Positions 1-64,000 of a stretch of 64,000 nt of DNA are shown here, piece by piece. The notes below the pieces were generated by a model. That model saw only the letters and a list, made by a program, of their open reading frames with translations. It was not told the origin of the DNA and searched no databases. The number at the start of each line of letters is the position of its first letter. Position 1 is the stretch's first letter. Source of the DNA: Corallococcus macrosporus DSM 14697 (GTDB lineage Bacteria; Myxococcota; Myxococcia; Myxococcales; Myxococcaceae). Where the stretch lies: the NCBI RefSeq assembly GCF_002305895.1, contig NZ_CP022203.1, positions 2,768,501-2,832,500 of the forward strand. The letters are read 5' to 3'. A program made the position numbers and the translations under genes.

Positions 1-1
1 G

Positions 2-772
2 GTGCTGGGCCTGGAGCGCGCGGGCGCCGCGGAGCTGCACGGGCTGCTGCTGGAGGAGCTGGCCAAGGGCGGCGTGAAGGCGCAGGCGGGGGACATCCTC
101 GGCTACGACTTGTGCCTCTATGACTTGCAGCCGTCCATCCGCTCGGGCGCGCACGGCGAGTTCCTCCACGCGCCGCGCCTGGACAACCTGGCGAGCTGCC
201 ACGCCAGCCTGTCCGCGCTGCTCTCCAGCAGCGCCCCGCGCGAGGCCACCAGCGGCGTCATCCTGTTCGACCACGAGGAGGTGGGCAGCCGCAGCGCGCA
301 GGGCGCCGCGTCCCCCTTCCTGCGCACGTTGCTGGAGCGCCTGACGCTGGCGCACTCCGACGGCAAGCCGGACGCGTTCCACCGCGCCATCGCGCACTCG
401 TTCCTGGTGAGCGCGGACATGGCCCACGCCATCCACCCCAACTACGCGTCCATGCACGAGCCCAAGCACCAGCCGCACATGGGCGCGGGCCCGGTCATCA
501 AGTCGAACGTGAACCAGTCCTACGCCACGGATGGCGAGTCGTGGGCCTTCTTCACGGCGCTGTGCCGCGAGGCGGGCGTGACGCCGCAGCACTTCGTCAC
601 CCGCACGGACCTGGGCTGCGGCAGCACCATTGGCCCCATCTCCGCCGGGCAGCTCGGCATCCGCACGGTGGACGTGGGCAACCCCATGCTGTCCATGCAC
701 TCCATCCGGGAGATGGCCTGCGCCACCGATGTGGCGCAGATGGTGGCGGTGCTGAGCCGTCTGTTCGCGTAG
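2..772 (+). CDS. apeB: M18 family aminopeptidase, C-terminal part (cut by window start)
   Basis: Zinc aminopeptidase of family M18 (aspartyl aminopeptidase type), expected to remove N-terminal residues from peptides in the cytoplasm. About 256 residues are present; the family is usually about 430 long, so the N-terminal part lies left of the window. Seen: the metal-site stretch 'PRLDNLASCHA', the catalytic 'DHEEVGSRSAQGA', and the C-terminal 'HPNYASMHEPKHQPHMGAGP' followed by 'CGSTIGPISAGQLGIRTVD' and 'MLSMHSIRE'. These are the conserved M18 blocks in the right order. The GTG at position 2 is only the first in-frame codon in the window, not the true start. The next gene is convergent, 58 bp away. 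Confidence 0.93.
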   Translation: MLGLERAGAAELHGLLLEELAKGGVKAQAGDILGYDLCLYDLQPSIRSGAHGEFLHAPRLDNLASCHASLSALLSSSAPREATSGVILFDHEEVGSRSAQGAASPFLRTLLERLTLAHSDGKPDAFHRAIAHSFLVSADMAHAIHPNYASMHEPKHQPHMGAGPVIKSNVNQSYATDGESWAFFTALCREAGVTPQHFVTRTDLGCGSTIGPISAGQLGIRTVDVGNPMLSMHSIREMACATDVAQMVAVLSRLFA

Positions 773-830
773 GCCCGCTGGAGCACCCGAGGCCGGCTCG
801 ACGCGGGGCCGGACAGAGGGGGCGGTTGTT

Positions 831-1706
831 CTACGACGCCCCCTCGGAGCCGAGGTCGCGGACCGCGTGCGCCCTCAGGATTCTCGCGAAGCGCTCACGC
901 TGCCTTGCCTGGGAGCGGCGCAGGGCGTCCTGCGAGGCAATCCAAAACGAATTGAGCCACCTCGAATCCTCGCGCACCACCTCGACGAGCGCTTCGAGGA
1001 AATGCCGGACACGCTCCGGCTCCCGTCGTGCGGAGGGTGGCACGGCGTTCCACTCCTGTTCCTCCACGTGGGCGAGCGCTCCGTCTTCATAGATGAGCAC
1101 CCGGAAGGTGATTGAGAGCGCGTGGTCCGGTCGCTCCGCGGTGTTCACCCACTGGAGCTGCGCGGAGTCTGACTTGAGTTCTGGCAGGCCGTTGAGGCAG
1201 TCCATCAGCGCCTGGGCTGAGAGCTCGTCGCCAGGAAGGTGCGGTTCAGCGACGCGCTCTTCAGGCAAGAGGTCCAGCGCCGGCAGGTCGGGCGCGCCCG
1301 TGGGCGAAAAGACGACCGAACCGATGCGTTTGCCGTCGTCCCCGACGCAGGTCGAGAATGCGTCGAGCCGACGCGCCTCCAGGTCGAAGACGTAGACGTA
1401 GTTCACGGCCCCTGTCTCGTCCGGTGCGACCCGTGGACCTGGCTCCTCCTCCGTCTGGCGCTTGCCCGCGGGCGCATCGTGCTCCGGCCTGCAGGAGGAC
1501 CAGCCCCAGGGCGCCTCATCGATGAGCTGGCGCACCACGGCCCGCAGGTCACCCTTCGCGTGCTGCACGCGCGCCATGAGGTGTTGCCCGAGGCCCGTCG
1601 GGTAGCTGTCCCAGTAGTGATGGACCCCACGCCAGGGCCGTGCGGAGACGTGTTCGGGGACTCCCGCGCCGGACGTGTACACGGCGATTGCGCCTGTAGT
1701 CGACAT
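831..1706 (-). CDS. Hypothetical protein, 291 aa
   Basis: I do not recognise a family with confidence. The N-terminal 65 residues hold aromatic and glycine-rich motifs ('HHYWDSYPTGLGQHLM', then 'WGWSSC'), of a kind seen in uncharacterised proteins with a 'YxHWDGYPxG' signature. The middle and C-terminal parts ('YVYVFDLEARRLDAFST', a region of likely beta strands, then a basic helical tail) look soluble. There is no signal peptide or membrane segment. The ATG at 1706 is taken as the start; G/C-rich codon third positions support real coding. It lies between the convergent aminopeptidase and the opgH stop codon, 71 bp apart, and is probably a single-gene unit. Confidence 0.7.
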   Translation of the reverse strand: MSTTGAIAVYTSGAGVPEHVSARPWRGVHHYWDSYPTGLGQHLMARVQHAKGDLRAVVRQLIDEAPWGWSSCRPEHDAPAGKRQTEEEPGPRVAPDETGAVNYVYVFDLEARRLDAFSTCVGDDGKRIGSVVFSPTGAPDLPALDLLPEERVAEPHLPGDELSAQALMDCLNGLPELKSDSAQLQWVNTAERPDHALSITFRVLIYEDGALAHVEEQEWNAVPPSARREPERVRHFLEALVEVVREDSRWLNSFWIASQDALRRSQARQRERFARILRAHAVRDLGSEGAS

Positions 1707-1777
1707 AGGGCGGGGAGTGTATGGGCCCGCTCCTCGAGGGCGAGACCGATTTCTGAGCGGCCCCGTGTTCCGGGTCG

Positions 1778-3814
1778 TCAGGACACCGCGAGCGTGAGCC
1801 GGCGCTCACGGGCTTCGGTCAGCGTGTGCGCGTCCATCAGCACCGCCGTCTTCTCCGGCCCGGACAGTGGCTCCAGGGTGTCCCCGCCCAGCAGCTTGCG
1901 CCGCGCGGAGGCCAGCGCCATGGGCACGGCGGCCGGAGCGGGCTGGGACTCCAGCAGCGCCAGGTGCAGCGCGTGCGCCTTGGCATCCGAGATGACGTGG
2001 TCCACCGCGTCCGCCACCGGCTCCAGCGCGTGCTCCTCGGCCACCTCGCGCGAGCGCTCCAGCACGCGGGGCGGCTCCGTCTCCTCGGGGATGAGCAGCA
2101 GGCCGCGCCGCTCCAGCCACGCGCCCAGCGACGCGCGGGACGTGAAGACGGAGAGGGGAATGGACAGCAGCAGGCCCGCGACGACGGGCGACAGCCACAG
2201 CAGCAGCCCGGGCGACAGGAAGGACGCCACCGCGGCCAGCACCACGCCCACGCCGGTGTGGGTGGCGTGCCGGCGGGCCGCCTCGGACCAGGGCAGGTCG
2301 GCGTCGTCGCGCTGCTGGCTGGACCAGCTCACCTTGTAGCCAAGCAACGTGCCGAACACGAAGTGCGACTGGAACAGCATCATCACCGGCGCCATCAGCG
2401 TGGCCAGCACGCTCTCCAGCAGCACGCTCAGCACCAGGCGCACCCGGCCGCCCATGCGCGCCGAGTCCTTCGCGTTCGCCAGCGCCAGCAGCAGCCCGAA
2501 GACCTTGGGCGCGAACAGCATGGCCATGGACACGGCGAACAGCCGCATGGAGCCCTGCGCGTCGAAGGTCAGCGCCTCCGGCGGCAGGTCCTCCAGCAGG
2601 TGCGGGTTGGAGAAGGACAGCCAGCCGTCGTAGAGGCCCGCGATGAGCCCGGACACCAGGAACAGCAGCCACAGCGGTGACGCCGCGTAGGACATCACCC
2701 CCATGAGGAGGTGGCCCCGGCTGATGGGGTGCAGGCCGCCCGCGGCCACCAGGCTCAGGTGCTGGAGGTTGCCCTGGCACCAGCGGCGGTCTCTCTGGGC
2801 GTAGTCCAGCAGGCTTGGAGGCGGCTGCTCGAAGCTGCCCCCCAGCTCCGTCACCAGCCACACGGTGTAGCCGGCGCGGCGCATCAGCGCGGCCTCCACG
2901 AAGTCGTGGCTGAGGATGTGGCCGCCGAAGGGCTGCTGGCCCGGGAGCACCGGCAGGCCGCAGTGCTGGATGAAGGCCTCGGTGCGGATGATGGCGTTGT
3001 GCCCCCAGTAGTTGGACTCGCCGAGCTGCCACGCGGCGGCGCCCGCGGCCACCACCGGGCCGTACACGCGCCCCGCGAACTGCTGGAGCCGGGCGAAGAG
3101 GGTGCCGCGGCCCACGTTCAGCGGCGGCGCCTGGAGGATGCCCGCGCGCGGGTTGAGCTCCATGAGCCGCGCCATCGTCACCAGGGTGCGGCCGTCCATC
3201 AGGCTGTCGGCGTCCAGGACGACGGTGAAGTCGTAGTGGCGGCCCCAGCGCTCGCAGAAGTCCTGGAGGTTGCCGGCCTTCTTGCCGGTGTTGTCCGTGC
3301 GGCGCCGGTAGAAGATGCGGCCCTGGCCGCCCACGCGGCGGCACAGGTCCGCCCAGGCCAGCTCCTCGGCAATCCACGCCTCCGGGCGCGTGGAGTCGCT
3401 GAGGATGTAGAAGTCGAAGGCGTCGAGCTGCCCGGTGGCCTCCACGGACTCGTAGGTGGCCTGCACGTTGGCGAAGACGGAGGCCGGGTCCTCGTTGTGG
3501 ACCGGCATCACCACCGAGGTGCGCGAGGTGAGCCGCGCGGCGGACTCCTCCGCCGTGGGCCAGCGCAGCCCCGGCAGGCGCCGGCTCACCGCGAGCTGGA
3601 GGAAGCCCGCCACCGCCGTCCAGAAGGACAGGGCAATCCACCCGAAGCACAGCGCGAAGAGCACCAGCAGCACGCCTTCGGGGGCGGTGGTGCCGCGCGC
3701 GCTCAGCAGGCGGTGCAGCTCCCAGGTGCCCGCCACCGTGGACGCGGCGGCGAGGCCCAGGACGAAGAGGCGCCGGATGCCGGCGCTCTCCGGTGAGAAC
3801 GAATGAGCGTGCAT
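1778..3814 (-). CDS. opgH: Glucan biosynthesis glucosyltransferase OpgH (MdoH)
   Basis: Inner-membrane family 2 glycosyltransferase that polymerises UDP-glucose into the beta-glucan backbone of osmoregulated periplasmic glucans. 678 aa, shorter than E. coli OpgH (847). Seen: N-terminal membrane segments, the GT2 start 'TSVVMPVHNEDPASVFANVQ', 'RRRTDNTGKKAGNLQDFCER', the nucleotide-sugar site 'VVLDADSLMDG', and 'QRDRRWCQGNLQH' matching the Q-x-x-R-W processive-transferase motif, followed by several hydrophobic helices. The ATG at 3814 is preceded by a GAGGT ribosome site. It is the third gene of an operon with opgG and the 167-aa gene upstream. Confidence 0.95.
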   Translation of the reverse strand: MHAHSFSPESAGIRRLFVLGLAAASTVAGTWELHRLLSARGTTAPEGVLLVLFALCFGWIALSFWTAVAGFLQLAVSRRLPGLRWPTAEESAARLTSRTSVVMPVHNEDPASVFANVQATYESVEATGQLDAFDFYILSDSTRPEAWIAEELAWADLCRRVGGQGRIFYRRRTDNTGKKAGNLQDFCERWGRHYDFTVVLDADSLMDGRTLVTMARLMELNPRAGILQAPPLNVGRGTLFARLQQFAGRVYGPVVAAGAAAWQLGESNYWGHNAIIRTEAFIQHCGLPVLPGQQPFGGHILSHDFVEAALMRRAGYTVWLVTELGGSFEQPPPSLLDYAQRDRRWCQGNLQHLSLVAAGGLHPISRGHLLMGVMSYAASPLWLLFLVSGLIAGLYDGWLSFSNPHLLEDLPPEALTFDAQGSMRLFAVSMAMLFAPKVFGLLLALANAKDSARMGGRVRLVLSVLLESVLATLMAPVMMLFQSHFVFGTLLGYKVSWSSQQRDDADLPWSEAARRHATHTGVGVVLAAVASFLSPGLLLWLSPVVAGLLLSIPLSVFTSRASLGAWLERRGLLLIPEETEPPRVLERSREVAEEHALEPVADAVDHVISDAKAHALHLALLESQPAPAAVPMALASARRKLLGGDTLEPLSGPEKTAVLMDAHTLTEARERRLTLAVS

Positions 3815-3854
3815 GGCGGACCTCGCGAAGGACCTCCCAGCGCGGGAGGCTGCG

Positions 3855-4358
3855 TCAGCGGGAGATGGACATGTCGGGCTGCCCGGCGCGCAGCCAGCGG
3901 CGCAGGCGCTCGCCCAGCGGCCACAGCACGAGCTGCTGCTCCGGCATCGCCGTGGCGACCTGCGCCGGCGTCGGCACGGGCACCGCGGCGCGCAGGGCGC
4001 GGGCCAGCTCGCGGGGCACCGCGTCCCGGGTGAGCACGGCGGCGCCGAAGCGCGCGCCGTCGCAGAGGACGAAGGCGGCGCGGCCCCGCGTCAGCAGGCG
4101 GCCTTCGCCCACCACGTCCATGTCCAGCACGCGCGTCAGCCACGTCTCCAGGCGGGCCCGGGCCAGGGCCACGGCGGCCTGCGGCTTCACGTTGGACGCG
4201 GTGACACCTTCCAGCACCCAGGCCGTCAGCGCGGCCAGGTCGTCAGCGGCCTCGAAGCCGAAGCCCTGGAAGAAGGCGTCGAGCGCCACGCACGTCTCCG
4301 GACGGACCCAGGCGGTCGTCACGGAGGGGCAGGTGTTCGGCGTCGTCACGGAATCCAT
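3855..4358 (-). CDS. Hypothetical protein embedded in the opg operon, 167 aa
   Basis: Unknown function. It lies between opgG and opgH, overlapping the opgG stop by 13 nt and ending 40 bp before opgH, so it is almost certainly co-transcribed and translationally coupled. There is no signal peptide or membrane helix. The N-terminal half is helical ('CVALDAFFQGFGFEAADDLA'); the middle resembles a small alpha/beta fold with 'GRAAFVLCDGARFGAAVLTR', and the C-terminus is Arg-rich. E. coli has no gene between opgG and opgH, so this may be a lineage-specific accessory or regulatory factor for periplasmic glucan synthesis; that role is inferred only from position. Confidence 0.78.
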   Translation of the reverse strand: MDSVTTPNTCPSVTTAWVRPETCVALDAFFQGFGFEAADDLAALTAWVLEGVTASNVKPQAAVALARARLETWLTRVLDMDVVGEGRLLTRGRAAFVLCDGARFGAAVLTRDAVPRELARALRAAVPVPTPAQVATAMPEQQLVLWPLGERLRRWLRAGQPDMSISR

Positions 4359-5941
4359 AGATAGCTCCAGGTCTCGGTGAGGGTCTCCGAGCCGCGGCGC
4401 AGGAAGGCGCGCAGCTCGATGGGCTCGCTGGTGCCCTCGGGCTCCAGCTCGAAGGTGGTGCGCCAGCCACCGGAGGGTTCATGGCGCTGGATGGTGGAGC
4501 GCAGCACCTGGCCCTTGGCCGCGGTGATGACGGCCTCCACCGGCCCGTCCTCGGCGCGGGCGGTGCGAGAGAAGTCGAGGATGAACCGGCGCGTGGCCGG
4601 GGTGACGCCTTCGCCCACCGGCATGCCGGGGGTGATGGCGGAGGTGATGCGCGTCGACGTGACGACGCCGCCCGTGCTCGCCCAGGGCGACTTCGCGCCC
4701 CAGTGCAGCCGGTAGGCCACGCGCAGCGGCTTGCCCGGCGTCAGCGCGGTGTCCGGCACCCAGAAGGCGACGATGTTGTCGTGCGTCTCGTCGGGCGTGG
4801 GAATCTCCACCAGCCGCACCGCGCCGGCGCCCCACTCACCCACGGGCTCCACCCAGGCGCTGGGACGGCGCTCGTAGCGGGCCTCCAGGTCCTCGTAGTT
4901 GTGGAAGGCCGTGTCCCGCTGCAGCAGGCCGAAGGCGCGCGGGCTGTCCGCGCGGAAGCTGGAGGTGCGCACCTGCCGCGGGTTCTGCAGCGGACGCCAG
5001 AGCTGCTCGCCATCCCTGGACCAGACGAGCAGGCCGTCCGAGTCGTGGACCTCCGGGCGGAAGTCGTCGAACTTCGCGCGGTCGTTCTCACCGAACAGGT
5101 ACATGCTGGTGAGCGGCGCCACGCCCAGGTTTTCAATGGTGCGGCGCGAGAAGAGGGTGGCCTCCACCTCCATCACCGTGTTGGCGCCGGGGATGAGGGT
5201 GAAGCGGTACGCCCCGGTGATGCTGGGGCCGTCCATCAGCGCGTGCACCACCACGCGGTCCGCGCCGTCCGCCGGGCGCTCCAGCCAGAACTCACGAAAC
5301 TCCGGGAACTCTTCCGGGCTCGGCTGCGCGGTGTCGATGGCGATGCCGCGCGCGGACAGGCCGTAGAGGTTGCCCTGGCCCAGCGAGCGGAAGTAGCTGG
5401 CGCCCTGGAACACGGCCAGCTCGTCGAAGAGGTCCGGGCGGTTGAGCGGGTGGTGGAAGCGCAGGCCCGCGAAGCCGTCCACGCCGCCGCGGGGCAGGGA
5501 GGCCTTGTTGACGACCTTGCCGTAGCTGAAGAGCTCCTGGGAGAAGGGCAGCGGCTGCGCGCGCCCCGCCTCCACGACGTTCATCACCACCGGGGACTGG
5601 AACAGGAAGCCCGGGTGGAAGAACTGCACCTGGAAGGGCAGGCCCGCGTCACGCCAGTGCGCGCGCTCCGGACGGAAGCGGATGTCGCGGTACTCGTCAT
5701 AGCTGAGCTGGGAGTACGCCTTGGGCAGCGACTTCGGCGGCGCCACGTAGGGACGGGCCGCCAGCGCCCGCGCGCGCTCCACCACCGTTTCGGTGGAGAA
5801 GGCCGTCGTGCCCTGGGTGGCCGCGGGCCGGGGCCTGGCCGCGGACGGCTGCGCCGCCACGGCGGCGCCGCTCGACGCCACCGCCACGGCGCACAGCCAC
5901 GGCGCACCCCGCTTCAACGCTTTCTGCCGCAACGACGTCAC
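4346..5941 (-). CDS. opgG: Periplasmic glucan biosynthesis protein OpgG (MdoG)
   Basis: Periplasmic protein that acts with OpgH on the nascent beta-glucan (in E. coli needed for branching and export). 531 aa from the chosen start, against 511 in E. coli. A GTG at 5941 is preferred over the upstream GTG at 6013 because GGAGG sits 9 nt before it and the product then begins with a clean Sec signal ('WLCAVAVASSGAAVAAQ'). Seen: the family opening 'LPKAYSQLSYDEYRDIRFRP', 'FYLxxxGxF'-like 'LFSYGKVV', 'GLRFHHPLNRPDLFDELAVF', 'YLFGENDR', and 'PRAFGLLQRDTAFHNYEDLE'. First gene of the opg operon. Confidence 0.95.
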   Translation of the reverse strand: MTSLRQKALKRGAPWLCAVAVASSGAAVAAQPSAARPRPAATQGTTAFSTETVVERARALAARPYVAPPKSLPKAYSQLSYDEYRDIRFRPERAHWRDAGLPFQVQFFHPGFLFQSPVVMNVVEAGRAQPLPFSQELFSYGKVVNKASLPRGGVDGFAGLRFHHPLNRPDLFDELAVFQGASYFRSLGQGNLYGLSARGIAIDTAQPSPEEFPEFREFWLERPADGADRVVVHALMDGPSITGAYRFTLIPGANTVMEVEATLFSRRTIENLGVAPLTSMYLFGENDRAKFDDFRPEVHDSDGLLVWSRDGEQLWRPLQNPRQVRTSSFRADSPRAFGLLQRDTAFHNYEDLEARYERRPSAWVEPVGEWGAGAVRLVEIPTPDETHDNIVAFWVPDTALTPGKPLRVAYRLHWGAKSPWASTGGVVTSTRITSAITPGMPVGEGVTPATRRFILDFSRTARAEDGPVEAVITAAKGQVLRSTIQRHEPSGGWRTTFELEPEGTSEPIELRAFLRRGSETLTETWSYLWIP

Positions 5942-6264
5942 GTCCGAGCGCCTCCGAGTGAGAGGTTCCGCCGAACGGCTCCGGTGTCCCGGACCTCGCC
6001 CGACCGCACGCACCGCGTGGACTCGCGGTGCGGCGCGTCAGTGCCTCAGCAACCCGCGTACCAGCCCGCAGCGCTCGAATCCGCCCACGTAAAAACGTTG
6101 CGATTCCGGTGGGTTGGGAGGCTCATGTCACTGGAAAGTCACGGAAAGCACACTTTGCGCATGCGCTCTGTGAACGGTCCCCTGCCCAGCGGTCGGGGGC
6201 GCTGGGGAGGATAGGGGCAGGGGGTGGGGGGGCCTGTCCAAATCTTCCACAGGCTGACAATTCG
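5942..6264. other. Intergenic region between hybrid kinase stop and opgG
   Basis: A 323-bp stretch with no gene. Both flanking genes are on the minus strand, so it should contain the end of the kinase transcript and the opg promoter. Seen: five G-runs on the plus strand at 6195-6232, only 33-70 bp past the kinase stop, and a slightly AT-richer patch around 6100-6170 that could carry the opg promoter. I could not pick a convincing -35/-10 pair or an intrinsic terminator with a T-tract. Confidence 0.6.
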
Positions 6265-8532
6265 CTAGGTGTGCGCCAGCCGTTCCTGGATCAGGGAGAG
6301 GAGTTCCCTGCCAGCGAAGGGCTTTTCCAGGTGGGGGCCTGGCACCGACTCCAGGAAGGCCCGGGCCTGGGGGGTCACGGCGCCGCCGGTGAGGAAGATG
6401 ACGCGTCGGGCCTGCTCGGGGTGGCGGGCCTGGAGGGCGGAGTAGAAGTCCATCCCGCTCATGCCCGGCATCATCAGGTCGCAGAAGACGACGTCGAAGC
6501 GCTCACCGGCGTCGATGCGCTCCAGGGCCTCCTGGGCCCGGGTGGAGAGGGTGACGTCGTGGTGCGGACGCAGGGTCCTCCCCAGGGCCGTGCAGACGAG
6601 CGGCTCGTCGTCCACCACCAGCAGGCGGCCCCGCCTCTGCGCGGGAGGGGGCGGCGGGGCTGGCGGCGGGCGCGCCGCCTCGGGCCGCTGGGAGGGGTTG
6701 AGGAGCACCTGGAAGGTGGAGCCCTTGCCCGGCTCGCTGGTGACGTGGATTTCCCCACCGAGGGCCGTGACGAGGCTGTGGCAGATGGACAGGCCCAGGC
6801 CGGTGCCCACCCCGGGCTCCTTGGTGGTGAAGAAAGGGTCGAACAGGCGCGGCAGGTGGTCCTTGGCGATGCCCGCGCCCGTGTCCGACACCTCCACGCA
6901 GACGCGGCCGTCGCCCGAAAGGCGGGTGACGACGCGGATTTCATGGCGCTCCGGCGTCCCCGCGGGGATGGCCTGGGCGGCGTTCACCAGCAGGTTGAGG
7001 AACACCTGACCCAGCCGGGACTCGTTGCCGACCACGGTGGGCACCGCGTCGAGCTGCTTCACCAGGCGGGCGCGGTGGCGGATCTCCGTGGTGGCCAGGT
7101 TCAGCGTGGACTCCAGCACCTGCCGGATGTCCACTTCCGCGCTCTCCGCTGAGTCCACCCGGCTGAAGGTCTTCAAGTCCCGGACGATGCTGCGCACCCG
7201 GTCAGCGCCTTGCTGGGCCTCGGCGAGCGCGGCCTGGGCGCTGGCCACGCACTCCGCCAGCCGGGGCATCGCGCTGGCGAGCTCCTCGCGCGCGAAGGCC
7301 AGGTTGGCGGTGAGGTAGGCCAGGGGGTTGTTGATTTCGTGCGCCACGCCCGCCGCCAGCGTGCCGACGGAGGCCATGCGCTGCGCGAGCATCAGCCGCG
7401 CCTGCATCTGGTAGCGCTCCGTCAAGTCATGGGAGACGGAGACGATGGAGTCCTCGCCGTCGAAGGGCAGGGGGAAGGTGGTGGACTCCACGTGCAGCAC
7501 GCTGCCGTCGCGCTTCACCAACCGCCGCTCCTGGAGCGCCGCGCGGCCGGTGCGGAGGGCTTCGTGCATGCGCGCGTCGGCGCTGGCGAAGTCCTCCTTC
7601 GGGATGATGTCGGAGATGTGCTTGCCCAGCAGCTCGTTGACGTTGTCGTAGCCCAGGGCCGTGGCGACCTTGAGGTTGGCGTAGCGCACGCGCGCGCCGG
7701 TGTCGAAGACGGCCACCAGGTCCGGCAGGCTGCCGATGAGGGTGCGGAAGCTCACCTCGGAGCGGCGCAGGCTCTCCTCGGCGTGCTTGAGCGGGGTGAT
7801 GTCCGGGAAGAAGGAGATGATGTGGGGGGCGCCGCCGTAGGAGACCAGCCCCATGTAGAGCAGCGTGTGTCGCAGCTCCCCTTCGGGGGTGCGGTACCGG
7901 GCGTCCACGCCGCGCACCGTTCCGTGGCGGCGCAGCTTCTCCACGATTTGTGCGCGGTCGACCGGGGTCTCCCACAGCGCCAGCTCCAACGTGGTGCGCC
8001 CGATGACCTCCTCGCGCGGGTAGCCGAAGAGCTGGAAGTAGAAGTCATTGGCCGCCACCACGCGCCCCTCCGCGATGGTGGTGATGGACGTGGGCACGGG
8101 GCTGACGGCCAGCAGCGTCTCCTTGAGGTCATCCCCCAGGGACATGCGCTTGCGGCCCTCGCGCCGGACGAAGCGGCGGCGGGCCAGCTCCAGCCGCAGC
8201 GTCAGCTCCTCGTCATCCACCGGCCACGCCAGCAGGTCCTCGGCGCCGGCGTCCAGGGCGGGGCGCAGCGCGCCCAGGGCGCCCCGGTGCCCCAGGAGCA
8301 TGATGACCGACTCCTCGGCGCCGGGCAGGCTGCGCAGCGCGCGCACCAGCGGGACGCGTGAGGTGTCCGTCCGGGCATCCACCACCACGAGCGCGCAGGT
8401 GCCGCTGCGCCACGCGGCGGGCACGTCCGCCTCGCGTGTCACGGTGACCACCGTGTGCCCCTGCTCACGCAGCCGGGTTTCGAGTGGCGCCAGGTCCGCC
8501 CCTCCCCCCTGGGTGACAATCAGGACCCGCAT
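6265..8532 (-). CDS. Hybrid sensor histidine kinase (REC-like, PAS, PAS, HisKA, HATPase, REC)
   Basis: Two-component hybrid kinase of 755 aa, soluble. Order: a receiver-like domain (about 1-125, with 'LVVVDARTD' but no usual C-terminal receiver lysine), two PAS domains (about 145-260 and 270-385; 'VVAANDFYFQLFGYPREEVI' and 'VRYANLKVATALGYDNV'), the phosphoacceptor H-box 'VAHEINNPLAYLTANL' with His at residue 398, the ATPase N-box 'NESRLGQVFLNLLVNAAQAI', 'DTGAGI' and 'TGLGLSIC', and a C-terminal receiver with phosphoacceptor Asp685 in 'VVFCDLMMPGMSGMDF' and Lys in 'EKPF'. The ATG at 8532 has GAGGAG just upstream. No response regulator gene adjoins it. Confidence 0.93.
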   Translation of the reverse strand: MRVLIVTQGGGADLAPLETRLREQGHTVVTVTREADVPAAWRSGTCALVVVDARTDTSRVPLVRALRSLPGAEESVIMLLGHRGALGALRPALDAGAEDLLAWPVDDEELTLRLELARRRFVRREGRKRMSLGDDLKETLLAVSPVPTSITTIAEGRVVAANDFYFQLFGYPREEVIGRTTLELALWETPVDRAQIVEKLRRHGTVRGVDARYRTPEGELRHTLLYMGLVSYGGAPHIISFFPDITPLKHAEESLRRSEVSFRTLIGSLPDLVAVFDTGARVRYANLKVATALGYDNVNELLGKHISDIIPKEDFASADARMHEALRTGRAALQERRLVKRDGSVLHVESTTFPLPFDGEDSIVSVSHDLTERYQMQARLMLAQRMASVGTLAAGVAHEINNPLAYLTANLAFAREELASAMPRLAECVASAQAALAEAQQGADRVRSIVRDLKTFSRVDSAESAEVDIRQVLESTLNLATTEIRHRARLVKQLDAVPTVVGNESRLGQVFLNLLVNAAQAIPAGTPERHEIRVVTRLSGDGRVCVEVSDTGAGIAKDHLPRLFDPFFTTKEPGVGTGLGLSICHSLVTALGGEIHVTSEPGKGSTFQVLLNPSQRPEAARPPPAPPPPPAQRRGRLLVVDDEPLVCTALGRTLRPHHDVTLSTRAQEALERIDAGERFDVVFCDLMMPGMSGMDFYSALQARHPEQARRVIFLTGGAVTPQARAFLESVPGPHLEKPFAGRELLSLIQERLAHT

Positions 8533-8685
8533 GGAGCTCCTCGTGATGACGGCCGCGCATCGTGACACGACGTCTGCTGTTGTAAAAGCGGGTGGCCGCG
8601 CCGGTGGGGTGTGGAGGTGACGGAGCGCCCGGGCTGTTACACTGGGCACAGGACCGGGGTGGACCGGTGGAGACAGGGGGAGCGC

Positions 8686-9276
8686 ATGGAACGGCGGGGC
8701 GCGGACGACAAGACGGCCATCGAGCCGCAGAAGCCGCCACCGTTGCCGGTGCAGGTGCCTCGGCGGAACTTCGACGGGCTCTTCGTGCATGCCCTGAAGC
8801 CCATGGGCCCCTTCGCCCAGTCCTTGAGAGACATTGGCTACGACATGGAGGCCGCGCAGGAGTACTACCCGCTCGCGGTGTGGCGGGCGGCCCTGGGCGT
8901 GGCGCGCCGCCATGTGTATGCGGGGCAGCCCGCCGAAGCGGCCAACCGCGCCCTGGGCTACCGCTACGTGGAGGGCTTCGCCCAGACGCTGGTGGGCCGC
9001 ATCTTCGCCACCGCCGCGCCCCTGTTGGGGACGGAGCGGTGTCTGACGCGACTGCCCACGTACCTGCGCGCCGGGCGTGAGGACATGAAGATGTCGTTGG
9101 AGCCGGTGCAGACGGCGGAGTGGCGCATCCGCGTGGTGGACCCGGACCCGCTGCCGGACTTCGTCGCGGGCGTGGTGGAGGGCGTCCTGCTGCGCACCCG
9201 GGTGAAGCCCCGGGTGGAGGTGCTGGAGCGGCAGGCCACCGGGTACTCGCTGCGGGTGCGCTGGACGGACGCCTGA
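8686..9276 (+). CDS. DUF2378 (TIGR02265) family protein
   Basis: 196-aa protein of a family known mainly as a large paralogous set in Myxococcales; biochemical role unknown. The family core is clear: 'YYPLAVWRAALGVARRHVY', 'YRYVEGFAQTLVGR', 'LPTYLRAGRED' and 'PLPDFVAGVVEGVL'. The ATG at 8686 is chosen over an earlier in-frame start because GGGGGAG precedes it at a proper distance. It is divergent from the hybrid kinase across 153 bp and ends 117 bp before uvrA; it may share a promoter region with the kinase. No signal peptide or membrane helix. Confidence 0.85.
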   Translation: MERRGADDKTAIEPQKPPPLPVQVPRRNFDGLFVHALKPMGPFAQSLRDIGYDMEAAQEYYPLAVWRAALGVARRHVYAGQPAEAANRALGYRYVEGFAQTLVGRIFATAAPLLGTERCLTRLPTYLRAGREDMKMSLEPVQTAEWRIRVVDPDPLPDFVAGVVEGVLLRTRVKPRVEVLERQATGYSLRVRWTDA

Positions 9277-9322
9277 GCGGGCCTCCCGGGCCCGGGTGTC
9301 CGCTCCATCGGCGGCCAGGGAG

Positions 9323-9344
9323 GCGAGTGCCCGCGGGTGCTCGC
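9323..9344. promoter_or_regulatory. Interrupted palindrome upstream of the long uvrA gene
   Basis: GCGAG and CTCGC arms flank CCCG/CGGG inner arms with one mismatched dinucleotide, 50 bp before the uvrA start. It could be an operator, but it does not match the myxobacterial LexA box that I know, and short GC palindromes are common in this genome. Confidence 0.25.
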
Positions 9345-9393
9345 TCAGTTGTGATTGGCCGCGGACTGTCCAGTCGTTAAACGTGCCACCCGT

Positions 9394-14697
<5,304 letters not shown>

Positions 14698-14732
14698 AAC
14701 GGGCGGGGGACTGGGGCATCCTGGGGAGCGGC

Positions 14733-15320
14733 ATGAAAACCCTTCCCCTGTTGACCCTGGCCTCGGCGCTGGCCTTCACCCCCGCGTGGGCCGCGGCGCC
14801 GAAGCCGTCCCCCGCGAAGTCCGAATCCACGAGCGAGAAGAAGCCCATGTCCTTCCATGACCTCACCGCGAACCGGCTCGACGGCAAGCCGGAGAAGCTG
14901 TCCAACTACCAGGGCAAGGTCGTCCTGGTGGTGAACACCGCGTCCGAATGTGGCTACACGCCGCAGTACGCGGGCCTGGAGAAGCTCCACCAGGACTACA
15001 AGGACAAGGGCCTGGTGGTGGTGGGCTTCCCGTCCAATGACTTCGGCGGCCAGGAGCCGGGCTCGTCGGAGGACATCAAGAAGTTCTGCGAGCTGCGCTA
15101 CAAGGTCACCTTCCCCATGTTCGAGAAGGTGAAGACGAAGGGGGACGGCCAGTCGCCCGTCTACGCGTTCCTGTCTCAGCACCACCCCGCGCCCAAGTGG
15201 AACTTCCACAAGTTCGTGGTGGGCAAGGACGGGCAGGTGAAGGCCGGCTTCGCCAGCGCGGTGACGCCGGACAGCGCCGAGCTGAAGGCGGCCATCGACA
15301 GCGCGCTCGCGCAGCCGTAG
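14733..15320 (+). CDS. Secreted glutathione peroxidase
   Basis: Thiol peroxidase that reduces hydroperoxides, probably using thioredoxin or glutathione, placed in the periplasm by a Sec signal ('LLTLASALAFTPAWAAAP'). 195 aa. Catalytic Cys73 lies in 'NTASECGYTPQYAGLE' (cysteine, not selenocysteine); the Gln and Trp partners are in 'FPSNDFGGQEPGS' and 'PKWNFHKFVV'. The ATG at 14733 follows GGGGAG; a GTG overlapping the uvrA stop is rejected because it would bury the signal peptide. It is only 35 bp after uvrA and probably transcribed with it. Confidence 0.92.
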   Translation: MKTLPLLTLASALAFTPAWAAAPKPSPAKSESTSEKKPMSFHDLTANRLDGKPEKLSNYQGKVVLVVNTASECGYTPQYAGLEKLHQDYKDKGLVVVGFPSNDFGGQEPGSSEDIKKFCELRYKVTFPMFEKVKTKGDGQSPVYAFLSQHHPAPKWNFHKFVVGKDGQVKAGFASAVTPDSAELKAAIDSALAQP

Positions 15321-15451
15321 CCGCGGAAGAGGGCGCGTGGGGGCTGGCCCTCCGGTCCCCGCCCTGGTGGCATGCGGCCCTGGCTGGCGCCCTGGCATGG
15401 GCGCCGGCGGGGTCTCACCCTGAATGCCGACACGGCTTGAAGGGAGACCCC

Positions 15452-16426
15452 ATGGACACTCTGGACGAGGCGTGGCCCCCATTGCCTCTGGAGGCGTGGC
15501 AGGACACCTACGCCACGCTGCACCGGTACACCCAGGTCGTCGGCAAGGTGAAGCTGGCGCTGACGCCGCCGCAGAACCACTGGTGGAACGTCGCGTTCCG
15601 CGTGACGGCGCGAGGCCTGACGACGGGCCTCATCCCGTACGGGAATGGCGCCTTCGAGGTGGAGTTCGACTTCCGCGCGCATGAGCTGCACGTGCACGCC
15701 AACCGCGGGCCGTCCCGGGTGATGGCGCTGGAGCCCCGGCCCGTGGCGGAGTTCTACCGGGACTTCATGGCGACGCTGCGCTCCCTGGGCATCGAGGTGC
15801 GCATCTGGGAGCAGCCCGTCGAGATTCCGGATGACACCACGCCCTTTGGCGAGGACTTCCGCCACGCCAGCTATGACGGCGAGGCCGTGGAGCGCTGGTG
15901 GCGGGCGCAGCTCCAGGCCACGCTTGTCTTCGAGGCCTTCCGCGCGCGCTTCACCGGCAAGTGCAGCCCGGTGCATTTCTTCTGGGGGAGCTTCGACCTG
16001 GCGGTGACGCGCTTCTCCGGGCGGCCCGCGCCGGAGCGTCCCGGGGCGGACCCCATCACCCAGGAGGCCTACCGCGAGGAGGTCAGCAGCGCGGGCTTCT
16101 GGCCCGGCCTGCAGGCCACGGGCGGCGCGGCCTTCTACAGCTACGCGGCCCCGGAGCCGGAGGGCTTCGCGCGCGCCAGCGTGCGCCCCGCCGAGGCCCG
16201 CTACGACGCCGACATCAAGGAGTTCCTGCTGGCGTACGACGACGTGCGGCGCGCGGAGGACCCTCGGGCGTACCTGCTCGACTTCCTCCAGAGCACCTAC
16301 GAGGCCTGCGCGGACCTGGGCGGTTGGGAGCGGGACCGCCTGGAGCGGCCGCTCATCGTCCCCGAGTCCCGGCGCGCTGCTCGGGCCGTGGAGGAGGGCA
16401 CGCTCGCCGAGCAGCCCTCGCCCTGA
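15452..16426 (+). CDS. DUF5996 family protein
   Basis: 324-aa cytosolic protein of unknown biochemical role. Family features: 'WQDTYATLHRYTQVVGKVKL', 'PPQNHWWNVAFRVTARGLTT', the block 'SPVHFFWGSFDLAVTRFSGR', and a C-terminal 'AEARYDADIKEFLLAYDDVR'. The ATG at 15452 is preceded by AAGGGAG; upstream in-frame starts would run into the peroxidase gene. It ends 8 bp from the convergent DUF4136 gene. Confidence 0.85.
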   Translation: MDTLDEAWPPLPLEAWQDTYATLHRYTQVVGKVKLALTPPQNHWWNVAFRVTARGLTTGLIPYGNGAFEVEFDFRAHELHVHANRGPSRVMALEPRPVAEFYRDFMATLRSLGIEVRIWEQPVEIPDDTTPFGEDFRHASYDGEAVERWWRAQLQATLVFEAFRARFTGKCSPVHFFWGSFDLAVTRFSGRPAPERPGADPITQEAYREEVSSAGFWPGLQATGGAAFYSYAAPEPEGFARASVRPAEARYDADIKEFLLAYDDVRRAEDPRAYLLDFLQSTYEACADLGGWERDRLERPLIVPESRRAARAVEEGTLAEQPSP

Positions 16427-16434
16427 AGGCGCCC

Positions 16435-17016
16435 TCACTTCGGCTTGGGCGGGAAGCGCTCCAGCAGCTCCTTCACCGACGCATCCAGCTTCTGCTGCTG
16501 CTGCTCCGCGCTGGCGTTCGCCTCCAGCTCCGCCTGCGCGGTGCCGCGCCAGACGAGCTGCTTCGACCGCGGGTCGACGATGTCGAGGATGAGGGAGCCT
16601 TCCTCGTACTCCCGCATGTACGTCTCCGGCATGGTGACGGCGCCGCCCGCGTAGAAGGGGTCCGTGAAGGGGCCGCCCCACGGGTAGCCGTAGTAGGCGT
16701 CCACCGTCTCCGCCTTCAGCGCGTTGTGGATGGCGCCGTGCCAGCCGATGAGGAAGTCCGGGTTGTCGCCGGTCTCCACCTTCTGGTAGCCGCGCGCGAG
16801 CAGGTAGCGGTCCACCGTCTGCTCGACGCGCGCGCCGACGATGGGGTTGTAGACGCGCTCGTCCATGCCCGTGGGCTGGGGGAGCCAGGCATAGGTGCGG
16901 TACCCCTCCAGCTTCTGCGTGGCGGCGGGGTCATAGTGGGTGTTCACGTCGATGCTGGAGCACGCGGCGAAAGCCAGCGCCAGCAGCGGTGGGGCGATTC
17001 GGGTCAGCAGCCGCAA
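16435..17016 (-). CDS. DUF4136 lipoprotein
   Basis: 193-aa predicted lipoprotein: a short signal peptide ends in 'LALAFAAC', giving lipidated Cys19. The mature part has the DUF4136 pattern, 'YRTYAWLP', 'VDRYLLARGYQKV', 'NPDFLIGWHG', and 'GSLILDIVDPRSKQLVWRGT'. The role of the family is unknown. The start is a TTG at 17016, supported by GAGGAGG six bases upstream. No operon partner is evident on its strand. Confidence 0.87.
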   Translation of the reverse strand: MRLLTRIAPPLLALAFAACSSIDVNTHYDPAATQKLEGYRTYAWLPQPTGMDERVYNPIVGARVEQTVDRYLLARGYQKVETGDNPDFLIGWHGAIHNALKAETVDAYYGYPWGGPFTDPFYAGGAVTMPETYMREYEEGSLILDIVDPRSKQLVWRGTAQAELEANASAEQQQQKLDASVKELLERFPPKPK

Positions 17017-17124
17017 GCAAGCCTCCTCGGTGGCGGCGCGGTGCGCGCCGGGGCCTCCGGGACGGTAGCCACGGCACGGCGCTCGCCTCAGAAGAGGGAT
17101 GCTCGGCCCTCCCCGGCCGCGGTG

Positions 17125-17610
17125 CTACCGCTCCCCGGGCCCCCGCTTCATCTTCTGGCGGCCCTCGCTGCGCGCCAACGTGAGCGCCAGCCGGGCGCGC
17201 TTCTCTTGCGGCAGCTCCTTCGCGAGCGTGAGGTACAGCTCCTTGTCGAGCGCCGCGATTTTCTCACGCGCCTCGAAGGCGCTCAGCGCCGCCGCGTCCA
17301 CCTGCGCCAGGGCCTCACTGTCACCCCGGGACGCCCGGTGGAGCACTCGCGCCGCTTCACGGACCTGCCGCCGCAGCGGGCGCCGGCGCCCGTCGAAGCG
17401 CTCCAGCGTCTGCTCCATCTTCAGCGCCTGCGCGTTGTCCAGGCCCAGGGCGTCCGACAGCTCCAGCACCTGCCGCAGCCGCTGGCGCTTCTCCGCGCGC
17501 TCCATGCGCTCTTCAAAGCGGGCCTCGCGCCCGGTGGGCGCGGCCACCGCCACCCAGGGCAGCAGGGCCAGCATCAGCACCGCCATCCGCGTCCGCACCG
17601 TCGTCCTCAC
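17125..17610 (-). CDS. Spy/CpxP-like periplasmic protein in ECF sigma operon
   Basis: 161 aa, exported by a signal peptide ('MAVLMLALLPWVAVAA'), otherwise almost wholly helical and charged ('REARFEERMERAEKRQRLRQ'), with the length and character of Spy/CpxP-type periplasmic chaperones or metal-stress sensors. The GTG at 17610 overlaps the upstream stop as GTGA, which fixes both the start and the translational coupling. Third gene of the sigma / anti-sigma operon, so it is probably either part of the sensor or an output of that sigma factor. Family assignment is by shape, not by a clear motif. Confidence 0.7.
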   Translation of the reverse strand: MRTTVRTRMAVLMLALLPWVAVAAPTGREARFEERMERAEKRQRLRQVLELSDALGLDNAQALKMEQTLERFDGRRRPLRRQVREAARVLHRASRGDSEALAQVDAAALSAFEAREKIAALDKELYLTLAKELPQEKRARLALTLARSEGRQKMKRGPGER

Positions 17611-18137
17611 AGCGTCTCTCCCACGTCGAAGTCGAGGTCTTCGTCCCAGCCGTCGGAGTCCTCGACCAGGACCGCGTCCAGCGGCTCCAGCCCCGCCCAC
17701 GCCTCGAAGGCGGCCATCGTCTCGGCGTCGACCTCCCCGGCGGCCTCGGCCGCGGGGCGCGTCGTCACCGCCTCCGGCGAGGGGCCCGGAGTCTCCGGGC
17801 CCGTCACGCGCCACGCGCCGGGCACCAGCAGCACCAGCGTCACCGCCGCGGCGGTGGCCACCAGCGCGCCCAATGTCCTCAGCCCCAGGCCCTGCCGCCG
17901 GGCGCCGCGCCGCCACTCCGACAGCGTGCGCCGGGGCAGCTCCTCCAGCTCCAGCTTCTCCTGGGGCGACAGCGGGGGCAGCGCCACCAGCGAGAGCACC
18001 TCCCTGGACGCCGCGAGCGCCCGCCGGCACCCCTCGCAGCCCTCCAGGTGCTGGATGAGCCCAAGCGCGTCGTCGTCCTCCAGCGCTCCCGCGGCGTGCA
18101 GGTCCAGCCGCGCTTCCTGGTCAGGGCATGCAGCCAT
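17607..18137 (-). CDS. Anti-sigma factor with zinc-finger (zf-HC2) domain
   Basis: 176-aa membrane anti-sigma factor. The N-terminal cytoplasmic domain has the H-x3-C-x2-C zinc motif in 'LIQHLEGCEGCRRAL', as in ZAS-type anti-sigma factors. One membrane helix follows ('LGALVATAAAVTLVLLVPGA'), then a short acidic periplasmic tail ending 'DSDGWDEDLDFDVGETL'. The start ATG overlaps the sigma factor stop as ATGA. It should bind and hold the adjacent sigma factor until an envelope signal releases it. Confidence 0.88.
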   Translation of the reverse strand: MAACPDQEARLDLHAAGALEDDDALGLIQHLEGCEGCRRALAASREVLSLVALPPLSPQEKLELEELPRRTLSEWRRGARRQGLGLRTLGALVATAAAVTLVLLVPGAWRVTGPETPGPSPEAVTTRPAAEAAGEVDAETMAAFEAWAGLEPLDAVLVEDSDGWDEDLDFDVGETL

Positions 18138-18778
18138 CAGTGCTTCTCCTCCGGCACGCCCACCCGCGCCTTGAGGCGCTTCATCGCATGGTGGAACTGC
18201 ACCTTCGCGTTGTTCTCCGTGATGCCGAGCGTCTCGGCGATGTCCTTGAACGCCAGCCCGCCGTCCACGCGCAGCGTCAGCACCTCGCGCTGCCGGCGGG
18301 GCAGGGTGAGCACCTCGGCGCGCACCTGCCGTTCCCGCTCGGCCCGCTCCATCCGCTCCTGCGCGGACTCCGACGGGTCCTCCACCACGTCGTCCGGACC
18401 GGCGGCGACCAGCACGGGGCGCCAGCGCTGGCCCTGGCGGGCGTGGTTCTTCGCCAGGTTGAGGGCAATGCGCACCAGCCAGGCCCGGAAGGGCGCCGGC
18501 CCCGACGGCGTGAAGCGCGCGAAGACGCGGCGCGAGGCCTCCAGCGCCCGCAGGAAGGCGCTCTGCACCAGGTCCGCCGCGTCCTCCGGCCGCGTCACGT
18601 AGCGGCGCACCAGCGAGAAGACGAGCGCGCGGTGCCGCATCACCAGCACCTCGAAGGCCGCCGGCTCGCCGTCCAGGAAGGCGCGGCAGAGCGCCTCGTC
18701 TGGCGCTCGCTCCAGGCCCGCCCGGGCCACGCGCACGGGCAGGGACACCACCCGGCCGCCTGTCTCCCTGATGCTCAC
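18137..18778 (-). CDS. ECF-type RNA polymerase sigma factor
   Basis: 213 aa. Region 2 is visible in 'AFEVLVMRHRALVFSLVRRY' and 'DAADLVQSAFLRALEA', region 4 in 'LPRRQREVLTLRVDGGLAFK' followed by 'DIAETLGITENNAKVQFHHA'. Directs transcription of a small regulon under control of the downstream anti-sigma factor. The start is GTG at 18778 with GGAG four bases upstream. Promoter lies in the AT-rich divergent region 18779-18949. Confidence 0.93.
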   Translation of the reverse strand: MSIRETGGRVVSLPVRVARAGLERAPDEALCRAFLDGEPAAFEVLVMRHRALVFSLVRRYVTRPEDAADLVQSAFLRALEASRRVFARFTPSGPAPFRAWLVRIALNLAKNHARQGQRWRPVLVAAGPDDVVEDPSESAQERMERAERERQVRAEVLTLPRRQREVLTLRVDGGLAFKDIAETLGITENNAKVQFHHAMKRLKARVGVPEEKH

Positions 18779-18949
18779 GTGGCTCCAACCCCGGACGGAG
18801 ATAAAGGTTAATTTCTGCGGATTTCCTTCTGTGATTTCTGTCTGTTCTTGAATTTCTGACTATCGCGGTGGGAATCGTGCCTTGCCGGGTTGAAGGAGAA
18901 CCGGCGGCCCTGGGACAATGCGTGGGCGGTGACGACCTGGGACGGGGGC
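18779..18949. promoter_or_regulatory. AT-rich divergent promoter region with ATTTCTG repeats
   Basis: About 70 bp (roughly 18800-18870) is strikingly AT-rich against the surroundings. It carries the heptamer ATTTCTG three times in the same orientation at 18811-18817, 18834-18840 and 18852-18858, plus a related ATTTCCTTCTG at 18821-18831. It lies between the sigma factor start and the divergent V4R-like gene, so it probably holds one or both promoters and perhaps a regulator site. Confidence 0.5.
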
Positions 18950-19528
18950 ATGTTGACCCAAGGAAGTGGCTCACGCATCAAGGGCGGCGTGCTCATCTCG
19001 CGGCTCAACATGCTGCGCCAGCATGGCGGGCAGGTCCGCGTGGATGAGGTGCTGCGGCGCCTGCCCGCGGAGGACCAGGCGCTGCTGCGGAAGATGTTGC
19101 TGCCGGTCGGCTGGTATCCGCTGGAGCTGAACCTGCGGTTGGACGCGGCCATCGCGGGCGTCATGTCGCCGGAGGACAAGGACCGGGCCTTCATCGAGAT
19201 GGGGCGCGCCTCCGCCGACGAGGCGCTGCACGGCGCGCAGCACGTCTTCATCCGGGCGGGGGAGCCGCACTTCCTGCTCAGCCAGGCGCCGCGAATCTAC
19301 CGTTTCTATTACGCGGTGGGCTCGCGCACCTATGAGCAGACGGGGCCGAGCTCCGCCGTGCTGCGGACCTTCGGCGCGGAGAACGTCACCGAGCCGGACT
19401 GCCTCACCATCATCGGCTGGCACGAGCGGGCCATCGAGCTGTGTGGGGGGCGCGCCGTGCGCATCACCCACCCCATGTGCCGTGCCCGCGGCGCGCCGCA
19501 CTGCGAGTACCACTGCGCCTGGGAGTGA
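18950..19528 (+). CDS. V4R-like sensory protein (uncertain)
   Basis: 192 aa from the ATG at 18950; a TTG at 18890 in the same frame with a good upstream purine run is an alternative start. No membrane segments. The C-terminal motif 'MCRARGAPHCEYHCAWE' resembles the cysteine-rich end of V4R (4-vinyl reductase) small-molecule-binding domains, and the preceding 'TYEQTGPSSAVLRTFGAENV' also fits that fold. The N-terminal part is helical. Myxobacteria have several such proteins without a known role. It is divergent from the ECF operon and convergent with the peroxiredoxin gene. Confidence 0.6.
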   Translation: MLTQGSGSRIKGGVLISRLNMLRQHGGQVRVDEVLRRLPAEDQALLRKMLLPVGWYPLELNLRLDAAIAGVMSPEDKDRAFIEMGRASADEALHGAQHVFIRAGEPHFLLSQAPRIYRFYYAVGSRTYEQTGPSSAVLRTFGAENVTEPDCLTIIGWHERAIELCGGRAVRITHPMCRARGAPHCEYHCAWE

Positions 19529-19544
19529 GCGCCCGTCAGGGCGC
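19529..19544. terminator. Short hairpin between convergent genes
   Basis: GCGCCC and GGGCGC arms with a GTCA loop lie across the convergent stop codons of the V4R-like and peroxiredoxin genes. No T-tract follows, so it is at best a weak bidirectional terminator. Confidence 0.3.
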
Positions 19545-19997
19545 CGGGAGCGGGTTCGCGCGCAGGTAGCGGAGCACGTCGTCCAGGTGCCGGTAGACGC
19601 GGACCTCGTGCCGGATGACCTCCTCGACGCGGCCGTCCGCGCCGAGGATGAAGGTGACGCGGCGGTCGACGTTGAGCACCGGCCAGAGCACGTCATAGGC
19701 GCGGCTGATGCTCCGGTCCGCGTCTCCCAGCAGGGAGAAGTGGATGCCCTCGGCCTCCGCGAACTCGCACTGCGTGCGCTGCGTGTCCACCGACACGCCC
19801 ACCAGCTCCGCGCCCAGGCCCTCGAGCAGCTCGTGGTTGTCGCGGAACGCGCGGTTCTCGATGGTGCAGCCCACCGTGAAGGCCTTGGGGAAGAAGAAGA
19901 GCACCACGCGCCGGCCGCGCAGGGAGGACAACCGGAAGGTGGCCCCGTGACAGTCGGTGGCGGTGAAGTCCGGCGCGGTGTCTCCGACGGAAAGCAT
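19536..19997 (-). CDS. bcp: Peroxiredoxin of the BCP/PrxQ type
   Basis: 153-aa thioredoxin-dependent peroxidase. Typical elements: 'VGDTAPDFTATDCHGATFRL', 'VVLFFFPKAFTVGCTIENRA' with peroxidatic Cys44, 'VGVSVDTQRTQCEFAEA' and 'FSLLGDAD'. The usual BCP resolving cysteine five residues after the first is absent here, which points to a 1-Cys type or to Cys in 'TQCEF' as partner. The ATG at 19997 is divergent from, and 67 bp away from, the YcaO gene, so the two may share control. Confidence 0.9.
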   Translation of the reverse strand: MLSVGDTAPDFTATDCHGATFRLSSLRGRRVVLFFFPKAFTVGCTIENRAFRDNHELLEGLGAELVGVSVDTQRTQCEFAEAEGIHFSLLGDADRSISRAYDVLWPVLNVDRRVTFILGADGRVEEVIRHEVRVYRHLDDVLRYLRANPLPAP

Positions 19998-20064
19998 GCG
20001 CCCCGGTCCCTACCACGTTTGCCAGGGACCCGGCGGACATGCGTTCAGGATAAGGTCCGCGCCC

Positions 20065-21234
20065 GTGCGGCCTCCCAGGGACGAGCTGTCTTCGCGGCGG
20101 TTTCAACAACGACTGGCCCAGGCCATGGGCGTGACGCGGGTGGCGCGCGTCACCGGGCTGGACCGGACCGGCGTGGAGGTGGCCTGCGCGGTGCGTCCGG
20201 GCGGCCACGTCCTCCAGGTGTGCAACGGCAAGGGCCTCTCCTTCGAGGACGCGGCCTGGGGCGCGCTGCTGGAGACGGCGGAGCTGTGGGCGGCGGAGAC
20301 GGTGGCGCCGGACGCGCTCGTGTGCGGCTCACTCGCGGAGCTGGATGGCCGCATGGGCACGCTGTGGGGCGCGGACGAGCTGGGCTCGGCGGGGGCGCTC
20401 GTGGCGCCGCGCCTGTGGAGCCCGCACGTGCGCTGTGCCTGGCGCGAGGCCACGGACCTGTACTCCGGTGCGCCGGTGTGGGTGCCCGCCCAGGGCCTGC
20501 ACGTGCCGCCCGCGGGAAGCCCCGCGCTGGGCCCGGTGGCGGTGGCGTGGACGAGCAATGGCTCCGGCGCGCACCCGGACGCGAAGAAGGCCTTGCTGCA
20601 CGCGCTGCTGGAGGCCACGGAGCGGGACCAGCTCGCGCGGGCCCTGCCTGAGGGCTGGACGGAGGAGGGTGTCCATCGCCGGCTGCTGCGCGCTCCGGAG
20701 CTGGCGGAGCACGCCCCCTCCGTGGAGGCCCTGGCGGGCCGCCTGCGGGAGCGGGGCTTCGGCGTGTACCTCTTCGATGCCACGCCGGCGTCGCGCACGC
20801 CGGGCGCGGTGGGGTTGCCGGTGGGCGCGGCGATATTGGTGGACCTGGAGGAGGGCCCGGTGCCGCTCACCGCGGGGTATGCGTGCGCGCTGACGCGGGA
20901 GTCGGCGCTGCTGAAGGCCTTGCTGGAGGCGGCGCAGTCGCGGCTGACGGACATCCACGGCGCTCGCGAGGACGTCGCCGCCACGGACCGCGAGGCCGCT
21001 CGGGGCTTCGCGGAGGCCTGCGCCCAGGTCCGGCCGCGTCGGCGCGTGGCGGACATGCCGGATGTGGGGGCGAAGGCGCGCGGCGCGGCGGCGGGGCAGG
21101 TGCGGCAGGTGCTGGCGTTGCTCCAGCGCGCGGGCTTCACGCGGGCGGCGGCGGTGGCGCTGACCGCTCCGGTGGAAGGCCTCCACGTCCAGCGCGTGGT
21201 GGTGCCGGGCATGCGCATCTCGGAGCTCCTATGA
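20065..21234 (+). CDS. YcaO-domain protein paired with TfuA
   Basis: ATP-dependent peptide-backbone cyclodehydratase/thioamidase family, 389 aa. Seen: the ATP-binding block 'SNGSGAHPDAKKALLHALLE' followed by 'ATERDQLARALP', the second half-site 'ALLEAAQSRLTDIHGAREDV', and the C-terminal 'VVVPGMRISELL'. In archaea and in thioviridamide-type pathways YcaO with TfuA installs thioamides, YcaO activating the amide with ATP. The GTG at 20065 (AAGG upstream) is preferred; an ATG at 19996 would overlap the divergent peroxiredoxin start. The stop overlaps the tfuA start as ATGA. No RiPP precursor is obvious nearby. Confidence 0.9.
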   Translation: MRPPRDELSSRRFQQRLAQAMGVTRVARVTGLDRTGVEVACAVRPGGHVLQVCNGKGLSFEDAAWGALLETAELWAAETVAPDALVCGSLAELDGRMGTLWGADELGSAGALVAPRLWSPHVRCAWREATDLYSGAPVWVPAQGLHVPPAGSPALGPVAVAWTSNGSGAHPDAKKALLHALLEATERDQLARALPEGWTEEGVHRRLLRAPELAEHAPSVEALAGRLRERGFGVYLFDATPASRTPGAVGLPVGAAILVDLEEGPVPLTAGYACALTRESALLKALLEAAQSRLTDIHGAREDVAATDREAARGFAEACAQVRPRRRVADMPDVGAKARGAAAGQVRQVLALLQRAGFTRAAAVALTAPVEGLHVQRVVVPGMRISELL

Positions 21235-22550
21235 AGCGGCGCGCGGACAGTCTGGTGGTGTTCCTGGGGCCCTCGCTGCCGGAGGCGGAGGCGAAGCGGC
21301 TGGCGCCCTGCACGGTGCTGCCGCCCGCGCGGCAGGGAGACGTGTGGCGCGCGCTGAGCCTGCGGCCCCGGGCCATTGCCCTGGTGGATGGCGTCTTCGA
21401 GGCGCAGCCCTCGGTGTGGCACCACGAGCTGCTGGCGGCGCTGGAGGCGGGCGTGGCCGTCTTCGGTGGCGGCAGCATGGGCGCGCTGCGCGCGGCGGAG
21501 CTGGCCCCGCACGGCATGGTGGGCGTGGGGCGCATCTTCGAGTGGTACCGCGACGGCGTGGTGGTGGACGACTCGGAGGTGGCGCTGCTGCACGCGGACG
21601 AGGAGCACGGCTGGCGTCCGCTCACGGTGCCCCTGGTCAACGTGCGGTACGCCGCGGAGCGCGCGGCTCATGCGCGGGTGTTGGGCCGGGCCGCCGCCCA
21701 GGCGCTGGTGGACGCGGGGCAGGCCGTCTTCTACCAGGAGCGCACGTGGGCGCGGGTGCTGGAGGCCGTGACGCCACACTGGCCCGCGTCCACCCGGGCC
21801 GCGTGGGACGGGTGGTTCGTGCGCGGCGCGGAGGACTTGAAGAGGCAGGACGCGCTCGCGTGCCTTCGCGCGGCGGCGGAGTGGGTGGCTTCGGGCGCGC
21901 CCGCGCCGCACCTGTCTTCGCGTGTGTCGTCCCATGGCGTGACGGCGACGGATGGCGCTGGGGCCCTGGGCGGGCACGGCGCTTCGGGGGCGTCCGGCGC
22001 CCGCGGCCGTCGGCGGCTGGATGGCGTGAGCCCGACACAGGCGGGCGCCGTGTCCTCGGGGGAGCAGGGGCCGGCGCGTGTGCCGTCGTCCCTGGTCCGG
22101 CGCAGGCGGCTGGTGGATGACGTGACGGCGACGCAGGCGGGCCCGGTGTCCTCGGGCCGGGTGCTGGACGTCCTCCGGGAGTCTCCCGACGCGGCGGCGC
22201 TGGCGGAGGCGGGGCTGCGCCGGGCGCTGCTCGCGGGCTGGGCGCGCACCCAGGGGCTGAGCGTCTCCGCCGCCGAGGTGGACGAGGCGGAGGCGGCGTG
22301 GTGGCGGGGCCAGCGCGTGCCCGCCTCGCGCCGTGAGGCCTGGCTGGCCCGTCTGGGGTTGGACGCGCAGGGGCTGCGGCGGCTGTGCGAGGAGCGCGCC
22401 CTGGAGCGGCTCGCCCTGGAGAACGCCTCGCGCCTGCTGCCGGATGGCCCCTCCTGGGACGAGGCCCTGGCCGCCGAGGCCCGGCTGGGCGGGCGCTGGG
22501 CGGACGCCGCCGAGGCGGTGGACCCAACGGAGGGCGTTGGGTCCTCCTGA
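21231..22550 (+). CDS. TfuA-like protein with repeat-bearing insert
   Basis: 439 aa. The N-terminal 215 residues are a TfuA domain: 'VVFLGPSLPEAEAKRLAPC', 'ALVDGVFEAQPSVWHHELL', the hallmark 'GGGSMGALRAAELAPHGMVG' (Ser82) and 'GVVVDDSEVALLHADEEHG'. TfuA partners are known to help YcaO by delivering sulfide, reported to come from thiocarboxylated carrier protein. A low-complexity linker (about 220-305) follows, containing two diverged copies of a V-x-x-TQAG-x-VSSG unit, then a helical C-terminal domain (305-430) with no family I recognise. Translationally coupled to the YcaO gene. Confidence 0.9.
   Translation: MKRRADSLVVFLGPSLPEAEAKRLAPCTVLPPARQGDVWRALSLRPRAIALVDGVFEAQPSVWHHELLAALEAGVAVFGGGSMGALRAAELAPHGMVGVGRIFEWYRDGVVVDDSEVALLHADEEHGWRPLTVPLVNVRYAAERAAHARVLGRAAAQALVDAGQAVFYQERTWARVLEAVTPHWPASTRAAWDGWFVRGAEDLKRQDALACLRAAAEWVASGAPAPHLSSRVSSHGVTATDGAGALGGHGASGASGARGRRRLDGVSPTQAGAVSSGEQGPARVPSSLVRRRRLVDDVTATQAGPVSSGRVLDVLRESPDAAALAEAGLRRALLAGWARTQGLSVSAAEVDEAEAAWWRGQRVPASRREAWLARLGLDAQGLRRLCEERALERLALENASRLLPDGPSWDEALAAEARLGGRWADAAEAVDPTEGVGSS
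22520..22544 (+). terminator. Strong hairpin at the 3' end of tfuA
   Basis: A perfect 10-bp stem (GGACCCAACG / CGTTGGGTCC) with a GAGGG loop spans the last codons of tfuA, ending 4 bp before the stop codon. No T-tract follows; it may still stop or stabilise the ycaO-tfuA transcript. Confidence 0.4.
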
Positions 22551-22557
22551 GCAGCGG

Positions 22558-22576
22558 ACTTACCTCGCGGGTAAGT
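22558..22576. promoter_or_regulatory. Inverted repeat between tfuA and kinase gene
   Basis: Perfect 7-bp arms ACTTACC and GGTAAGT around TCGCG, in an AT-richer patch. Being AT-containing in a GC-rich genome makes it a plausible operator for the kinase unit, or a second element of the tfuA 3' structure. Confidence 0.35.
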
Positions 22577-22628
22577 GAAAACGTGACATCCCCGGCGAAA
22601 AGGATAGGGTCAACCCTGGAGGTTGCCC

Positions 22629-22751
22629 TTGTCCAGCCCCGCTCCCTGGGTGGTTACCGAGTCTTCCGCGCGGATGTCGCCGCCACGGGCGGTGCGTCTC
22701 GCGCGTGACGTTGCGGGTGGGGCGGGAGGAGGGCACCGGCCGTGGCGGTGA
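22629..22751 (+). CDS. Possible 40-codon leader or small peptide ORF
   Basis: Starts with TTG at 22629, six bases after a perfect GGAGG (22618-22622), and runs 40 codons; its stop overlaps the kinase start region by 10 bp. The peptide opens 'MSSPAPWVVTESSARM' and ends with 'VAGGAGGGHRPWR'. It could be a translated leader of the kinase, a small peptide, or chance. Its place right after tfuA makes it the only local candidate for a YcaO substrate, but nothing in it is diagnostic. Confidence 0.2.
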   Translation: MSSPAPWVVTESSARMSPPRAVRLARDVAGGAGGGHRPWR

Positions 22752-23911
22752 GGTCGCCTCCCTTCCATCCGGACCAGCTCGTCGCGGGCAGCGAGGTCGG
22801 CCCCTGGCGGGTCGTGGCGTCGCTGGGCTCGGGCGGCTTCGGCCGGGTCTTCCAGGTGGAGCGCGCGGGCCGCCACTACTCGCTGAAGATGGCGCTCCGC
22901 CCCGCGGGGCTCCACGCGGCGGAGGAGGAGGACATCAACGGCCGGCTGGCGCACGAAGTGGCGGCGCTGCTGGCCTGCGCCCCCCACCCGAACCTCCCGG
23001 CGCTGCACGCCGTGGACCGCTGGCCGGAGCCTCCCGAGGGCTACCTGTACTTCGTCACCGACTACATCGACGGTGAGACGTTCCACGAATGGCGCTGGCG
23101 GGTGAAGCCCACGGCGGCGCACCTCTTGTCCGTCTTCACGGAGCTGGTGCGCGTGGTGGGGGACCTGCATCGCCGGGGCGTGCACCACCGGGACTTGAAG
23201 GGGGACAACGTCCTCATCCGCCGCGAGGACGAGCGCCCCATGCTCATCGACCTGGGCACGGTGCGGTTGCCCGGGGCCACGACGCTGACGGTGGGCGTGG
23301 CGCCCGGCGCGCCGCACCTGCTGCCGCCCGAGTGCGTCGCCTTCCTGCGCGAAGGCACCTGGCAGCAGGGCGCCAACTTCGACGCGGGGGTGCCCGGGGA
23401 CCTCTACGCGCTGGGCGCGCTGCTGTACGAGTCGCTCACGGATGGCTACGCGTTCGACCCGAAGCTCCCGTATGACCGCCTGCTGCCGGCCATTGAGACG
23501 GTGACGCCGCGCGCGCCCCACGTCGTGAATCCGAAGGTGCCGCGCGCCCTGGGCGACATCGCCCTGCGGCTGCTCGCGAAGCGCCCGGAGGACCGCTACG
23601 CCGGCACGGAGGCGCTGCTCCAGGCCCTGTGGGACGTGGCCAAGGAGAAGCGGCAGCCGGCCTGGAAGGTGTCGTTGGACCGGCCGCCCGAGGGCGCGGA
23701 CGGGGAGGCCCCGCGGGTGCGCATGGTGCCGGACACCGCCACGTCCTCGCGGCCCGTCCCTGCCCGGGAGTCGTCCGGGTTCGCGCCGGTGCTGCCCCTC
23801 AATCCGGAGCCCCGGGACGCCCCGGTGGCGAGTGCGAGCGCGCCCGCCGAGGCGTCCGAGCCACCGGCGGCCCCCGCGGCGACGCCCGGGGGGAGACGCC
23901 CGCCGCGGTGA
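22742..23911 (+). CDS. Ser/Thr protein kinase, N-terminal part (frame lost at a G-tract)
   Basis: Hanks-type kinase catalytic domain, residues about 10-310: glycine loop 'LGSGGFGRVF', Lys49 in 'SLKMAL', catalytic Asp151 in 'HHRDLKGDNVLIR', and DLG in place of DFG ('IDLGTVR'). A Pro/Ala linker follows and ends after 389 codons in 'AATPGGRRPPR' and a stop. The expected membrane helix and C-terminal module are present just downstream in another frame, so this looks like the front part of one 690-700 residue kinase. GTG start at 22742 with GGAGGAGGG upstream; 'FHPDQLVAGSEVGPWRVV' is the usual opening of such myxobacterial kinases. Confidence 0.85.
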   Translation: MAVRSPPFHPDQLVAGSEVGPWRVVASLGSGGFGRVFQVERAGRHYSLKMALRPAGLHAAEEEDINGRLAHEVAALLACAPHPNLPALHAVDRWPEPPEGYLYFVTDYIDGETFHEWRWRVKPTAAHLLSVFTELVRVVGDLHRRGVHHRDLKGDNVLIRREDERPMLIDLGTVRLPGATTLTVGVAPGAPHLLPPECVAFLREGTWQQGANFDAGVPGDLYALGALLYESLTDGYAFDPKLPYDRLLPAIETVTPRAPHVVNPKVPRALGDIALRLLAKRPEDRYAGTEALLQALWDVAKEKRQPAWKVSLDRPPEGADGEAPRVRMVPDTATSSRPVPARESSGFAPVLPLNPEPRDAPVASASAPAEASEPPAAPAATPGGRRPPR

Positions 23912-23954
23912 TGCCCGGGGCGGAGACGCCCTCCGCGGCGACGCCCGGGGGGAG
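23874..23954 (+). repeat. 22-bp direct repeats with G6 tracts at the kinase frameshift
   Basis: Identical 22-bp copies at 23874-23895 and 23933-23954, 59 bp apart, each containing six Gs (23888-23893; 23947-23952). With seven Gs in each tract the spacing becomes 60 and the kinase frame runs straight into the membrane helix, both copies coding for AATPGG. Confidence 0.75.
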
Positions 23955-24830
23955 TTCCCCGCGCCGCCACCCGCGCGGTCGCGCCGCAAGGCCGCCGTGG
24001 GGTGGGGTGTGGCCGCGCTGCTGGGCGTGGGGTTGGTGGTGTTCGGGGTGAGCCGCCTGGCGCTGCCCATCACGGCAGACCCGGCTCCTGCCCCGCCTGT
24101 TCCCAATGAGAAAGGAAGTCCCGCAGTGACGAGTCGTTCTTCGAATCCCTCCGAGATGCCCCTCCTGGAGGCGGCACCGTCCGCTCCGGGCGCGGGCGCG
24201 GTCCACGACACGGACGCGCAGGACGAAGTGTCCGCGCAGGTGGCTTCCTCCGACGCGGAGAAGGAGGAGGCCTCCGCGTCACGGCTCAGGAAGCGCCCGC
24301 CTTCAGGAAGCGCGCTGGGCAAGGCCGCCGCCGTGGCCTGCCTCACGGCCGCGTGCGCCAGCGGGCCCCAGGTGCGGGACAAGCCGCCGCGCATCGAGTG
24401 CCCGCCGGAGGTGCTGGCCTCCATGAAGAAGCGGGGCTTCCACCCTCCCGATATGATTGGAAACGATATAACGCTCTCCATGGTGCCCCGGGTTTCCGTG
24501 ACGCCGGTGCCCGTGCCGCCAGACGGGGGACCCATCACCCTCTATGCCATCGCCGAGGTCCGGAGCGCCTACACCGGCCGCCTCCCGAAGGGGAGCCGCT
24601 ACTATGGGACGGTGTACCACGGGAAGAGGGCCATCTACGGGTGGTTCACGGAGGTGGAGTACCCGGACGGCCGGCGCATCCCCATCTGCGCCAACATCGT
24701 GGACAGCTCCAGCCGGGAGGCCATCGGGATGGATTATGACCCGTCCAGCACCCCCGGCAGACCGATGATGTATCCGGGCGTCAACCTGGCCATCTCCCAG
24801 GTGCTCGGAGAAATGGGGACGCACAGGTAG
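23952..24830 (+). pseudogene. C-terminal part of the same kinase, out of frame
   Basis: The frame has no start of its own. It begins in the Pro-rich linker ('EFPAPPPARSRRKAAVGWG'), then shows a single membrane helix ('VAALLGVGLVVFGVSRLALP'), a Ser/Ala-rich spacer, a second hydrophobic patch 'AAAVACLTAACASGPQVR' and a module with 'CPPEVLASMKKRGFHPPD', 'PKGSRYYGTVYHGKRAIYGW' and 'YPDGRRIPICANIVD'. That module is the usual extracytoplasmic end of a group of myxobacterial kinases. Either the gene is broken here, or the assembly lacks bases in two G-tracts, or the tracts vary by slippage. Confidence 0.75.
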
Positions 24831-24880
24831 CCCTCCACCTGTCATGGTGTGGAGGCGTCCTTGCTGGAGGTTGCTCGGCC

Positions 24881-25786
24881 TTGACTGGTTCGCCCACTTT
24901 CATCGTGCTCGCGTGGGGCTTGTTGTGGGCCACCCTCGCGGAGTCCGCGGCGGTGGACGCGCCCGCGGTGGTGCGGCGAATCGACGTGCAGGCGGGAAGC
25001 CTGGCCACCCCGCCGGAGGTCCGCATCAGCCCCGGTCTGTCCACCACCTTGTTCTTCGATGCGCGCATCCGTCCGGAGCAACTGGCGCTCGAAGGCCGTG
25101 AGCGGTTCCAGCGCTTCGGCGCGACGGAGGACCACCTCGTGCTGGTGCCCTCGCCCACGTTCCGGGAGGGGGAGCGGCTGCGGCTGGAGGTCCGGTTCCA
25201 TGATGGCGCCGTGCCGGACAGGGCCGTGTTGAACCTCGTCGTGGATGCCACGCGGCCGGAGCGCCAGGTGGAGCTCTACCGCCATGCGCGGTCCGCCGCG
25301 TCCTACCGGCAGGAGGTGGAGGAGCTCCGTGCGGGGATGCTTCGGCTGGAGCGCCAGGTGCAGCAGCTCCAGCGCTCCCGCGCGGGAGGCGAGGTGACGC
25401 GCGAGTCCCTGGTGGCGGACATCCAGGACGTGAGCGCCATCCGTCACCGTCACTGGGCGGCCCGGAAGGTGACGGGCGACTTCATCGTCCGAGCCGTGAG
25501 CCTCGTCCGCCTTTCACCCGCCTGGGCCGCGCTGCGGATTCTATTGGTGCCCTCGGAGGCGGCGAAGGACTGGCGCGCGGCCGGCGCGGCGCTCACCGGC
25601 GCCCAGGGCAACCGGCTGCGGACGCTCCCCCCCTGGCAGGCGGGGCCCCTGGATGCCGCTGGCGACTCGCCCATCGTCATCGTCCTGGAGGAGCCGGAGG
25701 CGGTGGACACCGGCCGGTACACGCTGGAGCTGTGGGACGAGGGCCGCAAGCGGACCTTGAAGCTGGAAGGCCTCCAGGCGCGGTGA
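24881..25786 (+). CDS. DUF2381 (TIGR02268) family protein
   Basis: 301 aa, exported (signal 'FIVLAWGLLWATLAESAA'), of a family found as many paralogues in Myxococcaceae and often next to Ser/Thr kinases like the one just upstream. Features: 'VRRIDVQAGSLATPPEVRIS', 'PGLSTTLFFDARI', 'LVLVPSPTFREGERLRLEV', a central coiled coil ('YRQEVEELRAGMLRLERQVQ'), and 'SLVRLSPAWAALRILLVP'. TTG start at 24881 with GGAGG ten bases upstream. It ends 50 bp before the methyltransferase gene. Function unknown; periplasmic role with the kinase sensor end is inferred from context. Confidence 0.82.
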   Translation: MTGSPTFIVLAWGLLWATLAESAAVDAPAVVRRIDVQAGSLATPPEVRISPGLSTTLFFDARIRPEQLALEGRERFQRFGATEDHLVLVPSPTFREGERLRLEVRFHDGAVPDRAVLNLVVDATRPERQVELYRHARSAASYRQEVEELRAGMLRLERQVQQLQRSRAGGEVTRESLVADIQDVSAIRHRHWAARKVTGDFIVRAVSLVRLSPAWAALRILLVPSEAAKDWRAAGAALTGAQGNRLRTLPPWQAGPLDAAGDSPIVIVLEEPEAVDTGRYTLELWDEGRKRTLKLEGLQAR

Positions 25787-25836
25787 GCGCGCCACTTGAG
25801 CCCCGCGCCCCGCCGTGTAGGGTGCCGCTCAGGCCG

Positions 25837-26619
25837 ATGACCTCCCTTCCCCCGCCCGAGTCCCTTCGCTGCATCAACGCCGACTCCCGCGAGCCCGCGG
25901 GCTACCGCGCCGCCCTGGGCGACACCCGCGCCGCGCTCCTCCACACGGACCCGCCGTACTGCCTGCTCACCCGGCGGCGCAAGGGCGGCGACCTGCGGGA
26001 CACGCGCGCGCACAAGAAGATTGACCAGAACCCCATCGTCCGCTTCGAGACGGTGCGCGACTACCGCGCCTTCTCCGAGGCCTGGCTGTCGCGCGCCACC
26101 GCGCACCTGACGCCGGACGCGCCGCTCATCATCTGGACGAACCTGCTGGGCAAGGAGCCCATCCTCACCGCGGCGCGCGGGCTGGGCTACCCGCACCTGC
26201 GCGGCGAGTATGTCTGGGGCAAGCGCACCACCGACAAGAACGCCAACGAGCAGTTGCTGCGCGTCTACGAAGTGGCCCTGGTGATTGCCCGTACGCCCGC
26301 GCCGCCGCTGGCGCCGGGGGATCTGCCCACCGTCTGGGCCGTGGTGGGCGGCTATGACGACGACGCGGAGGCGAAGCGCTGGGGCGGCCACCCGCACCAC
26401 AAGCCCTTCTCCGTCCTGGAGCCGCTGGTGCGCACGTACAGCCGCCCGGGGGACACGGTGCTGGACCCCTTCGCGGGCAGCGGCTCCATGCCGTCCGCAG
26501 CGCTGCGGCTGGGCCGGCGGCCCGCGTGCCTGGAAGTCGAGCCGGAGTGGGCCGAGCGCGTCACCCACCGCCTGCGGGAGACGGCCCGCGAGGAGGCTCA
26601 GCGCGCCAGCGCCCGGTAG
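25837..26619 (+). CDS. Solitary DNA methyltransferase (N4/N6 amino type)
   Basis: 260-aa S-adenosylmethionine-dependent DNA methylase. Motif IV 'TDPPYC' is at residue 38 and motif I 'LDPFAGSGSMPSAALRLGRR' at residue 210, the beta-class order with the target-recognition region between them; the C-terminus 'ACLEVEPEWAERVTHRLRE' is also typical. No restriction enzyme or specificity subunit is nearby, so it is an orphan methylase. ATG at 25837. Its last 22 bp overlap the convergent oxygenase-like gene. Confidence 0.9.
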   Translation: MTSLPPPESLRCINADSREPAGYRAALGDTRAALLHTDPPYCLLTRRRKGGDLRDTRAHKKIDQNPIVRFETVRDYRAFSEAWLSRATAHLTPDAPLIIWTNLLGKEPILTAARGLGYPHLRGEYVWGKRTTDKNANEQLLRVYEVALVIARTPAPPLAPGDLPTVWAVVGGYDDDAEAKRWGGHPHHKPFSVLEPLVRTYSRPGDTVLDPFAGSGSMPSAALRLGRRPACLEVEPEWAERVTHRLRETAREEAQRASAR

Positions 26620-27236
26620 AGGCGCGTGTCCGCCCACGCGGGGATGTCCGTGGGCCGGTGGCCCCACCAGTTCATCACCAGCGTGCGCCGCTGCCGCGCG
26701 CGTCCGGGCAGCTTCCCGTCCGGAATCTGGTTCTCCGCGTCCAGCACGCCGTGCGTCAGCGTGCCGTCGAACACCACCAGCCGGTTGGGCCGGGGCGTCA
26801 CCAGGTCCGCGGTGTCCAGCCGCGAGGGGGCCAGCGAGGGGTTGGCCGCGTCGGGCTTCTCCTTCGTCACCACCAGCGCGCCGCCGCGCACCCGGTTGAG
26901 GAAGAGCACGGAGGAGATGCGCGGGTGCACCAGCTCACCGGTGCGCCGCGCCAGCTTCTCGTCGCGGTCCTGGTGGAAGTCCACGCGCACGTCCGTCGGC
27001 TCCATGCGCGACAGCCACCACTCCACGCCCGCCACGCGGCGCCTGCCGGCGATGTGCGGGCGCAGCGTGAGGATGATGTCCTCCACCACGTTGGCCGCCG
27101 GGCCGAAGTCGTACCAGAAGGTCGTCTGGTAGGTCTGACGCAAACGCTCGGTGCCCACGAGCGCCAGGCGCCGCAGCAGGCGGCGGAAGAGCAGGGGGGG
27201 CACGGCGTTCTCGGTGAGTCGAACGAGGGTTTCCAC
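26598..27236 (-). CDS. 2OG-Fe(II) oxygenase-like protein
   Basis: 212 aa. The iron-binding H-x-D is seen as 'VDFHQDRD' (His88, Asp90), with 'SSVLFLNRVRGGALVV' forming the central strands, the distal His in 'FDGTLTHGVLD', and Arg residues in 'RARQRRTLVMNWWG' suitable for 2-oxoglutarate binding. It resembles prolyl-hydroxylase-type dioxygenases, substrate unknown. Start ATG at 27236. It shares the 80-bp divergent region with the symporter gene. Confidence 0.72.
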   Translation of the reverse strand: METLVRLTENAVPPLLFRRLLRRLALVGTERLRQTYQTTFWYDFGPAANVVEDIILTLRPHIAGRRRVAGVEWWLSRMEPTDVRVDFHQDRDEKLARRTGELVHPRISSVLFLNRVRGGALVVTKEKPDAANPSLAPSRLDTADLVTPRPNRLVVFDGTLTHGVLDAENQIPDGKLPGRARQRRTLVMNWWGHRPTDIPAWADTRLYRALAR

Positions 27237-27316
27237 GAGGGGGACAGCATGCCATCTTCGCCTACCGCCCGGTGGCGCGGACCATTCTCCTCCGGCGAGG
27301 AGGGCTCGGAGTCTTG

Positions 27317-28594
27317 ATGAAGGCGCACCAGAAGATGCTCATTGGCATTGCCTCCGGCGCGGTGGCGGGCCTCGTGGCCAACCTCGTCGCGGGCGGCGCG
27401 CCCTGGCTGACCTTCGTCGTGGACAACGTGGCCTCCCCCATCGGGCAGATCTTCATCCGCCTGCTGCTGATGCTCGTGGTGCCGCTGCTGTTCTCCGCCA
27501 TCGTCGTGGCGGTGGCGGAGCTGGACCTCAAGCAGGTGGGGCGGCTGGGCGCTCGCACGCTGGGCTACACCGTCGTCCTGTCCTCCATCTCCGTCCTCAT
27601 CGGCCTGGTGCTGGTCAACACGCTGGAGCCCGGCGCGGGCGTCAGCGAAGAGGCGCGCGCGCAGGCCCAGGGCGGGATGACCATCCAGGCAGCCGCCGCG
27701 CCAGGGGCGTCCTCGTTCGGCGCGGTGCTGGTCTCCATGGTGCCCACCAACCCCATCAAGGCCGCGGGGGACGGGGACTTCATCGGCCTCATCGTCTTCT
27801 CGCTCATCTTCGGCATGGGCGTGGCGCTCACCCCCAGCGAGCCCGTGCAGCGCCTGCGTGAAACCCTCCAGGGCCTCTACGACGTGATGATGAAGCTCAT
27901 CGACGGCGTGCTGAGCCTGGCGCCCTTCGGCGTGGCCGCGCTGCTGTTCGCCATGACGGCGCGGCTGGGCTTCGGCATCTTCGCGCAGCTCGCCTCCTAC
28001 ATCGTCACGGTGCTGCTGGCGCTGGGCATCCACATGTTCATCGTCTACTCGCTGTCGGTGCGCCTCCTGGGCGGGCGCAGCCCCATCGAGTTCTTCCGCG
28101 GCAGCCGGCTGGCCATCGTCACCGCGTTCTCCACGTCCTCCTCCAGCGCCACGCTGCCCACCGCGCTCAAGGTGGCGGAGGAGAACCTCAAGCTGCCGCG
28201 CAACGTGTCGCGCTTCGTGCTCACCGCCGGCTCGGCGATGAACCAGAACGGCACCGCGCTCTTCGAGGGCGTCACGGTGCTCTTCCTCGCCCAGGTCTAC
28301 GGCGTGCCGCTCAGCCTGTCCGACCAGGCGCTCATCATGTTCATCTGCATCCTGGCGGGCATCGGCACCGCGGGCGTGCCGGCGGGCTCCATCCCCGTCA
28401 TCGCCATGATCCTGGGCATGTTCAAGATTCCGGTGGAGGGCCTGGGCCTCATCCTGGGCGTGGACCGCTTCCTGGACATGTGCCGCACCACGCTCAACGT
28501 CACCGGCGACCTGGCCGCCGCCGTCTACGTGGCGCGCGGTGAACCGGTCGACAGCCCGGCTGAAGAGGGAGCCGTGGACCCCTCCACCTCCTGA
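27317..28594 (+). CDS. Dicarboxylate/amino acid:cation symporter (DAACS family)
   Basis: 425-aa inner-membrane carrier for C4-dicarboxylates or acidic amino acids with Na+ or H+. Hallmarks: 'IRLLLMLVVPLLFSAIVVAV', the serine-rich hairpin loop 'STSSSSATLPTAL', the 'GSAMNQNGTALFEGVTVLFL' motif (family NMDGTxL), and 'GVDRFLDMCRTTLNVTGD' near the end. About eight membrane helices plus two re-entrant loops. ATG at 27317 with GGAG five bases upstream. It is a single-gene unit by spacing. Confidence 0.94.
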   Translation: MKAHQKMLIGIASGAVAGLVANLVAGGAPWLTFVVDNVASPIGQIFIRLLLMLVVPLLFSAIVVAVAELDLKQVGRLGARTLGYTVVLSSISVLIGLVLVNTLEPGAGVSEEARAQAQGGMTIQAAAAPGASSFGAVLVSMVPTNPIKAAGDGDFIGLIVFSLIFGMGVALTPSEPVQRLRETLQGLYDVMMKLIDGVLSLAPFGVAALLFAMTARLGFGIFAQLASYIVTVLLALGIHMFIVYSLSVRLLGGRSPIEFFRGSRLAIVTAFSTSSSSATLPTALKVAEENLKLPRNVSRFVLTAGSAMNQNGTALFEGVTVLFLAQVYGVPLSLSDQALIMFICILAGIGTAGVPAGSIPVIAMILGMFKIPVEGLGLILGVDRFLDMCRTTLNVTGDLAAAVYVARGEPVDSPAEEGAVDPSTS

Positions 28595-28667
28595 CGCGGG
28601 GCATTTCCCGCCGCACCTTCCTCGCAGCACCCGCAGTCCCCACGCAGTCATCGGCAAGGAGCCCCGC

Positions 28668-29153
28668 ATGAGGGTCGCCAAGGATTCCGTCGTCTCGCTC
28701 GAATACCGGCTGCACCTGGGAGACGGCCAGGTCATCGACCAGAGCGCGCCCGACCAGCCGCTCGCCTATCTGCACGGGCACCGGCAGATTGTCCCGGGGC
28801 TCGAAGGCGCCCTGGAGGGCATGGACCCGGGGGAGAGCAAGCAGGTGGTCGTGGCGCCCGGCCAGGGCTACGGCGAGCACGACCCCGCGGGGGTGCGCAC
28901 CGTGCCGCGCGGCATGCTGCCGCCCGGCTTCTCGCCCCAGCCCGGCCAGACGCTGATGGCGCAGACGGACCAGGGCGACATCCCGCTGCGCATCCAGGAG
29001 GTGCGCGATGACGGCGTGGTGGTGGACCTCAACCACCCGCTGGCCGGCAAGACGCTGCACTTCGACGTCACCGTGAAGGGCGTGCGCACCGCCACGTCGG
29101 AGGAACTGACGCACGGCCACGTCCACGGGCCGGGCGGGCACGACCACGGCTGA
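28668..29153 (+). CDS. slyD: FKBP-type peptidyl-prolyl isomerase, SlyD-like
   Basis: 161-aa prolyl isomerase and chaperone. FKBP core 'PLAYLHGHRQIVPGLEGALE' and 'APGQGYGEHDPAGVRTVPRG' with an inserted-in-flap domain of the SlyD kind, then 'VDLNHPLAGKTLHFDVTV'. The tail 'THGHVHGPGGHDHG' is histidine-rich and probably binds nickel or zinc. ATG at 28668 after AAGGAG. Confidence 0.93.
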   Translation: MRVAKDSVVSLEYRLHLGDGQVIDQSAPDQPLAYLHGHRQIVPGLEGALEGMDPGESKQVVVAPGQGYGEHDPAGVRTVPRGMLPPGFSPQPGQTLMAQTDQGDIPLRIQEVRDDGVVVDLNHPLAGKTLHFDVTVKGVRTATSEELTHGHVHGPGGHDHG

Positions 29154-29254
29154 CGGGTCGCCCTGACGCGGCGCGGCCACCCACCTGGATGGCCCGCCCG
29201 CCATCACGTGGCGCTCGCGAGGCGGTATGGGGGTGAACTATCTTCGCCGCCCCC

Positions 29255-31150
29255 ATGAGCCAGTCCCCCTCCCAGACGCCCAGTCCCAGCGGCCTCCGCA
29301 TCCCACCCACCGACGCACCTGGTGAAGCGGGGGCCTCCGCGGCCCAGGACCCGGAGCGTTACTGGCTGGAGCACGTCTACCAGGGCGGCGCGCGCCAGCT
29401 CACCGTGCGCGCCGTCATCGCCGGCATGGCGATTGGCGCGGTGATGTGCCTGTCCAACCTGTACGTCATCCTCAAGACGGGCTGGAGCCTGGGCGTCACC
29501 ATCACCGCCTGCATCCTCGCCTTCGCGGTGTTCGGCACGCTGCGCTCCATCCGGGTGCTGAAGGAGGAGTTCACCGACCTGGAGAACAACGCCATGGGCT
29601 CGGTGGCCTCGGCCGCCGGCTACATGACGGGCGGCGGCAACATGGCCGCCGTGCCCGCGCTGCTGATGCTGACGGGCACGCTGCCGTCCTCCGGCTGGCT
29701 GATGGTGTGGTTCGCCGTCATCTCCGCGCTGGGCGTCTTCGCCGCCATCCCCATCAAGCGCCAGCTCATCAACGTGGAGGCGCTGCCGTTCCCCACCGGC
29801 ACGGCCACCGCGGAGACCATCCGCGCGCTCCACGGCCACGGCGAGGTGGCCCGCCGCAAGTCGACGCTGCTGGGCCTGGCGGGCGCGGTCGGCGCGCTGC
29901 TCGTGGCCCTGCGCGACGCGCGCTTCACGTGGCTGACCAACATCCCGGAGAAGGTGAGCCTGCCCTTCTCCATGCTGGGGAAGAAGGCGTCGGCGTGGTC
30001 GCTGTCCTTCGAGTTCAGCCTGCTGCTGGTGGGCGCGGGCGCGCTGGTGAGCTTCCGCACCGGCTGGTCCATGCTGCTGGGCGCGGTGCTCACCTACGGC
30101 TTCCTGGCGCCGGCCATGGTGAGCCAGGGCGCCATCACCGAGGTGACCTACCGCTCCATCAACAGCTGGATGGTGTGGACGGGCTCGGCGGTGCTGGTGT
30201 CCTCGGGCCTGCTCTCCTTCGCCTTCCAGTGGCGCAGCGTGGCGCGCTCCTTCAAGTCGCTGACCGGCCTGTTCAAGGGGAAGAACGCGAAGGAGGAGGA
30301 GGCGGACCCGCTGGCCGGCATCGAGTGCCCGCCCGCGTGGTTCCCCCTGGGCTTCGCGATTCTGGGCCCGGTGGCCGTGTTCCTCATGGCCTACCTGTTC
30401 CAGATTCCGTGGTGGGCGGGCGTGCTGGCCATGCCGCTGGCCGTCGTCATGGGCGTCATCGCCAGCCGGGTGACGGGCGAGACGGACACCACGCCCACCA
30501 AGGCGCTGGGCCCCGTCACGCAGCTCATCTTCGGCGGCCTGGCGCCGGGCAACATCCCCGCCAACGTGATGAGCGCCAACGCCACGGGCGGCGTGGGGCT
30601 CCACTCGGCGGACCTGCTGACGGACCTCAAGTCCGGGTGGTTGCTGGGCGCCAACCCGCGCCAGCAGTTCGTCGCGCAGCTCTTCGGCGTGGTGGCGGGC
30701 GCGGCGGTGGTGGTGCCCGTGTTCAAGATTCTCGTACCGGACGCCAGCGTGCTGGGCTCCGAGGAGTTCCCCGCGCCCGCCTCCATGGTGTGGGCCGGCG
30801 TGTCCAAGCTGCTGGCCACGGGCGTGGCCGCGCTGCCGCACTCGGCGCGGGTGGGCGCGCTGTGCGGCGCCCTGCTGGGCATCTTCCTGGTGCTGCTGGA
30901 GCGCTGGGCCCCGGCGAAGGCGAAGGCCTACGTGCCGTCCCCCGCGGGCTTCGGGCTGGCCATCGTGATTCCGGGCTCCAGCTCCATCGCCTTCTTCCTG
31001 GGCTCCGCCATCGCCGCGCTGCTGCGCCGCGCGAAGCCGAAGCTGGCGGAGGACACGGTGCTGCCGGTGTCCTCCGGCTTCATCGCGGGAGAGAGCCTGC
31101 TGGGCATCGCCATTGCCATGGCGAAGGCCTTCGGGGTGATGCCCAAGTAG
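29255..31150 (+). CDS. OPT family oligopeptide/metal-chelate transporter
   Basis: 631-aa membrane protein with about fourteen hydrophobic helices. Family blocks: 'ARQLTVRAVIAGMAIGAVMC', 'NLYVILKTGWSLGVTITACI', 'LENNAMGSVASAAGYMTGGG', 'INVEALPFPTGTATAETIRA', and 'VIPGSSSIAFFLGSAIAALL'. Likely imports peptides or metal complexes by proton symport. ATG at 29255. It ends 26 bp from the convergent outer-membrane gene. Confidence 0.93.
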   Translation: MSQSPSQTPSPSGLRIPPTDAPGEAGASAAQDPERYWLEHVYQGGARQLTVRAVIAGMAIGAVMCLSNLYVILKTGWSLGVTITACILAFAVFGTLRSIRVLKEEFTDLENNAMGSVASAAGYMTGGGNMAAVPALLMLTGTLPSSGWLMVWFAVISALGVFAAIPIKRQLINVEALPFPTGTATAETIRALHGHGEVARRKSTLLGLAGAVGALLVALRDARFTWLTNIPEKVSLPFSMLGKKASAWSLSFEFSLLLVGAGALVSFRTGWSMLLGAVLTYGFLAPAMVSQGAITEVTYRSINSWMVWTGSAVLVSSGLLSFAFQWRSVARSFKSLTGLFKGKNAKEEEADPLAGIECPPAWFPLGFAILGPVAVFLMAYLFQIPWWAGVLAMPLAVVMGVIASRVTGETDTTPTKALGPVTQLIFGGLAPGNIPANVMSANATGGVGLHSADLLTDLKSGWLLGANPRQQFVAQLFGVVAGAAVVVPVFKILVPDASVLGSEEFPAPASMVWAGVSKLLATGVAALPHSARVGALCGALLGIFLVLLERWAPAKAKAYVPSPAGFGLAIVIPGSSSIAFFLGSAIAALLRRAKPKLAEDTVLPVSSGFIAGESLLGIAIAMAKAFGVMPK

Positions 31151-31176
31151 GCAAGGGCGCGGCGGGGCGCTTCGCT

Positions 31177-32154
31177 TCAGTCCACGCGGAAGGTGGAGAA
31201 CGAAGCGCCCGCGATGAAGCGGAAGGTGGGCGTGTCCATGCCGGCGCCCACGCCGGGCCCGCCCAGCACGTACAGGTCCAGCCAGGACAGCGCGTGCTTG
31301 CGGATGGCGATGAGCAGCTCGGCGCTGGTGCGGCCGCCCTGGAGCGGGATGCCCGCCACCAGGCTCACTTCACCGCGCGTGCTCTCACCGGCCCGGGACG
31401 TCACCGTGGCCCCCAGCCGCAGCTCGTTGCCGATGACGTCCTCCGCGTGGCCGGACACGCTGACCAGCTCCTGCTTCTTGCGCAGCAGCACGCCCGCCTC
31501 ACCGCCCAGCTGCCACGTTTCCGCGAGGAAGCCCACCTGGAGTCGGGGGTGCACGGCGTAGTCGTCACGTGCGAGCAGGGAGGCGCTGCCCATGGGCAAC
31601 GCGGCGGTGACGTCCGCCGCCAGCTGGAAGCCGAAGTCCGGGCGCACCAGCGCCGCGCGCATACCCAGCCACGGCGTCCCCAGGCCCGAGCCCTCGGGCG
31701 GGTCGAAGTCGAGGTGACGGGAGCCGCCCTGGCTGACGATGAAGGGCACCTCCGCGGCCACCTGGAGCCACGGCAGCACGCCGTAGGCGGCCGTCAGGTC
31801 CATGGTGAAGCGGTTCTCCACCAGGCCGCTGCCGCTGCCCGGCTCCCAGCGCCGCTGGAAGTGGAAGGGGAGCTGCTCGTAGTGCCCCTGGACGGACATC
31901 CGCAGCGCGCCCTGGGGGAGCGTGCGGCCCGTGCCCACCATCAGCGAGCCCAGCGCCGCCGGATCCAGCTCCAGCCGCTGGAGGTTGAAGGAGGGGAGCG
32001 AGCGGCCCTGGGCCCGCGTTTCCGCGGGGCCCAGACACAGGGCCAGGGACGACAACACAGCGACAAGCGTGAGCGCAGGCCGGGACGGCAAGACGACGCC
32101 TCCAATGAAACACGACGTGAATGCGACGGCCCCGAGGTCCCGCAGCAGTCGCAT
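31177..32154 (-). CDS. Predicted outer-membrane beta-barrel protein
   Basis: 325 aa with an N-terminal signal segment ('ALTLVAVLSSLALCLGPAET'). The mature part has alternating strands ending in aromatic residues ('ENRFTMDLTAAYGVLPWLQV', 'FGFQLAADVTAALPMGS') and a C-terminal Phe near the end ('GASFSTFRVD'). It resembles the barrel half of myxobacterial proteins that elsewhere carry an OmpA domain, but no OmpA domain is present. ATG at 32154; an upstream in-frame start would add an implausible leader. Cargo or role unknown. Confidence 0.72.
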   Translation of the reverse strand: MRLLRDLGAVAFTSCFIGGVVLPSRPALTLVAVLSSLALCLGPAETRAQGRSLPSFNLQRLELDPAALGSLMVGTGRTLPQGALRMSVQGHYEQLPFHFQRRWEPGSGSGLVENRFTMDLTAAYGVLPWLQVAAEVPFIVSQGGSRHLDFDPPEGSGLGTPWLGMRAALVRPDFGFQLAADVTAALPMGSASLLARDDYAVHPRLQVGFLAETWQLGGEAGVLLRKKQELVSVSGHAEDVIGNELRLGATVTSRAGESTRGEVSLVAGIPLQGGRTSAELLIAIRKHALSWLDLYVLGGPGVGAGMDTPTFRFIAGASFSTFRVD

Positions 32155-32317
32155 GCGCGCCAGTTCCGTGCAAGCGCGGCCCGGCAACCCTTGCGTCCAG
32201 CAAGTATTGGGATTCCAAACAAAGCACGGGCTTGACGGGCCCGCGGTCCGGATTCTCCCTGTGTTTCCATGAAGTCTCATTCCCAGACAGGGCTGGGAAT
32301 GGACAGACGCCTGCCCG

Positions 32318-34240
32318 TCAGGCGCCGGCGGCGGCCAGGTCCTGCAGCTCCTGCCAGCGCGCGTAGAGCCGGTCCACCTCGGCGGCGGCGGCGTCCAGCG
32401 CCTTCTGCACCTCCGCCACCTTGGGGCCGTTGCTGTACACGGCGGGGTCGGCGAGCTCGGCCTCCAGCGCGGCCTTGCGCGACTCGGCGGCCTCGATGGT
32501 GGCCTCCATGCCGTCCAGCTCGCGCTGGTCCTTGTAGGAGAGCTTCCCGGGCTTGCGCGCGGCCTTGGCGGGCGCGGGCTCGTCCGGCTTGGGGGCCGGC
32601 TTTGGAGCGGCGGGGGACGCGGCCTTGGCGTCCGACTGCTCCTTCAGCCGCCGGTACATGGCGTAGTTGCCCTCGTAGCGGGTGACGCGGCCCTCACCTT
32701 CGAAGGTGAGGATGCTGGTGGCCACCTTGTCCAGGAAGTACCGGTCGTGCGTGACGAGCAGGGTGCTGCCGCCGAAGTCCAGCAGCAGCCGCTCCAGGAT
32801 GTTGAGGGTGACGATGTCCAGGTCGTTGGTGGGCTCGTCCAGCACCAGCACGTTGGCGCCCTCCAGGAACAGGCGCGCCAGCAGCAGCCGGTTGCGCTCG
32901 CCGCCCGACAGGGCCTTCACCTTCATGCGCTGCATGGGCACGGGGAAGAGCAGGTCGTCCAGGTAGTCGCGCAGGGCAATCTTCTGCTCGCCCAGCTCCA
33001 CCCAGTCCTCGCCCTGCGAGGCCGCGTCGTACACGGTGGCCTCCAGGTCCAACTGCGCCCGGCTCTGGTCGTAGTAGGCCACCTTCGTGTTCTTCCCGAT
33101 GACGAGCTGGCCGCCGTCGGGCTCCAGCTCGCCCAGCAGCACGCGCAGGAAGGTCGTCTTGCCCACGCCATTGGGGCCCACCAGGCCCACGCGCTCGCCG
33201 CGCTGGAGGCGGAAGTCCACGCCGTCCAGCACCTTGCGGTCGCCGAAGGCCTTCGTCACGCCCTCCGCTTCAATCACGGTGTGGCCCAGCCGGGGCGCCG
33301 CCGCCACGCGCAGCTCCGCCACCTTGGGGCGCTGGAAGCCCTTCTCTGCCATCAGCTTCTGCGCGCGCTCGATGCGCGCCTTGCTCTTGGTGCGGCGGGC
33401 CTCCGGGCCCTTGCGCAGCCAGGCCACCTCCTGGGCAATCCAGCGCTCGCGCTTGTGCTGCGCCAGCGCGGCGTTCTCCTGCGCCACCAGCTTCTGCTCC
33501 ACGTAGGCCTGGTAGTTGCCGGGGTAGGACGTCACGCCCTCACCGGGCTGGATTTCGACGATGCGGTCCACCAGCCCGTCCAGGAAGTACCGGTCGTGGG
33601 TGACGAGCAGCAGCGCCCCGGGCAGCTTGTCCAGCTCCTCCTCCAGCCAGTCCACGGTGTCCGCGTCCAGGTGGTTGGTGGGCTCGTCCAGCAGCAGCAG
33701 GTCCGGCCGCGTCAGCAGGGCGCGGGCAATGGCCACGCGCTTGCGCAGGCCACCGGAGAGCTGCGCCACCGGCCGCTCCCAGTCCTTCACGCCCAGCCTG
33801 TCCAGCAGCGTCTTCGCGTGGTGCTCGGTGTCCCAGCCGCCCATCTGCTCGATGCGGTCGCTGAGCGCGGAGAACTGCGTCATCAGCTTCTCCTGCTCCC
33901 CGGCCGGGGCGGACTCCATCCGCTTCGCCAGCTCCGCGTGGGCGGCCAGGGCCTCCTTCAGCGGCCCCTGGGACACCGACAGCTCCGAGGCCACCGTGGC
34001 GCCCTCGGGGAACTCCGGCTCCTGGGGCAGGTAGGTGACGCGGGCGCCGCGGCGGAGCTGCAGCTCGCCGGTGTCCGCGCGGGCGGCGCCGGCCAATATC
34101 TTCATCAGCGACGACTTGCCGGAGCCGTTGACGCCCACCAGGCCCACGCGCTCGCCCTCCTCGATGGTGAAGGTGAGGCCCTGGAAGACGGTGCGGCTTC
34201 CGAAGCTGAGCTGGACGTTGGCGGCACGGAGCAGCGTCAC
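32318..34240 (-). CDS. uup: ABC-F ATPase of the Uup type
   Basis: 640-aa soluble protein with two ABC domains and no membrane part, of the ribosome-associated ABC-F group. Seen: 'LVGVNGSGKSSLMKILAG' and 'LVGPNGVGKTTFLRVLLG', signatures 'LSGGLRKRVAIARALL' and 'LSGGERNRLLLARLFL', Walker B 'LLLLDEPTNHLD' and 'VLVLDEPTNDLD', and the Uup-like C-terminal coiled coil ('KLSYKDQRELDGMEATIEAA'). GTG at 34240 with AGGAG nine bases upstream. It is separated from the upstream EF-G gene by a terminator. Confidence 0.93.
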   Translation of the reverse strand: MTLLRAANVQLSFGSRTVFQGLTFTIEEGERVGLVGVNGSGKSSLMKILAGAARADTGELQLRRGARVTYLPQEPEFPEGATVASELSVSQGPLKEALAAHAELAKRMESAPAGEQEKLMTQFSALSDRIEQMGGWDTEHHAKTLLDRLGVKDWERPVAQLSGGLRKRVAIARALLTRPDLLLLDEPTNHLDADTVDWLEEELDKLPGALLLVTHDRYFLDGLVDRIVEIQPGEGVTSYPGNYQAYVEQKLVAQENAALAQHKRERWIAQEVAWLRKGPEARRTKSKARIERAQKLMAEKGFQRPKVAELRVAAAPRLGHTVIEAEGVTKAFGDRKVLDGVDFRLQRGERVGLVGPNGVGKTTFLRVLLGELEPDGGQLVIGKNTKVAYYDQSRAQLDLEATVYDAASQGEDWVELGEQKIALRDYLDDLLFPVPMQRMKVKALSGGERNRLLLARLFLEGANVLVLDEPTNDLDIVTLNILERLLLDFGGSTLLVTHDRYFLDKVATSILTFEGEGRVTRYEGNYAMYRRLKEQSDAKAASPAAPKPAPKPDEPAPAKAARKPGKLSYKDQRELDGMEATIEAAESRKAALEAELADPAVYSNGPKVAEVQKALDAAAAEVDRLYARWQELQDLAAAGA

Positions 34241-34264
34241 GGGATTGGACTCCTGAAAAGGCGA

Positions 34265-34294
34265 AAGGCGCCCCTCGATGAAGAGGGACGCCTT
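34265..34294 (-). terminator. Intrinsic terminator after the EF-G gene
   Basis: A 12-bp stem (one G-U pair) with a GATGAA loop on the plus strand; read on the minus strand it is followed by T-rich sequence (34264 down to about 34255). A second small hairpin, CCGCCA/TGGCGG, lies at 34300-34316, between it and the EF-G stop. Confidence 0.75.
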
Positions 34295-34325
34295 CCTTAC
34301 CGCCAGTGGGTGGCGGATGCGCGGA

Positions 34326-36440
34326 CTACTTGCGCGCGGCCTGCTCCGCGGCCAGCTTCTCCTTGTACGCCGCCATCAGGGCCTCGGACTCGTTCCGGGG
34401 CACCGGCGTGTAGCGGGAGAACTCCATCGTGTACTCGCCCTTGCCCTGGGTGGCGGAGCGCAGGTCCGTGGAGTAGCCGAACATCGTGTTCAGCGGCACC
34501 TCGGCCACCGCCGTGACGTAGCCCTCGGCCGTCTCGGTGGAGAGGATGGTGCCGCGGCGCTGGTTGAGCTGACCGACGACGGAGCCCTGGAAGTCCTCGG
34601 GCGCCTGGACCTCCACCTTCATCATCGGCTCGAGGATGATGGGCTTGGCGGCGGCGTAGCCCTCACGGAAGCCCATGATGGCGGCCGTCTTGAACGCCAT
34701 TTCGGACGAGTCGACCGCGTGGAAGGCGCCGTCGTTGATGACCACGCGCACGCCCACGACGGGGAAGCCGATGAGGCTGCCCTTCTTCACGGCCTCGGTG
34801 AAGCCCTTGTCGCAGGCCGGGATGAACTCGCGGGGGATGGCGCCGCCCACGATGTCGTCCACGAACTCGTACTGCTGCACCGCGTCCGAGGGCAGCGGCT
34901 CCAGGTAGCCGCACACGCGGGCGAACTGGCCGGAGCCACCCGTCTGCTTCTTGTGCGTGTACGCGAACTCGCCCTTCTGGCTGATGGTCTCCCGGTACGC
35001 CACCTGCGGCTTGCCGGCCTGGACCTCGCAGTTGTACTCGCGCTTCATGCGCTCGATGTAGATCTCCAGGTGGAGCTCACCCATGCCGCGGATGATGGTC
35101 TGCCCGGACTCCTCGTCACGGTGCACGCGGAAGGTGGGGTCCTCCTTGGTGAACCGGTTCAGCGCCTTGGAGAAGTTGGCCAGCGCGGAGCGGTCCTTGG
35201 GGGCCACGGCGAGCGAAATCACGGCGTCCGGCACGTGCATGGACGTCATCGTGTAGTTCACGGTGCCGTCGGTGAACGTGTCGCCGGACGCGCACTCGAT
35301 GCCGAACAGCGCAACGATGTCACCGGCGGTGGCGTCGTTGATGTCGTTCATCTGGCTGGAGTGCATGCGGACGATGCGCGGAACCTTGACCTTCTTCTGG
35401 TTCGACTGGTTGATGATGAAGTCACCCTTCGAAACGCGGCCCTGGTAGATGCGCATGTACGTCAGCTGCCCGTAGCGGCCGTCTTCCAGCTTGAACGCCA
35501 GGCCGACGAAGGGCTTCTCCGGGTCGGACTCGAGGACGACCTTCGCCTCGTTGTTCTTCTGGTCCAGCGCCTCGTTCGTCGCCTCCTTGGGGTTCGGGAG
35601 GTACGAGCAGACGGCGTCCAGGAGCAGCTGCACGCCCTTGTTCTTGTACGCGGAGCCGCACATGACCGGCGTCATCTTCAGGCCGATGGTGGCCCGGCGG
35701 ATGGCGGCGACCAGCAGCTCGTTGGAGATGGGCTCGTCGGCGAGGAACAGCTCGCCGAGCTGGTCGTCGACCTCGGCCACGCCTTCGATCATCTGCTGGC
35801 GGCGCGTCTTGGCCTCCTCGACCAGCTCCGCCGGAATCTCCTCCTCGCGGACGGTCTCCCCGCTCTCGCCGTCGAAGTAGAACGCCTTCATCTTGATGAG
35901 GTCGACCAGGCCCTTGAGCCGGTCCTCGGCGCCGATGGGCAGCTGGAGCTTCACCGGGTGGTGGTTCAGCTTCTCCTTCAGCTGCGCGGCCACGCGGTCA
36001 TAGTTCGCGCCGGCGCGGTCCATCTTGTTGACGAACGCGATGCGCGGGACGCGGTAGCGCTTCATCTGGCGGTCCACGGTGATGGACTGCGACTGCACGC
36101 CGGCCACCGAGCAGAGGACCAGGATGGCGCCATCGAGCACGCGGAGCGAGCGCTCCACCTCGATGGTGAAGTCCACGTGCCCCGGGGTGTCGATGAGGTT
36201 GATGTTGTGGTCGCCCCACATCGCGAACGTGGCGGCGGACTGGATGGTGATGCCCTTCTCACGCTCCAGGTCCATCGAGTCCATGATCGCGCCCACGCCG
36301 TCCTTGCCGCGGACCTCGTGGATCTCGTGAATCCGACCCGTGTAGAACAGGATGCGCTCGGAGAGCGTCGTCTTGCCCGAGTCGATGTGGGCGGAGATAC
36401 CGATGTTTCGAATCTTCTCGATGGGTGCGTTGGCGGCCAC
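34326..36440 (-). CDS. fusA: Elongation factor G, mitochondrial-like (spdEFG1-type) variant
   Basis: 704-aa translational GTPase moving tRNAs on the ribosome. '[20 protein letters not shown]' is the P-loop, '[20 protein letters not shown]' G3 and '[15 protein letters not shown]' G4; domains II-V follow ('[14 protein letters not shown]', '[17 protein letters not shown]'). The residues around the G-domain ('[20 protein letters not shown]', '[16 protein letters not shown]') are closer to mitochondrial EF-G1 and to the EF-G set of spirochaetes, planctomycetes and deltaproteobacteria than to E. coli EF-G. It is not within a str operon. GTG start at 36440 with AAGGA seven bases upstream. Confidence 0.93.
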
Positions 36441-36598
36441 GATCCGGTCCTTCTTTTCTTGAAAGTGCCTGACGGAACAGAGCAGGCGGGGCCTCTACTT
36501 CCCACAGGACGTAGTTTCCAGCCAAATCCGCATGGAGGTTGACCCACCTGGGCCTACCTCCGCCTACTCTGCGCCGTTTTCAGTTGGGGTTTCTAACG

Positions 36599-36961
36599 AT
36601 GAGCGCGACGAAAAACTTCTCCCTGGCCCGAGCCTGGCTGGACGCTTTCAACGCCTACGACGTGGACGCGCTGGTGGCGTTGTACGCCGAGGACGCCACC
36701 CACACCTCGCCAAAAATCCGGGGACTGCACCCGGAGACAGGCGGGCGGCTGGTGGGGCGGCAGGCCTTGTCTGCCTGGTGGAAGGCGGCCAACGCCCGGC
36801 TGCCGGGGCTGCGGTATGAGCTGGTGGCCCTCACGGCGGACGAGGACCGCGTGTTCATGGAGTACCTGCGCCACGCGCCGGGAGAGGCGCCCATGCCGGT
36901 GGCGGAGGTCTTCGAGGTGCGCGACGGCCGGATTGTCGCCTCGCGCGTGTACCACGGCTGA
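36599..36961 (+). CDS. SnoaL/NTF2-like protein
   Basis: 120 aa with the cone-shaped NTF2-like fold signature: 'ARAWLDAFNAYDVDALVALY', 'EDATHTSPK', 'GRQALSAWWKAANARLPGLR' and 'PVAEVFEVRDGRIVASRVYH'. Such proteins are small enzymes or ligand-binding proteins; substrate unknown. ATG at 36599, divergent from EF-G over 158 bp. Confidence 0.85.
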   Translation: MSATKNFSLARAWLDAFNAYDVDALVALYAEDATHTSPKIRGLHPETGGRLVGRQALSAWWKAANARLPGLRYELVALTADEDRVFMEYLRHAPGEAPMPVAEVFEVRDGRIVASRVYHG

Positions 36962-37002
36962 AGTCCCCCCACGTGCCGGGAAGTGGGCTAGCGTGCCCGG
37001 CC

Positions 37003-37332
37003 ATGGCGAAGAACTCGAACCCCAGCGCCTTCGAGCGGGACTTCGGTTACCTGATGCCGTTCCTGGACCGCGTGGCGGCGGCCGCGGCCGATCTGGAGGA
37101 TGCGTCCTCCCGCGCCGAGCTCACCCGGCTGATGGTGGAGGAGAGGGCGCGCTGGCAGCGCATCCAGGAGCTGCTCGGCGGGGCGCAAGGCCGAGGCGCC
37201 CCCGCACCCACGCCGGCACCGGAAGCGCCCGCCGAGGCCCCCCGGCTGGCGCGGGGCTCGGCGGACGACCTGCACGAGGCGGTCCCCTTCGCCACGGGCC
37301 TCACGGTGGGGAGCCTCAGGGGCAACCGCTGA
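37003..37332 (+). CDS. Hypothetical protein, 109 aa
   Basis: Small soluble protein, not recognised. The first 70 residues are helical ('AFERDFGYLMPFLDRVAAAA', then 'ELTRLMVEERARWQRIQELL'), then an Ala/Pro-rich linker and a short tail containing 'LTVGSLRGNR'. ATG at 37003, 41 bp after the SnoaL-like gene and probably transcribed with it. The last 17 bp overlap the end of convergent sthA. Confidence 0.7.
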   Translation: MAKNSNPSAFERDFGYLMPFLDRVAAAAADLEDASSRAELTRLMVEERARWQRIQELLGGAQGRGAPAPTPAPEAPAEAPRLARGSADDLHEAVPFATGLTVGSLRGNR

Positions 37333-38719
37333 GCTGGTCCAGCGCGTCGAAGGTGGCCGCCTTGTAGGCCTCCGACAGCGTCGGGTAGTTGAAGCACGTC
37401 TCCACGAAGAGCCGGGCGCTGGCGCCGGTGAGCAGGGCCGTGAGGCCCACGTGCACCAGCTCGGAGGCCTGGGGCCCCAGGACGTGCACGCCCAGCAGCT
37501 TGAGGCTCTCCCGGTGGAAGAGGAGCTTCAGCAGGCCGTGGGTGTCACCCAGAATCTGTCCGCGCGGGTTGGTGGCGAAGGCGGCGCGGCCGGCCACGTA
37601 GGGCACGTTCAGCTTGCGCAGGGCCTCCTCCGTCTCACCGGCCATGGACACCTCGGGGATGGTGTAGATGCCGTAGGGCAGCACCGGCGCCATGGTGCGC
37701 ACCCCGCCCAGGCTGAACGCGTGCTCCACCGCGATGCGCGCCTGGTCCATGGAGGTGGAGGCCAGCGCCGGGAAGCCGATGACGTCCCCCACGGCGTAGA
37801 GGTGGGGCAGGGCCGTCTGGTACGTGGGGCCCACCTCCACCTGGCCGCGCGGGCCCACCTTCACGCCCAGGGCCTCCAGGCCCAGGCCCGCGGTGTTCGC
37901 GGTGCGGCCGGAGGCGACCAGGACCTGGTCCGTCTCCAGCGCGGCGCCGGAGGACAGCCGCATCCGGATGGGCGTGTCCTCGTCCTGCGGCACCTCCACC
38001 TGCTCCACCACCTGCCCGAAGCGGAGCTGGATGCCGAGCGCCTCCATGCGCTGGCCCAGCAGCGCGGAGAACTCGTCGTCGAGGAAGGGCAGCAGCTCCG
38101 CGCGCGCCTCCACCAGCGTCACGGGGATGCCCATGGCGGCGAACATGCACGCGTACTCACAGCCGATGACGCCGCCGCCCACCACCACCAGCGAGCGCGG
38201 CAGCCTCTCGAGCTCCAGCACCTCGTCCGAGTCGTGGACGCGCGGGTCCTCGAAGGGGTACAGCGGCGGCCGGTACGGCGAGGAGCCGGTGGCCACCAGG
38301 ATGATGTCGCCGCTGAGGCGCCGCTCCGGCGCGTCCTGGCGCCGCACGGCGATGGTGTTCGCGTCCACGAGCGCGCCGGTGCCCTGGATGATCTCCACCT
38401 TGTGGCGCTGGAGGTTGCGGGCGATGCGCTCGCGCTCGATGTCCTTCACGCGCCGTTCGCGGAAGAGGAAGTCGGAGACGGTGGCCTCGTGGCGCAGCGT
38501 CGTCTCCACGCTGTAGAGGCCCCGCGCCCGGTAGCCGGACAGGTGGAGCGCCGTCTCGCGCAGCGTCTTGGAGGGGAGGGTGCCGGTGTTCGCCGCGGTG
38601 CCGCCCAGCACGGGCTCCCTCTCCACCACCGCCACGCGCTTGCCCGCCAGCGCCGCCTGTACCGCGCCCCACTCACCCGCCGGGCCGGAGCCAATCACCA
38701 CCAGGTCGAAGTCCGCCAT
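37316..38719 (-). CDS. sthA: Soluble NAD(P) transhydrogenase
   Basis: 467-aa FAD flavoprotein that balances NADPH and NADH. Dinucleotide-binding starts 'DLVVIGSGPAGEWGAVQAAL' and 'RSLVVVGGGVIGCEYACMFA', with 'GGTAANTGTLPSKTLRE' where related disulfide reductases have a redox cysteine pair, diagnostic for SthA. FAD-site 'LYAVGDVIGFPALAS' and the dimerisation domain 'GLTALLTGASARLFVETCFN' are present. ATG at 38719. Confidence 0.94.
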   Translation of the reverse strand: MADFDLVVIGSGPAGEWGAVQAALAGKRVAVVEREPVLGGTAANTGTLPSKTLRETALHLSGYRARGLYSVETTLRHEATVSDFLFRERRVKDIERERIARNLQRHKVEIIQGTGALVDANTIAVRRQDAPERRLSGDIILVATGSSPYRPPLYPFEDPRVHDSDEVLELERLPRSLVVVGGGVIGCEYACMFAAMGIPVTLVEARAELLPFLDDEFSALLGQRMEALGIQLRFGQVVEQVEVPQDEDTPIRMRLSSGAALETDQVLVASGRTANTAGLGLEALGVKVGPRGQVEVGPTYQTALPHLYAVGDVIGFPALASTSMDQARIAVEHAFSLGGVRTMAPVLPYGIYTIPEVSMAGETEEALRKLNVPYVAGRAAFATNPRGQILGDTHGLLKLLFHRESLKLLGVHVLGPQASELVHVGLTALLTGASARLFVETCFNYPTLSEAYKAATFDALDQLSGCP

Positions 38720-38769
38720 GGAGGCGAAGGTACGCGAGCCCGCCAGTCGTTTGAAGACAATGCGAGCGG

Positions 38770-39579
38770 CTAGGGGGCCGAGGGCGCGCGCCCTTCGTAG
38801 CGAAGCCCTTCGCGGACCTCGTCGTCCGTGAGCAGGCGGAAGGTGCCCTCGGGGATGCCTTCCAACGCCACGCCGCCCACGGCCTCGCGGTGCAGCGCGC
38901 GCACCGGCAGGCCCACGGCGCCGAGCATCCGCTTCACCTGGTGGTGCCGGCCCTCGGTGAGCGTCACCTCCACCGTGTGCTCGTCCCGCACGCGCACCTT
39001 CGCGGGGCGCGCGGGGCCATCATCCAGCGTCATGCCCCGGCGCAGGGGCTCCACCTTGTCGTCATCCGCGGTGCTGAAGACGGTGGCCACGTAGCGCTTG
39101 GGCAGGCGCGTGTCCGGGGACGTGGCGTGGGCCACCAGCTTGTCGTCGTTGGTGAAGAGCAAGAGGCCCGTGGAGTCCACGTCCAGGCGGCCCACGGCGT
39201 GCCACGTGTAGCCGGCCAGCTCCGGCGGGAGCTGCGGCAGCAGGGCCTCGAAGACGGTGCCAGTGCGGTGCTGCCGCTCGGTGGATGACAGCAGGCCCGC
39301 GGGCTTGTGGAAGGCCAGCACGCGCGTGGGCGGCGCCTCCAGGGACACGACGTGGCCGTCCACCTTCACGGTGGCGCCCGGCGGCACGGGCGTCAGCGCC
39401 ATCTTCGCCACGCGGCCGTTGATGCTCACGCGGCCAGCGCGGATGGCGTCCTCCGCCTCCTTCTGGGGGAAGATGCCCGCGCGGGCCAGCGCGCGCGACA
39501 GCCAGTCCGGCTTCTCCTTGCCCTCCCAGCGTTTGTGCTGCTGCGGCGGCGGCTTCGGCTTGTCGGGCTTGCGAGGCAT
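38770..39579 (-). CDS. RsuA/RluB-family pseudouridine synthase
   Basis: 269-aa RNA-modifying enzyme. N-terminal S4 domain ('DWLSRALARAGIFPQKEAED', 'GRVSINGRVAKM'), then the synthase domain with 'VLAFHKPAGLLSS', the catalytic 'VGRLDVDSTGLLLFTND' (Asp) and 'EGRHHQVKRMLGAVGLPV'. This group modifies uridines in 16S or 23S rRNA; the exact target cannot be read from the sequence. ATG at 39579; the basic N-terminal 'PRKPDKPKPPPQQHKR' leader is an extension. Confidence 0.93.
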   Translation of the reverse strand: MPRKPDKPKPPPQQHKRWEGKEKPDWLSRALARAGIFPQKEAEDAIRAGRVSINGRVAKMALTPVPPGATVKVDGHVVSLEAPPTRVLAFHKPAGLLSSTERQHRTGTVFEALLPQLPPELAGYTWHAVGRLDVDSTGLLLFTNDDKLVAHATSPDTRLPKRYVATVFSTADDDKVEPLRRGMTLDDGPARPAKVRVRDEHTVEVTLTEGRHHQVKRMLGAVGLPVRALHREAVGGVALEGIPEGTFRLLTDDEVREGLRYEGRAPSAP

Positions 39580-39782
39580 GGGCGCGGCACTGTACCCGGC
39601 CGGGCGCGCCTCGACAGCGGGAGTTGCGCGGGCGTGTCATTCGAAGGCGCCAGGAGCGGCCAGGGCCCCGTCCGGCCGGCTGCCCCGTGTCCGCGCTGCC
39701 TGTGCCGCGCTCCAGGACGGCGGGCGGAAACGCGCGCCGATGGTCACCTTCCGAAGAAGCTCGTCACTGGAAGGAGACCGCC

Positions 39783-40037
39783 ATGCGCACCTGGATTCCC
39801 TACCTGACGCTCCTGCTCCCAGCGCTCGCCCAGGCGCAGATGCCCGCGCCCATTGGCCGGGAGCCCGGCGCGGGGCCGTCCACCTGGCTGTGGGTCCTCC
39901 TGCTCGTGGTGGCCGCCGCGGCCTTCGCCTGGGGCGCGCTGCGCATGGCGGGGCGGCGCAAGGGGCCGCCGTCAGGGCCCGGGGGCATTGGCGCGGGGCG
40001 AGAGACAGGGCTCCCCCGGAAGCCGCGCTCCGTCTAG
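39783..40037 (+). CDS. Small single-pass membrane protein, 84 aa
   Basis: Begins with a probable signal peptide ('YLTLLLPALAQAQMPAP'), then one membrane helix ('TWLWVLLLVVAAAAFAWGAL') and a basic Gly/Pro-rich cytoplasmic tail. No family recognised. Well supported by GGAAGGAG just before the ATG at 39783. Its stop overlaps the stop of the convergent TrmJ-like gene by 4 nt. Confidence 0.75.
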   Translation: MRTWIPYLTLLLPALAQAQMPAPIGREPGAGPSTWLWVLLLVVAAAAFAWGALRMAGRRKGPPSGPGGIGAGRETGLPRKPRSV

Positions 40038-40756
40038 GCCCTGGGCTGGCGCTTGCGCAGGCTGTGCAGCGCCGCCTGCCACAGGCGGGCCTCCTTCCGC
40101 GTCAGCCGTGAGCGCCGCAGCGGCGCGAACAAGTCCCTCACCGCGGTGCGGCCGGGCTGGGCGTCCACGAGGAAGCCCCCCGCCGTCAGGACGGCCTCCA
40201 GCGTGGACTCCACCTGCGCCAGCTCCGCGTCCGTGGCCGCCAGGGGCAGGGGGCCCGGAGGCGTGGCGGCGGCCTCCAGCAGGGCCACGCGGACCTCGTA
40301 GGCGTACAGCAGCACGGCCTGCGCCAGGTTGATGGAGGGCTGCTCGGGCGCGGTGGGCACGGCGGACAGGTCGTGCACGCGCTCCACCTCCGCGTTGGTG
40401 AGGCCGCTGCGCTCGTCACCGAAGACGAGCGCCACCGGGCCCTGGGGCGCCCGGGCCACCAGCTCCTCGCCCACCGCGCGCGGCGCCAGCCGGCGCTTGC
40501 CTTCGACCTTGCGCGAGCTGGTCCCCACCACCCAGACACAGTCCGCCACGGCCTCCTCCAGCGTGTCCGCGCGCCGCGCCGCGTCCAGCACGTCCCCGGC
40601 GTGGACGGCGAGTCTGCGGGCGGGCTCCAGGTCCTCCACCTCCGGGCGGACCCAGACCCAGTCGGACAGGCCGCAGTTCTTCAACGCCCGGGCCGCGGCG
40701 CCGAGGTTCTCCGCGTTGCGCGGGCGCATGAGGACGAATCGGACGGGCAGCACCAT
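40034..40756 (-). CDS. TrmJ-like tRNA/rRNA 2'-O-methyltransferase (SPOUT family)
   Basis: 240 aa. 'FVLMRPRNAENLGAAARALK' at the start, 'VALVFGDERSGLTNAEVERV' in the middle and the knot sequence 'SINLAQAVLLYAYEVRVALL' are those of the TrmH/TrmJ group, which transfers a methyl group from S-adenosylmethionine to a ribose 2'-hydroxyl. E. coli TrmJ acts on tRNA position 32. ATG at 40756. Divergent from the macroglobulin gene across 265 bp in which I see no further gene. Confidence 0.9.
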   Translation of the reverse strand: MVLPVRFVLMRPRNAENLGAAARALKNCGLSDWVWVRPEVEDLEPARRLAVHAGDVLDAARRADTLEEAVADCVWVVGTSSRKVEGKRRLAPRAVGEELVARAPQGPVALVFGDERSGLTNAEVERVHDLSAVPTAPEQPSINLAQAVLLYAYEVRVALLEAAATPPGPLPLAATDAELAQVESTLEAVLTAGGFLVDAQPGRTAVRDLFAPLRRSRLTRKEARLWQAALHSLRKRQPRA

Positions 40757-41021
40757 GCGCGCGGCACCTTAGCGCCTTCTCGCGTCACGAGGACCGCGAT
40801 GGATGCCCCGCGCCGTCGCGGACTCCGCTAGCCTGGGGGCCTCGAATGCCTTCGCAGGCGCCCGGGAGGCACGGCCGGTGTGGCTCCTCGGACACCCTGC
40901 GGGTCCGCTGACGCGTGGGGGACGCGTCACAGCCGCGGGCGCCTGACCACAGCCCTCTCTTCCCGGGGTGCCCTCGTCCGGCACGCCGTGTGAAGAACAC
41001 GCGTCAACTTCTGGAGGAAAC

Positions 41022-44000
41022 ATGGGTTCGCAGTCCGTCGTCACGCAGCGGCCACCGTGGGCCAAGCGCTCGCGCTGGCTCGTCGCGGCCATGCTGGTGA
41101 GCGCCGCGCTCGCCGGATGCAAGAAGGAGGAGGAGGCCCCCCAGACGCCCGCGTCCCAGGCGCCCGCCGCCACGCAGGCCGCGGATTCGGGGACGGAGGC
41201 CGTGGCGCACAAGCCCGTGCCGCCCACGCCCGAGGCGCTCACCCCCGTCGTCCGCGCGGTCTCCACGGGCGACACGCTGCCCCAGGAAGTCGTCATCGAG
41301 TTCCCCCGGGAGGTGCGCCCCCGCGACGGGGAGGTGCTGAAGGACACCGTCGTCACCCTCACCCCGGACGTGCCGGGCAGCCTCTCCTGGTCCTCCCTGT
41401 CCACGCTGACCTTCACGCCGTCGGGCGCGGGCTTCGCGTTCGACACGAAGTACACCGTGTCGCTGGCGTCGGTGGGGTTGGACTCGGGCGTGGTGAAGCC
41501 GCCCGTGGCGGGGGACTGGTCGCACGCGTTCACCACGCCGCCCTTCCAGTTCGTCCGCCTGGTGCCGCGTCAGCTCGACACGGTGAAGGGCCGCGTGGAG
41601 GTGGACGCCGTCTTCTCCGGCCCCGTGGACATCGCCGCGGTGCGCTCGCGGGCGAGCTTCCGCGTGGGGGGCCAGGCCGTGGGCGACGTGAAGTGGCGCA
41701 CCCTGCCCACCCAGCGCAACGCCGCCAGCGCGCAGCTCACCAGCGGGCTGCTCAAGCAGGGCCGCACCGTGGACTTCAGCCTCCAGGCGGGGCTGCCCGC
41801 CGCGGCGCGGGCGAAGACGACGGCCCCCGCGGCGAAGAGCGCGTTCGAGCTGCGCGCGGGCAAGCGCATGGACATCACCCGGGTGTCGGTGGAGCAGGGC
41901 AGCACCGGCTCCTACATCGAGGTGAGCTGCCGGGACGTGGACGGCGCCGCGCCACCCTCGCCGCGCGAGACGGAAGGGTATGACCCGTACTACTGGGACC
42001 ACCGCAACAAGGGCTGCACGCTGGATGACGGCGTCGCCGCGGAGTCCATCCACCTGACGCCGGCCGTCAAATTCTCCGTCGCGCCGTCGCGCCGCGGCTT
42101 CCGCATCTTCGGCGACTTCAAGCGCGGCTCCTACGCCCTGCGCATCGACGCGGGGACGACGTCGGTGGGCGGCGGCGCGCTGCTGGCCACCTTCGAGGAG
42201 GCCTTCGCCGTGCCCGCGCGCCCCCCGCAGCTCTCCTTCGCGACCAGCGGCCGCTACCTGCCGCGCAGCGCGTGGCGCAACCTGCCGCTGCAGCACCTCA
42301 ACCTGGACTCGGTGGAGCTCACCGTCCGCAACGTGCCGCCGGAGAACCTCGTCTTCTGGATGAGCGACGACCACCGCGAGCGCGCGGACGAGCGCACCTC
42401 CAACGTGGTGGCGAAGCGCACGCTGGCCCTCAAGTCCACGCCGGACACGCTGGTCACCACCTACGTGGACGTGGCCAGCCTGGTGCCCGCGAACACCAAG
42501 GGCCTGGTGGAGATCACCGCGAGGAGCTCGCACCACGCCGCGGCCAGCCGCATCCTCCTCACCAACCTGAGCCTGGTGGCCAAGCGAGGCGCGCCCGCGC
42601 CGGGGTCCACCGACGTTGGCGAGGTGTGGGTGTGGGCGCTGGGCATCGAGAGCACCGACCCGCTGTCGGGCGTGGAGGTGTCGCTGGTGAAGAAGAGCGG
42701 CGAGGTGGTGGCGCGCTGCACCACGGTGGCGGCGGACGGCTGCCGGCTCGTCGTCCCGGCGCCGGGCGTGGATGACAGCGCGCCCTTCGCGCTCATCGCC
42801 CGTGACGGCGAGGAGCTGACGTACCTCAAGTACAGCGAGCTGAAGACGGAGATCGCCAACGCGGACGTGCAGGGCGAGCCCTACCGGCTGGAGCGGCCCT
42901 ACCGGGCGTCGCTGTGGTCGGACCGGGGTGTGTACCGTCCCGGCGACACCGCGCACCTCGCCGCGGTGCTGCGCGGCCAGGACGACAAGGCGCCGCCGGC
43001 GGGCATGCCGGTGGAGCTGGTGGTGGTGGACCCGCGCGAGCGCGAGCTGAAGAAGGTGTCGCTGAAGACGAACGAGGCGGGCCTGGTGGCGCTGGACCTG
43101 CCCTTCGACGCCTTCCAGGACACGGGCAGCTACCGCGTGGGGCTGAAGGTCGCCGACCGCGAGGTGGCCCACTACGTCGTCAACGTGGAGGAGTTCGTCC
43201 CCGAGCGCATGAAGGTGGAGGCGCGCACGGAGCAGGCCGGCTACCTCCAGGGTGAGGAGATTCCGGTGGGCGTGGAGGCCGCGTACCTCTTCGGCGGTTC
43301 GGCGGAGGGCAGCAAGGTGGAGCTGGCCTGCCGGCTGGTCCCGTCCGCCTTCAAGCCGAAGGAGAACGCGCAGTACGCCTACGGCCTGTGGCGCCAGGAC
43401 GGCAGCGAGCCCCGCCCCGTCACGCTGGGCCTGGTGCAGGGCGCGCTGGACGCGAAGGGGCAGGCGGTGCTGCGGTGCCCGGCCCAGGGCGCCATGGGGG
43501 CGCTGCGGGGCGCGGGGGAGCTGAGCGCGCTGGCCAGCGTCTTCGAGTCCGGCAGCGGCCGCTCCACCGTGGGGCGCGTGTCGGTGCCCGTGCACCCGGA
43601 GGCCTACTACGTGGGCCTCCAGGGCAGCACGCGGAAGGTGTCGGCGGGCAAGCCCTTCACGGTGAAGGGCGTGGTGGTGGACTGGAACGGGAAGCTCGTC
43701 ACCGCCGCGGACAAGGCGCCCAAGTCGGTGGAGGTGGAGTACCTGCGCCTGGAGGAGGAGTACGGCTCCTTCTACGACGAGAACGAGGGCTATGAGCGCT
43801 ACCAGCGCTACCTGCGGCCGGTGCGCGAGGGCAGCGCCAAGGTGGCGGTGAAGGACGGCCGCTTCTCGCTGGATGTGACGCCGGGCGGGGACTCCGCGGG
43901 CTACATCGTGCGCGTGCGCTCGGGTGGGGCCCAGACGGACCTGGAGCTGGAAGGGGAGGGCCGCTACTACTGGTGGGGCGAGGGCTCGCGCGTGGACCAG

Positions 44001-46760
44001 ACGCCGCGTCCGCTCAAGCCCGCCTCGCTGGACCTGGCGCTGCCGGCGAAGGGGCGCGTGGGGCAGGCCATCACCGTGAAGGTGAAGGCGCCGTACAAGG
44101 GCCGCATGCTCTTCACCGCGGAGACGGACCGCGTGCTCGCGTCCGACTGGGTGGCGGTGGAGCCCGGCGAGGTGACGTGGAGCTTCACGCCGACCGCGTA
44201 CGCGCCCAACGTGTACGTGAGCACCTTCCTGGTGAAGGACCCGCACCTGGAGTCCGCGGAGGCCTTCATGCCGGACCGCGCCTTCGGCGTGGGCAACGTC
44301 GCGCTGGAGCCGGTGGAGTACACGCAGTCGGTGACGCTGAACGTGCCCAGGGAGGTGCGCTCCAACGACACCCTCACGGTGGACCTGGCGCTGGGCCCGC
44401 AGGAGGGGCCCACCTTCGCCACCGTGGCCGTGGTGGACGAGGGCATCCTCTCCCTCACGCGCTTCCAGAGCCCGGACCCGCAGAAGCAGCTCTTCGCCAA
44501 GCGGGCGCTGGGCGTGGAGACCTACGAGACGCTGGGCTGGACCTTGCTGGTGCCTCCGGGCGGCGCGTCCCGCTCCACCGGTGGTGACGGCGACGGCGGC
44601 GCGGAGGGCCGCGTGCAGCCCGTCAAGCCGGTGGCGCTGTGGAGCGGCGTGGTGCCGGTGCCGTCCAACGGCAAGCTGCGCGTGCCCTTCAAGCTGCCCC
44701 AGTACCGCGGCGCGCTGCGGGTGATGGTGGTGACGGCGGGCCCGCGGCGCATCGGCCGCGCCAGCGCCCAGGTGCTGGTGCGCGACCCGCTGGTGCTCCA
44801 GACGACGCTGCCCCGCTTCCTCACGCAGCACGACGAAATCCAGGTGCCCGTCTTCGTCACCAACCTGTCCGGCAAGGCGCAGGACGTGAAGGTGACGCTC
44901 GACGCGGAGTCGCTGCCGGTGCCGGGGCTGGTGATGCCCGCGCAGACCGGCTCGCCGCTCCAGCTCCTGGGCAAGCGCGAGGGCACGGCGCGGGTGGCGG
45001 ACGGCAAGTCCCACACCTTCGTCTTCCAGGCCCGCGCGGTGCAGGCGGTGGGCGCGGCGCGGCTGTCGGTGACGGTGGAGGGCGGCGGCCATACCTCGCG
45101 CGAGTCGCTGGACGTGCCGCTGTCCCCGGCCGGTCCGCGCGAGCGCCGGGTGCAGCAGATTGAGCTGGCGCAGGGGACGACGGACCTGGCGCAGTACCTC
45201 CAGGGCTGGGTGCCCACGACGGAGCGCTCCACGGTGTGGGTGACGGCCAACCCGTACGCGCGCTCGCTCCAGCACCTCTCCTACCTGGTGCAGTACCCCT
45301 ACGGCTGCGTGGAGCAGACGACGTCCTCCACCCGGCCGCTGCTGTACGTGTCCGAGCTGGTGGACGACGTGGACCCCACCCTGACGAAGCGCGCGTCCGT
45401 GGGGGACATGGCGCTGGCGGGCATCAACCGCGTCCTGTCCATGCAGACGCCGTCCGGCGGCTTCGGCTACTGGCCCGGCTCCACCGAGCCGGTGGACTGG
45501 GGCTCGGCGTACGCCACGCACATGCTGCTGGACGCGCAGAAGCTGAAGTACCCCGTGCCGCAGGACCGGCTGAACGACGCCCTCACGTGGATGTCCAACG
45601 AGCTGAACACGTTCGAGCGCCGGGAAGGCCGCCGCAATGGGTACAGCGAGAGCGCCGAGGCCTACATGCACTACGTCCTGTCCTCGGCCGGCAAGGGCCG
45701 CAAGGCGCGCGTGCAGAAGCTGGTGGACGCGCTGGCGGAGCAGGCGGCCAAGAAGACGCTCACCGGCGAGGAGAAGGAGCGCGACTACATGCTGAAGGCC
45801 GCGCTGTGGCTGGCGGGTGACCGCCGCTACGAGAAGGAGCTGCGCAACCCCGACCTGTCCCCCGTCACGGACGAGCGGCGCAACGACTGGTCCTTCTATT
45901 CGGACCGGCGCCGCCGCGGCTTCATGCTGAGCACCTTCCAGGACCTGTTCGGCAAGGACGCGGCGGGCGAGCCGCTGGCGCGCATGGTGGCGGAGTCCCT
46001 CCAGGCGCATCACAGCAGCTGGTACACGACGCAGGAGCTGGTGTGGGGCATCACCGGCCTGGGCAAGCGGCTCCAGGGGACGTCCTCCCAGTTCTCCGCG
46101 CCGGTGCTGAAGGCCGACGGCAAGGTGCAGACGCCGGTGCAGGACAAGGCGGCGCGCGCGTCCGACAGGACGTGGGCCCTGGCCCGGGCCAGCGAGCGGC
46201 AGGGCCTCCAGTTGGAGGTGGCCTCCAAGGACGAGGGGAAGCTGTACCTCGTGCTCAGCAGCGAGGGCGTTCGCACCGACAGCAAGCCGCGCACTGGCGG
46301 CGAGGGTCTGGCGCTCACCCGCACCTGGCGCAAGCTGGACGGCACGGCGCTGAACCTGGGGCAGTCGCCGGTGGCGCTGGCGGACCTCGTCTACGTGGAG
46401 CTTGAGATTCGCAACACCACGGCGGAGCGCGTGCAGAACATCGCCCTGGTGGACCGGCTGCCGGCGGGCTGGGAAATCGAGAACGCGCGGCTGGGCCGGG
46501 GCGGCTCCGCGGACTGGGTGGACCCGGCGTCGCTGTGGTCCGCGGACTACGTGAACATCCGCGACGACCGGATGGAGGTCTTCGGCAGCCTGGGGCCTCG
46601 CGAGTCCAAGAAGGTCGTCTACACGGTGCGCGCGGTGACGGCGGGCGCCTTCACGCTGCCGTCCGCGGAGGCCGAGGCCATGTACGACCCGCGCCTGTGG
46701 GCGCGTGAGCCGGGCCGGACGGTGCAGGTGTCCGGGCCGTGGAAGGACAACCTGCTGTAG
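41022..46760 (+). CDS. yfhM: Alpha-2-macroglobulin family lipoprotein with thioester
   Basis: 1912-aa bacterial macroglobulin, thought to trap foreign proteases at the cell surface or periplasm. Lipobox 'LVSAALAGC' gives Cys33 with Lys-Lys after it. Family parts: macroglobulin domains with 'YRPGDTAHLAAVLRGQD' and 'TAYAPNVYVSTFLVK', the A2M domain 'VVDEGILSLTRFQSPDP', and the thioester loop 'YPYGCVEQTTSSTRPLL' (C-x-E-Q, Cys1429), followed by the thioester helical barrel ('MQTPSGGFGYWPGSTEP') and a C-terminal receptor-like domain. ATG at 41022 has a textbook GGAGG. Penicillin-binding protein 1C lies downstream, as in E. coli. Confidence 0.94.
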   Translation: MGSQSVVTQRPPWAKRSRWLVAAMLVSAALAGCKKEEEAPQTPASQAPAATQAADSGTEAVAHKPVPPTPEALTPVVRAVSTGDTLPQEVVIEFPREVRPRDGEVLKDTVVTLTPDVPGSLSWSSLSTLTFTPSGAGFAFDTKYTVSLASVGLDSGVVKPPVAGDWSHAFTTPPFQFVRLVPRQLDTVKGRVEVDAVFSGPVDIAAVRSRASFRVGGQAVGDVKWRTLPTQRNAASAQLTSGLLKQGRTVDFSLQAGLPAAARAKTTAPAAKSAFELRAGKRMDITRVSVEQGSTGSYIEVSCRDVDGAAPPSPRETEGYDPYYWDHRNKGCTLDDGVAAESIHLTPAVKFSVAPSRRGFRIFGDFKRGSYALRIDAGTTSVGGGALLATFEEAFAVPARPPQLSFATSGRYLPRSAWRNLPLQHLNLDSVELTVRNVPPENLVFWMSDDHRERADERTSNVVAKRTLALKSTPDTLVTTYVDVASLVPANTKGLVEITARSSHHAAASRILLTNLSLVAKRGAPAPGSTDVGEVWVWALGIESTDPLSGVEVSLVKKSGEVVARCTTVAADGCRLVVPAPGVDDSAPFALIARDGEELTYLKYSELKTEIANADVQGEPYRLERPYRASLWSDRGVYRPGDTAHLAAVLRGQDDKAPPAGMPVELVVVDPRERELKKVSLKTNEAGLVALDLPFDAFQDTGSYRVGLKVADREVAHYVVNVEEFVPERMKVEARTEQAGYLQGEEIPVGVEAAYLFGGSAEGSKVELACRLVPSAFKPKENAQYAYGLWRQDGSEPRPVTLGLVQGALDAKGQAVLRCPAQGAMGALRGAGELSALASVFESGSGRSTVGRVSVPVHPEAYYVGLQGSTRKVSAGKPFTVKGVVVDWNGKLVTAADKAPKSVEVEYLRLEEEYGSFYDENEGYERYQRYLRPVREGSAKVAVKDGRFSLDVTPGGDSAGYIVRVRSGGAQTDLELEGEGRYYWWGEGSRVDQTPRPLKPASLDLALPAKGRVGQAITVKVKAPYKGRMLFTAETDRVLASDWVAVEPGEVTWSFTPTAYAPNVYVSTFLVKDPHLESAEAFMPDRAFGVGNVALEPVEYTQSVTLNVPREVRSNDTLTVDLALGPQEGPTFATVAVVDEGILSLTRFQSPDPQKQLFAKRALGVETYETLGWTLLVPPGGASRSTGGDGDGGAEGRVQPVKPVALWSGVVPVPSNGKLRVPFKLPQYRGALRVMVVTAGPRRIGRASAQVLVRDPLVLQTTLPRFLTQHDEIQVPVFVTNLSGKAQDVKVTLDAESLPVPGLVMPAQTGSPLQLLGKREGTARVADGKSHTFVFQARAVQAVGAARLSVTVEGGGHTSRESLDVPLSPAGPRERRVQQIELAQGTTDLAQYLQGWVPTTERSTVWVTANPYARSLQHLSYLVQYPYGCVEQTTSSTRPLLYVSELVDDVDPTLTKRASVGDMALAGINRVLSMQTPSGGFGYWPGSTEPVDWGSAYATHMLLDAQKLKYPVPQDRLNDALTWMSNELNTFERREGRRNGYSESAEAYMHYVLSSAGKGRKARVQKLVDALAEQAAKKTLTGEEKERDYMLKAALWLAGDRRYEKELRNPDLSPVTDERRNDWSFYSDRRRRGFMLSTFQDLFGKDAAGEPLARMVAESLQAHHSSWYTTQELVWGITGLGKRLQGTSSQFSAPVLKADGKVQTPVQDKAARASDRTWALARASERQGLQLEVASKDEGKLYLVLSSEGVRTDSKPRTGGEGLALTRTWRKLDGTALNLGQSPVALADLVYVELEIRNTTAERVQNIALVDRLPAGWEIENARLGRGGSADWVDPASLWSADYVNIRDDRMEVFGSLGPRESKKVVYTVRAVTAGAFTLPSAEAEAMYDPRLWAREPGRTVQVSGPWKDNLL

Positions 46761-46768
46761 CGCGCGGC

Positions 46769-46800
46769 GTGGGAGGCGCTCCTAGTCGAGCGTCTCCCAC
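46769..46800. terminator. Bidirectional hairpin between convergent genes
   Basis: A 12-bp stem (one G-U/C-A position) around CCTAGTCG, including the stop codon of the minus-strand PLD-like gene and ending the macroglobulin transcript. GC-rich, without a T-tract. Confidence 0.55.
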
Positions 46801-47465
46801 AGCGCGTCGAACGCGCGGCTGAAGGGCCGCACCAGCCGCGCGTCGTCGGACACCAGGACGTTCTCGTGGTTGTACTCCGCCGCCGAGCGCGTCCAGTTGT
46901 AGCTGCCCGTCACCAGGCGCAGCCGGTCGAACACGGCGAACTTGTGGTGCATGTGGGCGGACGTCCTGTCCAGGCGGACGGGGATGCCGGCGTCGCTCAG
47001 CCGCTCCATGTCGGAGCCCGGGTCCATGGCCTTGTCATCGTCACTCACCATCCGCAGCCGCACGCCGCGCCGGTGCGCCTCCAGCAGCGCGCGGGTGATG
47101 CGGTCATCCGTCACCGTGAAGACGCAGACGTCAATGGAGCCACGCGCCGACTGGACTTGCTGGAGGATGGCGTTGAGCGGCCCCTCGCCCGGGGAGAAGT
47201 GCGCTTCCATGCGCGACGTCTCCTCGGGCTCGGGCGCGTGCAGCGCCTGCACCGTCTCCTCCAGCCAGGAGATGACCTCCCGGGAGCGGGTGTCCTTCAT
47301 GGACGCGCGCGCCAGGGCGAAGGCGCGGGAGCGGAAGAGGGTGAGCAGGGCCTCGCCTGCCCGCCGCTCCGCCAGGACGGCCTGCAAGGCCTGCCGCTCC
47401 GTGGGCGTCAGCCGCCTGTCGTCGAGGATGGACGTCAGGATGGCGTCGATTTCAAGGGCTTTCAT
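46782..47465 (-). CDS. Phospholipase D-like protein with one HKD motif
   Basis: 227 aa, no signal peptide. The C-terminal half is a PLD-like domain: 'ARGSIDVCVFTVTDDRITRA', 'LLEAHRRGVRLRMVSDD', and H-x-K-x4-D at 173-180 in 'HMHHKFAVFD', followed by 'LRLVTGSYNWTRSAAEYNHE'. One HKD motif implies a dimer, as in Nuc/PLD6-type nucleases or phosphodiesterases. The N-terminal 100 residues are helical and not recognised. ATG at 47465; a further in-frame ATG at 47477 is possible. It is divergent from pbpC with nearly touching starts. Confidence 0.86.
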   Translation of the reverse strand: MKALEIDAILTSILDDRRLTPTERQALQAVLAERRAGEALLTLFRSRAFALARASMKDTRSREVISWLEETVQALHAPEPEETSRMEAHFSPGEGPLNAILQQVQSARGSIDVCVFTVTDDRITRALLEAHRRGVRLRMVSDDDKAMDPGSDMERLSDAGIPVRLDRTSAHMHHKFAVFDRLRLVTGSYNWTRSAAEYNHENVLVSDDARLVRPFSRAFDALWETLD

Positions 47466-47498
47466 CGCGCGTAGCATATGCCAGGGATTCACCGCCTC

Positions 47499-49868
47499 AT
47501 GAGCCGTGCCCGTCGAATCACCCGCAAGCTGCTGCCCTTCGGCCTGGGCGCGCTCGTCCTGCTCGCCGCCGCGTGGGTGGCGGCGTGGCGGGTGCCGCTG
47601 CCGGCCCGCCTCCATGCGCCCGCCTCGGTGGTGATGGAGTACCGGGACGGCACGCCGGCCCACGTCTTCCTCGCCCCGGACGAGCGCTGGCGCATCCCCA
47701 CGGTGCCGGAGCGCGTGGACCCCGACTACGTCCAGGCGCTGCTGGCCCTGGAGGACAAGCGCTTCTTCCACCACCCGGGCGTGGATCCGCTGGCGGTGGT
47801 GCGCGCCGCGGCGCGCAACCTGTCCACGGGGCGGCGGGTGTCGGGCGCCTCCACCCTGACGATGCAGCTCGTCCGCGTGCTGGAGCCGCGGCCTCGCACC
47901 TTCCCGTCGAAAATCATCGAGTCCTTCCGGGCCTTGCAACTGGAGGTGCGGCTGTCCAAGCAGGAGGTGCTCGCGGCCTACCTCCAGTTCGTCCCTTACG
48001 GGCGCAACGTGGAGGGCGTGGAGGCGGCGGCGCTCGCGTACTTCGGCCACACGGCGGCGCACCTGAGCCCGGCGGAGATTTCCACGCTGCTGGCGGTGCC
48101 GCAGAACCCCAACCGGCGCTTCCCGTCGCCGCGGAACACGGCGCGCCTGAAGGCGGCCCGGGACGGCGTGGCGAAGCGGTTGCTGGACGCGGACGCGCTG
48201 CCCCGGGGGCCGCGGGCGGCCCGGGTGTCCGCGGAGACGGTGCTGCGCCAGGTGCGCGCCACGGCGGTGCCCAGGGACCTGACGCCCTTTCCCCGCGAGG
48301 CGCCGCACGTGGCGGTGTGGCTGCGCGCGCGGCATCCGGAGCGGGCGCGGCTGCGCACCACGCTGGAGGCCGGCTCGCAGCGGATGGTGGAGCGGCTGAT
48401 GCGGGACGCGGCGGTGGGCCTGGCGCCGCGGGGCATCCACAACGGCGCGGCGGTGGTGGTGGACCGGCAGCAGGCGGAGGTGCTCGCGCTGGTGGGCAAC
48501 TTCGACTTCTTCGACGCGCGGCACGGCGGGCAGATTGTGGGCTTCGCCACGCCGCGCTCGCCGGGCTCGGCGCTCAAGCCCCTGCTGTACGCCATGGGCA
48601 TCGACCTGGGGATGGTGGGGCCGGAGCACCTGATCGCGGACGTGCCCACGGCCTACGGCGGCTATGCGCCGCGCAACTTCGACGGCCGCTTCCAGGGGCT
48701 GGTGCGCCTGGAGTACGCGCTGTCCCAGTCGCTCAACATGCCCTTCGTGCGGCTGCTGGAGCGCGTGGGCGTGGAGCGCTTCCTGGGCGCCCTGCGCGCG
48801 GCGGGCGTCACCAGCCTGGTGCAGGAGCCCGGCTACTACGGCCTGTCCGCGGCGGTGGGCGGCATCGAGCTGACGCCGCTGGAGCTCGCGGGCGTCTACG
48901 CGGCGCTGGCGGGGGACGGGCGCGCGCCCACGCTCCGGCTCCTCCGGGAGGAGCCGCCGGGCGCGCCGGTGGAGGTGATGTCTCCTGGGGCGGCGTGGCT
49001 GACGCGCCAGGCGCTGTCCCTGAAGGACAGGCCGGACTTCCCGGCGCGCCGGCGGCTGACGGGCATGCCGGCCCGGGTGCACTGGAAGACGGGGACCAGC
49101 TTCGGCCACCGCGACGCGTGGGCGGCGGGCTCGGGGCCCCGGCACACGGCCGTCGTCTGGCTGGGCAACTTCGACCACACGCCCAGCGTGCACCTGGTGG
49201 GCGCGGACGCGGCGGGGCCGGTGCTGTTCGACATCCTGGAGGGCGTGGGGCCGCGTGGCCTCAACGTGCCGGACGAGCAGACGCGCCCGCCGGAGGACCT
49301 GACCCCGGTGGAGGTCTGCGCCTACTCGGGGCACCTGCCGACCGACGCGTGCGTGCGGCGCAAGCACGTCTACGCGCGGCGCTCCGCGGTGCCCACCGCG
49401 CGCTGTCCGTACCACCAGCACGTGGAGGTGGACGTGGCCACGGGGCTGACGGTGGGGCCCCTGTGCCGGGCGGGGCGGAAGACGGAGACGCGGGTGTACG
49501 TGACGTGGCCGGCCACCATCCGCCGCTGGCTGGAGGAGCAGCACCGGCGCCTGCCGGAGCCGCCGCCCGCCGCGCCCGGCTGCGAGCCCGGCGGTGAGCG
49601 CGAGGCCCCCGCCATCGTGTCCCCGGCGCCGGGGCAGGTGGCCGTCCTGATTCCCGGCGTCCCAGCCTCGCGTCAGGAGGTGCCGCTGGAGGCGGAGGCG
49701 TCCCACGAGCGGGCGCTGACCTGGTTCGTGGACGGGGCGCTGCTGGGCACGGCGCGCGCCGACGAGCGCGTGTGGTGGACGCCCTCCGTGGGGACGCACG
49801 AGATTCTCGTCACGGATGACCGGGGGCTGAGCGCCAAGCGGACGCTGGAGGTCCGCATGCGGCGGTGA
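47499..49868 (+). CDS. pbpC: Penicillin-binding protein 1C (transglycosylase/transpeptidase)
   Basis: 789-aa inner-membrane peptidoglycan polymerase. One N-terminal membrane anchor, the GT51 domain with Glu85 in 'LALEDKRFFHHPGVDPLAVV' and 'SGASTLTMQLVR', then the transpeptidase with Ser357 in 'SPGSALKPLLY', 'SQSLNMPF' and 'WKTGTSFGHRDAW', and the PBP1C C-terminal domain ('VVSPAPGQVAVLIPGVP'-like stretch near 700). Found with the macroglobulin gene in many Gram-negatives, where it is proposed to mend the wall while macroglobulin traps proteases. ATG at 47499; 47478 is an alternative. Confidence 0.93.
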   Translation: MSRARRITRKLLPFGLGALVLLAAAWVAAWRVPLPARLHAPASVVMEYRDGTPAHVFLAPDERWRIPTVPERVDPDYVQALLALEDKRFFHHPGVDPLAVVRAAARNLSTGRRVSGASTLTMQLVRVLEPRPRTFPSKIIESFRALQLEVRLSKQEVLAAYLQFVPYGRNVEGVEAAALAYFGHTAAHLSPAEISTLLAVPQNPNRRFPSPRNTARLKAARDGVAKRLLDADALPRGPRAARVSAETVLRQVRATAVPRDLTPFPREAPHVAVWLRARHPERARLRTTLEAGSQRMVERLMRDAAVGLAPRGIHNGAAVVVDRQQAEVLALVGNFDFFDARHGGQIVGFATPRSPGSALKPLLYAMGIDLGMVGPEHLIADVPTAYGGYAPRNFDGRFQGLVRLEYALSQSLNMPFVRLLERVGVERFLGALRAAGVTSLVQEPGYYGLSAAVGGIELTPLELAGVYAALAGDGRAPTLRLLREEPPGAPVEVMSPGAAWLTRQALSLKDRPDFPARRRLTGMPARVHWKTGTSFGHRDAWAAGSGPRHTAVVWLGNFDHTPSVHLVGADAAGPVLFDILEGVGPRGLNVPDEQTRPPEDLTPVEVCAYSGHLPTDACVRRKHVYARRSAVPTARCPYHQHVEVDVATGLTVGPLCRAGRKTETRVYVTWPATIRRWLEEQHRRLPEPPPAAPGCEPGGEREAPAIVSPAPGQVAVLIPGVPASRQEVPLEAEASHERALTWFVDGALLGTARADERVWWTPSVGTHEILVTDDRGLSAKRTLEVRMRR

Positions 49869-49878
49869 AACGCAGCGC

Positions 49879-49904
49879 GGCGCCCCCGGATGGCCGGGAG
49901 CGCC
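49879..49904. terminator. Bidirectional hairpin between pbpC and the CotH-family gene
   Basis: GGCGC-C-CCCGG and CCGGG-A-GCGCC arms with an ATGG loop, lying between convergent stop codons. No T-tract on either side. Confidence 0.5.
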
Positions 49905-49908
49905 GGGC

Positions 49909-51708
49909 TCAGCGCACCTCCCAGCCCCGCTCCCCGCGCTCGTAGCGCTTGCCCGCGCCCAGGTCGCCGTAGAAGAGCAGGTCCTTCACGCCCACCACGG
50001 ACTGCCCGTCGAACAGGCCAATCTCGCCGTTGACGGGCATCTGGATGCCGAGCTGCGCCGCGTTGAGGCGGACGCGCTGCCCGGGGGCCACCGTCAGGTC
50101 CGGCAGCACCGCGCCGATGGGGGCGCGCACCTGCGTGGGCAGGTGGCTGGGGCTCCGCGCCAGGCTGATGCGAAGCTGCGTGGTGAGCACCATGCCGCCC
50201 AGGTTGAGGGGCGCCGAGGTGCGGTTGCCCACCTCCACCCAGCCCTCGCGCGGGTGGACGGCCTCCAGCACCAGCGTGGGCTGCTGCCGCGCCAGCCGCT
50301 CCAGCTCCCGGCCGATGAAGGCGCGGCGCTCGCGCACGTAGCGCTTCAGGTAGGCGCGGCCCGCGGTGAAGCGGCCGTAGTCCATGAAGGGGTCGTCGCG
50401 CATGTGCGGGTCGATGAGCGCGTGCAGCTTGTCGATGTGCGCGTCCATCACCTCGGGGGTGAAGAGCTCGTCCAGCGCCTTGTCCAGCCGCGCCTCCAGC
50501 CGCTCGCGCAGCTCGGGGTTCAGCACCACGCGGGTGGCCAGGTTGGAGAACACCGGCAGGTAGCCGGGGTACGAGGCCGTCTCCAGCTTGCGCTGCTCGT
50601 ACATCTTCGCCACCCACGCGTCGATGAGGGTGAAGCTGAACAGCGGGTGGCGCATGTTGCTGGTGCTCTGGCTCATGTCCTCCACGCTGATGGGGTACCA
50701 CCAGCGCGAGTCCACGTTGTTCAGGTCCCACGGGACGTAGGCCCACTTGGCGATGGCGCGGTCGTAGATGAAGTAGCTCTCCGAGTCCTCCACGTAGTTG
50801 TTGGACATCAGCGCGTCCAACACCATGGAGCGCAGGTAGTGCTCCAACTGGAACCGCTGCTCCATCTCGCTGACGAACCGGGGCTCGGGCGTGTGGTTGA
50901 TGGCGCCCACCATCTCCCAGAGCTTGTCGTCCGGCTGGGACTCGTTCGTCTTCTTCGCCCAGTCCCCCTGGTACGGCACCTTCACCATCTTGAATTCGCA
51001 GTCCTTCCAGCCGCACCGGTAGATGGTGCCGTCGGTGTCCGCGAAGGCGTGCGCCCGCAGGAAGGCCTTGTTCACCTGCTCGATTTCCAGGAACACGCCC
51101 TGGTACACGCCGTTGACGTCGAGCCGCACCAGCGTGCCCTTCGACGCGGGCACCCGCATGGCCTCCAGCAAATCAAAGGCAATCTTCTCCGCCAGCAGCG
51201 TCGCGTCCGCGTACTCGGCCACGAGGTTGAGCGAGGTCCGCCCCTCGAAGCGCACGTCGTCCTCGAACTTCACGTTCCAGCTCTTCTTCGGGAAGAAGCG
51301 CGCGGACGCGCCCCGCAGGCGCACCTTCACGCGGTACGTCGTCCCGTTCGCCAGGAAGAGGCCGTCCTGCTCCGGCGTCCACGGGTCCGCCTCGAACAGG
51401 CGCATCGTCGCTTCGGGGATGATGAGCTCGTACTGGGGGACGGACGTGGCCACGGCCGGCATCTGGAAGGGCCGCTCCACCTCGGGCACGGGCGGCGGCG
51501 GCTCGGGAGGCGGGTCCACGGGGGGCGGGTCCACCGGCGTCGGGTCCGGTGGCGGCTGCGTGGGTGGGGGCTCCTCCTCGCCGGGAGGGCCTTGAGGGTC
51601 CTCCATGCCCGGTGGGTCCTGGATGGAGGGCGGCCGCGGCGCCTGGGTTCCATCACATGCCCAGAGGCCCAGCAGCGGGAGGCACAGCAGCAATCGAGAA
51701 GGAGTCAT
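49909..51708 (-). CDS. CotH-family lipoprotein with lamin-tail-like end
   Basis: 599 aa. Lipobox 'LLGLWAC' (Cys18, Asp next), a long Pro/Glu linker to about residue 80, then the CotH fold: 'YRVKVRLRGASARFFPKKSW', 'GRTSLNLVAEYADATLLAEK', 'GVYQGVFLEIEQVNKAFLRA', and 'KWAYVPWDLNNVDSRWWYP'. The C-terminal 120 residues ('EGWVEVGNRTSAPLNLGGMV') look like a lamin-tail beta sandwich. Spore-coat CotH is an atypical kinase, but activity here is unknown. ATG at 51708, with TTG at 51711 just before it. Confidence 0.88.
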   Translation of the reverse strand: MTPSRLLLCLPLLGLWACDGTQAPRPPSIQDPPGMEDPQGPPGEEEPPPTQPPPDPTPVDPPPVDPPPEPPPPVPEVERPFQMPAVATSVPQYELIIPEATMRLFEADPWTPEQDGLFLANGTTYRVKVRLRGASARFFPKKSWNVKFEDDVRFEGRTSLNLVAEYADATLLAEKIAFDLLEAMRVPASKGTLVRLDVNGVYQGVFLEIEQVNKAFLRAHAFADTDGTIYRCGWKDCEFKMVKVPYQGDWAKKTNESQPDDKLWEMVGAINHTPEPRFVSEMEQRFQLEHYLRSMVLDALMSNNYVEDSESYFIYDRAIAKWAYVPWDLNNVDSRWWYPISVEDMSQSTSNMRHPLFSFTLIDAWVAKMYEQRKLETASYPGYLPVFSNLATRVVLNPELRERLEARLDKALDELFTPEVMDAHIDKLHALIDPHMRDDPFMDYGRFTAGRAYLKRYVRERRAFIGRELERLARQQPTLVLEAVHPREGWVEVGNRTSAPLNLGGMVLTTQLRISLARSPSHLPTQVRAPIGAVLPDLTVAPGQRVRLNAAQLGIQMPVNGEIGLFDGQSVVGVKDLLFYGDLGAGKRYERGERGWEVR

Positions 51709-51976
51709 CAACCCCGGCGCAAAGCAACGCTTGTGCCCGCCCCCAGGGCCGCCGTCTGGTGAAGAGCGGACGCTTGGAGCAGGCGAGTGGCGCCCGCCGT
51801 CGCGTGCGAGGGAAACGGATTTCCCAACCTGGCTGCTCGCCCCACCCTGGAGGGAATGAGACGCGCGGGGGCCCCTGGCGGGGCAGGCTGCCGGGCGGCT
51901 CGGGCCCCCTTTCCCTGGGTGGGCTGTGCACGGCGCGCGGCGGCGGTCCTAGCTTCAAGGGGAGAGAGGGCCTCAT

Positions 51977-52450
51977 ATGGAATCGTGGAACCAGACGTCG
52001 TCCGACACCGTGCGGGCCCACACGCCGTTGGTGGTGAACCGGCGCATCGACGAGCACGTGGAGCGCTGCGTCCGGTACATGGCCGAGCAGGGGGACCGCG
52101 CGGAGATGACGCGCTACCTCGCCCGGCTGGAGCGCGAGTGGGACATCCACCGCGCGGTCGCCGTGGGCGCGTCGGCCGTGGGCCTGCTGGGCCTGCTGCT
52201 GGGCCGGCGGGCGGGCGGGCGCTGGCGGGCGCTCACCGCGGTGGCGGGAGGCATGCTGTTCCAGCACAGCCTGTCCGGCTTCAGCCCGCTGTCGGAGCTG
52301 CTGCGCGCGCTCGGGGTGCGCACCCGCCGGGAAATCGACCTGGAGAAGTTCGCCATCAAGGCCCTGCGCGGCGACTTCGAGCGCATCCCCATGGAGGGCG
52401 GGCCCATGGCCCGGGCCAACGCCGCCCTCGTCGCCGCGCAGTCGTCCTGA
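51977..52450 (+). CDS. Small membrane protein, DUF2892-like
   Basis: 157 aa. An acidic/basic helical N-terminal part ('RIDEHVERCVRYMAEQGDRA') and two hydrophobic segments ('AVGASAVGLLGLLLG', 'LTAVAGGMLFQHSLSGFSPL') in the pattern of the DUF2892 inner-membrane domain, then a charged tail. Role unknown. ATG at 51977 after GAGAGAGGG. It ends 8 bp from the convergent long peptidase gene; a 14-bp perfect palindrome covers the junction. Confidence 0.68.
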   Translation: MESWNQTSSDTVRAHTPLVVNRRIDEHVERCVRYMAEQGDRAEMTRYLARLEREWDIHRAVAVGASAVGLLGLLLGRRAGGRWRALTAVAGGMLFQHSLSGFSPLSELLRALGVRTRREIDLEKFAIKALRGDFERIPMEGGPMARANAALVAAQSS

Positions 52451-52458
52451 CGCCGCCG

Positions 52459-55400
52459 CTAGCGGCGCGGGCCGGTGTAGCCGCCTCCCACGGAGGGCAT
52501 CAGCGCCGGGGACATGGGGGTCGGCGCCGGGCCGGTGCTCTTCCCGGTGTTGGCCTGGTCGAAGAAGCCGTTGAGGCCCGCGATGCCCAGCGAGAAGTTC
52601 GTCACCCAGCCCGGGTCCGGCTGGCCGGCCGCGGCGCCCACGTCGAAGGGCCGGGCGAAGTGCAGGCGCAGCAGCAGGGGGCCCAGCGCGAGGTTGAAGC
52701 CGACGACGCCGTTCACCACGCGGTGGTTCCACAGGTCATCCGTGCCTTCCCCCACGCCGCCCGCGTCGATGGCGGCGATGGCTTCCAAGTCACTGAGGAA
52801 GGCCACCCGGATGATGTCGTTGAGCGGAAGCTGCGCCTCCAGCGTGGAGTAGAGGTAGTGCCGGCCGAGCAGCCACTGGATGTCGCCGAAGTTCACACCG
52901 CGCAGCGTGTCGAACGAGGACAGGAAGTAGGAGCGCGCGTACTGGCCCCCCAGCGTGGTGCCCAGGCCGCCGCGGATGAAGATGTTGGCGCGGCCGTAGA
53001 TGGGGAAGTAGCGCTCCGCGTCCACGCGCACGTTGCCGTAGGCCTGGCTGTCGAAGGGCTGCACGCCCACCGTGGTCTCCAACAAGAGGGCGCTGCCCGA
53101 CAGCGGGCCGGTGGCGTAGTGGTACTTCAGGCTGTCGTAGCCGAACTGCCCGCTCAGCTCCGTCTGGAAGCGGATGGCGCTGTTGCGAGCGTTCCAGGCC
53201 GTCAGCAGCTCCCGGTTGGCCGCGTTGCGCTCGGGGAAGAACAGCTCGAACTCCGTGTAGTCGTCCAGGAAGTACCGCGTGCCACCCACGGCCAGGTCGC
53301 CCTGCACGAACAGGAAGGTGCTCAGCGGGTAGCGCACGCTGCCGAGCGCGCCGAAGAAGCGCTCGCCGGACGTGAAGAAGGCATTCTGCGCGCCCTCCTC
53401 GCCCTCGAAGGTGCGGTCCACGCGGAAGCGCAGCGACTGGAAGAGGCCGCCGCCCCACGTCATGCGGGACTTGTCGTTGACGTAGAGCAGGTAGCCGTCC
53501 GTCAGGTCGAAGCTGCCATACACCGCCAGGGTGAGCAGGAACTGGTGGTCCTTCATGCGGTCACTGGCCGCCGCGAAGAGCTGGCCCACGAAGCCGCCGC
53601 CGCCCGCGCCCGCGAAGCCGAAGAAGGGCCCGAACTCCAGGTTCTGCCGGTTGAAGGGCTCGTAGTTCGTCGCGTCCGTGAGCGGCCGCACCGCCAGCGG
53701 GCTGGGCGGCTCCGGCGGCGGCTCGGCGGGGACGTCCAGCGCCAGCATGCGCGGCGGGCGCAGCACCGCGGGCCGGCGCTCACCGGAGACGTGGAACAGC
53801 ATCCACAGGCCGCCGTCCGGGCCGGGGCCGGGCTCGAAGACGCCCGTCGTCAGGTCCGTGCGCCGCACGATGCGGCCGTCCTTCGTCAGCTCGTGCAGGT
53901 CGGAGCTGCTGTTGTTGAAGGCGGTGAAGAAGACGCGCCCGTCGGCCAGGGCCACCGGGGCCGTGTGGTCTCGCTCCTCGCTGGTGAGGCGCTCCACCTG
54001 CCGGGGCGCGTCCGGGCGCACGCGGAACAGGTTGAACTGGCGGTGGGACGTCGCGTCGGACGTGAAGATGACGCCGGAGGGCCCCCACGTCACCTCGCGC
54101 TCGGAGAACACGTCATCCGTGAGCTGGAGCGGCTTGCCGTCCGGCCCCGCCTGCAGGTCGATGGCGTAGATGTCCCGCAGGCCCGCGTCGTTGATGCCGA
54201 CGAAGGCCACCCACCGGCCATCCGGCGAGAAGGCCGGCGAGTACGCCGCCAGCAGGCCGTGCTTGTCCACGCGGTACGCGGTGCGGTCCCCCAGGTTCAG
54301 GTCCACCACCAGGCCCACCTCGCGGTCGATGCCGGTCCGGATGGCGTTGCGGCGCACCAGCACGTCCGCGCCGCGCTGCTCCGACGTGTGCTTGTAGTCC
54401 TGCACGTAGATGACGTCTCGCCCGGTGATTTCGGCGATGAAGGCCAGCTTGTCGTCCGTCAGCGCGAAGCTGCGCCCGGAGATGGGGTGCAGCGACTCCA
54501 CGCCCGGCACGCCGTCACCGGTCACCTTCACCGTCTTCTCCGGCGCGCGCGGATCCATCATGTAGATGCGGCTCTCGCCCGTCTCCGGGACGATGGTGCG
54601 CAGCGCCAGCACGTTCCCCGACGGGGAGGACGTCATGGCCGTGGTGTAGCCGGGCGCCTTGTCGAGCAGGTCCAACGCCGGCGCGGACTGCTCGGACGCC
54701 AGGTACGTCTTGAAGGCCCGGCGCTTCAGCCAGTTCTCGAAGCGCGCGGAGATGCGCTTGGGGTTGTCGCCGGTGAGCCGCTCCAGCAGCTCCTCGAACT
54801 TCAGGGACGGCGTGTCGCGCGAGCCGCCCGCCAGCCGCGGGGACTCCTCCAGCACGCGCTGGATGAAGCCCGCGCCGTACTCCTCCTCGAGGAAGGACAC
54901 TCGGACCTGGCCCACCTTGTAGATCCACAGGTAGCCGTAGGGCCCGGGAGAGAAGAAGTCGAGGAAGGCGTAGCCCTTGAAGAGGTCCGGGTTCACCAGC
55001 AGGTCCCGCACCAGCATCTCCGCTTCGGGGTCCATGCCGCGCTTGGCGTAGAACTCGGCCAGGCCTTCGATGAACCACAGCGGGATGGCCTGCAGCGGGT
55101 CGCCGAACATCTTGGCCTGCTCGGCCACGGTGCGGACCTTCTGGATGGTGAACTGGTGCGCCAGCTCGTGGGTGCTGACCTCCTCGAAGAGGCGGTGGTC
55201 CCCCAGGTAGGGCAGCGTCAGCTTCAGGTCCTCGCCAGTGCTGGTGAGGCCCAGCGTGCCCTCCGACACGGCGAAGAGGTTGGTCTGCAGGAACTCCTGG
55301 TAGCTGCTGTAGAGGATGTAGGGGAAGGTCTTGGTGGGGACGTACTGGAAGCGGTCCACCAGGTAGCGGTAGGCCTCCTCGATGAGCGGCGCCGCTCGCT

Positions 55401-56166
55401 CGGCCACCATGCGCTCGCGCTCGTAGAAGTAGAAGCGCACGCCGCCCGACTTGTCCCCCAGCGACTTCGCGTACGTGTAGTTGAACCCTCCGTCCGCGCC
55501 GGCGAACACGGACTGGCCACCGCCCAGCACCGTCCCGCCGTCGTCGGACTCGACGGCCATCAGGTAGCTGCCCGCGTCCTGCGTCCCGCCGTCGGTTCCC
55601 CCGGCCTCGGCGAGCGAGCCCGCGTCCTGCGTGCCCGCGTCGGCCGTGGCGAGCGAGCCCGCGTCCTGCGTGCCCGCGTCGGCCGTGGCCACCGCGCCGC
55701 CGTCCTGCGTGCCCGCGTCGGCCGTGGCCACCGCGCCGCCGTCCTGGACGCCTCCGTCTTCACCCGCCGTCACGAGCGGTACACCGCCGTCGGGGGCGCC
55801 ACCGAGCACCACCGGCGTGCTGCCGGACAGGCCCGTGGGCGCCGAAGGGCCCGAGGCGCCTTCCGTGGTCTCCGGGGCGGGGCCCTCGGGAGGCGCCGTC
55901 GTGTCGCCCTCGTCCGGCGACGTGGTGGGCGCGCTGGGGTTGGCGCCACCCGGGGCGTCAGGCGGCTGCTCGTGCGCGGTCCGCTCGGGAGGTGGCGCCA
56001 GGCCCGTGGCCCCGGGGCCGACGAGGATGTCCGCGTGTCGCCACTCGAACTCGTAGCTGTTCACCGGCGTTTTCCCGGGCCTCCGGGGCACGACGTAGAA
56101 CTGGGCGAGCGCGAGCCCCGGGAAGAGCAGGACGAGCAGGGCAGCGGCGAGGGGACGGGGGTTCAC
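52459..56166 (-). CDS. Secreted HEXXH peptidase / TolB-like propeller / outer-membrane barrel fusion
   Basis: 1235 aa. Signal peptide ('LAAALLVLLFPGLALAQ'), a low-complexity region with tandem 13-residue repeats (about 140-200), a gluzincin-like peptidase domain with 'STHELAHQFTI' (His333, Glu334, His337) and a downstream glutamate in 'WFIEGLAEFYA', then TolB-like beta-propeller repeats ('YSPAFSPDGRWVAFVG', 'LTDDVFSEREVTWGPSGVIF'), and about 400 residues of strands typical of an outer-membrane barrel ('VYGSFDLTDGYLLYVNDKSR', 'NIFIRGGLGTTLGGQYARSY'). GTG at 56166 with AGAGGT upstream. Substrate unknown; may act on cell-surface or prey proteins. Confidence 0.82.
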   Translation of the reverse strand: MNPRPLAAALLVLLFPGLALAQFYVVPRRPGKTPVNSYEFEWRHADILVGPGATGLAPPPERTAHEQPPDAPGGANPSAPTTSPDEGDTTAPPEGPAPETTEGASGPSAPTGLSGSTPVVLGGAPDGGVPLVTAGEDGGVQDGGAVATADAGTQDGGAVATADAGTQDAGSLATADAGTQDAGSLAEAGGTDGGTQDAGSYLMAVESDDGGTVLGGGQSVFAGADGGFNYTYAKSLGDKSGGVRFYFYERERMVAERAAPLIEEAYRYLVDRFQYVPTKTFPYILYSSYQEFLQTNLFAVSEGTLGLTSTGEDLKLTLPYLGDHRLFEEVSTHELAHQFTIQKVRTVAEQAKMFGDPLQAIPLWFIEGLAEFYAKRGMDPEAEMLVRDLLVNPDLFKGYAFLDFFSPGPYGYLWIYKVGQVRVSFLEEEYGAGFIQRVLEESPRLAGGSRDTPSLKFEELLERLTGDNPKRISARFENWLKRRAFKTYLASEQSAPALDLLDKAPGYTTAMTSSPSGNVLALRTIVPETGESRIYMMDPRAPEKTVKVTGDGVPGVESLHPISGRSFALTDDKLAFIAEITGRDVIYVQDYKHTSEQRGADVLVRRNAIRTGIDREVGLVVDLNLGDRTAYRVDKHGLLAAYSPAFSPDGRWVAFVGINDAGLRDIYAIDLQAGPDGKPLQLTDDVFSEREVTWGPSGVIFTSDATSHRQFNLFRVRPDAPRQVERLTSEERDHTAPVALADGRVFFTAFNNSSSDLHELTKDGRIVRRTDLTTGVFEPGPGPDGGLWMLFHVSGERRPAVLRPPRMLALDVPAEPPPEPPSPLAVRPLTDATNYEPFNRQNLEFGPFFGFAGAGGGGFVGQLFAAASDRMKDHQFLLTLAVYGSFDLTDGYLLYVNDKSRMTWGGGLFQSLRFRVDRTFEGEEGAQNAFFTSGERFFGALGSVRYPLSTFLFVQGDLAVGGTRYFLDDYTEFELFFPERNAANRELLTAWNARNSAIRFQTELSGQFGYDSLKYHYATGPLSGSALLLETTVGVQPFDSQAYGNVRVDAERYFPIYGRANIFIRGGLGTTLGGQYARSYFLSSFDTLRGVNFGDIQWLLGRHYLYSTLEAQLPLNDIIRVAFLSDLEAIAAIDAGGVGEGTDDLWNHRVVNGVVGFNLALGPLLLRLHFARPFDVGAAAGQPDPGWVTNFSLGIAGLNGFFDQANTGKSTGPAPTPMSPALMPSVGGGYTGPRR
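55608..55763 (-). repeat. 39-bp tandem repeat inside the peptidase gene
   Basis: About four copies of a 39-bp unit in frame, coding for 13 residues (ATADAGTQDGGAV, then two ATADAGTQDAGSL, with degenerate copies at both ends). Near-identity between units suggests recent copy-number change. Confidence 0.85.
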
Positions 56167-56211
56167 TGAAGGCACCTCTGTGGGTGGGGCACCGGGGGAG
56201 ACTACACCTGC

Positions 56212-56230
56212 CTGGGAGGCTGCCTCCCAG
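56212..56230. promoter_or_regulatory. Perfect palindrome in a divergent promoter region
   Basis: CTGGGAGGC-T-GCCTCCCAG lies 45 bp before the peptidase gene start and 130 bp before the LVIVD-propeller gene. Position suggests an operator for one or both divergent genes; no regulator gene is adjacent. Confidence 0.45.
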
Positions 56231-56360
56231 TGGCCCGGGTATACAAGCGGCCCGTCCATTTCTTTCCGTTTACTTGACGGGCGGTGGGCATCGCTCCCTC
56301 GGAAATCTGAGGAGCGTGGCGGTTCGTCGGGCGATGGCGGCGGATGATATGGAGGGGGGC

Positions 56361-57821
56361 ATGAAACGCCTCCTCGCAGTCACCAGCACCCTGGCCCTCG
56401 CCACCGCCTGCGGCAATGACAATCCGCCCGCCCCCAAGGCGGAGTGTCAGCTCGAGGCCATCGACTTGTCCGCCTGCCAGCTTTCGAGCCTCGCGGGCGT
56501 ACAACCCGAGGGCATCTGGAACCTCAACATCAACCTCAACGACGGTTCCGGTGCCGCGGCCGCCATGCGGTTGTCGGGAGGGGGCAGCAACACCCAGATG
56601 CTGCTGGGCGTCCCCGCCACGGAGCGGCAGTCCACGCCGGAGTCGTTCTTCCTGGCCAGCGAGTACCAGCAGGGCACCGGCGCCTCCGCCGTGACAATTC
56701 GCTTCGCCGCGGCCGGGTGTTCCTCGAGCGGGCCCGGGCAGATGTCCGGCATCTTCCGGCGCTGCGCCAACGGCGCCACGGACATGCGAGGCACCTTTGA
56801 GGCCGTCCGGGTGGCTCGCCGCGCGGATGAGGCGGAGGCGTCCGGCGTGGAGCTGGTCGGCGAAGTGCGCCTGGCGGATGCCACCGTCACCAACGTCGCG
56901 GTGGCTCACGGCCACGCCTACGTGACGGCGGGGGCCAAGGGCCTCTTCATCCTCGACCTGAGCGACCCCGCCCAGCCCCGTCAGGTGAACAAGTCGGAGC
57001 CCTCCGACGACTTCTTCACGGACGCGCTGGTGAACGGGAACACGCTCTACGTGGGCAGCCGCCGCAGCGGCGTCATCGTGTTCGACATCACCAACCCGGC
57101 CTCGCCCGTGCGCCTGCGCTCCGTGCCCGAGTCCGTGGTGGAGGTGAACGACCTCGCGCTGGACGGCGACGTCCTGTACGCGGCCTCCCCCCTGCCCAAC
57201 TCGGAGGTGTACATCTACGACGTGGCCACGCCCGCGGAGCCCAAGCAGCTCTGGCGGTACTTCGTGGAGGGCGCCGAGCGGCTGGCGGGGGAGGTCCCCC
57301 TGCACGTGGCGGCGATGGGCGGCCGGCTCTACGTGAGCAACTGGTCCTTCGGCCTCACCGTGTCGGACGTCACCACGCCGTCGAAGCCCAAGCTGCTGGG
57401 CCGCTTCGCCAACGCCTCCTCGAGCGCCACGGCGGTGGGCATGGTGGGGGACCGCCCCTACGCCTTCGACGCGGGTGAGGACTGGGGCGCGTACCTGAGC
57501 GTGCTGGACGTGAGCGCCCCGGCGACGGTGTCCCGGACGGGCGAGTTCCGGACGCGCCCCGAGGTGTCCGTCCGCGCGGTGGCCTTCGCCGGGACGAAGG
57601 TCTACCTGGCCTATGGCCAGGACGGCCTGCGCATCGTGGACGTGTCCGTCCCGAGCGCGCCCCAGCAGGTGGGGTACTACAACACCTGGCGGGAGACGGA
57701 CCCGGGCCACGGCGTGGCGTTCCTGGAGGGCCTGAGCAAGGTGCACGTGCCGGGGGACGGCTACGTGTACGCGACGGATTCCTCGCGCGGGCTCCTCATC
57801 TTCCGCGAGACGGCGGAGTAG
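56361..57821 (+). CDS. LVIVD-repeat propeller lipoprotein
   Basis: 486 aa. Signal peptide with lipobox 'LALATAC' (Cys17), a 170-residue N-terminal domain with Cys residues, then repeats of the LVIVD type ('GLFILDLSDPAQPRQV', 'GVIVFDITNPASPVRL', 'EVYIYDVATPAEPKQL', 'GLTVSDVTTPSKPKLL', 'GLRIVDVSVPSAPQQV') that form a surface beta-propeller, usually a protein- or ligand-binding platform. ATG at 56361 after GGAGGGGGG. Nine bp before the EAL-domain gene, so the two are probably one operon. Confidence 0.88.
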   Translation: MKRLLAVTSTLALATACGNDNPPAPKAECQLEAIDLSACQLSSLAGVQPEGIWNLNINLNDGSGAAAAMRLSGGGSNTQMLLGVPATERQSTPESFFLASEYQQGTGASAVTIRFAAAGCSSSGPGQMSGIFRRCANGATDMRGTFEAVRVARRADEAEASGVELVGEVRLADATVTNVAVAHGHAYVTAGAKGLFILDLSDPAQPRQVNKSEPSDDFFTDALVNGNTLYVGSRRSGVIVFDITNPASPVRLRSVPESVVEVNDLALDGDVLYAASPLPNSEVYIYDVATPAEPKQLWRYFVEGAERLAGEVPLHVAAMGGRLYVSNWSFGLTVSDVTTPSKPKLLGRFANASSSATAVGMVGDRPYAFDAGEDWGAYLSVLDVSAPATVSRTGEFRTRPEVSVRAVAFAGTKVYLAYGQDGLRIVDVSVPSAPQQVGYYNTWRETDPGHGVAFLEGLSKVHVPGDGYVYATDSSRGLLIFRETAE

Positions 57822-57830
57822 GCTGTCGGA

Positions 57831-58925
57831 ATGAGCGACACCCCGACGCGGCCCTGCGACCGGTGCCAGACGCTGCCTTCCAGCGCGGAGGGCGCCGGGC
57901 GCCTGTTCCTATGGAGTCCCGTGGGGCACGCTCAGGGCCGGCTGGTGTCCTTGCTCCGGGAGACGCGGCACGAGGTCCAGGTTCGCGCCGAGGCCCAATG
58001 CGTCGCGGTGTGGGTGCCGGAGGCGGCGCTGTCGCCCCTGGTCTCGAGCCTGGTGGCCGCGCTCTCGCAGGAGGAGGCGCGGGCCACCCGGGTGCTGTTC
58101 GTCCCGGGTGAGGCGGAGCCGGGGCTGGGGGACTACCCCCGCGTGGGCTCGCTCCAGCGGCTCGCCACGCGCACGCGGGCGGGGTGGCTGGTGGACCTGC
58201 TGGCCGAGCAGCGGCTCACCACGCACTTCCAGCCCATCGTCCATGCGCGGGACACCGGCCGCATCTTCGCGCACGAGGCGCTGATGCGGGGGCTGGAGCC
58301 GGACGGCGCGCTGGTGTCGCCCGGGCGGATGATGCAGACGGCGCGGGACGCGGACCTGCTGTTCCAGTTGGACCTGGCCGCGCGCACCACGGCCATCCGG
58401 CAGGCGGTGCGGCACGGGCTGGACACGCACCTGTTCGTGAACTTCACGCCCACGGCCATCTACGACGCTTCGTACTGTCTGCGCTCCACGGTGGAGGCCA
58501 TCCACGCGGCGGGGATCGAGCCGCGGCGGGTGGTGTTCGAAATCATCGAGACGGACCAGACCGCCGACGCGGAGCACCTGCGCGCCATCGTGGACTTCTA
58601 CCGCAAGGCGGGGTTCCAGGTGGCGCTGGACGACCTGGGGGCGGGGTTCTCGTCCCTGAACCTCATCCACCGGCTGCGGCCGGACATCATCAAGCTGGAC
58701 ATGGAGCTGGTGCGCGACGTCCACCTGGACCCGTACAAGGGCTCCATCGTGGAGAAGCTCCTGGAGATTGCGCGGACGCTGGGCATCCGCACCGTGGCGG
58801 AGGGCATCGAGACGCACGAGGAGCTGCACTGGGTGCGTGCCCACGGGGTGGACTTCGTGCAGGGCTATCTCATCGCGAAGCCGCAGAGCCCTCCCGTGGG
58901 GTTGACGCCGACGTTCGTGGAGTGA
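57831..58925 (+). CDS. EAL-domain cyclic-di-GMP phosphodiesterase
   Basis: 364 aa. The C-terminal 240 residues are a complete EAL domain: Glu149 in 'AHEALMRG', 'NFTPTAIYD', 'EIIETD', 'VALDDLGAGFSSLNLIHRL', Lys in 'DIIKLDMELVR', 'AEGIET' and 'VDFVQGYLIAKP', so hydrolysis of c-di-GMP is likely. The N-terminal 115 residues contain 'RPCDRCQTLPSSAEG', a cysteine pair that could bind a metal, and an alpha/beta stretch I do not recognise. No membrane segment. Follows the LVIVD lipoprotein closely. Confidence 0.9.
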   Translation: MSDTPTRPCDRCQTLPSSAEGAGRLFLWSPVGHAQGRLVSLLRETRHEVQVRAEAQCVAVWVPEAALSPLVSSLVAALSQEEARATRVLFVPGEAEPGLGDYPRVGSLQRLATRTRAGWLVDLLAEQRLTTHFQPIVHARDTGRIFAHEALMRGLEPDGALVSPGRMMQTARDADLLFQLDLAARTTAIRQAVRHGLDTHLFVNFTPTAIYDASYCLRSTVEAIHAAGIEPRRVVFEIIETDQTADAEHLRAIVDFYRKAGFQVALDDLGAGFSSLNLIHRLRPDIIKLDMELVRDVHLDPYKGSIVEKLLEIARTLGIRTVAEGIETHEELHWVRAHGVDFVQGYLIAKPQSPPVGLTPTFVE

Positions 58926-58934
58926 GCCGGGCGC

Positions 58935-60488
58935 TCACGGATTGAGCATGACGTTGCCCGTGGCCTGCCGCCCGAGGCTCGCGGCGCGCGTGAGGCTCAG
59001 CTCGACGCCGGCGTCCTGGAGCGCGAGGCGGGCGCCGTAGATGTCGCGGTTGCTGGCGGCGTTGCGAGCGAGGTTGAGCAGCGCGCGCAGGCGCTCGGCG
59101 TGGACGACGACGCTCCCCTGGCCGTCCTCGGCCGCGCTGTCGCGGATGTCGGCGAACGCGGCGTCCGCGATGTCGAGCGCGTTCTCCACGTCGGTTTCAC
59201 CCTGCTCCAGGGCGGTGTCCGCCGCGAGCATCCACTGGCCGGCCGTCTGTATCTGGGCGAGCCGGTCCTGGCGTGCCTGCTCCACGTCGATGGCGCGCTC
59301 GCCGAGGTTGTCCACTTGCAGTTGCACGGCCTGGTTGCGCACAGTGAGGTCCGCGTCGCGCTCGTCGAGCTGCGTCTCGAGCTGGTTCACGCGCTCGCGA
59401 AGCTGCTCCATCTGCTGCGCGGGCGTCGGCGTGGCGGGGGCCCCCGCGCCGCCTGTCCCGGTGGTGTTCACGGGCGCCACGGTGGGTGGATTTCCAATGG
59501 GCTCGGAGCGGCCGATGGGCTCCGAGCGGCCAATGGGCTCGGAGCGGCCGATGGGCTCGGAGCCGCCAATGAAGGTGGGGCCGGCGCTGGGCGTCACCGG
59601 GGCAGGGGAGGCCGCGGCGCCCGTCGCGCCCGCGCCGCCCGTTCCCACCTGGCCGGTGGTCCCCTGCGGAGGCTGTGCCGTCTGGGCGCCAAGGGTCCCC
59701 TGGTCCGAGCCTGTGTCACCGGGCGCCTGCTGGATGCCAGTTCCTGCTCCGCTGAGGTCCTGCTGGCCAGGAGTTCCTGTGCTCGCGTCCGTACCACTCA
59801 TGTCCTGCGAGCCCACGGTGCCGGAGCCGCCAGTGCCCGTGCCGCTGAGGTCCTGCTGGCCCACGGAGCCGGAGCTGCCAGTGTCCGTGCCGCCGAGGTC
59901 CTGCTGCCCGCTGGTGCCAGTGTTTCCGACGCTCGTGCCGGTGCCGCTCAAGTCTTGAGCGCCCACGGTGCCCGTGCCGCCGAGGTCCTGCTGCCCGCTG
60001 GTGCCAGTGCCTCCCGTGCCGTTGAGGTCCTGCTGGCCCGTCGTGCTCGTGTCGCTCGTCGCGCCAGCGGTCTCCTGACCCGTCACGGTACCGACGGCAT
60101 CGTCCTGCTGGCCGCTGCCACCCGTCGCGGCCTGCTGCTCCTGCTGCAACTCCTCCAGAGGCGAGGGAATCGGCTGATAGGTCTGCGCGGCCTCCTCGGC
60201 GGCGACCTGCCCTGTGGTCGGTGGTGGCGCGCCGTCAGGCAGCACTGGCGTCAGCACGAAGCTGTTCAGCGACGCATCCCCCGTGGCCTCGTACACATAG
60301 CCCGGGGGAGGCCGCAGGCCGTCAATCTCCTCCGCGGACTGCTGCCTCGCGTCCTGGAGCGCCGCGGCGGCCGGGTCCCGAATGGAAGGGTCCTCGGGCG
60401 GAATGATGACCGGCTCGCTCGGCGACTGGCCGAGGCTCAACCCCGCGGCGATGGCGATCCAAAGGCGCATGGGAAAAAATCTGTCCAT
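58935..60488 (-). CDS. Repeat-rich secreted protein with C-terminal coiled coil
   Basis: 517 aa, unknown. Signal peptide ('LWIAIAAGLSLGQ'), then Pro-rich residues, about 150 residues of irregular Gly/Thr repeats built on (G)QQDLxGTGT, four exact hexapeptides (GRSEPI), and a C-terminal helical domain: coiled coil 'MEQLRERVNQLETQLDERDA', then 'DNLGERAIDVEQARQDRLAQ' and 'RLRALLNLARNAASNRDIYG'. The helical end resembles periplasmic DUF4398-like domains. ATG at 60488 with AGGG eight bases upstream; ATG at 60470 would also keep the signal. Confidence 0.75.
   Translation of the reverse strand: MDRFFPMRLWIAIAAGLSLGQSPSEPVIIPPEDPSIRDPAAAALQDARQQSAEEIDGLRPPPGYVYEATGDASLNSFVLTPVLPDGAPPPTTGQVAAEEAAQTYQPIPSPLEELQQEQQAATGGSGQQDDAVGTVTGQETAGATSDTSTTGQQDLNGTGGTGTSGQQDLGGTGTVGAQDLSGTGTSVGNTGTSGQQDLGGTDTGSSGSVGQQDLSGTGTGGSGTVGSQDMSGTDASTGTPGQQDLSGAGTGIQQAPGDTGSDQGTLGAQTAQPPQGTTGQVGTGGAGATGAAASPAPVTPSAGPTFIGGSEPIGRSEPIGRSEPIGRSEPIGNPPTVAPVNTTGTGGAGAPATPTPAQQMEQLRERVNQLETQLDERDADLTVRNQAVQLQVDNLGERAIDVEQARQDRLAQIQTAGQWMLAADTALEQGETDVENALDIADAAFADIRDSAAEDGQGSVVVHAERLRALLNLARNAASNRDIYGARLALQDAGVELSLTRAASLGRQATGNVMLNP
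59494..59565 (-). repeat. 18-bp tandem repeat, four copies
   Basis: Four in-frame 18-bp units encoding six residues (GRSEPI) within the repeat-rich secreted protein; units differ by one or two bases. Confidence 0.9.
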
Positions 60489-60588
60489 CCGTCATGCCCT
60501 GGACACCCCGGCTGCCTGTGCGGCGCCCGGAGGGCCGCTCGCGGGGCGGGCATCCTTGACCCGCCCGCCAGAGCGCCCGGAAACACCA

Positions 60589-60623
60589 AGGGCCGTGCCC
60601 CCGAAGCAGGGGAGCACGGCCCT
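60589..60623 (-). terminator. Terminator of the barrel/LolA-like/permease operon
   Basis: A 10-bp perfect stem (AGGGCCGTGC / GCACGGCCCT) continued by CCCC/GGGG, 28 bp past the stop of the outer-membrane gene. On the minus strand it is followed by a short T-containing run, as expected of an intrinsic terminator. Confidence 0.7.
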
Positions 60624-60650
60624 CCTTCACCTCGGTCCGCCTCGACGGCC

Positions 60651-62255
60651 TCAGATGCTGATTCGAAGCCCGGCCCCCAACTGGAACGTCGGCGCGGGCA
60701 CGGAGAAGGCCGGTACCGGCTGCTCGTCGATGACGAGCCCTTCCGGCACGTCGAACCCGAGCCGGAACTCGCCGCCGCGCCGTCCGTAGTTCACGGAGCC
60801 ATACGCCTCCACCGTGAGGTACGTGAGCGCCCGGTGCATCACGTTGAGCCGCGTGGTGAACGAGCGGTCCGACAGGTTGCCCAGCGTGAAGAGGTTGAAC
60901 GACGTCCGCTCCAGCGACCCGGGCCGGTCCAGGAACACGTACGCGGCGCCGTAGTGCCGCCCCAGGTAGAGCGGGTTGAAGGCGTCCTTCAGCAGCAGGT
61001 ACGGGTACCCGAACGAGCCCGTGTAGCCCGTGGAGTTGAAGAAGTACTCCACGCCCAGCACGGCCAGGTCATTGTCTCCATAGGCGAAGCTGTAGGTCGC
61101 GCCCGCCGTCACCTGCGGCGTGAGCCCCGACGGGATGTACGCCTCCACCTGGACACCGTCCTGCACGATGTCCTCCAGCGTCGTCCCCTCCGGGATGCGG
61201 TACAGCGGCCGGTCGGTGCCTTCCTTCAGCGCCACCTCGCCGTAGATGTCCAGTGGACCCAGCGGCGTGGACAGGTCCAGGCCGAAGCGGGGCCGGCGGC
61301 CGTTCTGCACCACCGCGCTGGCGCCCAGCTCCGCTGGCCCCACCAGCACTTCCGTGCGCAGGGCGCCGCCCAGGCGGCCCAGCCGGTTGACCGGGTCATT
61401 GCCGCCGGCCTGGGACGTGGGGCTGCCGCTCGGGTCGGTGATGGCGCCCACGTCCGTGCCCAGGTCGTCCATGACGAGGATGCCGTAGAAGTTCCAGCCC
61501 TTCGACTCCCAGGGCACGTGCATCTTCAGCATGGACACGCCGGTGCGCAGGTCCACGAAGGCCAGCGGATCCCTGCGCTGGGGGGACAGGAAGTCGGTGG
61601 GGTTCCAGATCTGCCCCGTGCCCCACTTCACATGCTGCTTGCCCACGGTGAAGAACACCGTGCGCTCCAGGTCGAAGCGCAGCCACGCCTGGTCCAACAG
61701 CACGCGCGGGTTCGCCGGGGAGGTCTCCGTGGCCCGCGGCGGCATGGCCGGGTCGTAGTTCAAGCGGCCCACGACGAAGCCGCGGATCCGGTCCGACGGG
61801 CGCGCGTCCAGGTAGCCGTCCACCAGCGTGGGCGCGGAGAAGGACGTCTGGCGGAGCGAGGTGTCCTCGCTGCCCGCCATGAAGCCGCGCAGGTAGAACT
61901 GACCGCCAATCTTCAGCGGATCATCAATCACGTCCTCGGTGTCGAAGGCGCTCTGGGTGGCCGGGCCGTTCAGCACGTCCGCGTCCCGGTCCCCGGACGC
62001 CTCGGTCAACGGCGGCTGCCGCTCCGCCGCGCCCCCCGTGGTGCCCGGGTCCACGTCCGCCGCCGCCTCCGAGCCGTCCCCTCCGAAGAGGGCGTCCTCG
62101 TCGGGCCGGCTCGGATCTTCCTCCGCGGGCGCCTCTTCCTGCCCGCCGCCGAAGAGGGCGTCCTCGTCGGGCCGGTCCTCGGACTGGGCCCAGGCGGGCG
62201 CGCTGGTGAGGGCCGCGGACAGCACCACGGCCAGGGTGCGCGTGCGGGGGCTCAT
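60651..62255 (-). CDS. Outer-membrane beta-barrel protein, DUF1302-like
   Basis: 534 aa. Signal peptide ('LAVVLSAALTSAPAWAQS'), an acidic N-terminal region with RPDEDALFGG twice, then a barrel with 'QAWLRFDLERTVFFTVGKQH' and 'VKWGTGQIWNPTDFLSPQRR', a signature of the DUF1302/large-porin group, ending in strands 'LTYLTVEAYGSVNYGRRGGE' and a C-terminal 'LGAGLRISI'. Its start overlaps the stop of the LolA-like gene (ATGA), so both are made together. Confidence 0.84.
   Translation of the reverse strand: MSPRTRTLAVVLSAALTSAPAWAQSEDRPDEDALFGGGQEEAPAEEDPSRPDEDALFGGDGSEAAADVDPGTTGGAAERQPPLTEASGDRDADVLNGPATQSAFDTEDVIDDPLKIGGQFYLRGFMAGSEDTSLRQTSFSAPTLVDGYLDARPSDRIRGFVVGRLNYDPAMPPRATETSPANPRVLLDQAWLRFDLERTVFFTVGKQHVKWGTGQIWNPTDFLSPQRRDPLAFVDLRTGVSMLKMHVPWESKGWNFYGILVMDDLGTDVGAITDPSGSPTSQAGGNDPVNRLGRLGGALRTEVLVGPAELGASAVVQNGRRPRFGLDLSTPLGPLDIYGEVALKEGTDRPLYRIPEGTTLEDIVQDGVQVEAYIPSGLTPQVTAGATYSFAYGDNDLAVLGVEYFFNSTGYTGSFGYPYLLLKDAFNPLYLGRHYGAAYVFLDRPGSLERTSFNLFTLGNLSDRSFTTRLNVMHRALTYLTVEAYGSVNYGRRGGEFRLGFDVPEGLVIDEQPVPAFSVPAPTFQLGAGLRISI
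62083..62175 (-). repeat. Duplicated 27-bp motif (RPDEDALFGG)
   Basis: Copies at 62083-62109 and 62149-62175, 66 bp apart and in frame, in the N-terminal part of the barrel gene. Confidence 0.8.
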
Positions 62256-63034
62256 CGGCTCTTGCTCTCGAGCCAGGCCTTGGTGAAGAGGTTGGCCTCC
62301 AGCGACCGCAGGTCCACCGTCTTGATGAGGATGGTGGTGGAGTTGCCCTTCTCGATTTCGTCGTAGATGCGCATCTCCTCGGGCACCCAGACGTCGCCCT
62401 TCTTGGACTCGCTGAACATCTTCTTCCAGCGAGGGTAGAGCGCCGTGCGCATCTTCCGGCCGGACAGCGCGTACTCCTCCTGCTTGAGGAGGTTGCCGGA
62501 CGCCTTGTCCACCCAGAGCTTGAGGACGGGGTAGGCCACGTCCACGCCCGGCTTGACCTTCAGCGTCAGGACATGGGCCGTGTACTTGCCCAGCTTCGCC
62601 TCGCCCTCGTAGGACGGGTCATACTCCTCGGCCAGCCGCGACTCGTCGAAGTCCGCGCGGCGGCTGTCGGTGCCAGCGATGCGCTCGCGCTCGGTGCGGC
62701 GCTCCCAGCGGCCCACGTTGGGGTCGTAGTTCCAGAGGTTCTTGTCCAGGCGCAGGTAGCCCTTGCCGGCCTCCGCCTTGGGCTTGGTGAAGAGCATCAT
62801 CAGCTTGTCGTCCGCGTCGCGGCGGTAGACGACCAGCTCGTAGACGAGGTCCGCCTTCCCCTTCTCCTTCTGCTCCAGGTAGACCATCGCCTTGTAGTCG
62901 CCGCCGTTGCGCTGGCGGTCGTCGATGGTCGCCAGCAGCTTCACCTGCTCGGCCTGCTCCAGGGCGAGCGCGGCCGGCGCGGACAGCAGCGACACGGCCA
63001 GGGCCGCGGCGGACAGCATGTTCATGAGGCGCAT
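62252..63034 (-). CDS. LolA-like outer membrane lipoprotein-sorting protein
   Basis: 260 aa with signal peptide ('AALAVSLLSAPAALALEQ'). The mature part has the LolA-like fold of family PF17131: 'YKAMVYLEQKEKGKADLVYE', 'KNLWNYDPNVGRWERRTERE', 'SRLAEEYDPSYEGEAKLGKY', 'YPVLKLWVDKASGNLLKQEE' and 'RTALYPRWKKMF'. Such proteins are thought to carry lipid or lipoprotein across the periplasm. ATG at 63034, four bases after the permease stop; same operon as the barrel gene. Confidence 0.9.
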   Translation of the reverse strand: MRLMNMLSAAALAVSLLSAPAALALEQAEQVKLLATIDDRQRNGGDYKAMVYLEQKEKGKADLVYELVVYRRDADDKLMMLFTKPKAEAGKGYLRLDKNLWNYDPNVGRWERRTERERIAGTDSRRADFDESRLAEEYDPSYEGEAKLGKYTAHVLTLKVKPGVDVAYPVLKLWVDKASGNLLKQEEYALSGRKMRTALYPRWKKMFSESKKGDVWVPEEMRIYDEIEKGNSTTILIKTVDLRSLEANLFTKAWLESKSR

Positions 63035-63038
63035 GGGT

Positions 63039-63998
63039 TCACCCGATGTGGTGCATCGCCGTCACCGGCTTGAGCCGCGCGGCGAGGAAGGAGGGGATGA
63101 GCGAAATGGCGGTGGTGCATGCGGTGATGAAGGCCATGGCACCCAGGATGGACGAGGCGTGGACGGCCAGATTCAACGTGTCCGACATGATGAAGACGGC
63201 CACCACCTCCGGGACGTGCACCGCGGAGGCGTTGACGGCCAGGCACACCGTCAGCCCCACCGCCGCGCCCGCCAGCGTGCCCAACAGGCCCAGCAGCAGC
63301 GCCTCGAAGACGAACATCAGCAGCACGCGCGTGCGCTGCATGCCAATGGCGCGCAGGGTGCCAATCTCCCGGGTGCGCTCCCGGATGGCGATCCACAGCG
63401 TGTTCATGATGCCCACGCCGATGATGACCATCAGCACGAAGATGAGCACCCCGGTGAGGCTGTTGAGCGCGGTGAGCGTCCAGGTGATGAAGGAGATTTC
63501 GTCCTCCCAGTTCGTGATGTCCAGCCGCTGGCCCGTCCAGGCCTCGCGGTTGACCGTCTCGAACTTCATGAAGAACGCGCGCGGGTCGTGGTCCATCACC
63601 GTGTGGCCCGCGGCCGCCAGCGTCTGGCGCAGCCGCGCGTGCACCACCGGCACCTGGTCGAGGTCCTTGAGGTAGAGCAGCAGCGCGCCCGTCGTGTCCG
63701 CCTTGAACTGGTACAGCGAGCGCAGCGTGTCGGAGGGCACGAAGATGCCGAAGTCGCTCAGCATGCCCATGTCGGCCGCGATGGCCACCACGCGCGCGTC
63801 CACCGTGTTGCTGGCGCCCCGCAGCGTCTGGGCGGCCAGCGTCACGGATTCGCCGACCCGGACGTCCAGCTTCTTCGCCTGCTTCTCGAAGAGCAGCACG
63901 GTGTTGGGCTCGGTCAGCGCGTCCAGCGAGCCCGCGCGAAGCTGCAGCACCTGGCGCAGGCCCGGCTCGGACCGCACGTCGATGCCGCCCACGCCCAC
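63039..63998 (-). CDS. FtsX-type ABC transporter permease (cut by window end)
   Basis: C-terminal 320 residues of a MacB/LolC-like permease; the N-terminal helix and start lie beyond the right edge. A large periplasmic domain ('NTVLLFEKQAKKLDVRVGES', 'GIFVPSDTLRSLYQFKADT') is followed by three membrane helices of the FtsX domain: 'VLIFVLMVIIGVGIMNTLWI', 'RERTREIGTLRAIGMQRTRV', 'GTLAGAAVGLTVCLAVNASA', and 'FLAARLKPVTAMHHIG'. With the LolA-like and barrel genes it suggests a lipid or lipoprotein export route. Confidence 0.9.
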   Translation of the reverse strand: MGVGGIDVRSEPGLRQVLQLRAGSLDALTEPNTVLLFEKQAKKLDVRVGESVTLAAQTLRGASNTVDARVVAIAADMGMLSDFGIFVPSDTLRSLYQFKADTTGALLLYLKDLDQVPVVHARLRQTLAAAGHTVMDHDPRAFFMKFETVNREAWTGQRLDITNWEDEISFITWTLTALNSLTGVLIFVLMVIIGVGIMNTLWIAIRERTREIGTLRAIGMQRTRVLLMFVFEALLLGLLGTLAGAAVGLTVCLAVNASAVHVPEVVAVFIMSDTLNLAVHASSILGAMAFITACTTAISLIPSFLAARLKPVTAMHHIG

Positions 63999-64000
63999 CT

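Follow-up and report, generated by a model that had tools for sequence, protein, structure and literature searches.

An order-wide YcaO-TfuA gene pair of the Myxococcales without a neighbouring precursor, a putative thioamidation system that may act on a cellular protein

The locus was analysed in a stretch of 64,000 nucleotides from Corallococcus macrosporus DSM 14697 (the window; contig NZ_CP022203.1, positions 2,768,501 to 2,832,500). Two coupled genes, ycaO and tfuA, are located on its plus strand, with the following features (window coordinates):

20065..21234, plus strand: ycaO, 389 aa, GTG start; PF02624 at 177 bits; predicted model matches MjYcaO 6PEU/6PE3
20272..20283, plus strand: YcaO ExxE motif, E70 and E73 (ATP/Mg site); invariant in 24 orthologs; aligns with EAIE of MJ1094
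20557..20625, plus strand: YcaO N165-G166 to ExxER (E183, E186, R187; ATP/Mg site); invariant in 24 orthologs; aligns with NTNG...EIIER of MJ1094
20935..20973, plus strand: YcaO QxRxTxxHGAR.D segment, Q291-D303; invariant positions in 24 orthologs; aligns with AQSR...HGFRRD of MJ1094
21231..22550, plus strand: tfuA, 439 aa; PF07812 at 147 bits; residues 6-222 match 6XP8
21474..21491, plus strand: TfuA SMGALR core motif, S82-R87; invariant in 24 orthologs
22080..22550, plus strand: TfuA C-terminal helical extension (predicted model) with PSSxVRRRRL and PDGP...E motifs

The start codon of tfuA (ATG, 21231) and the stop codon of ycaO (21232-21234) overlap as ATGA at 21231-21234, as the preliminary description had stated. 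The GTG at 20065 is a plausible ycaO start, since the alignment with the orthologs begins near residue 17 and a longer ORF from 19957 would enter the divergent peroxiredoxin gene. In Pfam profile searches both proteins scored far above the family cut-offs (25.7 bits for PF02624, 30 bits for PF07812), placing them in the YcaO superfamily and the TfuA family. A whole-genome scan of the source genome (8,973,512 bases) returned one YcaO and one TfuA match, with no second copy of either. Named relatives of the YcaO were found in Myxococcus, Pyxidicoccus, Corallococcus, Archangium, Hyalangium, Citreicoccus and Anaeromyxobacter, those of Myxococcus being the closest.

The residues of the YcaO ATP site were assigned by alignment with MJ1094, of which the structure was solved with ATP (6PE3). 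All 24 orthologs compared are identical at E70, E73, N165, G166, E183, E186, R187, Q291, R293, R301 and D303. The claim that the ATP-site motifs are complete was thus confirmed, the residues being intact and aligned with those of ATP-bound MJ1094, and the degenerate site that was looked for in the relatives was not seen in any of the 24. The AlphaFold model of YcaO (pTM 0.91) has the M. jannaschii methanogen enzyme (6PEU/6PE3) as its best structural match with an E value of 1e-19; among 41 PDB matches at E ≤ 0.001, all the named ones are YcaO proteins or YcaO-domain cyclodehydratases.

For TfuA, the hallmark had been given as SMGALRAAEL, of which the SMGALRA core is intact and invariant in the 24 orthologs. 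Residues 6-222 superimpose on M. acetivorans TfuA (6XP8) with a Z score of 28 and an rmsd of 1.9 in a structure alignment. Whereas archaeal TfuA has 217 residues, the window protein continues, past a linker, into a C-terminal extension of about 155 aa. This helical region is present in the window TfuA and in the orthologs, shorter in the most distant ones, and was modelled with a pLDDT of about 85-97 across most of residues 301-430. Comparison with the SurA/PrsA/PEB4 chaperone domains gave a Foldseek probability of 0.97 but an E value of 0.15, and Z scores of 6.8-7.5 against SurA/PrsA-like structures, which is within noise for helical models. The SurA_N_3 profile matched the C-terminus marginally (E 0.21), in two of 13 members only. 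Matches to the N-terminal domain prevail in the VIA-align list for TfuA, which is thus not informative on the families matching the C-terminus. A SurA/PrsA-like fold of this part is suggested by the model, not proven, and is a lead only. If such a fold were real, the extension might, speculatively, hold an unfolded substrate or help to present it.

Two further sequence elements were observed in tfuA. The linker contains an in-frame duplication of two 70-nt copies (21991-22060 and 22087-22156), 96 nt apart and 76% identical, in a part where the model is disordered (pLDDT about 30); this duplication is not found in the orthologs. A perfect 10-bp hairpin at 22520-22544 (GGACCCAACG gaggg CGTTGGGTCC) overlaps the last tfuA codons and is not followed by a T run. 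A similar but imperfect hairpin persists in loci without the pair.

The YcaO query matched 112 of 145 Myxococcales genomes, 108 of which contain a true ortholog. The matches in G061, G069, G071 and G072 were only 35-36% identical, as would be seen with a separate paralog (31-37%) and less than with the orthologs (44-91%, in local segments), and were excluded from the count. Orthologs occur in 92 of the 115 good-quality genomes, and some of the absences among the 145 come from draft metagenome assemblies. The genomes G044, G053, G081, G089 and G140-G142 are nearly complete and lack the pair. Five families are covered, with one ortholog per genome except for genes split across contigs or segments, and all complete loci that were read have tfuA next to ycaO. 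In the phylum sample, TfuA outside the order is confined to two genomes (loci L120 and L121), whose YcaO is about 30% identical. A Myxococcus-type ortholog of 83% identity is contained in L155, a public record whose title, ‘Comamonas sp. KCTC 72670’, looks mislabelled.

A tree of YcaO and TfuA shares 14 of 22 splits with a tree of the ribosomal proteins uL22, uS3, uL16 and uL14 of the same 25 genomes, compared to a maximum of two in 500 label shuffles. For both genes dN/dS is about 0.16-0.43, as simple Nei-Gojobori values for high-GC genes, which indicates purifying selection and, taken with the orthologs in the order, confirms that the observation of a YcaO-TfuA pair is real and far beyond chance. 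The pair is not ultra-conserved, its rate of evolution being about that of the neighbouring genes. Judged from these sequence comparisons, the pattern is that of a vertically inherited function and not of an exchanged natural-product cluster.

Several complete genomes no longer have the pair. An intact locus from which exactly the pair is missing was seen in four Myxococcus genomes (10.2-10.4 Mb; one or two contigs each): the genes for the sigma factor, the DUF2378 protein, BCP (77-79% identical), the kinase and the methyltransferase are kept, and the gap between the BCP and kinase genes is only about 440 bp. As sister lineages have the pair, loss is the simplest reading of its absence, and since no neighbour was lost along with it, the pair is a two-gene unit that is self-contained and dispensable.

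In Myxococcus and the genera close to it, the sigma-factor, DUF2378 and BCP genes flank the pair on one side, and kinase or methyltransferase genes follow on its other side. The neighbours differ in the family's remaining genera and in other families, and ycaO and tfuA alone recur across all loci. The BCP peroxiredoxin had been taken as a hint of sulfur or redox control; this was not supported, as BCP adjoins the pair only within one syntenic group of genera, and neither the remaining genera of the family nor the other families show this arrangement. The gene following tfuA in the g26/g4/g13 group, by eye of the endonuclease/exonuclease/phosphatase type, was dropped as a local neighbour only.

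A precursor was searched for by comparing 2,499 small ORFs (22-130 codons long, up to about 4 kb from the pair) across 51 loci from five families. No conserved small ORF was found beside the orthologous pair in these loci. Clusters of small ORFs spanning several genera were, in the cases inspected, fragments of larger neighbour genes or antisense to them. In genus g7, intervals of only about 30-40 bp separate the pair from the upstream stop and the downstream start, so that a precursor has no space there. None of the 51 loci keeps a RiPP transporter, protease, tailoring or precursor gene beside the pair, so that the absence of transporter, protease and precursor noted from the window extends to the orthologs. 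A sulfur-carrier gene conserved in the flanks was likewise not found across the loci compared. No Nif11 leader peptide was found in the source genome; a search for NHLP leaders gave no match anywhere, its controls being silent too.

Precursor-like genes are recognisable where they are present, as was seen in Candidatus Eremiobacterota and in Acanthopleuribacter pedis. In the former (L222:5247-7392 and L223:5250-7420), TfuA and YcaO are directly followed by a precursor-like ORF of 97-106 aa, and this locus is probably a RiPP cluster. In the latter (L218:363-7065), a TfuA-YcaO fusion of 935 codons lies beside a TP-methylase-family gene, with a 92-aa ORF with a Pro/Gly/Asp-rich end further upstream, a layout that may be borosin-like.

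A second, paralogous YcaO-TfuA pair, designated group B, is present in many of the larger Myxococcaceae genomes (L032-L061 and L226-L242), in up to several copies and often near a large Ser/Thr kinase gene. As in the pair described here (group A), YcaO and TfuA are adjacent and the same precursor test gave no obvious precursor. Group B differs in its YcaO (31-37% identical), its patchy distribution and its neighbours, and no similarity was detected between the C-terminal parts of the TfuA proteins of both groups. The group B pairs were also considered as the source of a shared precursor, and none was found.

The closest characterised system is the YcaO-TfuA pair of methanogens that modifies a glycine of McrA (TIGR03266 / NF033432; MjYcaO 6PE3/6PEU, MaTfuA 6XP8). 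Both systems consist of the same two enzymes with the same folds, an ATGA-type coupling has been reported for the methanogen genes too (PMC5589413), and both show mostly vertical inheritance and, presumably in the case of the window pair, a substrate in trans. However, the window pair scores below both equivalog cut-offs (TIGR03266, 110.2 of 365 bits; NF033432, 189 of 235.2 bits), and McrA (PF02745) gave no match in the source genome while the controls were detected, in line with the absence that had been expected. With folds and motifs matched, the equivalogs below cut-off and McrA missing, the pair is read as thioamidation machinery but not as the McrA system.

We infer from the characterised pairs (PMC5589413, PMC8120280, PMC13174530) that the Myxococcales enzymes form thioamides. 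As in their relatives, YcaO would use ATP and Mg to activate a backbone amide, TfuA would liberate sulfide equivalents from a ThiS-like carrier in its thiocarboxylated form, and the backbone would finally contain one or a few C=S bonds. Sulfur is supplied by a ThiS-family carrier in TfuA-dependent systems (PMC13063428). The source genome contains three ThiS-family matches, all away from the pair, and one of these proteins encoded elsewhere could plausibly deliver the sulfur. Judging from genomics only, the enzymes would act not on a secreted peptide but, like those that modify McrA or uL16, on a cellular protein whose gene lies elsewhere. Overall, we consider it somewhat probable (about 0.55) that this is a thioamidation pair, inherited vertically since the Myxococcales ancestor, which acts in trans and most likely on a cellular protein. 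The exclusion of the known contexts and the vertical inheritance both point to such a substrate. The preliminary description had proposed a substrate in trans, either a cellular protein or a remote peptide; this proposal is supported and has gained in strength, and the order-wide vertical inheritance favours the cellular protein. Precedents for protein substrates are McrA (PMC5589413) and uL16 (PMC13063428).

The strongest competing explanation, implied by the antiSMASH label ‘thioamitide’, is that the pair makes a thioamidated RiPP whose precursor is encoded far away from it. The YcaO-TfuA pairs characterised in bacteria in the cited literature have precursor peptides as substrates (PMC8120280, PMC6511847, PMC13174530). 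Precursor-like ORFs lie close to the nearest relatives from other phyla or orders, in Eremiobacterota and Acanthopleuribacter, and a dispensable pair would suit such a product. The adjacent ycaO and tfuA are indeed shared with thioamidated RiPP clusters (thioviridamide-like, thiovarsolin, thioamidated thiopeptides; ‘thioamitides’ in antiSMASH). Unlike those clusters, the Myxococcales pair is accompanied by no conserved precursor, transporter, protease or tailoring genes in the 51 loci, it is inherited vertically as a single copy order-wide, and the source genome has no Nif11 leader peptide. A remote RiPP is therefore possible but doubtful, at roughly one chance in four.

The label itself is triggered by the bare enzyme pair. 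One ‘thioamitides’ cluster has been reported on scaffold 3 of Citreicoccus inhibens M34 (PMC8538283), and a survey of conserved Myxococcota clusters includes a ‘thioamitide’ of Anaeromyxobacter that is conserved and unknown (PMC12766979). In genome G014, the single TfuA, on a contig of 456,665 bp, is the ortholog of the window TfuA. Corallococcus has been named among the dominant proteobacterial TfuA families (PMC8120280). The literature found makes no mention that the locus is precursor-less, order-wide and follows the species tree.

That the pair would thioamidate the ribosomal protein uL16, as Escherichia coli YcaO does, was considered because uL16 of the source genome has the target loop RMG(T)GKG and a housekeeping-like inheritance would fit. 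The E. coli-type system likewise has no precursor next door and a housekeeping-like distribution (PMC13063428). The uL16-modifying YcaO proteins, however, are acidic (EcYcaO pI 4.4) and have no TfuA nearby (PMC13063428), whereas the window YcaO has a pI of 6.8 (5.3-10.9 in the orthologs), is always accompanied by TfuA and is only weakly similar to EcYcaO in sequence. In addition, comparison of the uL16 loops by tblastn showed that the RMG loop is identical in pair-less genomes and that genome G093 has the pair and yet an RQG loop, which makes uL16 an unlikely target. In this G093 protein (L150), RQGTGKG replaces RMGTGKG at the position of Met82, the residue thioamidated in E. coli.

A different chemistry, such as azoline or amidine formation or the use of another nucleophile, is the least likely alternative: YcaO enzymes do take several nucleophiles (PMC13063428) and the flanks contain no conserved sulfur-carrier gene, but the YcaO-TfuA pairs of known product in the cited literature all make thioamides, the folds and motifs of both proteins are conserved, and ThiS-like proteins are encoded elsewhere in the genome.

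Thioamidation of a cellular protein in trans thus remains the preferred reading. Two observations speak against it: the pair evolves about as fast as the genes around it, where slower change might be expected of an enzyme with an invariant target, and its loss in several complete genomes shows that it is dispensable.

McrA and uL16 are the only two proteins named as having a characterised backbone thioamide (PMC13063428), and an order-wide pair without precursor points to a third. With about even odds, a cellular protein of the Myxococcales undergoes a backbone thioamidation that is inherited vertically and has not been described before. This protein would be the third such target, McrA and uL16 being the other two, and the first bacterial one with a dedicated TfuA. 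If this is true, the antiSMASH ‘thioamitide cluster’ at the locus is not a natural-product cluster. Rule-based mining labels the bare pair as a RiPP cluster, and a ‘thioamitide’ product sought on that basis may not exist. A backbone thioamide is nearly isobaric with an oxidation and easy to miss. Myxococcus xanthus is an established genetic model within the order, which makes the proposal directly testable, and the Myxococcus genomes that lost the pair are ready comparators in a search for the substrate. A cellular protein target, if found, would be of high interest.
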